Assembly (NCBI GenBank): GCA_938045295.1
Contig: CALINO010000044.1
Coordinates: 1 to 37,703 of the forward strand
Origin: an uncultured Arenicella sp.
GTDB taxonomy: Bacteria > Pseudomonadota > Gammaproteobacteria > Arenicellales > Arenicellaceae
Length of the DNA: 37,703 nt
Direction: 5' to 3'
The first letter of the stretch is position 1; each line of letters begins with the position of its first letter. Below are positions 1 through 37,703 of this stretch, piece after piece. Made by a program: the position numbers and the translations under genes. The notes beneath the pieces were generated by a model that was given only the letters and a program-made list of their open reading frames with translations, had not been told where the DNA came from and did no database searches.

Positions 1-1125
1 ACCGCAGATTACCGCCTAGGGCTGGGTTTAAATGAGCGGCGAGTATCATGGGTGGAGTTGGTGGAAGAAATTCCCAATCTGCCGAAAAAACTGGCCGCCT
101 TGGCCAATAATTTGACTGACTTTTCTGAAATACTAGAGCAAGCGGCGGTGGCCGGAGAAGCCTTGGCAAGGTGTCATGAGCGAGCCGTAGAGTTGGCGCA
201 AGAGTGTCAGCGAATGGCGGGCAACGATATGCTGAGCGATCAATCGAGTGATGTGGTTAGGTGGGTTGAAATTTCACGTAAAACTTTTCGCATTCATGAA
301 ACACCACTGCATATTGGCGATGAGCTCAGCCATTATTTTGGTAATAACCAGCAGGCACGTGTTTTCACCTCAGCCACACTATCGGTGGACGGCGATTTTC
401 AGCATTTTAAACAGTTGGCGGGGTTGGCCAACGAGTCTCGAGAAGAAACTTGGGACAGCCCATTTGATTATTTCAATCAGGCAGTACTGTATGTGCCCGA
501 AGGCATGCCCGCCCCTAAAGACGATGATTTTTCTCAGGCCTTGTTTGATGAAGTGTTGCCAATAGTCAGTGCCAGTGCGGGTGGGGTGTTTGTATTATTT
601 ACCAGCTTTCGAGTTATGCAGTTTTTTCGAGAGCAGTTGGAAGAGCACAGTGAGCAGAGCGGCGAGAAATTTACCTTGCTCATGCAGGGCGACACCAGTA
701 AGCGTGAGTTATTGAAAGAATTTGTGCAAAAAGACAACGCAATTTTATTGGGCACCATGAGCTTCTGGGAAGGCGTTGATGTGCCGGGTAATGCGTTGCG
801 CTGCGTGATCATTGATAAGTTGCCGTTTGAATCGCCGTTTGACCCGGTGATTAAAGCGCGTTTAAATGCCATGCAAGAAGCGGGCGATAACCCATTTATG
901 AGCTATCAAGTACCTAGAGCGGTTATTACCTTGCGCCAAGGTGCGGGCAGGTTAATCAGAAGCGCTGATGATAAAGGTGTATTAATGATTTGCGATGGTC
1001 GGCTGCGTACTACTCACTACGGGCGTGCGTTTTTAAACAGTCTGCCCAAGATGCGCCGCACCACAGACCGCGCTAAAATTTGCGCGTTTTTAGAACGCCT
1101 TTCGGCTAATGTGAGCCAACATTGA
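1..1125 (+). CDS. yoaA: ATP-dependent DNA helicase YoaA (DinG/XPD-like), 3' part
   Basis: C-terminal 374 residues of an XPD/DinG-type superfamily 2 helicase; the frame is open from base 1, so the start, Walker A and Fe-S region lie outside the window. Helicase motifs visible in order are TSATL (motif IV region), a GGVFVLFTSFRVM strand, GTMSFWEGVDVPG (motif V) and LRQGAGRLIR (motif VI, with the arginine finger). E. coli YoaA is about 636 residues, so a little over half is present. By family knowledge it unwinds DNA 5' to 3' and helps clear damaged replication forks. In E. coli yoaA also lies directly upstream of tsaB, as here, which favours YoaA over DinG. The GTG at 52 is not a real start. 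No clear terminator separates it from tsaB. Confidence 0.9.
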   Translation, partial: TADYRLGLGLNERRVSWVELVEEIPNLPKKLAALANNLTDFSEILEQAAVAGEALARCHERAVELAQECQRMAGNDMLSDQSSDVVRWVEISRKTFRIHETPLHIGDELSHYFGNNQQARVFTSATLSVDGDFQHFKQLAGLANESREETWDSPFDYFNQAVLYVPEGMPAPKDDDFSQALFDEVLPIVSASAGGVFVLFTSFRVMQFFREQLEEHSEQSGEKFTLLMQGDTSKRELLKEFVQKDNAILLGTMSFWEGVDVPGNALRCVIIDKLPFESPFDPVIKARLNAMQEAGDNPFMSYQVPRAVITLRQGAGRLIRSADDKGVLMICDGRLRTTHYGRAFLNSLPKMRRTTDRAKICAFLERLSANVSQH

Positions 1126-1152
1126 ACTATTTAAATTCACAGAGCTACCATC

Positions 1153-1914
1153 ATGCACGGTGACCTTCAGGGTAATCAAGCCACCATTTTGGCATTAGAA
1201 ACAGCAACCTCGACCTGCTCTGCAGCACTGTTGTGTAATGGGCGTGTGTCAGAACTGTCAGAAGTGGGTAACAATATTCATTCAAAGGTATTGTTGGCCA
1301 TGGTGAAAAGCCTGCTAGAGCAGGAAAATATAACCGCGCAGAACTTAGACGCTGTTGCGGTGGGGCAAGGCCCAGGCTCGTTCACTGGGTTGCGAATCGG
1401 CGTCGGAGTTGGTCAGGGCATTGCTTACGGCGCTAATTGCCCAATGGTGGAAGTTACCTCGCTGGATGCATTGGCCAATTCTATGTTGAGTAATTCTGAG
1501 TTGCCCAACTCAGTTGATGATGAGAGCCAGTATCAAGATAAAACCTTAATCGCCGGCATTGATGCGCGTATGGGGGAAGTGTATTGGGCTGAGTACTCAT
1601 ACAAAGCAAACGGGTATGCCCGCTGCAGTGATATTGCCTTAAGTTTACCGCAAGACATTAATAGTAATGCGGATGATTTGCTGTTGGTTGGTAATGCTTG
1701 GGGCGAGTATTGGCAAAGTTTGAATTCTGACTTGATAGAAAAATCGGTGTATCAAGAGCGTATTGCATCGCCGACAGCGGCCTCAGTGTTAGCTCTTGCT
1801 GAAAAAAAATACAATGCCGGTGAAACGGTCAGCTCGCTTGAATTCTCGCCGCTCTATGTTCGTAATGATGTGGCTAAAAAGTCAACCAAGCCGCTGCCCG
1901 GAAAACGGGTTTAG
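1153..1914 (+). CDS. tsaB: tRNA t6A37 threonylcarbamoyl-modification protein TsaB
   Basis: ASKHA-fold protein of 253 residues, slightly longer than E. coli TsaB (about 231). The N-terminus carries the family pattern ILALETATSTCSAAL, followed by the diagnostic GQGPGSFTGLRIGVGVGQG near residues 75-93. TsaB is a non-catalytic partner of TsaD and TsaE in making N6-threonylcarbamoyladenosine at position 37 of ANN-decoding tRNAs, in the cytoplasm. The ATG at 1153 adds about ten residues before the conserved core and has no strong Shine-Dalgarno sequence, but no better in-frame start is visible. It lies 27 bases after yoaA on the same strand, probably co-transcribed. A short C+G hairpin (about 1896-1910) at its 3' end is followed by only three T's, so it is at best a weak terminator. 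Confidence 0.93.
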   Translation: MHGDLQGNQATILALETATSTCSAALLCNGRVSELSEVGNNIHSKVLLAMVKSLLEQENITAQNLDAVAVGQGPGSFTGLRIGVGVGQGIAYGANCPMVEVTSLDALANSMLSNSELPNSVDDESQYQDKTLIAGIDARMGEVYWAEYSYKANGYARCSDIALSLPQDINSNADDLLLVGNAWGEYWQSLNSDLIEKSVYQERIASPTAASVLALAEKKYNAGETVSSLEFSPLYVRNDVAKKSTKPLPGKRV

Positions 1915-1927
1915 CCGCAGCAGAAGG

Positions 1928-2428
1928 TTAGCAACTTACTTCAAAGCCGGCTGAGTTGTATTCTTTGCCATCAATAAATAACCTGACTTCCCAGCTACCC
2001 AGAAACTCTTCTAACCCTGCCGCGGGGTTTAACCATTGCAGCATGCCCGCGCCTTTAGCACGAGACAGTTCCAGCCAAGCCCATAATTTGGTACTGGGCT
2101 TATCACGCACCCAAAAGTCATAAACAGTACGCTCGCGAGTAGTGCCTCTGGGCTCAAGCCACCTGAATTCAACTTGGTGCTTTCCTTTTTCAAAATGAGT
2201 CAGTTCCGTTATGGCGTAAATTTTATCTAAGCAATCAAAGCTCTCAGTTGCGTCATCTTTGGGAAAGCCATGCGTGTCAGAGAGCGCAAAGCGTAAACTG
2301 GTTTCTGGGTCGGCTTCGGCTTCACCTGCTGGTTGCGGTTCAGCTGAATAAACTAGTGTGGAAAACAATAAAGCCATCACTATAGTGATGGCTTTATCGG
2401 AAAAACGGGTCAATGTACGACCGTTCAT
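1928..2428 (-). CDS. exported protein of unknown function
   Basis: 166 residues with a Sec-type signal peptide: a basic N-terminus (MNGRTLTRF), a hydrophobic core (ITIVMALLFSTLV) and likely cleavage near YSA-EP at about residue 29. The mature part has an acidic linker and then a domain rich in alternating aromatic and charged residues with a closing pair of cysteines (one near residue 65, one at the C-terminal end). That pattern would suit a disulfide-stabilised beta-sandwich in the periplasm. I do not recognise the family. The start is 23 bases after the stop of the lipoprotein gene on the same strand, so the two are probably co-transcribed. It converges with tsaB with a 13-base gap. The signal-peptide codons contain a perfect 30-base palindrome (listed separately). 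Confidence 0.7.
   Translation of the reverse strand: MNGRTLTRFSDKAITIVMALLFSTLVYSAEPQPAGEAEADPETSLRFALSDTHGFPKDDATESFDCLDKIYAITELTHFEKGKHQVEFRWLEPRGTTRERTVYDFWVRDKPSTKLWAWLELSRAKGAGMLQWLNPAAGLEEFLGSWEVRLFIDGKEYNSAGFEVSC
2368..2397. repeat. perfect 30-base palindrome inside a coding region
   Basis: Each 15-base half (starting ATAAAGCCATC at 2368) is the exact reverse complement of the other, with no spacer. It lies in the codons for the hydrophobic core of the exported protein. As RNA it would form a strong near-loopless hairpin about 30 to 60 bases after the start codon. Function unknown. Confidence 0.8.
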
Positions 2429-2451
2429 AAGTGCCGTATCAATTGTTTAAA

Positions 2452-3069
2452 CTATGTGCGGTTTAAGTTCATAACACCGCTGCCAGTGCCATTGCTACAG
2501 CCGCCACCTGTTGAAACATAAGTGCCATTTAATAGATCGCCATTATTGCCAATATTAAATTGCATATCTAACGTTCCATTAACATCTTCAGAGGTAGTCA
2601 CTGCGGTTGATGTGCGACCGCCTCCAAGCTCTCGAACAACAGTACCTACTGTGCCACTGCTAGACTCTCTTACAGTTACGGATTCGGTAATAGTTTCTTC
2701 GGTTTCGTTACCCATTGCATCAGTAGTAACCTCAACTCTGGTAACTGTCGTGGTGGTAATAAAATTTTGTGTGGTCTGATCTGCTTCTAGGTCAAAATTA
2801 AAACCCGTGGTTGTTCCTTCTACAGTTGAATTGCGTAAGCAGTTTGGTCCGTTAGACGTGAATATAACATTGCCAGTAACATCGCCACTGTCCGACTCAG
2901 AAAGATTAAGCACAATATTGCCACTTTGAGTGCCCGGTGTATTTTGAAATGTGCCTTGGAAACGATTAGTAACACTGGCAGGAACTGGGGCTTCGCTGGA
3001 GCCGCTGCTGCAGCCAACCAGCGCCGTAGCAAATGCCGGAATTAAGAGGGCGATAGCTAGTTTGTTCAT
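2452..3069 (-). CDS. putative lipoprotein of unknown function
   Basis: 205 residues beginning MNKLAIALLIPAFATALVGCSSGSS: a type II signal peptide with lipobox LVGC, so lipid attachment is predicted at Cys20. Ser at +2 (no Asp) suggests sorting to the outer membrane. The mature protein is Thr/Ser/Gly/Asn-rich with repeated beta-strand-like stretches and a long Thr-Val/Glu run around residues 105-135. Two Cys pairs (about 77 and 191) could form a disulfide. It resembles many small proteobacterial lipoproteins of beta-rich fold, but no named family is recognised. It is the first gene of a two-gene minus-strand unit with the exported protein downstream. A promoter candidate overlaps an 18-base palindrome upstream. 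Confidence 0.75.
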   Translation of the reverse strand: MNKLAIALLIPAFATALVGCSSGSSEAPVPASVTNRFQGTFQNTPGTQSGNIVLNLSESDSGDVTGNVIFTSNGPNCLRNSTVEGTTTGFNFDLEADQTTQNFITTTTVTRVEVTTDAMGNETEETITESVTVRESSSGTVGTVVRELGGGRTSTAVTTSEDVNGTLDMQFNIGNNGDLLNGTYVSTGGGCSNGTGSGVMNLNRT

Positions 3070-3112
3070 AATATGCTTTCGGTTTTGGTTATATGTATTT
3101 GTTATTGAAGCA

Positions 3113-3144
3113 AATATATCCCATAAACTTGCTAACTAGCAAGT
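3113..3144 (-). promoter_or_regulatory. promoter and overlapping palindrome upstream of the lipoprotein gene
   Basis: On the minus strand, TTGCTA (3142-3137) and TATATT (3118-3113) are separated by 18 bases, a plausible sigma-70 promoter about 45 bases upstream of the ATG. The -35 lies inside an inverted repeat at 3127-3144, ACTTGCTA-AC-TAGCAAGT, with perfect 8-base arms. That is a typical placement for a repressor operator. Seen by eye; not tested. Confidence 0.4.
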
Positions 3145-3252
3145 CATAGAATGGCATTGTTCCTTTTTTCTGATTATTTTATATAAAACGCTGAATGTCG
3201 AATATTTTTCATGGTTTTGCGTGAAAATTAATACTTTTTGCAAATTGCCGTA

Positions 3253-4503
3253 TTATTGCTTTGATATGCGGGCTACGTGTACTGAGGTGTCTCGAGTCTG
3301 CACAATCTCCACCACATACTCGGCCACTTTAAAGCAGGTGGCGGCTTCAGGAATGTCTTCTAACTGTTCGGTAATTAAGCCGTTAATTGTTTTTGATTTG
3401 TTGGTGGGCAGCTCCCAATTTAATTTGCGATTGATGTCTCTTATATTAGTGCTGCCGCGTACTAAGAATGAGCCGTCTCGTTCTTCATCAATGTCGTCGT
3501 CCAGTGCTGGGGCAATACTGGTGAACTCGCCGACCACTTCTTCGAGTATGAGTTCCAGTGTTACCAGCCCTTTGATATCGCCGTATTCGTCCACCACAAT
3601 GCCGAAACGTCGGCGTCGGTCTTGCAAGTTAGTGAGAGCGTGGGTGACCGAAGTGTTTTCTGGTATGAAGTACGGTTCTCGAATCATGGCTAGCATGGTG
3701 TCTTTATTAAACTCGCCCATTTGCGATAAATAAAACATTTTTCGTATGTGGGCAATGCCAATGATGTTGTCTAGGCTGCCTTTAAATATCGGCACTCTGG
3801 TGTGATGCGAGGTGGCCAGTTGTTCAACCACGTCTTCCCAATCGTCGTCTAAGTCAATCGCTTCCATTTCGGCTCTGGGCACCATTACGTCTTCAACGGT
3901 GATTTTTTCCATTTCCAGAATGCGCAGTAACATGGACTGGTGAGAGGTGTTGAGTAAACCGGAAGATTCCGCCACCGCCGCACGCAGTTCTTCATTGCTA
4001 AGGGCGTCATTTTGTGCGGTCACTTTTACTCGAAACAACCTCAGTAGCCCGTTAGAGAAAAACTTCACTAGCCACACGGCGGGTGCTAACAGGTATTGAA
4101 GCCCAAGCAATACCCATGAAGCGGGGAAGGCAATCACTTCTGGGTACAGCGCGGCCAATGTTTTGGGCGCAACTTCAGCAAAAATCAGAACAACAAACAC
4201 CAATATCATGGGGGCGTAGGCCAAGCCAACATCACCAAATAAACGCAGGCCTATCACGGTTGCCAAAGTAGAGGCGGCAATATTGGCCACGTTATTACCG
4301 AACAATATGGTGCCTAATAAGCGGTCTGGCTCTGCAAGTAAGCGTAATACTAAACGCGCGCTACGATTGCCTTGTTCTGCACGTGTTTTGATGCGGTATC
4401 GATTGACGGCCATCATGGCCGTTTCTGAAGATGAGAAGAATGCCGACATTACAATCAGCAGTGCTAAAGCGAGGAACAGTACCCCTATTGGAACTTCGTT
4501 CAA
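3253..4503 (-). CDS. corB: CorB/YfjD-type CNNM membrane protein with CBS pair
   Basis: The domains in order are an N-terminal DUF21/CNNM transmembrane region with the family pattern MSAFFSSSETAMMAVNRYR, a CBS pair starting near VEDVMVPRAEMEAID, and a C-terminal CorC/HlyC domain (GLVTLELILEEVVGEF, then about 80 residues). Members act in Mg2+ (and Co2+) transport or efflux at the inner membrane. The proposed start is TTG at 4503 (416 residues), because its distance to the SSSET motif matches E. coli YfjD exactly. An in-frame GTG at 4566 would add 21 polar residues, and neither has a good Shine-Dalgarno. It is divergent from acnB. What is seen is the domain order; ion specificity is inferred from the family. 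Confidence 0.88.
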   Translation of the reverse strand: MNEVPIGVLFLALALLIVMSAFFSSSETAMMAVNRYRIKTRAEQGNRSARLVLRLLAEPDRLLGTILFGNNVANIAASTLATVIGLRLFGDVGLAYAPMILVFVVLIFAEVAPKTLAALYPEVIAFPASWVLLGLQYLLAPAVWLVKFFSNGLLRLFRVKVTAQNDALSNEELRAAVAESSGLLNTSHQSMLLRILEMEKITVEDVMVPRAEMEAIDLDDDWEDVVEQLATSHHTRVPIFKGSLDNIIGIAHIRKMFYLSQMGEFNKDTMLAMIREPYFIPENTSVTHALTNLQDRRRRFGIVVDEYGDIKGLVTLELILEEVVGEFTSIAPALDDDIDEERDGSFLVRGSTNIRDINRKLNWELPTNKSKTINGLITEQLEDIPEAATCFKVAEYVVEIVQTRDTSVHVARISKQ

Positions 4504-4566
4504 TGTATATTCACGGTTATGATAATGAAAATTGCCTTTTAAGCGGGCTAGTCGGCATTGTATCAC

Positions 4567-4595
4567 TTCAAGTTTGTTGCTGTGTATAGTAAAAT
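4567..4595 (+). promoter_or_regulatory. possible acnB promoter
   Basis: TTCAAG (4567-4572) and TAAAAT (4590-4595) are spaced by 17 bases, giving a predicted start near 4602 and a leader of about 150 bases before the acnB GTG. The -35 match is poor, so this is tentative. The rest of the 4504-4752 divergent region shows no other clear element. Confidence 0.28.
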
Positions 4596-4752
4596 CCGCG
4601 CCGATGATTTGAGGGTCATGTTTGAGACAAAGATGAGTTAGTTGACCAGCGGCACCTATGTTGGTTTACCCCTTGTTCATGGATTCTTTGCATGCATTGT
4701 CGTATCCATACCTCTCTTCTTAACGTATTTAACCTATCGCCGAGGACTTATT

Positions 4753-7341
4753 GTGTTAGAAGCCTACCGCGCGCACGTCGCTGAACGTGCAGAAATGGGC
4801 ATTGTGCCTAAACCCTTAGATGCAACTCAAGTTGCTGACCTTATTGAGTTGTTAAAGAACCCGCCGGCGGGAGAAGAAGAATTCTTAATGGAGTTATTCA
4901 CCGAGCGAGTGCCAGCCGGTGTTGACCAAGCCGCTTATGTGAAAGCCAGCTTTTTAGCCGCGATCACTACAGGCGAAGCATCATCGCCATTGATTTCAGA
5001 TGAACGTGCTACTGAAATCTTAGGCACCATGTTGGGTGGTTATAACATCCAGCCGCTGATCAGTGCTTTAGATAACCCCAAGCTGGCCGACGAAGCGGCC
5101 ACATCGTTGTCTCACACTTTGTTAATGTTTGACGCGTTTTATGATGTAAAAGAGAAAGCCGATGCAGGCAATGCACACGCCAAGCAAGTGATTCAATCTT
5201 GGGCCGATGCGCAGTGGTTTACCTCAAAAGACCCGTTGGCTGAAAAAATCACGGTTACCGTTTACATGGTGCCTGGTGAAACCAATACCGATGACTTGTC
5301 ACCCGCGCCAGACGCGTGGTCGCGCCCTGACATTCCATTGCATGCTTTAGCCATGTTGAAAATGCCGCGTGATGGTTTTGATGTTAACGGTGATCCGCTT
5401 GGTAAAATTGAAGAGTTAAAGAAAAAAGGCCACCCAGTGGCTTATGTGGGCGACGTTGTGGGCACCGGCTCATCACGTAAATCAGCCACTAACTCTGTGT
5501 TATGGACCATGGGTGACGACATTCCTCATATCCCTAACAAACGTGCTGGCGGTTACTGCTTTGGTAACAAAATTGCGCCAATTTTCTACAATACGATGGA
5601 AGATTCTGGTGCGTTACCGATTGAAATGGACGTGTCAAAAATGGAAATGGGCGACGTTATTGACGTCTACCCATACGAAGGTGTGGTTAAGCGTAACGGC
5701 ACTGACGAAGTTATTTCCACGTTTGAACTAAAAACAGACGTGCTGCTTGATGAAGTGCAAGCCGGCGGTCGTATTCCGTTGATTATTGGCCGCGCCTTAA
5801 CGGCTCGTGCTCGTGAGTCTCTGGGCTTGGACGCATCTGATTTGTTCCGTAAGCCAGAGCCAGTGAATGATTCTGGTAAAGGTTATACTTTGGCGCAGAA
5901 AATGGTGGGTAAAGCATGCGGTCTTGAAGGCGTACGCGCTGGCCAATATTGTGAACCAAAAATGACCACAGTAGGCTCTCAAGACACCACAGGCCCAATG
6001 ACGCGTGACGAATTAAAAGATTTGGCGTGTTTAGGATTTTCGGCCGATTTGGTAATGCAGTCTTTCTGTCACACAGCGGCGTACCCTAAGCCGGTGGACG
6101 TGACTACGCACGCTAACTTACCCGATTTTATTATGAATCGTGGCGGTGTTTCATTGAAACCAGGCGACGGTATTATTCACTCTTGGTTGAACCGTATGTT
6201 GATGCCCGACACGGTAGGTACCGGCGGTGACTCACATACACGCTTCCCATTAGGGATTTCATTCCCAGCGGGTTCGGGCTTGGTGGCGTTTGCGGCGGCA
6301 ACAGGCGTAATGCCACTTGATATGCCTGAATCTGTCTTGGTTCGTTTTACCGGCGAAATGCAGCCGGGCATCACCTTGCGTGATCTAGTGCATGCCATTC
6401 CTTATTTTGCAATTCAAAAAGGGTTGCTAACGGTAGAAAAAGAAGGCAAGAAAAACATTTTTTCTGGCCGCATTTTAGAAATCGAAGGTTTGCCTGACTT
6501 GAAAGTAGAGCAAGCATTTGAATTGGCCGATGCTTCAGCCGAGCGCTCTGCGGGCGGTTGTACTATTAAGTTGAATGAAGATTCCATTGCCGAATACATC
6601 ACCTCAAACATCACCATGTTGAAGTGGATGATTGCTGAAGGCTACGGTGATAAGCGCACTATTTCACGTCGTATTATCGAGATGGAAAAATGGCTGGAAA
6701 ACCCTGAGTTGATGGAAGCTGACGCGGATGCCGAGTACACCGAAGTGATCGAAATCAATATGAGCGACATTAACGAGCCGATTCTTTGCTGCCCGAATGA
6801 CCCTGACGACGCTAAAACATTGTCAGAAGTATTAAGCGGTGGTGAAGTGGGTATCGACGAAGTGTTTATCGGCTCATGCATGACTAATATTGGTCACTTC
6901 CGTGCAGCCGCGAAGCTATTCGATGAAATGGGAGAGCCAACGCCAACTCGTACGTGGATTGTGCCACCAACGAAGATGGACGAAGCCCAGCTAACCGCTG
7001 AAGGTCATTACGCCACTTTTGGTCGCGCTGGAGCTCGTACTGAAATGCCGGGTTGCTCTTTGTGCATGGGTAACCAAGCGCGCGTAGCTGCTAATTCAAC
7101 GGTTGTGTCAACGTCAACACGCAACTTCCCGAACCGCCTTGGCGATGGTGCGAATGTGTACTTAGCGTCGGCTGAACTAGCGGCGGTTGCGGCAGTAAAA
7201 GGTCGTTTGCCAAGCGTGACGGAGTATCTAGACATCGCGAAAAACATCGACACTGTTGCTGATGATATTTATAAGTATCTCAACTTTAATGAGTTACCGA
7301 AATATCAAAGCATCGCAGATCAAGTGGTGTTAGATGCTTAA
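4753..7341 (+). CDS. acnB: aconitate hydratase B
   Basis: Bifunctional aconitate hydratase / 2-methylisocitrate dehydratase of the TCA and methylcitrate cycles; cytoplasmic 4Fe-4S enzyme. The whole length matches AcnB: an N-terminal HEAT-like domain ([19 protein letters not shown]), the swivel domain, then the catalytic domains. The cluster cysteines are in [10 protein letters not shown] and in [19 protein letters not shown] and [14 protein letters not shown] are conserved. The start is GTG at 4753 ([12 protein letters not shown]): a GAGGA Shine-Dalgarno sits at 4742-4746, six bases upstream, and the resulting 862 residues fit E. coli AcnB (865). Reading the frame back to a TTG at 4642 adds a spurious hydrophobic N-terminus. 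AcnB of E. coli also binds its own mRNA when the cluster is lost; not testable here. Confidence 0.97.
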
Positions 7342-7370
7342 ATTTAGCGCCAATTCGTTGCTTTAAATTA

Positions 7371-7409
7371 AAGGCCCTGGGTGTGGATTCACGCTCAGGG
7401 CCTTTTTTT
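7371..7409 (+). terminator. rho-independent terminator after acnB
   Basis: AAGGCCCTG pairs with CAGGGCCTT and the stem continues with five further pairs including two wobbles. The loop is GGATTC and a run of T's follows (7403-7409). It lies 30 bases after the acnB stop. Confidence 0.9.
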
Positions 7410-7482
7410 ATGCGCAAAAACCGTTTATCATGCAATACATTAGTTTTTGCTTGTAAGTTATTGTAAATAAATGAGAGTTGTT

Positions 7483-8571
<1,089 letters not shown>

Positions 8572-8574
8572 CGT

Positions 8575-10251
8575 TTAATGATGGCCATTCTTCGGTGCCC
8601 TATGATTGCGGTAGCCAAAGAATGGCCGTTCTATATAGCTGTAGGTAAGTAATGCTAATAGGTACGTGACTGCGAAGCTGCCGGCGCTGAACTGCCAGCT
8701 TCGTTCGCTGTAGTTGGCATCAGTGTTGCCTTCAGTGAAGCTCATGCGCTGGATTTCGGTGAAAATTTCCATGCCTAGACCGTGCAATAAGTAAAAGCTA
8801 AAGCCTATTACTCCGACGGACCTGAATAGCCAGTTGCCAATGATATGGCGGAAAAACGAATCCCTAGCTTTGATGGCCAAAAAGATAATGACGGCTGACA
8901 GTATGCATTTTACCCAAAATTGGCTTAGCCACCCCCAGATCCACGGGGCTGGTTTAATGGGGGCTGACCAAACTATGGTTGCCACCGTTATTGATAAGGC
9001 GGTGATGCCCCACAAGTTTGTGGATAGAGTGTGGGGTAATTTAAATGGTAAAATGGTCTTCTTGTCTTTGTCAGTGGTGATCTTGAATAGTTCTCCGTAC
9101 TCGATGTAGGCGGCTAACACACCGAATAGAAATGCATAGAGGTAGAATTCTCTATGAAACCGTCCATTGTAAAAGGGTTCCCAGCCATGCAATGTCTTGT
9201 ATGCCGCGAATGAACCTAAAGTTAAAATAATTACAGGCAATACTTTGTGAATGCGATTGCTCAGGCTAGTGATTAGCAGCACGATGGGAAGTAGCATATA
9301 GAATGCAAAAATTTGCGGCATTGGCCATAAGTGCCCGTCTCCTTGAAGAAATACTAGGTGGCGCAGCAGGGTTTGCAGTTCAATCGAAGCGCCAAAAATA
9401 ATAAACACGAATGCGTAATACATAGGAAGAATGCGGCGCAATCGCTTTACTAAGTATCGTTCAATATTAGCCAAGCTAAATATCTTCTTATTGTCCAGAA
9501 TAAATGGCTTGGAGAGTAAAAATCCGCTGATCACAAATAGTAGGGATAAGCCTATTTGAGCCGCCTCAAACCCAGGGGCTGTGTGGCTTAAGAGTACTAA
9601 AAGAGCGGCTAATCCACGAATGCCATTGATGACGTCAAACTCAGCGGTGCTGGATATTCTGTGGCCCAGCGACATATCTTGAAAGGCTGGGAGCATGTGA
9701 AAAGGGGTGCTTCTTAGTAATAGCAGTGAGCCTATAAAAAATAAGCCAGAAAGAAGGTAAGGGGCAATGCTGGTTGGGCGCCCAATGGTTTCGTTGGATG
9801 TGATTACTATTTGCTTTCCTTCATATTGCCGCGCGCTTTTTTCAGTGCTTTGGGGGGAGCTGAAAAATTGAGGTATTCGATCTTCTATAAAATAATACTC
9901 TTCAAGGTAAGGAAAGAATATTTTTATACGCGCTAAACTTATAAGGCCTTCGTCAGGATGTTTGAGTTCAATTTTTAAACGATTTACATGCTGATTTATG
10001 TAGCCAGTGCCAACTCTCTGGAGTTCATTGCTTCCTACAACATCAAACTCATCAAGGAGCTGTAATTGACCATTCTGTGAAAGATTGCTGATGCTAATTT
10101 GAGTATTGTTCGGGATGTAGCCCAACAGTTCTATTCGTTGTACGGTGAATAGTAATAGTTTGCTGACAAGCAAGAAGACCAAATAAGCGGTTATTGCGCT
10201 TATGCCAAAAACAAGGACATTTTTTCGAGTTATCGAGCTTACGCTGGGCAT
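8575..10251 (-). CDS. acyltransferase-3 family membrane protein (OafA/YrhL-like)
   Basis: 558 residues. The acyltransferase-3 core starts near residue 205 with FDVINGIRGLAALLVLLSH (proposed catalytic His223) and GLSLLFVISGFLL, followed by about nine further hydrophobic segments ending at FSFYLLHGLGMEIF and a basic C-terminus. The family transfers acyl (usually acetyl) groups onto surface glycans or peptidoglycan across the inner membrane. An odd feature is an N-terminal extension: one membrane segment (about 11-36), about 125 mostly polar residues predicted outside the cytoplasm, and a second segment (about 162-180) before the core. The acceptor cannot be inferred; no glycan cluster flanks it. 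The family call is firm, the substrate unknown. Confidence 0.87.
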   Translation of the reverse strand: MPSVSSITRKNVLVFGISAITAYLVFLLVSKLLLFTVQRIELLGYIPNNTQISISNLSQNGQLQLLDEFDVVGSNELQRVGTGYINQHVNRLKIELKHPDEGLISLARIKIFFPYLEEYYFIEDRIPQFFSSPQSTEKSARQYEGKQIVITSNETIGRPTSIAPYLLSGLFFIGSLLLLRSTPFHMLPAFQDMSLGHRISSTAEFDVINGIRGLAALLVLLSHTAPGFEAAQIGLSLLFVISGFLLSKPFILDNKKIFSLANIERYLVKRLRRILPMYYAFVFIIFGASIELQTLLRHLVFLQGDGHLWPMPQIFAFYMLLPIVLLITSLSNRIHKVLPVIILTLGSFAAYKTLHGWEPFYNGRFHREFYLYAFLFGVLAAYIEYGELFKITTDKDKKTILPFKLPHTLSTNLWGITALSITVATIVWSAPIKPAPWIWGWLSQFWVKCILSAVIIFLAIKARDSFFRHIIGNWLFRSVGVIGFSFYLLHGLGMEIFTEIQRMSFTEGNTDANYSERSWQFSAGSFAVTYLLALLTYSYIERPFFGYRNHRAPKNGHH

Positions 10252-10391
10252 TGGTGTGCGGTTGTGTCTGCTGCTTAGGAGAATTAGGCTGAGTTATATG
10301 TGAGCCGTTGCTTGATGTCTATAGTTTGGCAGCTTTTTTGTTTGATTAAGATCGATATGAGTGTTAATTAACAACTTGTCATAAATAAATC

Positions 10392-10403
10392 GAGCGTTCG
10401 CTC
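10392..10403. promoter_or_regulatory. candidate TetR operator GAGCGTTCGCTC
   Basis: A perfect inverted repeat GAGCG-TT-CGCTC lies about 20 bases upstream of a -10-like TAAAAT (10423-10428), so it would border or overlap the -35 region of the TetR gene at 10459. Its symmetry and position suit autorepression by a TetR dimer. Inference only. Confidence 0.4.
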
Positions 10404-10458
10404 TTTTTTTATGCTAATCTTGTAAAATACCTGTTGTATTAAATAGATAAAATTAGTT

Positions 10459-11226
10459 GTGCAAGACACTATGCCGTTGACGTTAGAGAAAGTTGAGTTG
10501 AGTTCGTTCTCTGCATTTCTGCAAAGCTTTCCATTGCAGGGTGAGCTACTGTACAAAACGGTGTTTGATCGCCATGCTGACATTATTCAGACGCAAAAAG
10601 CCAGATTTGCGGTGGCTAATTTAGAAAAAGTACTGACGGCCACTTTTGATGTGTCGGCCGTATCAGGATTTGACCGCATGTCATTGCGCGATTTATCAAG
10701 GCAAACGGGCATGAGCATGGGCGCTATCTATTCATGTATCAGCAAAAAAGAAGACATTGCCTTAATGGTGGCTGACATTGTGCGCTTGAGTAATGAACTT
10801 ATTCACCAGCATGCAATGCAAGCTGAGTCGCTCTGGGAATCGTTTGAACAAAGTATTCGCTACCATTTGTATGCCAGTACCTTGTTGCAAGCGTGGTATT
10901 TCTTTTTGTATTTTGAAACTCGCAGCTTGCCTCAACAGCAGCAAGAAGATTCAAAACAGATTGAGCTTGACGCCATTGATATGTTTGAAAAACAGATTTG
11001 CGCTGGCATAGACGGCGGAGAATTTTATTCAGACAACCCCAGAATGGTGGCAAATACTATTGTTGTCCTACTTGAGGATTGGTATCTCAAGCCTTGGAAA
11101 ACAGAGTCTTTGTCGATCAATGAGCAGGGCCGCTATGAGCTGGATATTAACAGTATTGAAGGCAAAATTGATAACTACAACCAGTCAATCATTGAACTGG
11201 TGAAAAAGCTGTTGGCGAAAGATTAG
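10459..11226 (+). CDS. TetR/AcrR-family transcriptional regulator
   Basis: 255 residues. The helix-turn-helix is at about residues 74-99 (MSLRDLSRQTGMSMGAIYSCISKKEDI), preceded by an unusually long N-terminal stretch of about 45 residues (LSSFSAFLQSFPLQGELLYKTVF). The rest is an all-helical ligand domain with several aromatic residues, suiting an acyl-CoA or fatty-acid type ligand. It sits 44 bases upstream of an acyl-CoA dehydrogenase gene on the same strand, so control of fatty-acid use is a reasonable inference. The start may be GTG 10459 or ATG 10471; neither has a strong Shine-Dalgarno. Divergent from the acyltransferase gene. Confidence 0.85.
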   Translation: MQDTMPLTLEKVELSSFSAFLQSFPLQGELLYKTVFDRHADIIQTQKARFAVANLEKVLTATFDVSAVSGFDRMSLRDLSRQTGMSMGAIYSCISKKEDIALMVADIVRLSNELIHQHAMQAESLWESFEQSIRYHLYASTLLQAWYFFLYFETRSLPQQQQEDSKQIELDAIDMFEKQICAGIDGGEFYSDNPRMVANTIVVLLEDWYLKPWKTESLSINEQGRYELDINSIEGKIDNYNQSIIELVKKLLAKD

Positions 11227-11270
11227 TCACTCTGCCAGCGTATTTGTTGACCAATGTAAGAGACGTAACG

Positions 11271-13061
11271 ATGAATTACAAAGTACCATTAAAAGACATT
11301 AAATTTGTGACTGAGCGTATTTTGGATATGCCAACGCACTACACTAAATTTACCAAAGGGAAAAATACCGACCCAGACACTCTTGAAGCAATTTTTGAAG
11401 AAGCGGCCAAGTTTTGTGAAAACGAACTGCAGCCGTTAAACAAAGTCGGCGACGAAGAGGGATGTAAGTTTGAAAATGGTGAAGTGACAACGCCAACTGG
11501 CTTTAAAGAAGCGTACAACAGTTTTGTTGAAAACGGTTGGCCATCGTTAACCGGGCCTTTGGAATATGACGGCCAAGGTATGCCTGAGTCGGTAGGCTTG
11601 GTGATTATGGAAATGATGATCGCGAGCAATCACAGCTGGTCAATGTACCCTGGCTTGAGCACTGGTGCGATCAAAACCATTTACACTCACGCTGGCCAAG
11701 AGCTCAAAGACCGCTTTATGCCGCCGATGGTATCGGGTAAATGGACGGGCACCATGTGCTTAACTGAGCCGCACTGTGGTTCTGATCTCGGCTTATTGAA
11801 AACCTACGCGGAAGAAACCGACGACGAAGGTGTTTATAAACTCAGCGGCAGTAAGATTTTTATTTCATCCGGTGAGCACGATATGGCAGACAATATCGTA
11901 CACATTGTATTGGCACGCTTACCTGGCGCGCCTGAAGGCATTAAAGGCATATCGCTATTTTTGGTGCCAAAGTTTAACGTTAATGATGATGGCAGCGTGG
12001 GCGATCGTAATGCGGTTACCTGTGGTTCTATTGAAGAAAAAATGGGCATACACGGCAACTCAACCTGTGTGATCAACTTTGACGCGGCTAAAGGCTATTT
12101 AATTAGCGAACCGAACAAAGGCATGCGAGCCATGTTTACTTTCATTAATGAGTCACGCTTAGGCGTGGCAATGCACGGCCAAGCGCACTCTGAAGTGTCC
12201 TTCCAAAAAGCCTTAGCGTACGCTAAAGACCGCTTGCAGTTTCGTGTAAAGCCGCGCGTGGATGACAGCAAGCCGGCCGACCCCATTATTAATCACCCAG
12301 ATGTTCGTCGTATGTTGTTAACGCAAAAAGCGTTTGCTGAAGGTGGCCGCATGCTGAACATGTTTTGTGGGCAATTGGTTGATATTGAACAATCTCCAGA
12401 CTTTTCTGACGCGGAGCATGAACGAGCTGAAGCCTTATTGGCGGTGTTAACGCCAATTGCCAAAGGCTTCTTATCTGAAAGCTCATTGGAAGCCACTAAT
12501 CACGGTATTCAAGTGTTGGGCGGCCACGGTTTTGTTAAAGAGTGGGGCATGGAACAAGAAGTGCGTGATGCGCGTATTTCTCAACTCTATGAAGGCACCA
12601 CTGGCATACAAGGCCTTGATTTACTAGGGCGCAAAATTTTAGGTTCTCGCGGCAAAGTAATGAAGCCGCTAGTCAAAGAGGTGGAAGCGTTTATTAAAGA
12701 GAACCGCCGTAACAAATTTGCCAAGCAATTAAAGCCTTATCTCGGCACTTGGGAGAGCTTAACTCGCTCCATTGGCATGTCGGCCATGCGCGATACGGCC
12801 GAGGTCAATGCCGCTGCGGTGGACTATTTAATGATGGCCGGTTACGTGACCGTAGCCTATTTTTGGGCAAAAGCCGCGGTTGAAGCGGAAAAAGCTATTG
12901 ACGAAGGCGCACCAGAACCTGAGTTCTATAAAGCAAAAATTGCCACCGCTGACTTTTATTACCAACGCATTATGCCGCGCGTGTTAGCGCATGAAGCCGC
13001 CATTAAAAATGGCATGGATTCGCTAATGGCATTGGATGAAGATCATTTTACTTTTGCGTAA
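11271..13061 (+). CDS. acyl-CoA dehydrogenase with C-terminal extension (DmdC/FadE-like)
   Basis: 596-residue FAD enzyme oxidising acyl-CoA to trans-2-enoyl-CoA and passing electrons to ETF. Signatures are GKWTGTMCLTEPHCGSDLG (middle-domain FAD/substrate region), GVAMHGQAHSEVSFQKAL, and the catalytic glutamate in LYEGTTGIQGLDLLGRKIL. The last 130 residues form the extra C-terminal domain of long (about 600-residue) members such as 3-methylmercaptopropionyl-CoA dehydrogenase (DmdC). The chain-length preference, or a role in DMSP breakdown, cannot be decided here. The start is ATG 11271 (MNYKVPLKDIKFV), with AAGAGA seven bases upstream; the in-frame codon at 11244 only adds non-conserved residues. 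Its electron acceptors are encoded about 10 to 14 kb away (etfBA, ETF-QO). Confidence 0.93.
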   Translation: MNYKVPLKDIKFVTERILDMPTHYTKFTKGKNTDPDTLEAIFEEAAKFCENELQPLNKVGDEEGCKFENGEVTTPTGFKEAYNSFVENGWPSLTGPLEYDGQGMPESVGLVIMEMMIASNHSWSMYPGLSTGAIKTIYTHAGQELKDRFMPPMVSGKWTGTMCLTEPHCGSDLGLLKTYAEETDDEGVYKLSGSKIFISSGEHDMADNIVHIVLARLPGAPEGIKGISLFLVPKFNVNDDGSVGDRNAVTCGSIEEKMGIHGNSTCVINFDAAKGYLISEPNKGMRAMFTFINESRLGVAMHGQAHSEVSFQKALAYAKDRLQFRVKPRVDDSKPADPIINHPDVRRMLLTQKAFAEGGRMLNMFCGQLVDIEQSPDFSDAEHERAEALLAVLTPIAKGFLSESSLEATNHGIQVLGGHGFVKEWGMEQEVRDARISQLYEGTTGIQGLDLLGRKILGSRGKVMKPLVKEVEAFIKENRRNKFAKQLKPYLGTWESLTRSIGMSAMRDTAEVNAAAVDYLMMAGYVTVAYFWAKAAVEAEKAIDEGAPEPEFYKAKIATADFYYQRIMPRVLAHEAAIKNGMDSLMALDEDHFTFA

Positions 13062-13084
13062 AGAAGTGTTGATCAGAAAGACAT

Positions 13085-13115
13085 AAAAAAGCCCGCCTTA
13101 AGAGCGGGCTTTTTT
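13085..13115. terminator. bidirectional terminator between acyl-CoA dehydrogenase and metY
   Basis: A6-GCCCGC pairs with GCGGGC-T6 around a 7-base loop. It serves the convergent genes on both sides. Confidence 0.92.
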
Positions 13116-13132
13116 ATCGCCAGTTGTATTAG

Positions 13133-14404
13133 CTACACGGCTTCTAAAGCTTGGCTGACGTCGGCAATGATGTCGTCGATGTGTTCAATGCCAACCGAGA
13201 GGCGAATTAAATCAGCGCTCACGCCTGCGGCGGCCAATTCTTCATCATTGAGTTGCCGGTGCGTGGTGGTGGCCGGGTGGCAGGCTAATGATTTGGCATC
13301 ACCAATATTCACGAGGCGCAGAATCATTTGCAGCGCGTCAATAAAGGCCGCACCGGAATCGCGCCCGCCGGTGATGCCGAAACTTAAAATTCCCGACGCT
13401 TTGCCATTGGTGATTTTTTGGCAGGTGGCGTGATGAGGGCTGTCGTCTAAAGCGGCGTAATTCACCCATTCAACTTTGGGGTGTTGATTTAGGTAGTGCG
13501 CTAACTGCTCTGCATTTTCACAGTGGCGCTCCATTCGCAGCCCTAAGGTTTCAAGGCCCTGTAAAATTTGAAAGGCATTCATTGGCGAAATAGCCGCACC
13601 TGTATTGCGCAGCGGAACCACTCGGCAACGCCCAATATAAGCGGCAGCGCCAAGAGCTTCGGTGTACACCACGCCATGATACGACGGGTCTGGTTCATTG
13701 AGCATTGCAAACCGCGCTTTATTGGCCACCCAGTCAAATTTGCCTGAATCCACAATAATGCCGCCAATGGTGGTGCCGTGGCCACCAATGTATTTGGTAA
13801 GTGAATGCACCACAATGTCAGCGCCCAATTCAAAGGGGCGGCATAAATAAGGTGAGGCGACCGTGTTATCCACAATCACGGGTATGCCGTGCTTGTGAGC
13901 AATGTCAGAAATTCTGCTGATGTCTACGACGTTGCCTGCAGGGTTGCCAATGGATTCACAAAAGATGGCTCGTGTGTTTTCATCAATGGCATTTTCAAAA
14001 CCTTGGTAGTCATCAAACGACACCATTCGCACATCAATGCCTTGTTTTGGAAAAGTGTGAGCGAATAAGTTATAGGTACCACCGTAGAGTTGGCTAATGC
14101 TCACAATGTTGCTGCCTGCTTCGCATATGCATTGAATGGCGTAGGTGATCGCCGACATGCCAGAGGCCACCGCAAGTGCGCCAATGCCGCCTTCCATAGC
14201 CGCGATACGCTCTTCAAGTACGGCCGTGGTTGGGTTCATTATGCGCGTATAAATATTGCCGGGCACGGCCAGGTTGAACAAATCGGCGCCATGTTGAGTG
14301 TCATCAAACGTGTACGAGGTAGTTTGATAAATAGGCACGGCCGCCGCTTTTGTGGTGGCTTCAGATTCATAGCCTTGATGAAGTGCAATGGATTCAAGTT
14401 TCAT
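13133..14404 (-). CDS. metY: O-acetylhomoserine sulfhydrylase (aminocarboxypropyltransferase)
   Basis: 423-residue Cys/Met-metabolism PLP enzyme. It converts O-acetylhomoserine plus sulfide to homocysteine for methionine synthesis in the cytoplasm. Visible signatures are YTRIMNPTTAVLEERIAAMEG, ALAVASGMSAI, VDNTVASPYLCRP, and the PLP lysine in HSLTKYIGGHG (Lys204). The length and the internal segment after the lysine fit MetY rather than the shorter MetB/MetC/MetZ. It has its own upstream region with repeated TTTGAT/ATCAAA motifs and lies downstream of fpr behind a strong terminator, so it is transcribed alone. No SAM riboswitch or MetJ boxes were seen upstream. Confidence 0.94.
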   Translation of the reverse strand: MKLESIALHQGYESEATTKAAAVPIYQTTSYTFDDTQHGADLFNLAVPGNIYTRIMNPTTAVLEERIAAMEGGIGALAVASGMSAITYAIQCICEAGSNIVSISQLYGGTYNLFAHTFPKQGIDVRMVSFDDYQGFENAIDENTRAIFCESIGNPAGNVVDISRISDIAHKHGIPVIVDNTVASPYLCRPFELGADIVVHSLTKYIGGHGTTIGGIIVDSGKFDWVANKARFAMLNEPDPSYHGVVYTEALGAAAYIGRCRVVPLRNTGAAISPMNAFQILQGLETLGLRMERHCENAEQLAHYLNQHPKVEWVNYAALDDSPHHATCQKITNGKASGILSFGITGGRDSGAAFIDALQMILRLVNIGDAKSLACHPATTTHRQLNDEELAAAGVSADLIRLSVGIEHIDDIIADVSQALEAV

Positions 14405-14480
14405 GCGTCACTCTGCAATTATTGACGATTTCGGTGATTAATACTCGCATGCACTTAATCGGAGTGTCCAGACACAAGCC

Positions 14481-14527
14481 ATCAAATATCAATGTTTGAT
14501 TGGTCTATATAAAGGTAAGAATCAAAC
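14481..14527 (-). promoter_or_regulatory. repeated ATCAAA/TTTGAT motifs upstream of metY
   Basis: ATCAAA (14481-14486) and TTTGAT (14495-14500) form an inverted repeat with an 8-base spacer. GTTTGATT (14494-14501) and AATCAAAC (14520-14527) form a second one sharing the middle arm. Three related half-sites 80 to 125 bases upstream of metY suggest a regulator binding array; the factor is unknown. Confidence 0.35.
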
Positions 14528-14574
14528 GTAAAAAAGGCCGAGTAACACTGAAGGTTACTCGGCCTTTTTTACGT
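14526..14574 (-). terminator. very long perfect terminator after fpr
   Basis: Two perfect 21-base arms (core AAAAAAGGCCGAGTAAC / GTTACTCGGCCTTTTTT) around a 7-base loop ACTGAAG, 18 bases downstream of the fpr stop on the minus strand. It has A and T runs on both sides, so it could act in both directions. Confidence 0.93.
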
Positions 14575-14591
14575 ATTAAGAGCTGAATGAG

Positions 14592-15365
14592 TTAGCTTTC
14601 TACGAACGCTCGCTCAATCACATATTCAGCAATATTGCCGCGAATGGTTTCTTTAAATCCGCGCTCGTCTAAAATTTCGCAGAAGTCTTTTAACATAGAC
14701 GGTGAGCCGCAAATCATAAAACGGTCGTCTTCAACATTGATTGGCGGTAAACCTAATTTCTTTTGCATCTCGCCCGACGTTAACGCGTCGGTTAAGCGCC
14801 CCTTAGTGTGGAACTCTTCACGTGTTACGGTCGGGTAGTAAAGTAGATTGCCTTTCACCATTTCACCAAAAAATTCATTTTCTGGTAACTCGTTAATAAC
14901 ATCTTGGTAGGCCAGCTCAGACACTTCACGTACGCCGTGGGTCAGAATGATTTTATCAAAGCGCTCATACACTTCAGGGTCTTTGATTACGCTCATGAAT
15001 GGCGCCAAACCCGTGCCGGTTGATAATAAATAAAGGTGCTTGGCCGGTTTCAATGCATCGGCTAACAGCGTACCAGTTGGCTTTACACTGGTCAGTAGCG
15101 TGTCGCCAGGCTTAATGTTTTGCAAGCGAGAGGTCAAAGGGCCATCTTGAACTTTAATACTAAAGAACTCCAAATGTTCTTCGTAGTTTGCGCTGGCAAT
15201 ACTGTAAGCACGCATTAACGGCTTATCATCAACCATCATACCCAGCATAATGAACTCACCATTGCGAAAACGAAAACCGGGGTCGCGGGTGGTGGTAAAG
15301 CTGAACAACGTATCGTTCCAGTGGTTAACGGTTAATACTTCTACTTCACGAAATTTTGATGCCAT
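14592..15365 (-). CDS. fpr: ferredoxin/flavodoxin--NADP+ reductase
   Basis: 257-residue plant-type FNR-fold flavoenzyme of the bacterial subclass I (Pseudomonas/Azotobacter-like). The FAD-binding motif RAYSIAS is at residues 52-58, the NADP motif STGTGLAPFMS lies near 115-125, and MICGSPSMLKDFCEIL and the C-terminal aromatic tail AFVES are conserved. It shuttles electrons between NADPH and ferredoxin or flavodoxin, in oxidative-stress defence and Fe-S/biosynthetic reactions. ATG 15365 is followed by the conserved MASKFREVEVL. It is divergent from the moa operon across a 243-base region and ends in the strong terminator at 14526-14574. No SoxR-type or LysR-type operator was recognised in the divergent region. 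Confidence 0.94.
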   Translation of the reverse strand: MASKFREVEVLTVNHWNDTLFSFTTTRDPGFRFRNGEFIMLGMMVDDKPLMRAYSIASANYEEHLEFFSIKVQDGPLTSRLQNIKPGDTLLTSVKPTGTLLADALKPAKHLYLLSTGTGLAPFMSVIKDPEVYERFDKIILTHGVREVSELAYQDVINELPENEFFGEMVKGNLLYYPTVTREEFHTKGRLTDALTSGEMQKKLGLPPINVEDDRFMICGSPSMLKDFCEILDERGFKETIRGNIAEYVIERAFVES

Positions 15366-15608
15366 GATTACTGCTCGCTACGTTTCAAAAAATGCCGCTT
15401 TGACGCGACAATATTGGTTTGGATATGTCAGTTAAACAGCGCGATAGAGTATAGATTTCGTGGCTGGTTGTCTATGCTTGAAGCAAAACTTCTTAGAACA
15501 CTTAGCTATATATTTTTCAACAAATTTTATATGCAGAGCCACAGCAAAATAGCGGATCTGCAGCATAATGGTGTTGTTTGTAACTTGTGATTTAAGTAGC
15601 ATGCGGGT

Positions 15609-16139
15609 ATGACCGAGTTCTCACACTTAAATTCGTCTGGCGAAGCCAATATGGTGGACGTTTCAGATAAGCCCGATACCGTGCGCACTGCCGTTGCCGA
15701 AGCCAAAGTATTGCTCAGCGAGCATGTAATGCAGAAAGTGCGAAAGCAAGAGGTGGCAAAAGGCGATTTGATTGCAACGGCCAGAATAGCGGGCATTCAA
15801 GCCGCTAAAAAGTGCGCAGATTTAATTCCTTTGTGCCACCCATTGCCACTATCCAAAGTGACGATTGATATTGAAGAGATATCAGAACAGCCTTCTGCGG
15901 CTGAAAATGGTGGTAATGATAGGGAGAATGGCATCGAGTCAGGTTTGGTGATCAGAGCCTTGTGCAAAACCACCGGTAAAACCGGAGTGGAAATGGAAGC
16001 CTTAACCGCCGCTTCTGTTAGTGCATTAACGGTTTATGATATGTGCAAGGCGCTGGATAAAGGCATTCGCATTGAGCACGTGCAGCTGTTGGAAAAACAC
16101 GGCGGAAAATCAGGCGTATGGGTCAGAGGCGATGATTAA
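15609..16139 (+). CDS. moaC: cyclic pyranopterin monophosphate synthase MoaC
   Basis: 176 residues (E. coli 161). It acts after MoaA, turning 3',8-cyclo-dihydro-GTP into cyclic pyranopterin monophosphate, the first stable molybdopterin precursor. Conserved blocks are [30 protein letters not shown] (catalytic-site lysine and Cys-His region [10 protein letters not shown]), and [26 protein letters not shown] loop of about 17 extra residues (Asn/Glu/Gly-rich, about residues 90-110) is inserted between the SKV strand and the RALCKTTG strand. First gene of the molybdenum-cofactor operon; its last 8 bases overlap moaD. No good -35/-10 pair or Moco riboswitch is evident in 15366-15608. Confidence 0.95.
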
Positions 16140-16383
16140 AGTATTGTTCTTTGGCGGTTTGCAAGAAACGGCTCAAACCGAGTCATGCTTGATTGAAAGC
16201 CAAGATGTAACGAATGTTCGTGATTTAGTCGTTGCCTTAAGTGAGCAATTTTCACCGTCCTTAATCAATGCCCTGAATGATGAAACGGCGATGGTGTCGG
16301 TTAATCAACAATACGCGGGCTGGGATGTTCAATTAAACGACGCCGATGAAGTTGGCTTTTTGCCCCCGGTGTCAGGCGGTTAA
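16132..16383 (+). CDS. moaD: molybdopterin synthase sulfur-carrier subunit MoaD
   Basis: 83-residue ubiquitin-fold protein starting [14 protein letters not shown] and ending in the required Gly-Gly (LPPVSGG), which becomes a thiocarboxylate and donates sulfur to cyclic pyranopterin monophosphate. The ATG at 16132 overlaps the end of moaC by 8 bases with AGAGG just upstream, giving translational coupling. The reading frame extends further upstream but that part is not MoaD. The partner moaE follows after 2 bases. Confidence 0.94.
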
Positions 16384-16385
16384 TA

Positions 16386-16925
16386 ATGAGTAATCGCAGT
16401 GATATTGATGACCGTGCTGATAGCAACCTGAACACCAACAGCCAACAACCTAAGCAGAGCAATGGCTCTGTGTGGGTTGGCGAAGCCGATTTTAGTGTGG
16501 CGGATGAGTACCGAGCAACGTGCGACTTAGCGCCGCATGCGGGCGCGGTTGTGTTCTTTGTTGGTTTGGTTCGCGACTTTTACGCCGATAAAGCGGCAGA
16601 CGAAAGTGTTGATTACATTGAACTGCAGCATTATCCGGGCATGACCGAGTCTTTATGCTCTGAGATTGTTGATCAAGCGCACCAGCGCTACCCGTTTGAA
16701 TACGCAAGGGTGTTGCATCGGGTGGGGAAATTATACGCCGGAGACCAGATTGTTATGGTGGCTGTGGCGGCTCAGCACCGCGAAAATGCGTTTCAAGCAG
16801 CTCAATTTATAATGGACTTTTTGAAAAACCGCGCCACCTTTTGGAAAAAAGAGGTGGGCAGTCGCGGCCAGCAATGGTTGGGCGTGAAAGATAAAGATAA
16901 AAAAGCATTAAAGCGATGGCAGTAG
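16386..16925 (+). CDS. moaE: molybdopterin synthase catalytic subunit MoaE
   Basis: 179 residues, against about 150 in E. coli; the extra part is a polar, Asn/Asp/Gln-rich N-terminal stretch of about 30 residues, probably disordered. The MoaE core has GAVVFFVGLVRDF, IELQHYPGMTESL, HRVGKLYAGDQIVMVAVAAQHR, and the active-site lysine region NRATFWKKEVG. It forms a heterotetramer with MoaD and inserts the dithiolene sulfurs. A start inside the protein near 16474 would remove the extension, but the ATG at 16386 directly after moaD fits the operon spacing. Confidence 0.94.
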   Translation: MSNRSDIDDRADSNLNTNSQQPKQSNGSVWVGEADFSVADEYRATCDLAPHAGAVVFFVGLVRDFYADKAADESVDYIELQHYPGMTESLCSEIVDQAHQRYPFEYARVLHRVGKLYAGDQIVMVAVAAQHRENAFQAAQFIMDFLKNRATFWKKEVGSRGQQWLGVKDKDKKALKRWQ

Positions 16926-16976
16926 TTGGTGGGGCGATTTAAAATTACGCTTGTGAACCGCTAATCTCAAACCACT

Positions 16977-17498
16977 ATGCAAACTAAGCAAAAAGAATGT
17001 GTGCCATTGAATGTCGCTGTATTAACAGTGTCTGATACGCGCACCTTAGAAACCGATACCTCGGGTCAGTACCTGGTAGATCAATTAACGCACGCGGGGC
17101 ATGTGATTGCTGCGCGTGAAATTGTTATCGATGATGTGTATCAATTGCGTGCCCAAGTGTCGGCCTGGATTGCTAACCCTGACATACAGGCCATTATCAG
17201 TACCGGTGGCACTGGTTTTACTGAACGTGACAACACTCCTGAAGCATTGCAGCCACTGTTTGACAAAGAAATAGACGGTTTCGGCGAACTGTTTCGACAT
17301 TTGTCATTGGCGGATATCGGTACGTCCACGGTGCAATCCAGAGCACTGGGCGGCATGGCAAATCGCACTGTAATTTTTTGTTTACCCGGTTCCACTGGCG
17401 CCTGCCGAACTGGCTGGGAAGGTATTTTAAGTGAACAGCTCGACAGCCGCCATCGACCCTGTAATTTTGTGCCACACACTCGTACAGACGATGTTTAG
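16977..17498 (+). CDS. moaB: molybdenum cofactor biosynthesis protein MoaB
   Basis: 173 residues (E. coli 170), MoaB/Mog fold. Conserved blocks are [70 protein letters not shown] and the MoaB-typical C-terminus [12 protein letters not shown]. The family adenylylates molybdopterin or, in E. coli, is a dispensable paralogue of Mog. No mogA lies in this operon, so this protein may do the adenylyl transfer; that is inference. It is 51 bases after moaE, same strand. Confidence 0.93.
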
Positions 17499-17551
17499 TC
17501 AGGCTGAATAACCCCCACAGCAGCTCATAGAAAACTGAACCCCATATCAAT

Positions 17552-18766
17552 GTGATGACCAATTCGATGTTATTAAATCAAGCTCGGCAGCGCTTGCAAT
17601 CAGTGGCACCACTGAATTTGCGTGTTGAGCGGGTTGCTTTACAGGCCGCATTAGGTCGAGTGCTTGCTGAGTCGGTCGTCTCGCAGATTGATATTCCGCC
17701 GGCCGATAATTCGGCGATGGACGGGTTTGCCTTGTGTTATCAAGACTTACAGAAAACAAGCGAGCTGCCGATATCGCAACGCATTCCTGCGGGTGTTAAA
17801 GCGCAGCCACTGTTGGCTGGCACTGCAGCACGCATTTTCACGGGTGCTAATATTCCTGCTGGCGCAGACACCGTGATTATTCAAGAAAATTGCGAATACG
17901 ATTCTGAGCGTGTACGGGTGATGCAAACCTCTACTCCCATGGGCGCTAATATTCGCCCTAAAGGCCAGGATATTACGTGTCACGCTCAAGTGGCTGAGCG
18001 AGGTACTAAGTTAACCGCGGTTGATCTTAGTCTGTTGGCATCCATTGGGGTTCATGAAGTTAATGTTTATGAACCATTAAAAGTGGCTATTTTTTCTACC
18101 GGCAATGAACTGGTTGAACCCGGCACGCCTTTGCAAGAAGGGCAAATATACAACTCTAATCGCGCTTTGTTGATGGGGCTTTGTGCTGAACTTGATTGCC
18201 AAGTAGTAGATTGTGGCATTGTTGAAGATACCTTAGAGGCGACCAAACGAGCACTATCTGACGCGGCTGAGCAGGCACACCTGATTCTCAGTAGTGGTGG
18301 CGTTTCTGTAGGCGAAGAAGATCATGTTCGCCCAGCTCTGGAGTCATTAGGCTCTTTGGATATGTGGAGAGTGCAGATCAAACCGGGCAAACCGGTTGCT
18401 TACGGAAAAATTAATAACACCTACTTTTTAGGTTTGCCCGGTAATCCGGTGTCATCGTTTGTGGTGTTTCAGCTGCTTGGCGTGCCTTTGATGCAAACAT
18501 TGCAAGCACAAAACTGCAAAGAGCCCGAGTATTATTCTGTGCTTGCTGGTTTTGATAAGCCGGCGACGAAGCGTGAAGAATACATTCGGGTTAAATTAAA
18601 ACGCAATGAGCGCTCTGAGCTGGTGGCTGAATGTTTTGCAAACTCAAGCAGTGGCGTTATGTCTTCATTGTCGTGGGCCGATGGGTTAGTACGGCATGAC
18701 ATTGATCAGGCTATTGAGAAAGGCAAGGCGGTGCCGTTTTTCCCATTGAAACAGGCTATGATGTAA
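17552..18766 (+). CDS. moeA: molybdopterin molybdenumtransferase MoeA
   Basis: 404 residues (E. coli 411). It inserts molybdate into adenylylated molybdopterin. Signatures are DNSAMDGFAL near residue 50, ARIFTGANIPAGADTVIIQE, IRPKGQDI, IFSTGNELVEPG, LSSGGVSVGEEDHV, VQIKPGKPVAYG and LPGNPVSSFVVFQL. The start is GTG 17552 or the adjacent in-frame ATG 17555; a third ATG follows at 17567, and no clear Shine-Dalgarno decides between them. It lies 53 bases after moaB and 4 bases before moaA, within the operon. Confidence 0.95.
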   Translation: MMTNSMLLNQARQRLQSVAPLNLRVERVALQAALGRVLAESVVSQIDIPPADNSAMDGFALCYQDLQKTSELPISQRIPAGVKAQPLLAGTAARIFTGANIPAGADTVIIQENCEYDSERVRVMQTSTPMGANIRPKGQDITCHAQVAERGTKLTAVDLSLLASIGVHEVNVYEPLKVAIFSTGNELVEPGTPLQEGQIYNSNRALLMGLCAELDCQVVDCGIVEDTLEATKRALSDAAEQAHLILSSGGVSVGEEDHVRPALESLGSLDMWRVQIKPGKPVAYGKINNTYFLGLPGNPVSSFVVFQLLGVPLMQTLQAQNCKEPEYYSVLAGFDKPATKREEYIRVKLKRNERSELVAECFANSSSGVMSSLSWADGLVRHDIDQAIEKGKAVPFFPLKQAMM

Positions 18767-18770
18767 CGCT

Positions 18771-19766
18771 ATGACCGACGAAAGCCTCAATTTACGCGAC
18801 TCATTTGGCCGTCATATACGGTATTTGCGCTTGTCTGTGACGGATCGATGCAATTTGCGTTGCACCTATTGTATGGCCGAAGACATGAGCTTTTTGCCGA
18901 AGTCTCGAATCCTGACTTTGGAAGAAATGCTGTTGGTCAGTCAGGCCTTTATCGACCTTGGAGTGGATAAAGTACGCCTTACTGGCGGTGAGCCGTTAGT
19001 GCGAAAAGGCGTTGTGGAGTTGGCGCAAAATTTGGCAAAGCTCAACGGGTTGAGGGAATTGGTGATGACCACCAATGGTGTGTTGTTAGATCAGTTTGCC
19101 CAGCCATTAAAAGACGTAGGCGTAAAACGCTTGAATATCAGTATTGACAGTCTGCAAGCTGAACGTTTTAAAGCCTTGACCCGCTTTGGTGATCTTGCCG
19201 ATGTGTTGACGGGCATTGATGCGGCCATAAAAGCGGGCTTTGAGCGTTTAAAGCTTAATGTTGTGATACTCAAGGGAGTGAATGACGATGAAGTGACCGA
19301 CTTAGCGGGCTATGCGCTTGATCGTGGTTTGGATATTTCGTTTATCGAAGAAATGCCGCTCGGGCACATTACCAGTCACGATCGTGACGAGACTGCGTTG
19401 AATAATACGTCGATCCAACAGCAGTTAGATGCGCATTTTGGTCTGGAAGAAGCGGTGTTTCACGATGTGGCGGCTGGGCCATCAAAGTATTTAAAATTCA
19501 AAAACTCAGACTCCAAAGTAGGGTTTATTTCCCCAATGACGGATAACTTTTGTGCCAGTTGTAACCGAGTACGTGTGACGGCAGAAGGGCGGTTGTTGCT
19601 ATGCCTTGGTAATGAGCACTCGCTGGATTTGCGTGAAATTGTGCGTGAACGGCCGCTTAAGCTAAAGCAAGAACTGTTAAATGCCATGCAGCGCAAGCCG
19701 CAAAAGCATGAGTTTGATCCCAATGAAATCACAATAACACGTCATATGAACGCAACAGGCGGGTAA
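18771..19766 (+). CDS. moaA: GTP 3',8-cyclase MoaA (radical SAM)
   Basis: 331 residues. The N-terminal SAM cluster is TDRCNLRCTYCM (Cys27, 31, 34); the C-terminal substrate cluster cysteines are at about 261, 264 and 278 (DNFCASCNRVR ... LLLCLG); the essential C-terminal Gly-Gly is present (NATGG). Also conserved are VRLTGGEPLVRKG, LVMTTNGVLL and SIDSL. It performs the first step of molybdenum-cofactor synthesis, converting GTP to 3',8-cyclo-dihydro-GTP. As the last moa gene it is placed opposite to the E. coli order, and the sulfotransferase gene begins 2 bases after its stop. Confidence 0.96.
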   Translation: MTDESLNLRDSFGRHIRYLRLSVTDRCNLRCTYCMAEDMSFLPKSRILTLEEMLLVSQAFIDLGVDKVRLTGGEPLVRKGVVELAQNLAKLNGLRELVMTTNGVLLDQFAQPLKDVGVKRLNISIDSLQAERFKALTRFGDLADVLTGIDAAIKAGFERLKLNVVILKGVNDDEVTDLAGYALDRGLDISFIEEMPLGHITSHDRDETALNNTSIQQQLDAHFGLEEAVFHDVAAGPSKYLKFKNSDSKVGFISPMTDNFCASCNRVRVTAEGRLLLCLGNEHSLDLREIVRERPLKLKQELLNAMQRKPQKHEFDPNEITITRHMNATGG

Positions 19767-19768
19767 CG

Positions 19769-20869
19769 ATGATTCCTGTAGTTAATGAAAAGTATCAATA
19801 TTTATTTCTTTACTCGGCAAAAGCCGGGTGCACTTCGCTGCGTCAATTGTATTTGTCGGTGCACGGTGATGAGCTTTCTGATGAGCAAAAAGCGCAATTG
19901 AATCATTATCATAACCTTAATGAGATTTTGCCCATTGATGAAGACACCAATTACTCAAACTACTTTACGTTTATTATTACTCGCAACCCGTATTCACGGG
20001 TTGTCAGTGCGTTTTTAGATCAGTATGTGTATGCAAAAAACCCGTCGGTAATCTCGATGCTGGAAACCCATGGTGGTGATGTTAAGCCGAGAAATTTTTT
20101 GCAGTTTCTGAAAGTGTTAAAGACTATTTCTGAGGGCGATAGAGATTCACATTTTCAGACGCAATCGCTTTGCCCGGCCGATAAGCCAATGCTGACAAAG
20201 CAAAATCGCAAATATCGTTTTTTTGGTATTAAGCCTGACGACGCGTTTGTGGTTGATTATTTTGGTGATATTTCAGGTTTTAACCAGCACATGACCCGTG
20301 TTTATAAAAAGGTATTTAAACACGACAAAACAAAGTTGAAATTTGCGCTTGAGCAGCTGGCGCTGATTAAAAAGAAAAATTCTTCGTTTTATGGGCATCA
20401 AGATTACGATGACGCCGCATTGCTTGATGTTGATGTGTTGGATGACATGGTGTTTGCTCCTAAGCCGCAAGACTTTTTCAAATCAGCCGAAGTAGTGGCA
20501 TTGGTGGATGAAATTTACCATCTAGACTTTGTGAACTTTGCCTATAAAAAAGGTGAGATACCACATAAAACAGCATCGAAAGAAATTGATGTGGTTCCCA
20601 AAGACCTAGATTGGGAAACGTACATACAATTGAACCCTGATCTGCCTCGCGATGAAATTTATAATGAACGTGGTGTGGTGCGGCATTATCTTGAGTTTGG
20701 CCGTTTTGAAACACCGTACCGAGCGTATAAAATTGAAGCGCCAGAGAGCTTTGATTGGCGCCGATATTTAGAGCTTCATGAAGACTTGCCGGCCGCGGGC
20801 ATTAATTCTGAAAATGCAGCCATAGGGCATTATCTTAGTTATGGGGTTCGTGAAGGGCGTGAAATATAG
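19769..20869 (+). CDS. sulfotransferase family protein with two C-terminal repeat modules
   Basis: 366 residues. The PAPS 5'-phosphosulfate loop is LYSAKAGCTSLRQLYLS (about 14-30) and the 3'-phosphate site is TRNPYSRVVSAFLDQY (71-86), as in membrane-type carbohydrate sulfotransferases (Sulfotransfer_2 group), but no membrane anchor is visible. Residues 281-318 and 329-366 are two related modules starting DWETYIQLNPDL and DWRRYLELHEDL and closing with a HYL-(E/S)-(F/Y)-G motif. Such modules occur in tandem in bacterial glycosyltransferases and surface-glycan enzymes. The start is 2 bases after moaA, so it is translated from the moa transcript. Likely role: sulfation of a cell-surface glycan; the acceptor is unknown. 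Confidence 0.8.
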   Translation: MIPVVNEKYQYLFLYSAKAGCTSLRQLYLSVHGDELSDEQKAQLNHYHNLNEILPIDEDTNYSNYFTFIITRNPYSRVVSAFLDQYVYAKNPSVISMLETHGGDVKPRNFLQFLKVLKTISEGDRDSHFQTQSLCPADKPMLTKQNRKYRFFGIKPDDAFVVDYFGDISGFNQHMTRVYKKVFKHDKTKLKFALEQLALIKKKNSSFYGHQDYDDAALLDVDVLDDMVFAPKPQDFFKSAEVVALVDEIYHLDFVNFAYKKGEIPHKTASKEIDVVPKDLDWETYIQLNPDLPRDEIYNERGVVRHYLEFGRFETPYRAYKIEAPESFDWRRYLELHEDLPAAGINSENAAIGHYLSYGVREGREI

Positions 20870-20889
20870 TAATTTAACGAGGTTATGAA

Positions 20890-21366
20890 ATGAGTGTTTA
20901 CGATTTTTCCGCCACAGACATAAACGGCAAAGAGGTAGTTCTTAAGCACTACCAAGGTAAGGTTTTGCTGATTGTGAACACCGCCAGTAAATGTGGTTTC
21001 ACCCCTCAATTTGAAGGTCTTGAACAATTGTTTAGTGAGTTAAGTGAGCAAGGCTTGGTTGTTCTTGGCTTTCCGTGCAATCAGTTTGGCTCTCAAGAGC
21101 CTGGGTCAGAACAAAACATACAGGAATTTTGTCAACTCAATTACGGCGTTTCATTCCCCATGTTTTCTAAAATAGAAGTCAACGGCGGTGGTGCGCATCC
21201 GCTGTTTAATTACTTAAAGAAACAAGCCAAAGGTGCATTGGGCTCTAAGTCCATCAAATGGAATTTCACCAAATTTCTTATTAACCGTGAAGGCGACGTG
21301 GTTCGCCGTTACGGCTCAGTTGATAAACCCGAAGCCATAAAAAAAGACATTCAAGCATTGCTGTAA
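20890..21366 (+). CDS. glutathione peroxidase-family thiol peroxidase
   Basis: 158 residues. The peroxidatic cysteine is in [12 protein letters not shown] (Cys35, not selenocysteine), the glutamine in [12 protein letters not shown] and the tryptophan in IKWNFTKFL complete the catalytic set. A second Cys in FPCN or EFCQLNYG could resolve the oxidised enzyme with thioredoxin. It reduces hydroperoxides in the cytoplasm (no signal peptide); BtuE-like in size. GAGG lies seven bases before ATG 20890. It follows the sulfotransferase by 20 bases and may be the last gene of the long moa transcript. Confidence 0.92.
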
Positions 21367-21375
21367 GCGTATTAG

Positions 21376-22425
21376 CTATCGAATTGCGAAAGACAGCGCT
21401 TCGCCCATTTCGTCGCCTAAACACAATACAGAATGCCAGCAACACAGGTCGGTGTTGGCTTGTGGCAGTAAAATCACATCTCCAGCACTCACAATTCGGT
21501 AGTGCCCAAGAGCGATAAGGTGCTGCACAAACTCTTGAGTTTCATTTATTAGGTGAATTAACGCATCGTGAGCAAAGCTATTTAAGGCCGCTTGCACGTC
21601 TTTTGGATTAGAAACTAACGTCTGTAATTCTGTTTGCTGCTCATTGTTTAACGACGAAGGCAAGTCATGGCTGGCAATAAATTGGCAAATAACGGTAACC
21701 AGCTCTTGCTGCGGCAGTGCCAGCCACAGAGTCACCCCTGTGAGTTGAGCAAACACAACCCCGGCATGACCGCGTTCTAAATCATGATGTAAGTAGGCGC
21801 CGCCGTTCGGGGCGTTGAAATATAAAATTCGTTCAACGAAGTCTGGCTGTTTTCCATCTAGCACTTGGCGCACTGTGTTTAACAAGCCTTGGTTTTGTGT
21901 GATCACGGCCGACTCTGGGAAAATGCATTCAGCCAATGTGGCCGCCGAAGTTTGTCGAGCTTTATCGGCGGCAACATCTTCTTCTAAGTCCACCCCAAAT
22001 GAAAAACGAAAGCGCAATGAAGGGTCTTCGTCGTGAAACGACAGCCATGAAACTTTCATCCATAAATCTTCGGCTGTTATGTCATCAGCGTGATATTCAT
22101 CGAACATCACGGTTTCTATTTCTTGCTCGTCGCCTTCGTTATAGGCCGAGCCCAATGAAACAAAGTGTTTATCGTGGCTGTAAGTTAAGCGCTCTAAATA
22201 GGGAGGGTGGCACAAGGTTTCATCGCACTCATTGCCTTCTAAAATACTCAGCACCCACTTTTCAGTGGTCTTAATGTCAGCCTTATGCGTTGAAATCAAA
22301 GAGTCGCACATTGACGTTAACAGCACGGGTTTGCCGTGTTGCCAGTTGCTTAAAGGGTCATCAATGCGTGCTTTGTTATCATTTATCAGGCCAAGCTCAT
22401 ACCCTCTGCGAGTTAGATTTTGCAT
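21376..22425 (-). CDS. cupin/JmjC-like protein, possible Fe(II)/2-oxoglutarate oxygenase
   Basis: 349 residues. The part from about 200 to 349 looks like a JmjC/cupin_8 barrel: RILYFNAPNGGAYLHHD gives an H-x-D pair (His213, Asp215), a long helical insert follows, and then SAGDVILLPQ and CCWHSVLCLGDE give a distal His331. Those three would be the metal ligands. The N-terminal 200 residues are Asp/Glu-rich with no recognised domain. If real, it could hydroxylate a protein or small molecule, or be a catalytically inactive relative. It converges with the peroxidase gene (9-base gap) and has its own promoter region with the divergent small ORF. The fold call is moderate, the activity uncertain. 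Confidence 0.5.
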   Translation of the reverse strand: MQNLTRRGYELGLINDNKARIDDPLSNWQHGKPVLLTSMCDSLISTHKADIKTTEKWVLSILEGNECDETLCHPPYLERLTYSHDKHFVSLGSAYNEGDEQEIETVMFDEYHADDITAEDLWMKVSWLSFHDEDPSLRFRFSFGVDLEEDVAADKARQTSAATLAECIFPESAVITQNQGLLNTVRQVLDGKQPDFVERILYFNAPNGGAYLHHDLERGHAGVVFAQLTGVTLWLALPQQELVTVICQFIASHDLPSSLNNEQQTELQTLVSNPKDVQAALNSFAHDALIHLINETQEFVQHLIALGHYRIVSAGDVILLPQANTDLCCWHSVLCLGDEMGEALSFAIR

Positions 22426-22515
22426 TTATTCACACACTTAAAAGAACAGAAAGAGTAGTCTATCAGTAGAGAAGTAGTATTTTTTAAATTAATCAACGGG
22501 TTGGGTTGAATTAAT

Positions 22516-22800
22516 ATGGTCGCTTTAAAAGACATTACACTGTTTGAATTGGGTAACAATAATTTGTTAATGGTGTCTAAATTTATTCGAATTGCAAGAA
22601 TAGAAGAAGGCGTGAATATTCGATTAAACGATAAAGGGGTTATTTGTAAAGTGCTTAGCTATGGTCAAAAAACAGATAACCCGAAATTGAAAAGAATGTA
22701 CCGGCAATTGAAGGCCAGCATTAGTAAATATATACGTGAACAGAAAATACCGGTGGATCTGTGCCCTGACTCAGAGCTTCACTTAGATATTGCTAATTGA
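22516..22800 (+). CDS. small hypothetical protein
   Basis: 94 residues, basic middle (KLKRMYRQLKASISKYIREQK), no signal peptide or membrane segment. I do not recognise it. It looks coding: it starts with ATG, is followed by a strong terminator, and lies between two divergent regions with nothing else on either strand. The N-terminal half (about 10-55) has a beta-like pattern, the second half is helical. It could be a small nucleic-acid-binding or adaptor protein, but nothing proves this. Confidence 0.55.
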   Translation: MVALKDITLFELGNNNLLMVSKFIRIARIEEGVNIRLNDKGVICKVLSYGQKTDNPKLKRMYRQLKASISKYIREQKIPVDLCPDSELHLDIAN

Positions 22801-22862
22801 CGGCTACGAATGATTAATATGGTGCCAAGAGGGCATAAGCAGCAATGGCTGCTAGTTTGGGG

Positions 22863-22889
22863 AAAAAAGGCGCATTACGCGCCTTTTTT
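22863..22889. terminator. bidirectional terminator between small ORF and ETF-QO gene
   Basis: A6-GGCGC and GCGCC-T6 pair perfectly over 11 bases around the loop ATTAC. It serves the plus-strand small ORF and the minus-strand ETF-QO gene. Confidence 0.93.
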
Positions 22890-22929
22890 CTTGGGCTTTC
22901 ATATCTTACCTAACTTAGGTGTGAACCCT

Positions 22930-24582
22930 CTACATATTTGAATAACTTGGGCCGCCGCCGCCTTCAGGCGCAATCCACACAATGTTTTGTGTTGGGTCTT
23001 TGATATCACACGTTTTGCAGTGAATGCAGTTCTGACCATTGATTTGCAATGCCGGTTTGCCTTCGTCTTCGCCCACGATTTCATACACACCGGCTGGGCA
23101 ATAACGTTGCTCTGGTGCGTCGTAATCTTTGAGGTTGATGTCTATGGCAACCGATGAGTCTTTAAGCGTTAGGTGACAGAAAATTTCTTCTTCATGATAG
23201 GTGTTTGATAAGAACACAGAAGAAGGTTTGTCGAAACTGAGCTTTCCATCCGGCTTTGGGTAGTTGATTTTTTCGGCTTCAGAAGCTTTCTTTAGCTGGG
23301 CGTGATCTGCGGTGTTGTCACGTAAGGTGGGCAAGATGCCCCCCAATATTTGATCAATGTAGTTATAAGTGCCGCCCAACCAAGGGCCAAATTTATGCAA
23401 TGCAGGGCCAAACGAGCGAGATTTTTTAAGTTCTTGACCAGCCCAGGACGCGCGAAAAGCGTCGTCAAATTGGGTCAGGGTTTGGCCGCCTTCGCCGGCG
23501 TTTGATAAGTGCTCGAATAGCACTTCAGCTGCCACCATGCCAGACTTCATGGCGGTGTGGGTGCCTTTGATTTTGGCAAAATTTAGTGTGCCAGCATCAC
23601 AGCCGATTAACAAAGCCCCAGGCATGCTCATTTTGCCCAGTGCGTTCCAGCCGCCTTTGGTGATGGCTCTTGCGCCGTAGCCTAAACGTTTGCCGCCTTC
23701 AAGAACGCTGGCAAACTCAGGGTGATGTTTCATGCGTTGAAATTCATCGAACGGGCTTAAATGAGGGTTGCTGTAATTAAGGTCTATGATAATGCCCAGC
23801 GTGACCATGTTGTCGCTCAAATGATACAAGAACGAACCGCCAGTTGTGCCTTTCGACAGCGGCCAGCCTGAGCCATGCACTACCTTGCCGGTTTCGTGAT
23901 TTTCAGGTTTGATTTCCCACAGCTCTTTAAAGCCAATGCCGTAATGCTGGGTGTCGGCGTCTTGGTTTAAATCAAACTTCGACATGAGTTCTTTGCCCAG
24001 TTGGCCACGGCAACCTTCAGCAAAAACCGTGTACTTTGCATGCAGCTCCATGCCGGATTCGAAATGCGCTTTATGGCTGCCGTCTGGGTTGACGCCATTA
24101 TTGGGTGTGGCAACGCCTTTTACACTGCCATCGTCGTTATACACAACTTCGGCGCCAGCAAAGCCGGGGTAGATTTCAATGCCCAGCGCTTCAGCCTGTT
24201 CGCCTAACCAGCGCACAAAATTAGAAAGGCTTACAATATAGTTGCCGTTGTTGTGCATTGACGGCGGAATCATAAAGTTAGGAAACTTTGTTGACCCTTT
24301 CTCACTGAACATGTGCAGCTCATCGCGTTTGACCGGAGTGTTTAGCGGAGCCCCTAGTTCTTGCCAGTTAGGTGACAATTCATTTAACGCTCTGGGTTCA
24401 ATGACGGCACCGGATAATATGTGAGCACCAACTTCAGCACTTTTCTCAAGCAGGCAGATTGATAGGTCGCTGCCTTTTTCATCGGCAAGTTGCTTAAGTT
24501 TGATGGCGCTGGCCAAACCTGCTGGGCCTCCGCCGACGATTACTACGTCGTACTCCATGCTTTCGCGTTGAATATCACTCAT
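22930..24582 (-). CDS. electron transfer flavoprotein-ubiquinone oxidoreductase
   Basis: 550-residue FAD and 4Fe-4S protein attached to the inner membrane. It takes electrons from reduced ETF and reduces ubiquinone. Visible are an N-terminal FAD motif (YDVVIVGGGPAGLASAIKL), GAHILSGAVIEPRAL, FAEGCRGQLGKEL, IGCDAGTLNFAKIKGTHTAM, and the cluster cysteines in RYCPAGVYE and NCIHCKTCDIKDP near the C-terminus. Length and order match the mitochondrial and bacterial family. The ATG at 24582 is preferred: GGAG lies six bases before it and three before the adjacent ATG 24585; the TTG at 24594 is too early. It is on the minus strand downstream of gntR, opposite etfBA. Confidence 0.95.
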   Translation of the reverse strand: MSDIQRESMEYDVVIVGGGPAGLASAIKLKQLADEKGSDLSICLLEKSAEVGAHILSGAVIEPRALNELSPNWQELGAPLNTPVKRDELHMFSEKGSTKFPNFMIPPSMHNNGNYIVSLSNFVRWLGEQAEALGIEIYPGFAGAEVVYNDDGSVKGVATPNNGVNPDGSHKAHFESGMELHAKYTVFAEGCRGQLGKELMSKFDLNQDADTQHYGIGFKELWEIKPENHETGKVVHGSGWPLSKGTTGGSFLYHLSDNMVTLGIIIDLNYSNPHLSPFDEFQRMKHHPEFASVLEGGKRLGYGARAITKGGWNALGKMSMPGALLIGCDAGTLNFAKIKGTHTAMKSGMVAAEVLFEHLSNAGEGGQTLTQFDDAFRASWAGQELKKSRSFGPALHKFGPWLGGTYNYIDQILGGILPTLRDNTADHAQLKKASEAEKINYPKPDGKLSFDKPSSVFLSNTYHEEEIFCHLTLKDSSVAIDINLKDYDAPEQRYCPAGVYEIVGEDEGKPALQINGQNCIHCKTCDIKDPTQNIVWIAPEGGGGPSYSNM

Positions 24583-24658
24583 CATTTTCTCCAAGTCTTT
24601 CGTGTCGATTTAATTGCAGAGCCTCGGCGGCTCGTAATGGTTTTTGCCTTTGTTCTTG

Positions 24659-24690
24659 CTAGATTCAGTACTTTCTAGATTCAGTGCTTT
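24659..24690. repeat. two tandem 16-base direct repeats upstream of the ETF-QO gene
   Basis: CTAGATTCAGTACTTT is followed at once by CTAGATTCAGTGCTTT, one mismatch in 16. They lie about 75 to 110 bases upstream of the ETF-QO start, between it and the gntR stop. A 12-base palindrome TAGCTTAAGCTA (24692-24703) overlaps the gntR stop, and GAGCC-TCGGC-GGCTC (24619-24633) forms a hairpin. Binding sites or a recent duplication are both possible. Confidence 0.6.
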
Positions 24691-24700
24691 GTAGCTTAAG

Positions 24701-25399
24701 CTAGTTGTTCGCTTTACTGCCATTGGCACTGTTGAGCGCGTTTAATCGCCTCATAATACGCGCTCGGGTATGCGCTATGTGCCTCTTCGCGGTCACAGAC
24801 GCAAGCTCAGGGTCACGTAACTCAATGGCGTACACAATTTGCCGGTGTTCCAGTAATGAGTTTGACGTACTTTTGTTGGCGAAATCATTTTGGTAGCGAA
24901 ACATTTTTATTAAATAATACAGGCGTTGCAATAATGCGTTCTCAATTACCTTGTTCTTTGCGCCGCGCACTAATGTATTGTGAAAGTCGTAGTCGCTTTC
25001 AGCCGGTATGTACGCATTGGAGTTGTCTCTCATGTGTTTGCCTTGCGCATCAATAATTCTGTGCAGCTCGTCAATTTCTCGTGAGCTCATGTTGGTTGCG
25101 GCTAATGCCGCAGCCTTACTTTCCAGCGCCTCACGTGCGTCGTAGATGTCTAATACCAATTCTTTACTTAAGGTAACCACTCGCGCGCCTTGTTGAGGAA
25201 TATAGGCAATAAGGCTCATGCCTTCTAAGTTGCGAATGGCTTCACGCAATGGCCCGCGGCTTACATCAAAGTCTCTTGCCAGTTTAGTTTCGCTGAGCTT
25301 GCTGCCTTGCGCTATTTCACCGGTAATAATGGCGTCGCGCAGTGTGGCAGTGATTTCGCTACTAATGGTGCTGGCGAATGACTCTTGTGTTTTACTCAT
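24701..25399 (-). CDS. GntR-family regulator, FadR/FCD subfamily
   Basis: 232 residues. An N-terminal winged helix (GSKLSETKLARDFDVSRGPLREAIRNL, about residues 32-58) is followed by an all-helical FCD ligand domain with the metal-binding pattern Asp/His (DYDFHNTL), His (LEHRQI) and His (AKRHIAHT). FCD members usually sense organic acids or acyl compounds. The ATG at 25399 is chosen because the upstream TTG (25420) would lie inside the gene's own -10/spacer region. It is divergent from etfB and next to the ETF-QO gene, so it probably controls the ETF genes and itself. Confidence 0.9.
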   Translation of the reverse strand: MSKTQESFASTISSEITATLRDAIITGEIAQGSKLSETKLARDFDVSRGPLREAIRNLEGMSLIAYIPQQGARVVTLSKELVLDIYDAREALESKAAALAATNMSSREIDELHRIIDAQGKHMRDNSNAYIPAESDYDFHNTLVRGAKNKVIENALLQRLYYLIKMFRYQNDFANKSTSNSLLEHRQIVYAIELRDPELASVTAKRHIAHTRARIMRRLNALNSANGSKANN

Positions 25400-25408
25400 A
25401 TTGGCCAA

Positions 25409-25436
25409 AATATAAATCAACGAGTGTAAATGTCAA
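25409..25436 (-). promoter_or_regulatory. strong promoter of the gntR gene
   Basis: On the minus strand, TTGACA (25436-25431, perfect consensus) and TATATT (25414-25409) are separated by 16 bases. The predicted transcription start is near 25402, only a few bases before the ATG, so the mRNA may be leaderless or nearly so. Confidence 0.55.
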
Positions 25437-25450
25437 CATTTTGCTGTTGA
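25430..25450. promoter_or_regulatory. candidate operator overlapping the gntR -35
   Basis: ATGTCAACAT (25430-25439) has ATGT/ACAT arms; TCAACA (25433-25438) also pairs with TGTTGA (25445-25450). The GT-(N)-AC core is typical of GntR/FCD operators. It covers the -35 of gntR, suiting autorepression. Confidence 0.4.
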
Positions 25451-25492
25451 TGTGGCATTTTTTAAATGAATTTGTCATATACGCCTGAAAAA

Positions 25493-25500
25493 TGTCGACA
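25493..25500. promoter_or_regulatory. candidate operator TGTCGACA upstream of etfB
   Basis: A perfect 8-base palindrome related to the TGTCAACA site near gntR, ending four bases before the etfB -35. A GntR-type regulator bound here could affect etfBA transcription. Confidence 0.4.
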
Positions 25501-25504
25501 GTTG

Positions 25505-25533
25505 TTGCGACTGCTTTTTAATTGACCTACACT
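25505..25533 (+). promoter_or_regulatory. etfBA promoter
   Basis: TTGCGA (25505-25510) and TACACT (25528-25533) with an ideal 17-base spacer; the leader to the ATG is about 58 bases. Confidence 0.5.
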
Positions 25534-25597
25534 GCCTTTTGATCGCAGATCGCGCGTGTTCTGCGTTGGAAAAAATTTATAACCTCTGGAGTAAGCA

Positions 25598-26347
25598 ATG
25601 AAAGTTTTGGTTCCTGTAAAACGTGTCATTGATGCCTATGTGAGCATCCGCGTTAAAAGTGATGGGTCTGGCGTAGACACAGAAAATGTGAAAATGTCAT
25701 TGAACCCATTTTGCGAAATTGCATTAGAAGAAGCCATTCGCTTAAAAGAAGCGGGGGTGGCCAGTGAAGTGGTTCTGGTTAGCGTGGGTTCGGCTGATAT
25801 TGATACGGTAATTCGTTCAGGCTTAGCAATGGGCGCAGATCGTGCAATTCGTGTTGATGCTGATAACGATGTTGAGCCATTGGCCGTGGCTAAAATTTTG
25901 AAGTACGTGGTAGAGAAAGAAGAAGCCGGTTTGGTGATCACCGGCAAACAGTCTATTGACGGCGACAATAACCAAACGGGTCAAATGCTGTCGGCGCTAT
26001 TGGGCTGGCCGCAAGCCACGTTTGCTTCTGAGGTGGCGATTGACGGCGGCAACGCTAAAGTCACTCGTGAAATTGACGGCGGTTTAGAAACCGTGGCCAT
26101 TCCGGTTCCGGCGGTTGTGACTACCGACCTGCGTTTAAATGAACCTCGTTACCCAACCTTGCCTAATATTATGAAGGCTAAGAAGAAGCCGTTGGATGTG
26201 ATTGAGTTGGCCGACACGGCGGTAGACGTGAGTAAGCGTGTAAACACCTTAACCGTGAGCCCGCCAGCTGAGCGTTCATCGGGCGTTATCGTGAGTTCGG
26301 TTGCCGAGCTGGTTGAGAAACTTAAGAATGAAGCGAAAGCAATCTAA
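25598..26347 (+). CDS. etfB: electron transfer flavoprotein beta subunit
   Basis: 249 residues beginning [20 protein letters not shown]. The family signature runs through [43 protein letters not shown] (AMP-binding loop) and [25 protein letters not shown], the last being the recognition loop that docks acyl-CoA dehydrogenases. With EtfA it forms the FAD/AMP heterodimer that collects electrons from acyl-CoA dehydrogenases. GGAG lies upstream of ATG 25598. etfA follows after 11 bases with its own GGAGG. Confidence 0.97.
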
Positions 26348-26358
26348 GGAGGCTAACA

Positions 26359-27288
26359 ATGAGTAATTTAGTAATTGCAGAACACAATAATCAAGAATTA
26401 GGTGCGGCTACGTTAAATACGATCACAGCGGCAATTCAAATTGGCGGTGATGTGCATGTGTTGGTGGCCGGAGACGGTGCTGACGCCGTAGCCACCCAAG
26501 CGGCGGCAGTGGCTGGCGTATCTAAAGTGTTGTTGGCCAATGCTGAGCACTATAAAGAAGGTGTGTCGGTTGAATTGGCAAACCTAATTGTGAGTATTGC
26601 TGGTGACTATAGCCACATTTTGGCTGCTTCGAGCACTTCTGGTAAAGACGTAATGCCACGCGTTGCCGCTTTGCTCGATGTGGCGCAAGTGTCAGACATT
26701 ATTGCAGTAGACTCGCCAGACACATTTAAACGCCCGATTTATGCTGGCAATGCCATTGCCACCGTGCAAAGCACTGACAGCACTAAAGTGTTGACGGTGA
26801 GAACCACGGGTTTTGATGCGGCGGCCGCTGAAGGTGGTTCTGCTGAGGTGTCTAGTGTTGATGCGGTCAGTGCTGTTGGTTCTACGTCGGTTGTTGGGCG
26901 TGAATTAACCGTTTCAGAACGCCCTGACCTTGGCTCAGCCGATGTGGTTGTTTCCGGTGGTCGTGGTGTGGGCAGCGCCGAAAACTTCAAAATTATTGAA
27001 GCTTTGGCCGACAAATTGGGTGCGGCAGTAGGTGCGTCCCGCGCAGCGGTGGATGCGGGTTATATGCCAAACGACTATCAGGTTGGTCAAACCGGTAAAG
27101 TGGTTGCGCCAAACTTGTACATTGCGGTGGGTATTTCTGGAGCGATTCAACACTTAGCTGGCATGAAAGACAGTAAAGTGATTGTGGCCATCAATAAAGA
27201 CGAAGAGGCCCCGATCTTTCAAGTGGCTGATTATGGTTTGGTTGCCGACCTGTTTGAAGCGGTGCCTGAATTTGTGGATGCTTTGTAA
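26359..27288 (+). CDS. etfA: electron transfer flavoprotein alpha subunit
   Basis: 309 residues. The N-terminal Rossmann-like domain is followed by the FAD domain with [50 protein letters not shown] and [13 protein letters not shown], the full set for the FAD-binding subunit of group I ETF. It passes electrons from acyl-CoA dehydrogenases to ETF-QO, encoded on the other side of the divergent promoter. AAGGAGG lies just before ATG 26359, and a terminator follows at 27319. Confidence 0.97.
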
Positions 27289-27318
27289 GTAGCTTTCAAA
27301 TTTTGCTGAATATTAAAC

Positions 27319-27349
27319 GCCCTTGTAGTCATGCTGCAGGGGCTTTTTT
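27319..27349 (+). terminator. terminator after etfBA
   Basis: GCCCTTGTAG and CTGCAGGGGC form an imperfect stem around TCATG, followed by six T's, 31 bases after the etfA stop. Confidence 0.8.
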
Positions 27350-27705
27350 ATGAATCAGTAAGGCTGAGGCACTCTGAGTGGAATCATTTTTTACTCACCG
27401 CGATTGCTTAGGTTTTCACTGTGATTGCTATGTGTTTGTTTCTTAATGAAATAGCGGTAGCTCAAACATTATTTGGCATTTCACAATGTGCGTTAAATCT
27501 TAGTTTTGTCTAAAGATTTCAGAGTTGAAAGTTTATTACATAAGCCATTGAAAAATATGGCTAAAAAAATAATTTAAATTGGATTAAATTTAATCTCCTT
27601 GGTTATAATTTCAATCCCACGACAAACGGCTTATGTATCGAGATTAAAATCGGTCAGTAGCATAACAACACGTCCCTTTTTTAGGGTAGAGAAAAGAGGC
27701 TTTAT
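27350..27705. other. 356-base AT-rich intergenic region upstream of gap
   Basis: No convincing ORF or RNA gene. It holds an imperfect 13-base direct repeat, CACCGCGATTGCT (27396-27408) and CACTGTGATTGCT (27417-27429), 21 bases apart (two helical turns). It also holds the AT-rich palindrome AATTTAAATT (27571-27580) and the gap promoter region described separately. The A+T content is clearly higher than in the flanking genes. Confidence 0.6.
27582..27609 (+). promoter_or_regulatory. gap promoter -10 with overlapping palindrome
   Basis: A consensus TATAAT lies at 27604-27609. A perfect 14-base palindrome GATTAAATTTAATC (27582-27595) sits where the -35 would be; the best -35 hexamer (TTGGAT) is at a poor 19-base spacing. 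The placement fits a repressor operator, or an activator-dependent promoter lacking a -35. A GAGG-like ribosome site precedes ATG 27706. Confidence 0.45.
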
Positions 27706-29157
27706 ATGACTCGCGAAGTTAGTCAGCAATATCTGGTTAATTGGAATGAACGGCAAGCGCTTGCCGAAAAAATGATCCCCTTGCTTGGTTCGCTGTACCG
27801 CGGCTCAAGCGTGGTGGTTCGTGTTTTCGGACAAAAGATTGCGAACTCATCCACTATTGAAATTATTAAAGCGCATTTGCATGGGCGTTTAATTGTTGGT
27901 CAGCCGTTGGACATGGCGAAAAGTTTTAAAATGCTGCAGTTAATTGAGCAGATGAACTTGCGCCCTTGTCGTATTGATTTGGGGAAATTGTGTCACGAAT
28001 ACCTGACTCAAGAGTCTGATGAAGATATGCAGGCTTTTCTGGATCGTCGAATAGAAAAGTTATTAGGCGAGCGCACTAAAGCTGACAATGAATCGCACGA
28101 CGTGGTGTTGTACGGTTTTGGGCGAATTGGTCGCTTGTTGGCAAGGTTGTTGGTTGATCGCACCGGCACAGGCGCGAAATTGCGTCTTCGAGGCGTGGTT
28201 GTTCGCTCTAAAGGCGATGTGCAGCAAGACTTGGAAAAGCGTGCTGAATTATTGCGCCGTGATTCGGTTCATGGTGAGTTCGACGGTTCCATCTTGGTAG
28301 ATGCCAAGGCTCAAGCCATCATTGCTAATGGCAACTTCATTCAGTTTATCTATGCCAACAGCCCGAGCGACATTGACTACACCAAGTACGGTATCAAGGA
28401 TGCCTTGGTGGTGGATAACACGGGTATTTGGAAAGACGAGAAGGGCTTAGGTCAGCATACTTCGTGCAATGGTGTGGCCAAAGCCTTGTTGACCGCTCCG
28501 GCAAAAGGCGACATCAAAAACATTGTGTATGGCATTAATGATGATTTGATTAGCGCAAGCGACACCATTCTGTGCGCAGCCTCATGCACCACTAACGCCA
28601 TTGTGCCGCCTCTGCAAGTTATAAACGAGAAATACGGCATTGAGAGTGGGCACGTGGAGACCATTCACTCCTACACCAATGATCAAAACTTAATTGATAA
28701 TTACCACAGTGCCGAGCGCCGTGGCCGAAGCGCGCCATTGAATATGGTGATTACGTCTACCGGTGCTGCCAAAGCGGTGGCAAAAGTGCTGCCAGAGCTG
28801 AGTGGCATTTTAACCGGTAATGCCATTCGGGTGCCGACTCCCAATGTGTCAATGGCGGTGATGAACCTTAATTTAAATACTGAGGTCACTGCTGAGGAGT
28901 TGAATGACACTTTTCGGCAAATTTCATATCACTCACCACTGCAAGAGCAAATTGGTTTTACTTATTCTACTGAGGTGGTGTCGTCCGATTTGGTTGGCTC
29001 TACGCATTCCGGCGTTGTGGATGGCGGTGCGACTATTGCTGATGGTAAGCGGGTTGTTTTGTACGTGTGGTATGACAACGAAGCCGGTTATTCAAATCAA
29101 GTTGTTCGCGTCATGCAGAAAGTGGTGGGTCTATCACTTGATTGCTTGGCCGTATAA
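27706..29157 (+). CDS. gap: glyceraldehyde-3-phosphate dehydrogenase with long N-terminal extension
   Basis: 483 residues, against about 335 for classical GAPDH. Residues 1-130 are an extra, mostly helical domain (EKMIPLLGSLYRGSSVVVR). The NAD-binding motif is YGFGRIGR at about 136-143 and the active-site cysteine is in CAASCTTNAIVPP (Cys294). IHSYTNDQNLID, RRGRSAPLNMVITSTGAAKAV and WYDNEAGYSNQVVRVM are conserved. Long GAPDHs of this type occur in Pseudomonas and marine gammaproteobacteria beside or instead of the classical one. It oxidises glyceraldehyde-3-phosphate in glycolysis or the reverse in gluconeogenesis. Single-gene unit with its own promoter and terminator. Confidence 0.95.
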   Translation: MTREVSQQYLVNWNERQALAEKMIPLLGSLYRGSSVVVRVFGQKIANSSTIEIIKAHLHGRLIVGQPLDMAKSFKMLQLIEQMNLRPCRIDLGKLCHEYLTQESDEDMQAFLDRRIEKLLGERTKADNESHDVVLYGFGRIGRLLARLLVDRTGTGAKLRLRGVVVRSKGDVQQDLEKRAELLRRDSVHGEFDGSILVDAKAQAIIANGNFIQFIYANSPSDIDYTKYGIKDALVVDNTGIWKDEKGLGQHTSCNGVAKALLTAPAKGDIKNIVYGINDDLISASDTILCAASCTTNAIVPPLQVINEKYGIESGHVETIHSYTNDQNLIDNYHSAERRGRSAPLNMVITSTGAAKAVAKVLPELSGILTGNAIRVPTPNVSMAVMNLNLNTEVTAEELNDTFRQISYHSPLQEQIGFTYSTEVVSSDLVGSTHSGVVDGGATIADGKRVVLYVWYDNEAGYSNQVVRVMQKVVGLSLDCLAV

Positions 29158-29176
29158 ATTGCGTATTTGTTGAATA

Positions 29177-29204
29177 AAAAAAGGGGGCTGTAGCCCCCTT
29201 TTTT
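29177..29204. terminator. bidirectional terminator after gap and the roadblock cluster
   Basis: A6-GGGGGCT and AGCCCCC-T6 pair with a very small loop. It lies between the convergent gap and roadblock genes. Confidence 0.92.
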
Positions 29205-29212
29205 GTGTCGTG

Positions 29213-29611
29213 CTACTCGGTAAATAGTGAGATCGTTTGCGCCAGTTTTTTAGTGTGGTAACGAGCGGTGGCTAAAGACATTTTAATGCGCGCGGTAACA
29301 GTAAGAACGCATTCGAGTTCCAAATAGCGGGTACGCACAAACAAGGTGTTGCCGGCGTTGCTTTCCACAATCGTAACATTGAATTCGTCAAGCATTAGCA
29401 TGTTAGCGCATGAGTCACTCAGTGCTGATAATGTGCTGCTCATGGCCGCCAATTTGTCAGCCTCCATGTTTAAATCTTGTGCTACAAACGATTTAATGGT
29501 GAACCCGTCTGTGGTGCATAAACTAACCACTGAAATTTCCCGATTGTTCTCACAAAGCGTTTTTATCTCACTTAACAATTCGGGCTTTATCGCTATCTTG
29601 GATTTTGGCAT
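29213..29611 (-). CDS. Roadblock/LC7-domain protein (second of cluster)
   Basis: 132 residues. A short basic N-terminus (MPKSKIAIKPELLSEIK) is followed by a roadblock/LC7 fold: VVSLCTTDGFTIKSF, then a long helix (MEADKLAAMSSTLSALSDSCA), NVTIVESNAGNTLFVRT and a closing helix. Such proteins are partners or GTPase-activating factors of MglA-like small GTPases (MglB in Myxococcus, CvnB in conservons). ATG 29611 is the start because the frame upstream to 29713 lies inside the GTPase gene. It is 19 bases after the GTPase stop, same strand, so co-transcribed; it ends at the bidirectional terminator shared with gap. Confidence 0.8.
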   Translation of the reverse strand: MPKSKIAIKPELLSEIKTLCENNREISVVSLCTTDGFTIKSFVAQDLNMEADKLAAMSSTLSALSDSCANMLMLDEFNVTIVESNAGNTLFVRTRYLELECVLTVTARIKMSLATARYHTKKLAQTISLFTE

Positions 29612-29630
29612 GTTTCTTTTTGGGGGTAAT

Positions 29631-30158
29631 TTATCGATTAATGGCATTGAAAATGTGCAGCACTGAGATTGCCGAACTTCTGTCGCGAGCGTCAATTTGA
29701 ATGATGGGTGCAATGATGTTTCGTTGTTCCAGCATGGTTTGAATTTCTTGATTTAGAACAACTAATTCGTCATGCGAGGCTGTTTCGCAATGGGTTATTG
29801 CAGCAACGCAACTCACTTTTTTATCGGCAGGTGCAAAAAAGGACAACAATTTGTCAAAATTTTGGTAATCAGGTGTTTCACCGCATTTTATGAGAATTAA
29901 CAGTCCCCAAAGAGAGTTATTCACTATCTCCCATAGGAAAGAATAACGCTCTTGTCCGGGTACGCCGTATAAGCCCAGAGCCGTATCTTCAGATAAGTTT
30001 AGGCGACCATAATCTATGCCCACGGTAGTTTCAGTCTTGCCAATGTCGATGCTTGATTTGGCTTCGGTTTCAATTGGGCTGATTTCGCTTAAGGTTCGTA
30101 TTAAGCAAGTTTTTCCAGAGCCTACTTCGCCGGCAATTGCTAGTTTTTTATAATCCAC
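29631..30158 (-). CDS. small Ras/MglA-like GTPase (COG2229 type)
   Basis: 175 residues. The P-loop is [14 protein letters not shown] (residues 8-20), the switch-I/G2 motif [10 protein letters not shown] (44-53) is the hallmark of the COG2229 GTPases, and G3 is YGVPGQERY (64-72). The usual G4 motif (NKxD) is replaced by ITHCE (121-125), so guanine specificity is uncertain. It starts at GTG 30158, overlapping the BLUF gene by 11 bases: translational coupling and probably a fixed ratio. In actinobacterial conservons the same GTPase type is encoded with a roadblock protein, as it is here. Cytoplasmic molecular switch by inference; the target is unknown. Confidence 0.85.
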
Positions 30159-30891
30159 GTTGCTTTAAACCTAAAAAGTTTTTTAGTTTTGAGTAAAAAT
30201 TGCCTGACTTTTCGGTTGTGCTTACCGGTATCACTTTCGTTTTTGGTTGTTCAGCACTTTTCAGGATGTGGAGTTTATCAAGACTGTACAGCAATTTGTT
30301 TAATTGTTGTTGTGTTCCAAAATCACCACTATTTACTAATTCGTCATAGTGGTGAGGACTATTTATTAAGCGAGCACACAGTTCAATAATGATGGGCGTT
30401 TGTTTGATAATCGTAAAATCGGGCCAAGTAATTAAACTTAACGATTTTCCATGGTATGAGCCTGAGAAGTCACTCAGTGTACTTTTTTTTGTGTAAAAAA
30501 TATTAAATAGTTGCTTTTGCTGCTCGTTTAAAAACCCTTTGCCTAACAGTAGCTGTTCAGCTAAAAGGTGAAACTCCGGAACTCGTGCAACGGAGCCGGT
30601 TAACCTCATGCTCCAATTTGAAAAAAATCGCTGAGAAGTAGGGGTGTTGAGGATAACTTTAATGTCAGTGTGTCTATTGTCAGAGCGTACAGTCGAAAAA
30701 AGTTCATCCACTGCCTGAGTGTCGCCTTCCAGTACTTGTATATAGTGCCCCTCTCGATATGACAATAGGCCTGTGATATTGCGGCTCGCATTTTTCTTTC
30801 GAGCGTACCGAAAAATTTTTGACAACTCTGCGGGTATTGAAGCGCCATTTTTGTTAGCCGTAGCCTTACTAATGTAAATAATGCATTTCAT
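30148..30891 (-). CDS. BLUF-domain blue-light photoreceptor with C-terminal effector region
   Basis: 247 residues. Residues 1-100 are a BLUF (blue light using FAD) domain. Every key flavin-site position is present when aligned with AppA and PixD/Slr1694: Tyr6, Asn34, Gln52 (YIQVLEG), Trp93 and Met95 (FSNWSM), plus NITGLLSY and DNRH. So FAD binding and the light-driven hydrogen-bond switch are likely. Residues 101-247 have no recognised enzyme domain; the helical segment about 165-210 ([20 protein letters not shown]) could be a winged-helix or protein-binding module. It overlaps the GTPase gene by 11 bases. Shine-Dalgarno-like AAGGAA lies somewhat far upstream. The likely role is to pass a light signal to the GTPase/roadblock partners. 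Confidence 0.9.
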
Positions 30892-30938
30892 ACTGATATA
30901 AGCTTTCCTTCTATAAATGCTTTTTGATGAACAGCCTT

Positions 30939-30958
30939 ATTAATGGTTGGATTAATGG
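30939..30958 (-). repeat. 8-base direct repeat upstream of the BLUF gene
   Basis: ATTAATGG-TTGG-ATTAATGG: two identical 8-base copies spaced by 4 bases (12-base period), 48 to 67 bases upstream of the BLUF ATG. Could be a regulator site; tentative. Confidence 0.4.
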
Positions 30959-31014
30959 CTTGGTTGCCCAGTTTGCGACAGTTATTTGAGTCGTGAGGGC
31001 GCTGCTATGTATGG

Positions 31015-31050
31015 TATTCGAGAAACGCTTAGGGCAACGCTTCTCGAATA
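31015..31050 (-). other. inverted repeat between first roadblock gene and BLUF gene
   Basis: TATTCGAGAA and TTCTCGAATA are perfect 10-base arms around a 16-base centre that carries ACGCTT twice as a direct repeat. It lies 10 bases after the first roadblock stop. It has no T-tract on either strand, so it looks more like an RNA-processing or stability hairpin, or a protein site, than an intrinsic terminator. It may set different levels for the two parts of the cluster. Confidence 0.5.
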
Positions 31051-31060
31051 CGCAGCATTT

Positions 31061-31420
31061 TTAAACTTCTAAATCGTTCTCAATGCTTTGTACTTTACGG
31101 CGAGCCAGTGCCAGGTTTGCTTTGTCTTTATCTAGTACCAGGTAAATGAATAAGCCTTCGTGTTTAGCGGCCGGCCTAATAATATGCAATTGTGTGTTGA
31201 GCGTAATTAGAATGTCGTTAATTTCGCCTTTAATACCCAGCGACTTCATTGTGTTCATTTTTGCTTTCACCACTTCTGAGTTTCCAGCTGCTGCTAACTC
31301 TAGATCAACGCCAGAACCTGAAGCACCTAAAGACATTCCTGTTGTGTAGTCAACAATGCTTGCGCCCATTGCGCCATCAATATCCAATAAGTCTTTCAAA
31401 CTTGCATTTATGTTTGCCAC
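31061..31420 (-). CDS. Roadblock/LC7-domain protein (first of cluster)
   Basis: 119 residues, single roadblock/LC7 domain: SLKDLLDIDGAMGASIVDY (N-terminal helix and strand), GVDLELAAAGNSEVVKAKM (central helix), INDILITLNTQLHIIRP and LFIYLVLDKDKANLALARR (strands and helix). Similar to MglB and to conservon roadblock proteins. The start is GTG 31420 with a GGGGG ribosome site about seven bases upstream. It is the first gene of the minus-strand cluster but separated from the BLUF gene by 169 bases with a hairpin, so it may have separate expression. Likely dimeric partner of the small GTPase. Confidence 0.85.
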   Translation of the reverse strand: MANINASLKDLLDIDGAMGASIVDYTTGMSLGASGSGVDLELAAAGNSEVVKAKMNTMKSLGIKGEINDILITLNTQLHIIRPAAKHEGLFIYLVLDKDKANLALARRKVQSIENDLEV

Positions 31421-31735
31421 GATATACCCCCAGGGTAAATATTAGTTAAGGTTGTTTAAAAAGAACGAGTTGCTGCTTTTTGAACCGCTCGATAAATGTT
31501 GCGTGGTCAATAATAACGATAGATGCTTTTTTGTCTAGCTCTTGTTGGCCTGTGTGGAGGTTATTTGTGTGATAATTAGCACAAATTGAATTTTCTGTTC
31601 AAATTTTGTTTGGTTAGCAGACACTCGTCAGTAATTGATGGCTTCTTGGTGTGCAATTTTTTTGCTCCTAAAAACACAAACCAGTACACTACGCGCGGTA
31701 AAGCTAATGTAATCGCAATAAGAGTTTCCCCAATC
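31421..31735. other. 315-base AT-rich region between roadblock gene and ybiT
   Basis: No firm gene. On the minus strand it holds a 53-codon frame starting with a good ribosome site (31737-31576, listed separately) and, overlapping it in another frame, a 52-codon open frame without ATG/GTG/TTG start ending at 31446, whose C-terminal part (VIIDHATFIERFKKQQLVLF) looks coding. The two might be a broken single gene. No strong promoter was recognised on either strand. Confidence 0.5.
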
Positions 31736-31737
31736 AT
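31576..31737 (-). CDS. possible small membrane protein (or 5' part of a broken gene)
   Basis: 53 residues, [20 protein letters not shown] and following: one hydrophobic segment (about 5-24) then a basic tail ([10 protein letters not shown]). GAGGT sits seven bases before the ATG, better than the ribosome site of the divergent ybiT, with which it overlaps head-to-head by 2 bases in the sequence CATG. No family recognised; could also be chance. Its frame stops inside a second open frame that continues to 31446, so a frameshifted longer gene upstream of the roadblock gene is an alternative. Confidence 0.3.
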
Positions 31738-33331
31738 GATTTCTACCTCAAACATCACCATGCAGTTTGGCGATAAGCCGCTGTTTGAAAATATTTCTGT
31801 TAACTTTGGTGACGGCAATCGTTACGGCCTAATCGGCGCTAATGGCAGTGGTAAGTCGACATTTATGAAAATTCTTCAAGGCGAGCTAGAACCTACGGCT
31901 GGCAGTGTGAGTGTGACGCCGAATGAGCGAATAGGTAAATTGAATCAAGATCAGTTTGCTTATGAAGAACACTCGGTCATTGATACCGTTATTATGGGCT
32001 ATAAAGAGTTGTGGGATGTTAAGTCGGAGCGCGACCGCATATACGGCTTGCCGGAAATGTCTGAAGAAGAGGGCATGAAAGTGGGTGAACTCGAAATGGA
32101 ATTTGCTGAGATGGATGGCTACACCGCAGAGTCGCGTGCGGGTGAGCTGTTAATGTCGGTGGGCATACCCATTGAACAGCATTTTGGCCCCATGAGCGCC
32201 GTGGCGCCCGGTTGGAAGTTGCGAGTATTGCTGGCTCAAGCGTTGTTTTCAGACCCGGATATTTTGCTGCTTGATGAGCCAACCAACAACTTGGACATTC
32301 ATACCATTCGTTGGTTAGAAAAAGTGCTGCAAGAGCGGCGCAGTACCATGATCATTATTTCGCATGACCGCCACTTTTTAAATTCCGTTTGCACGCACAT
32401 GGCTGACTTGGATTACGGCGACATTAAGCTGTTCCCAGGTAATTACGACGAATACATGACCGCTGCTGAAATGGCGCGCGAAAGGCTGCATGCTGAAAAT
32501 GCTAAGAAAAAGGCACAAATTGCGGAATTGCAAACCTTCGTGAGCCGCTTCTCAGCAAACGCTTCAAAAGCCAAGCAAGCAACGTCGCGGCAGAAGCAGT
32601 TAGACAAAATTAAGTTGGATGAAGTAAAGCCATCGAGTCGTGTTAACCCCTTTATTCGCTTTAAGCAAGACAAAAAGCTGTACCGCAATGCGGTGGAAGT
32701 TGAAAACTTGAGCATGGCTTACGATGAGGCACTGTACAGTAACGAAACCTACAACATTGAAGTGGGTGACCGAGTGGCTATTATTGGCCAAAATGGCGCG
32801 GGTAAAACTACGATGTTACGAAACCTGTTAGGCGAAGTAAGCCCAACTTCCGGTGCGGTTAAATGGTCTGAAAATGCCGAGATAAGCTACTACGCGCAAG
32901 ATCATGAAAGCGATTTTGAAGAGGATTTAACGGTTTACGATTGGATGTACCAATGGCGTAAAGACGAGGAAGATGAGCAGTTTGTGCGCGGTGTTTTGGG
33001 GCAAATGTTGTTTTCTAAAGACGACATTAAAAAGTCGGTGAAGGTGCTTTCGGGTGGTGAAAAAGGGCGCATGCTGTTTGGTAAAACCATGATGCAGCGG
33101 CCAAATGTGATCATAATGGATGAGCCTACCAATCACCTTGATATGGAATCCATTGAGTCATTAAACTTGGCTTTAGCAAATTATGAAGGTACATTAGTTT
33201 TTGTCAGTCACGACCGTGAGTTTGTAAGCAGTTTGGCAACGAAGGTGTTTGAAATTACACCGCAAAGAGTTGAACAATTTGCCGGCACGTACGACGAGTA
33301 TCTAAAATATAAAGACGCGCAAGCTGCCTAA
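31736..33331 (+). CDS. ybiT: ABC-F family ATPase YbiT
   Basis: 531 residues (E. coli YbiT 530), two ATP-binding cassettes and no membrane part. Walker A motifs are GANGSGKST (34-42) and GQNGAGKTT; Walker B regions are [12 protein letters not shown] and [12 protein letters not shown]; the second signature is [10 protein letters not shown], while the first cassette has the YbiT-like [14 protein letters not shown]. The linker between is rich in Lys/Ala/Gln ([20 protein letters not shown]). ABC-F proteins act on ribosomes; YbiT is one of the four E. coli paralogues, proposed to relieve ribosome stalling. The ATG 31736 ([12 protein letters not shown]) matches the E. coli N-terminus, so the longer frame back to 31586 is not used. 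No clear terminator before the hydrolase gene. Confidence 0.95.
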
Positions 33332-33421
33332 CACTCACATTACGTTTGTAAATAGAGGTGTGTATTACGGTTGGCGGATAAAAAGCGTCAGTAACCTTGG
33401 GGGTAGCCGTTCTAATCTCAT

Positions 33422-34243
33422 ATGAAAGCGTATGAAATAGGCAGAAAAGAAACCGTTGTTTTTTACTTGCATGGCTTGAGAGGTCATGCGTTTGCACAAG
33501 TTTCGGCATTACGTCATATGGTGAAAAACCTAGGCGTTCGTGTTGTGACCTTGGAGTTGCCCGGTCATGGGCATGACTCGGTGCGCCAGCAATGCATGGT
33601 GCCCCCTTATTGCGACATCGTCGACATGATTGTGGATGAAATCAAAGTCCGAGCCAACGACGCTGAACAGGTGGTGCTAATGGGCTACTCATTCGGTGGC
33701 GCGCTAATGTCGTTAGTGGCCTGCAGGCTTGAGCAAGACCGGCGTTTTCGTGTGCCGGTTGTTGGGCTGGTGGGCATTAGTACGGCGTTGAGCGTGTCGC
33801 ACAATGTGTCGCGTTGGCAGCTGGCAATGTCAGGCTTGATTGCCCCCATCTCTCGATACTTACATGGCCGAATGCCAAGGCTGAGTCGCGTAGTGACGAT
33901 TGGCGAGATGAATGTTTCGTTGATATCGCCCGACCGGCAAGTGCAGAAAGCGATCAGCTCCGATCGTAAAATATACAAAGGCCGAATGCCCCTGTATACC
34001 TCGGCGCAAGTTTACAAAGCCAGTTTGAGTGCCACACAAGCGCTTAAGTCGATTCAGGCCCCAACGTTGTTGTTGCACTCGGCCGACGATAAAATTGCTC
34101 TGCCGCCACAAGCCAGTGATTTCCCTGATAACGTTGTTATTAAAATGTTTAAGAAGCTGCGGCATAATTGCATTGATGGGGTTACTCGTGAGGCCGTGGT
34201 TGCTCGTAAAGCCATTACTCGTTTTATTGCTGATAAGCTCTAG
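33422..34243 (+). CDS. alpha/beta-hydrolase fold protein
   Basis: 273 residues. The oxyanion region is FYLHGLRGHAF, the nucleophile elbow MGYSFGGAL (Ser90), the acid is in LLHSADDKIALPP (Asp222/223) and the histidine in KKLRHNCID (His248). The triad order Ser-Asp-His is complete. The 120-180 region forms a small lid. A serine hydrolase (esterase, lipase or thioesterase) is likely, cytoplasmic since there is no signal peptide; the substrate is not inferable. It lies 90 bases after ybiT and 80 bases before the M48 gene, all on plus, so an operon is possible. Confidence 0.85.
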   Translation: MKAYEIGRKETVVFYLHGLRGHAFAQVSALRHMVKNLGVRVVTLELPGHGHDSVRQQCMVPPYCDIVDMIVDEIKVRANDAEQVVLMGYSFGGALMSLVACRLEQDRRFRVPVVGLVGISTALSVSHNVSRWQLAMSGLIAPISRYLHGRMPRLSRVVTIGEMNVSLISPDRQVQKAISSDRKIYKGRMPLYTSAQVYKASLSATQALKSIQAPTLLLHSADDKIALPPQASDFPDNVVIKMFKKLRHNCIDGVTREAVVARKAITRFIADKL

Positions 34244-34323
34244 CCATTACCCTTAACTTAATATTGCCCTTAGACCTAGCCCTAGAACTAAAATTCGAAC
34301 TCGAACACAGAAAACGGAGAGTC

Positions 34324-35520
34324 ATGAACGCTTCAGATATACGTTGTGCCAACGATTTGGCTTTGTATGAAAAACTAAAATCACACGCAGATGTAAAGCG
34401 GGTAAATGAGCAAATCGCCCGGCATGAAGCCGAAGGGCCTACGGGCATTCGACGCAATCTGCTGGCGACGTCGGTTCGTTTAACCAAGAGCATGGCGCCA
34501 GATATTGCCAAAATGGCCGACGAGTGTGTGGAAAAATTAGGAGTTCAGTTGCCGCTGGAGCTTTATGTGTATTCCAGTCCTCAGTTTAATGCTGCGTGCT
34601 TTAAGCCTGAGAACGAACGACTTTACGTGATGTTTTCATCCAGCTTGCTTGAAGGCTTCACCTCGAAAGAGCTGAAGTTTGTGATGGGGCATGAGCTGGG
34701 GCACCATGTGTACGACCATCATGCGGTGCCAATTGGGTATTTATTGCGTGGCAATCAACGCCCAGACCCTCAGTTGGCGTTAGAGTTATTTGCTTGGTCT
34801 CGATACGCTGAGATATCGGCCGACCGAGCTGGCGCGCATTGCGCTCAAGACATGGGGGCGGTGGCCAGCGCGTTATTTAAATTATCATCAGGGCTCACTA
34901 CCAAAGTTGTGCAGTTTAGTTTGGACGATTTTGTGGCTCAAGTGGACGATATGGAAGTGGGCGATCAAGAGCCTGGGCAGGGCGCTCCTCAATCGGATTG
35001 GTTTTCCACTCACCCGTTCAGCCCGTTGCGGGTAAAAGCATTAAAGCTGTTTGAAGACTCTGAACTTTATGGTGGTAAAGGCTCGAAAACCGACTTAGAG
35101 GTTGGAGTTCAGTCGGTGCTCAGTTTGATGGAACCAAGTTATTTGGAAGCTAAAACCGACACAGCGGAAACCATGCGACGTCTGTTGTTTGCTGGTTTAA
35201 TCGCAGTGGCCGATGCCGACTCAGACATCACTGAGCAAGAGCTGAAAGTGTTTGCTCAATTTTTCGGTAAATACGCGTTCAGTGACAAGCTTGATATTGA
35301 AAAAATTAAGCAAACCATCGAGCGGCGAGCGCAAGAGGTGAGAGAAAAAGCCTCACAAACGCAGGCCATGCAAGTGTTGCGGGATATGTGTTTGATGGCG
35401 CAGGCCGACGGTGACGTGGTGGCTAGTGAGCGAGTGGTGCTGAATGAGGTGGCGGTGTTGCTTGATATTCCGGCGTCGTTCATAGATCAGCAGCTTGATG
35501 CAATGGTTGAGCTGGATTAG
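34324..35520 (+). CDS. M48-type zinc metallopeptidase fused to a TerB-like domain
   Basis: 398 residues. The peptidase domain is about 50-265 with HELGHH (zinc ligands His123 and His127, catalytic Glu124) and the third ligand in RYAEISADRAG (Glu163), the M48 (HtpX/Oma1-like) arrangement, but without the membrane segments of HtpX. Residues about 300-398 match a TerB/DjlA-type acidic helical domain with paired VADADSDITEQEL and AQADGDVVASERVVL motifs. The result is a soluble, possibly metal- or stress-linked peptidase. The start is ATG 34324 (MNASDIRCAND) with GGAGA just upstream; the frame to 34264 is not supported. Confidence 0.85.
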   Translation: MNASDIRCANDLALYEKLKSHADVKRVNEQIARHEAEGPTGIRRNLLATSVRLTKSMAPDIAKMADECVEKLGVQLPLELYVYSSPQFNAACFKPENERLYVMFSSSLLEGFTSKELKFVMGHELGHHVYDHHAVPIGYLLRGNQRPDPQLALELFAWSRYAEISADRAGAHCAQDMGAVASALFKLSSGLTTKVVQFSLDDFVAQVDDMEVGDQEPGQGAPQSDWFSTHPFSPLRVKALKLFEDSELYGGKGSKTDLEVGVQSVLSLMEPSYLEAKTDTAETMRRLLFAGLIAVADADSDITEQELKVFAQFFGKYAFSDKLDIEKIKQTIERRAQEVREKASQTQAMQVLRDMCLMAQADGDVVASERVVLNEVAVLLDIPASFIDQQLDAMVELD

Positions 35521-35553
35521 CGCTGCTTTTTGCCTGGTGTCGTTAGACAAAAT

Positions 35554-35592
35554 ACAAATATAGAAATTGATATTTGTTATTTTTCTTTTTCT
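35554..35592 (+). terminator. weak AT-rich hairpin after the M48 gene
   Basis: ACAAATAT and ATATTTGT pair over 8 bases around AGAAATTG, followed by TATTTTTCTTTTTC. A weak intrinsic terminator is possible. The rest of 35521-35720 has no other feature. Confidence 0.35.
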
Positions 35593-35720
35593 TAAAGCCT
35601 ATCTATATTAAGGTCTGAATATTTAATGGTATGTGTGTCGTTATTAATTACCTCCCTGTGTGGGTGTGGCGATTCCATATATGAGTAACGCATCATGTAA
35701 TGCTTGGGCGCGAGGCGGTA

Positions 35721-36392
35721 ATGACTTTAGAATTGGCAACAGAACAAAAAAATAATTTCACCTTTTCTCAACAATCAAATTTAGTTGAGCTGAACGAGCA
35801 GTACCGTGATGCTAAGCCAAGCGAGATCATGAAGTTTACGATTGAGCACGCTAAAAATCCGGTTATTTTCACTAATTTTCGCCCATTGGCGGTCGCGTTC
35901 TTGCACTTGGTAACCCAGCCTAAGCCTGACATTCCGGTGATATGGGTGGATCATGGTTTTAATACGCCTGAAACCTATCGTCATATTGAGCGTGTGGTTG
36001 AGCGGCTAAATTTGAATCTCAAGGTTTACTCGCCCAAAATGTCGGCGGCGCATTATACGGCTGTGTATGGTGATATCCCTCAGGTTGATACGCCAGAGCA
36101 CGACCGCTTTTCTGAAATTGTAAAACTTGAGCCGTTCAATAGAGCCATGTCTGAAGTCAAGCCAGATGTGTGGTTGAACGGCATTCGTCACGATCAAAAT
36201 GCGCACCGTAAGAACTTAAACGTGTTTACCTTTGGCAGTCATAACACCGTGCGTGTTGCGCCCATGTTTAACTTAACTGAGCTGGACGTCGAAGAATACA
36301 TCTACGACCGTGACCTGCCTGACAATAACGATTATTTCGACCCAACCAAAGTGGAAGAGCACAGAGAGTGCGGCTTGATGCTAATGAAATAA
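35721..36392 (+). CDS. CysH-family (PAPS/APS reductase-like) protein with altered PP-loop
   Basis: 223 residues (E. coli CysH 244). The family likeness runs through DIPVIWVDHGFNTPETYRHI, LNLNLKVYSP, VKLEPFNRAM, WLNGIRHDQNAHRKNL and the C-terminal catalytic cysteine HRECGLML (Cys217). The PP-loop, SSFG-type in E. coli, is replaced by IFTNFRPLA (about 49-57), and the segment before the ECGL motif is shortened. So it may be a true assimilatory reductase with a divergent nucleotide site or a related enzyme. ATG 35721 with GAGG five bases upstream is preferred over the TTG-like codon at 35700. No cysteine-biosynthesis genes flank it. Confidence 0.8.
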   Translation: MTLELATEQKNNFTFSQQSNLVELNEQYRDAKPSEIMKFTIEHAKNPVIFTNFRPLAVAFLHLVTQPKPDIPVIWVDHGFNTPETYRHIERVVERLNLNLKVYSPKMSAAHYTAVYGDIPQVDTPEHDRFSEIVKLEPFNRAMSEVKPDVWLNGIRHDQNAHRKNLNVFTFGSHNTVRVAPMFNLTELDVEEYIYDRDLPDNNDYFDPTKVEEHRECGLMLMK

Positions 36393-36530
36393 ACGTTGGC
36401 ACAAGTTGGGCGGCGTTTGCTTAATAGTGGCGTATCTTCGCGGCGTTCTGCCAATCTCTTTCTTTATAAGGCATTTCTATAATTGAAGTGCCTCTATAAG
36501 TGTTTTTATAATCTTTGCATCGCATTTAAC

Positions 36531-36558
36531 CCAAGTGCCTTAAGTTTGTTAAACTTGG
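36531..36558 (+). promoter_or_regulatory. alternative inverted repeats in the birA leader
   Basis: CCAAGT (36531-36536) can pair with ACTTGG (36553-36558), while AAGTTT (36542-36547) pairs with AAACTT (36551-36556). The two share bases, so they nest or compete. They lie 3 to 31 bases before the birA ATG, over the ribosome-binding position. Confidence 0.35.
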
Positions 36559-36561
36559 CGC

Positions 36562-37527
36562 ATGCAAGATGTAGATAAAATCATTCAATCCTTGAACCGT
36601 TCCGGTTCGGTCTCTGGCACTCAGCTTGGTCAAGATTTGAGTGTGTCTAGGGTGGCAGTGCAAAAGAAAATACAGGCATTGCTTGATTTGGGGTTACCTG
36701 TGACCGCAACTCCTGGCGTTGGTTACACTCTCGAGTCTGGAGTGTCGTTGCTTGAGGCTGATCGAATTGCGCAAAGTATTGTGCCTGCCAGTGCCAGCTT
36801 AATCGGTGCCATAGATGTAATGCAGAGCACCGAATCAACCAATTCTTATTTATTATCAAAGCCAATAGAGGTCGGTCGGGCTTCAGTGTGCGTGGCCGAA
36901 GCACAAACGGCGGGGCGTGGTCGGCGCGGTAATGACTGGCAGTCGGCACCTTATCGAAACGTTATGTTGTCGTTGAGTTGGGGGTTTGATCATTGGCCCG
37001 CCACCATTACCGGTTTGAGTTTGGCCGTAGGATTGGTGGTTTGCGAATATTTGAATCTTCAGTACAACATAGGCGCCACCATAAAGTGGCCAAACGATTT
37101 ATTGGTTGGTGATGAAAAGTTGGGCGGCATCTTGGTGGATGTGTCTGGTGAGTCCAGTGGTGCTTGTCATGTGGTGGTGGGTTTGGGGTTGAATGTTCAT
37201 CAGCCTGATTGGTCAACGCAAGAAGATTATCGTTGGCAAGACATGAGCACATTGGGCGTGAAGGTTGATCGTAATGTGCTGATCGGTGAGCTTGTTTCAG
37301 TGCTCTCAGCCATGCTGTCGGAGTTTGCCAAACATGGTTTTTCACCGTTGATTGAGCGCTGGAACAGCTTGAGCAGTTACGCTAATAAAGAAATTAGAAT
37401 TTTAAGCTCCGATGAACAAGTGATTGGGCGAATGGTGGGTGTGGACGAAACAGGCGCCTTGCTGGTTGATGTATCTGGAGAGTTGCGTCGCTTTGATGAC
37501 AGTAGTGTCAGCGTGAGGCTGCTGTGA
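36562..37527 (+). CDS. birA: bifunctional biotin ligase / biotin-operon repressor BirA
   Basis: 321 residues (E. coli 321). An N-terminal winged helix (SGTQLGQDLSVSRVAVQKKI, about 17-36) means the repressor function is retained. The ligase domain has TESTNSYLLS, the biotinyl-AMP loop AGRGRRGNDWQS, TIKWPNDLLV and KLGGILVDVSGE, and a C-terminal SH3-like domain ending VSVRLL. It makes biotinyl-5'-AMP, transfers biotin to the acetyl-CoA carboxylase carrier protein and represses biotin genes. ATG 36562 has no clear Shine-Dalgarno and sits behind inverted repeats. The stop TGA shares bases with the GTG of coaX. Confidence 0.95.
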   Translation: MQDVDKIIQSLNRSGSVSGTQLGQDLSVSRVAVQKKIQALLDLGLPVTATPGVGYTLESGVSLLEADRIAQSIVPASASLIGAIDVMQSTESTNSYLLSKPIEVGRASVCVAEAQTAGRGRRGNDWQSAPYRNVMLSLSWGFDHWPATITGLSLAVGLVVCEYLNLQYNIGATIKWPNDLLVGDEKLGGILVDVSGESSGACHVVVGLGLNVHQPDWSTQEDYRWQDMSTLGVKVDRNVLIGELVSVLSAMLSEFAKHGFSPLIERWNSLSSYANKEIRILSSDEQVIGRMVGVDETGALLVDVSGELRRFDDSSVSVRLL

Positions 37528-37703
37528 GTGATCATATATTGCTGTTAGATGCAGGCAATACTCGGCTTAAATGGGCCGTTGCCAATTCTGAGTTTGACGT
37601 GTTGAATTCGGGTGTTGCCGATTACGCATCAATGAATGCCTTGTTTGCTGGCTCAGTGCTAAAAGGCCAAATTGAGCGTGTTGCGGTTTCCTGTGTTGCC
37701 GGC
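37524..37703 (+). CDS. coaX: type III pantothenate kinase CoaX, 5' part
   Basis: The first 60 codons are present; the gene runs off the window. GTG 37524 overlaps the birA stop by 4 bases (GTGA), so the genes are translationally coupled. The N-terminal LLLDAGNTRLKWAVA is the ASKHA phosphate-1 motif typical of CoaX, and RVAVSCVAG at the window edge fits the second strand region. It phosphorylates pantothenate in the first step of coenzyme A synthesis. The birA-coaX pair is standard in Pseudomonadales and relatives. Confidence 0.9.
   Translation, partial: MSDHILLLDAGNTRLKWAVANSEFDVLNSGVADYASMNALFAGSVLKGQIERVAVSCVAG

What the first reader, a model, noticed from the sequence alone, without database searches (positions are those of the whole stretch)
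29213..31420. Blue-light-gated small-GTPase module: two roadblock proteins, a BLUF receptor and an MglA-like GTPase
Four minus-strand genes encode, in order, Roadblock/LC7, BLUF photoreceptor, COG2229-type GTPase (11-base overlap with BLUF) and a second Roadblock/LC7. All five key BLUF flavin-site residues are present. Roadblock plus MglA-like GTPase is the core of polarity switches (MglA/MglB) and of actinobacterial conservons, where the input is a histidine kinase. Here a light sensor sits in the same operon, coupled by gene overlap. I know of no described BLUF-roadblock-GTPase switch; novelty is an inference from memory, not a search.
Basis: partly seen in the sequence, partly recalled or inferred. 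Interest (0 to 1): 0.85.

Follow-up and report, generated by a model that had tools for sequence, protein, structure and literature searches.

The report
Blue-light sensor wired to GTPase switch
A gammaproteobacterium carries a four-gene cassette in which a blue-light sensor domain stands where a known kind of bacterial Ras-like GTPase system usually has another input domain, which would make a natural light-controlled GTPase switch if light proves to drive it.

Summary
In detail: four minus-strand genes, RobA (roadblock), BLUF protein, Ras-like GTPase (11-base overlap), RobB (roadblock), then a terminator. It is a real unit. In 18 genomes of the genus, RobA, GTPase and RobB are all present in 8, with the BLUF gene between them, and all absent in 10. 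Nine GTPase-bearing copies keep order and strand but share no syntenic flanking gene.

Behind the BLUF domain lies a C-domain (winged-helix-like by topology) plus basic tail, homologous (hhalign 96%) to the C-terminus of the companion protein of "Group 3 MglA systems", described in 2014, whose N-terminus is receiver-like. BLUF stands in its place. No such fusion was seen in 365 sampled class genomes outside the genus.

Best model: light acts through BLUF on the C-domain, which sets GTPase loading; RobB is the GAP-side partner. The exchange-factor step rests on a weak likeness of companion C-domains to CvnC/DUF742 that the BLUF C-domains alone do not show. Flavin binding, light response, GTPase regulation and output are untested. 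Two of ten module BLUFs lack the photocycle Gln. New variant of a known kind.

The parts
31061..31420 (-). RobA: roadblock-fold protein, 119 aa; the most conserved part of the module (other modules 72-84% identical to it)
   Evidence: AF2 pLDDT 93.7; best PDB fold matches are roadblock/MglB chains
31001..31056 (-). strong hairpin just after the RobA stop, no T-run; leaky terminator or mRNA-stabilising stem (inferred)
   Evidence: fold -30.6 kcal/mol; stems of other sequence after RobA in at least G004, G011, G014, G017a (by eye)
30148..30891 (-). BLUF sensor protein, 247 aa: BLUF domain + C-domain + basic amphipathic tail
30607..30891 (-). BLUF domain (residues 1-95) with Y6, N34, Q52, W93, M95
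   Evidence: Pfam E 8.8e-27; residues
30250..30444 (-). C-domain (about residues 150-214): motif L.L..WPDF....P..ELCA.L; winged-helix-like by topology; shared with Group 3 companion proteins
30175..30198 (-). C-terminal basic helix (residues 232-239, FYSKLKNF)
   Evidence: invariant F232, K235, F239 in 10 module proteins; K+R 23%, D+E 3% in the tail over 24 members
29631..30158 (-). Ras-like (MglA-family) GTPase, 175 aa; [29 protein letters not shown]; overlaps the BLUF gene by 11 bases
29213..29611 (-). RobB: CvnB/MglB-like roadblock protein, 132 aa, invariant D35-G36 pair
29177..29204 (-). intrinsic terminator-like hairpin (GC stem with A and T runs) closing the operon
   Evidence: sequence; fold -19.1 kcal/mol for 29165-29212; not listed by the consensus scan
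31510..31537 (-). sigma-70-like promoter candidate TAGACA-16-TATTAT upstream of RobA; weak, no enrichment over shuffles
   Evidence: 4 found, 5.2 expected

Best explanation
This is a Group 3-like MglA GTPase/roadblock system in which a BLUF blue-light domain stands where the companion protein usually has a receiver-like domain. Shown by sequence: the four genes form a conserved unit; the BLUF protein carries a C-domain homologous to that of the Group 3 companion protein; RobB is a CvnB/MglB-like roadblock; RobA has the roadblock fold by model. Inferred: blue light changes the flavin hydrogen-bond network in the BLUF domain, which repositions the C-domain. The C-domain contacts the GTPase encoded by the overlapping next gene and changes its GTP loading, perhaps by nucleotide exchange as is likely for CvnC. 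RobB (perhaps with RobA as a heteromeric partner) supplies the GAP or scaffold side. The basic tail may bring the complex to the membrane. The GTP-bound GTPase then acts on an unknown target, possibly surface motility or another polar process.
For: Same gene order and strand in 9 of 9 GTPase-bearing modules in 8 genomes, at places with no syntenic flanking gene in common. RobA, RobB and strong GTPase all present in 8 of 18 and all absent in 10 of 18 congeneric genomes. Distances of the four proteins correlate in all 6 pairs, r 0.61-0.86, Mantel p 0.0002-0.017. A profile of 11 non-BLUF companion proteins finds the C-terminus of 9 other module BLUFs at full-sequence E 1.7e-7 to 0.0019 and of the window's at 8.3e-4, within small sets of ORFs. 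C-domain profile against profile: 96.2%, E 2.3e-9, against 0.1-1.8% for RobA, RobB and GTPase controls. The C-domain profile occurs in 89 of 369 class genomes, and 22 of 26 fetched loci outside the genus have the GTPase within 1.5 kb. Companion C-domains (34, non-BLUF) against 11 DUF742: 58%, score 29.7, maximum 13.3 in 100 column shuffles. CvnB/MfpD acts as GAP and CvnC/MfpC likely as GEF (passages of PMC13343842). BLUF photocycle residues are present.
Against: No biochemistry and no complex model. The GTPase forms its own clan on a long branch and does not nest inside my Group 3 sample. DUF742 likeness: the ten BLUF C-domains alone give 0.9%, smaller mixed or companion sets 22-24%, and Pfam listed no DUF742 hit for 24 members; the 58% concerns companion C-domains only and could be generic winged-helix similarity. 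The 50 listed PDB fold matches of the BLUF model are all BLUF proteins, so the winged-helix reading of the C-domain rests on its topology and on the 2014 Phyre2 result for Group 3. Gln52 is Gly in 2 of 10 modules, and a tenth module lacks the GTPase. PilT-family genes are in 18 of 18 genomes whether or not they have the module, so the output is not identified. The describers of Group 3 proposed transcription as output.
Confidence: 0.55

Rival explanations
1. Light-controlled transcription: the C-domain is a DNA-binding winged helix (as proposed for Group 3 companion proteins), and the GTPase/roadblock set tunes it.
For: Winged-helix-like topology in the model; Wuichet and Sogaard-Andersen proposed transcriptional output for Group 3; scattered weak HTH Pfam hits in relatives, all under cut-off.
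Against: The third helix is not basic (K+R 11.9%, D+E 13.5% over 24 members) and the wHTH region is near neutral (10.6% against 9.6%); the conserved positions are mostly hydrophobic or the WPDF motif.
Confidence: 0.22
2. The BLUF domain is no longer a photoswitch here: it is a flavin/redox sensor or a structural dimerisation module that keeps the C-domain in place.
For: 2 of 10 module BLUFs have Gly at Gln52, Met95 is replaced in 3 of 10 and Trp93 in 1 of 10. The two Q-less proteins group together (97/90).
Against: 8 of 10, the window's own included, keep Y6, N34 and Q52. Both genomes with two modules hold one Q-containing and one Q-less copy, which fits specialisation rather than loss.
Confidence: 0.15
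3. Neighbour without function: the BLUF gene merely travels next to the GTPase/roadblock genes.
For: Four BLUF-C-domain genes exist away from GTPases (G000:C8, G013:C35, G016:C33, G010:C272).
Against: 9 of 9 GTPase-bearing modules carry it at the same place, in different surroundings; C-domain homology with the Group 3 companion protein; all nine strong GTPase matches of the genus lie beside a BLUF-type C-domain match.
Confidence: 0.05

Closest known systems
Group 3 MglA systems (Wuichet & Sogaard-Andersen 2014, PMC4316618)
   Same: Companion protein with winged-helix-like C-terminus encoded by the GTPase gene, an MglA-family GTPase, one or two roadblock proteins, beta/gamma-proteobacteria; Thr in place of the G2 Arg finger, no Lys in G4, D-x-R in G5
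   Different: BLUF in place of the N-terminal receiver-like domain; G3 reads GVPGQ, not GTPGQ; GTPase is a separate clan on a long branch
Actinobacterial conservons / AGPS (CvnA-D; Mfp)
   Same: CvnB-like roadblock, MglA-family GTPase, and a small helical protein (DUF742) encoded just before the GTPase, overlapping it in 6 of 7 records
   Different: No histidine kinase; sensor is a BLUF domain fused to the C-domain; two roadblocks; DUF742 likeness weak and not shown by the BLUF C-domains alone
MglA/MglB (Group 1, Myxococcus/Thermus)
   Same: Ras-like GTPase with roadblock partner(s)
   Different: TVPGQ and intrinsic Arg finger absent; no link to polarity shown
BLUF photoreceptors with fused outputs (bPAC/OaPAC, BlrP1, AppA) and PixD-PixE
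   Same: BLUF domain as input to a downstream module (structures; PixD-PixE from passages of PMC9090330)
   Different: Fused to a GTPase-system C-domain, not a cyclase, EAL domain or antirepressor (outputs recalled)

Membership tests
BLUF photoreceptor | BLUF domain sequence and fold | tested here: met
   Pfam 93.5 bits against cut-off 25; PixD/Slr1694 and other BLUF structures as best fold matches
BLUF photoreceptor | Tyr, Asn, Gln and Met/Trp of the flavin site | tested here: met
   Y6, N34, Q52, W93, M95 in the window; Gln52 missing in 2 of 10 module proteins
BLUF photoreceptor | Flavin binding and light-induced red shift | not testable with these tools
   needs purified protein
Group 3 MglA system | Companion protein with conserved winged-helix-like C-terminal region next to the GTPase | tested here: met
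   homology; topology; definition
Group 3 MglA system | Receiver-like N-terminal region of the companion protein | tested here: not met
   a BLUF domain is there instead
Group 3 MglA system | One or two MglB/roadblock genes coupled to the GTPase | tested here: met
   RobB and RobA
Group 3 MglA system | GTPase motifs: Thr in place of G2 Arg, GTPGQ in G3, G4 without Lys, DAR in G5 | tested here: inconclusive
   TTVG, THCE and DAR fit in the window; G3 is GVPGQ in 9 of 9; G5 is DAR, DPR or DNR (definition)
Group 3 MglA system | GTPase nests in the Group 3 clade | tested here: not met
   my 32 Group 3-type GTPases form one side of a branch without the BLUF-module clan (97/93); long-branch effects possible
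Actinobacterial conservon | CvnA histidine kinase | tested here: not met
   no kinase in or beside the module: neighbours are GAPDH (27706-29157) and an ABC-F ATPase (31586-33331), named by eye
Actinobacterial conservon | CvnC (DUF742) | tested here: inconclusive
   no Pfam DUF742 hit listed for 24 members; hhalign 0.9% for BLUF C-domains alone, 22-24% for small mixed/companion sets, 58% for 34 companion C-domains, above 100 of 100 column shuffles
Group 1 MglA/MglB polarity switch | TVPGQ and Arg finger next to the G2 Thr | tested here: not met
   YGVPGQ and Thr-Thr (definition)
Roadblock/LC7 | roadblock fold | tested here: met
   RobA by model; RobB by profile; no model of RobB was made

The most novel reading that the evidence does not exclude
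A natural light-gated nucleotide-exchange factor for a bacterial Ras-like GTPase: the BLUF-C-domain protein is a fused photoreceptor plus CvnC-type exchange factor, kept as a four-gene cassette at different chromosomal places within one genus. In genomes with two cassettes, one copy keeps the photocycle glutamine and the other has lost it, forming a light-responsive and a light-blind pair of switches.
Probability: 0.3. Interest if true: 0.82.

Novelty: new variant of a known kind. Interest (0 to 1): 0.65.

Why it matters
The paper that defined Group 3 MglA systems lists no characterised member and calls their companion protein unknown, and I found no functional study in the searches. Here the unknown input is replaced by a domain that can be switched by light, so the coupling between companion protein, GTPase and roadblocks can be tested with a lamp. 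If it works it is also a natural optogenetic control of a Ras-like GTPase in bacteria, and if the C-domain proves to be a CvnC relative it would tie two separate bacterial G-protein systems to one mechanism.

Tried and rejected
Tried: Pfam and NCBIfam for the C-domain, no family over cut-off. PilT across the genus to find the output: 18 of 18, uninformative. dN/dS: mostly saturated, only 8, 4, 2 and 4 of 36 pairs usable (RobA, BLUF, GTPase, RobB), median 0.08-0.18, so I lean on conservation instead. BLUF-domain tree: module BLUFs cluster, but the best tree needs 3 changes and many forks are weak, so a single origin is neither shown nor excluded. Promoter scan: not above shuffles. Considered and rejected: Group 1 MglA/MglB membership, conservon membership, chance adjacency.

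Rows dropped: GTPase matches under 140 aa and duplicates before the tree; C-domains under 80 aa and duplicates before hhalign; BLUF domains of 70 aa or less before the tree; the dN/dS pairs above; of 14 actinobacterial regions fetched 11 DUF742 were used and 3 repeats left out, and the 2 Deinococcus regions have none annotated. The comparison was by eye on printed coordinates. Class searches score at most 10-13 first-look candidates a genome, so counts are lower bounds.

Full report
OBSERVATION. The four genes are present on the minus strand: RobA 31061-31420, BLUF protein 30148-30891, GTPase 29631-30158, RobB 29213-29611. The BLUF and GTPase genes overlap by 11 bases. Homologues support the ATG at 29611 as the start of RobB, not the longer TTG frame. 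A GC-rich hairpin with A and T runs follows RobB at 29177-29204, and another strong hairpin without a T-run follows RobA. The flanking genes are a GAPDH on one side and an ABC-F ATPase on the other, both on the plus strand (names by eye). The window is the whole of contig C44 of a 3.0 Mb, 92-contig genome. I could not name the genus; a congeneric genome holds the record of a Gammaproteobacteria MAG, isolate DEBay_Spr20G08_31.

WHAT THE PROTEINS ARE. The BLUF domain is clear and keeps Y6, N34, Q52, W93 and M95 (aligned with BlrB and bPAC; the roles of these residues are recalled). RobB is weak in Pfam, but its family profile finds cvnB5 (8.3e-14), other roadblock proteins and, at about 1e-3, MglB. 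RobA has no Pfam match and only a marginal PDB sequence match (7yh1, E 0.0095), but its AF2 model (pLDDT 93.7) matches roadblock and MglB structures best (3kye TM 0.83-0.84). The GTPase profile matches Rab/Ras structures, although a GPN-type model scores best in Pfam.

IT IS A UNIT. The window GTPase as query found the gene in 8 of 18 genomes of the genus and, weakly (33% and 26% identity), in 2 of the 91 others of the order. Larger regions show RobA-BLUF-GTPase-RobB in the same order and strand in all 9 GTPase-bearing copies (window, G001b, G004, G011, G013, G014, G016, G017a, G017b), plus a tenth copy (G001a), in tandem with G001b, that lacks the GTPase. With about 5.6 to 9 kb fetched on each side (window: 29 and 6 kb), no two copies share a syntenic neighbour at E 1e-15; the only flank matches are two pairs (42% and 30% identity) at unlike positions. 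Over the 18 genomes, RobA, RobB and the strong GTPase match (over 200 bits) are all found in the same 8 and in none of the other 10 (Fisher 2.3e-5, no phylogenetic correction). Completeness ranges from 78 to 99%, so some absences could be gaps. Weaker GTPase matches (27-40 bits) occur in 6 genomes, the window's included, and were not examined. The distances of the four proteins correlate in all six pairs (r 0.61-0.86, Mantel p 0.0002-0.017). RobA is the most conserved (72-84% to the window), BLUF the least (33-48%).

THE MISSED LINK. Residues ~100-247 of the BLUF protein hold positions invariant in all ten module copies, among them W156-P157-D158-F159, P166, E170, C172, A173 and F232/K235/F239. 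In the AF2 model (mean pLDDT 78.7; 83-90 over 151-210) this is a strand, three helices and a strand, winged-helix-like, then a short C-terminal helix; its position against the BLUF domain is uncertain (pTM 0.56). The 50 listed PDB matches of the model are all BLUF proteins, so no solved structure backs the C-domain's fold. RobA homologues occur in 16 of 369 class genomes, 4 of them of this genus. Of 19 regions fetched around the others, 13 have the GTPase near RobA and 6 do not. In modules of this kind the BLUF gene's place is taken by another ORF; I collected 11 such proteins of 245-417 aa. Their profile, made without any BLUF protein, finds the C-terminus of nine module BLUFs at full-sequence E 1.7e-7 to 0.0019 and of the window's at 8.3e-4. 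Profile against profile gives 96.2% and E 2.3e-9 over 97 columns; RobA, RobB and GTPase controls give 0.1-1.8%. With 34 companion C-domains it is 96.9%.

THE PARENT SYSTEM IS KNOWN. I read sections 12, 13, 15 and 18 and passages of PMC4316618. It defines Group 3 MglA systems, almost only in beta/gamma-proteobacteria: a conserved protein with receiver-like N-terminus and winged-helix-like C-terminus (Phyre2), an MglA homologue and one or two MglB homologues. Its characterised members are of other groups. My class-wide loci fit: the C-domain profile is in 89 of 369 class genomes, 75 of 273 genera, and 22 of the 26 fetched loci outside the genus have the GTPase within 1.5 kb (25 of 30 in all). 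None of those 26 shows a BLUF N-terminus. The receiver-like reading of their N-termini is the paper's; Pfam found no receiver domain in the 10 companion proteins scanned. BLUF domains occur in 49 of the same 369 genomes. Comparing the two lists by eye, no BLUF match is fused to or directly beside a C-domain match in the 365 genomes outside the genus; the nearest pair is ~4.5 kb apart and separately encoded (G230:C13). So the BLUF form looks specific to this genus within that sample. The GTPase motifs fit Groups 2-5 in part (Thr-Thr in G2, no Lys in G4, D-x-R in G5), with GVPGQ instead of GTPGQ in 9 of 9. Against simple membership, the GTPase clan does not fall inside my 32 Group 3-type sequences (97/93) and sits on a long branch. 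I therefore call it Group 3-like, a variant.

HOW IT MAY WORK. In conservons the protein encoded just before the GTPase is CvnC (DUF742), overlapping the GTPase gene in 6 of 7 records first read. CvnB/MfpD is a GAP and CvnC/MfpC likely a GEF (passages of PMC13343842). Companion C-domains align with DUF742 over the helices and the C-terminal helix: 58% and score 29.7, against at most 13.3 in 100 column shuffles, with 34 and 11 sequences; 22-24% with smaller sets. But the ten BLUF C-domains alone give only 0.9%, and Pfam listed no DUF742 hit. The link to CvnC is thus indirect and could be generic winged-helix likeness. The third helix is not basic (K+R 11.9%, D+E 13.5%) while the tail is (23% against 3%). 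I therefore prefer a GTPase-facing, possibly membrane-tethered C-domain to a DNA-binding one, against the transcription proposal in PMC4316618. Shown: anatomy, linkage, homology. Inferred: flavin binding, light response, exchange activity, GAP role of RobB, RobA-RobB pairing, membrane contact. Unknown: output. PilT-family genes are in 18 of 18 genomes and so say nothing.

RESULTS AGAINST OR COMPLICATING. Gln52 is Gly in G001a and G017b, Met95 is replaced in 3 of 10 module proteins (F, L, L) and Trp93 in 1 of 10. The two Q-less proteins group together (97/90). Each sits in a genome that also has a Q-containing module, and beside G017b lies a further, divergent BLUF gene with Tyr, Asn, Gln and Met motifs. 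Four BLUF-C-domain genes lie away from GTPases. A separate non-BLUF C-domain gene is present in all 18 genomes; in the 5 examined it lies between lapB and dapB (names by eye) with no GTPase beside it, so the C-domain can exist without a local GTPase.

LITERATURE. Searches of open-licence PMC: BLUF+roadblock, small GTPase+roadblock+prokaryotes+MglA, roadblock+GTPase+pili+Acinetobacter, BLUF+small GTPase+photoreceptor+bacteria, DUF742+conservon, roadblock+Neisseria+GTPase+FimV, BLUF+MglA, a broader light/GTPase set, BLUF+gene neighbourhood, MfpC. Some listings were cut (20 of 57, 10 of 20, 10 of 23, 6 of 9). By titles and abstract starts, and passages of PMC9090330, none that I saw describes a BLUF protein tied to a roadblock/GTPase set. 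Subscription papers are mostly not covered. Papers other than the three named were seen as listings only.

VERDICT. A real, conserved, lineage-specific cassette: a BLUF-input variant of a known but, as far as I could see, uncharacterised GTPase system.

Noticed in passing
L015 5614-7486 (G001): Tandem extra module RobA-BLUF-RobB without a GTPase, directly upstream of a complete module; its BLUF has Gly at the Gln52 position.
   Followed up: partly
L020 11414-12031 (G017): A second, free-standing BLUF gene with Tyr/Asn/Gln/Met motifs lies divergently next to the module whose own BLUF lacks Gln52.
   Followed up: partly
G000:C8 (L023 6338-7887), L084 7295-8618, L158 5786-7106: Orphan BLUF-C-domain genes without GTPase, in three genomes each beside a gene for a similar phosphoribosyltransferase-like protein (name by eye); the fourth orphan (L157) has other neighbours.
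   Followed up: no
L152 6134-7459 and L153-L156: A 441-485 aa non-BLUF C-domain protein lies between lapB and dapB in 5 of 5 congeneric genomes examined; a C-domain frame of 442-496 aa is found in 18 of 18. No GTPase beside it in the 5; function unknown.
   Followed up: partly
L083 6834-7226 (G001:C1:761869): Orphan RobA (67% identity to the window's) with no other module gene next to it.
   Followed up: no
L116 3882-6551: Neisseria gonorrhoeae stretch with Group 3-type companion and GTPase genes broken into several open frames and a RobB-like frame, downstream of a frame that looks like a FimV C-terminus (by eye).
   Followed up: no
L164 5222-8796, also L159, L161, L162, L167-L169: Several class-wide Group 3 modules carry two more genes: a protein before the companion gene (weak TPR match in L164) and a ~215-aa protein between GTPase and RobB (weak roadblock match in L164; the others by eye).
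   Followed up: partly
window 30995-31062 and RobA-BLUF gaps of other modules: Strong stem-loops after RobA, different in sequence but recurrent, suggesting RobA may be expressed at a different level from the rest.
   Followed up: partly
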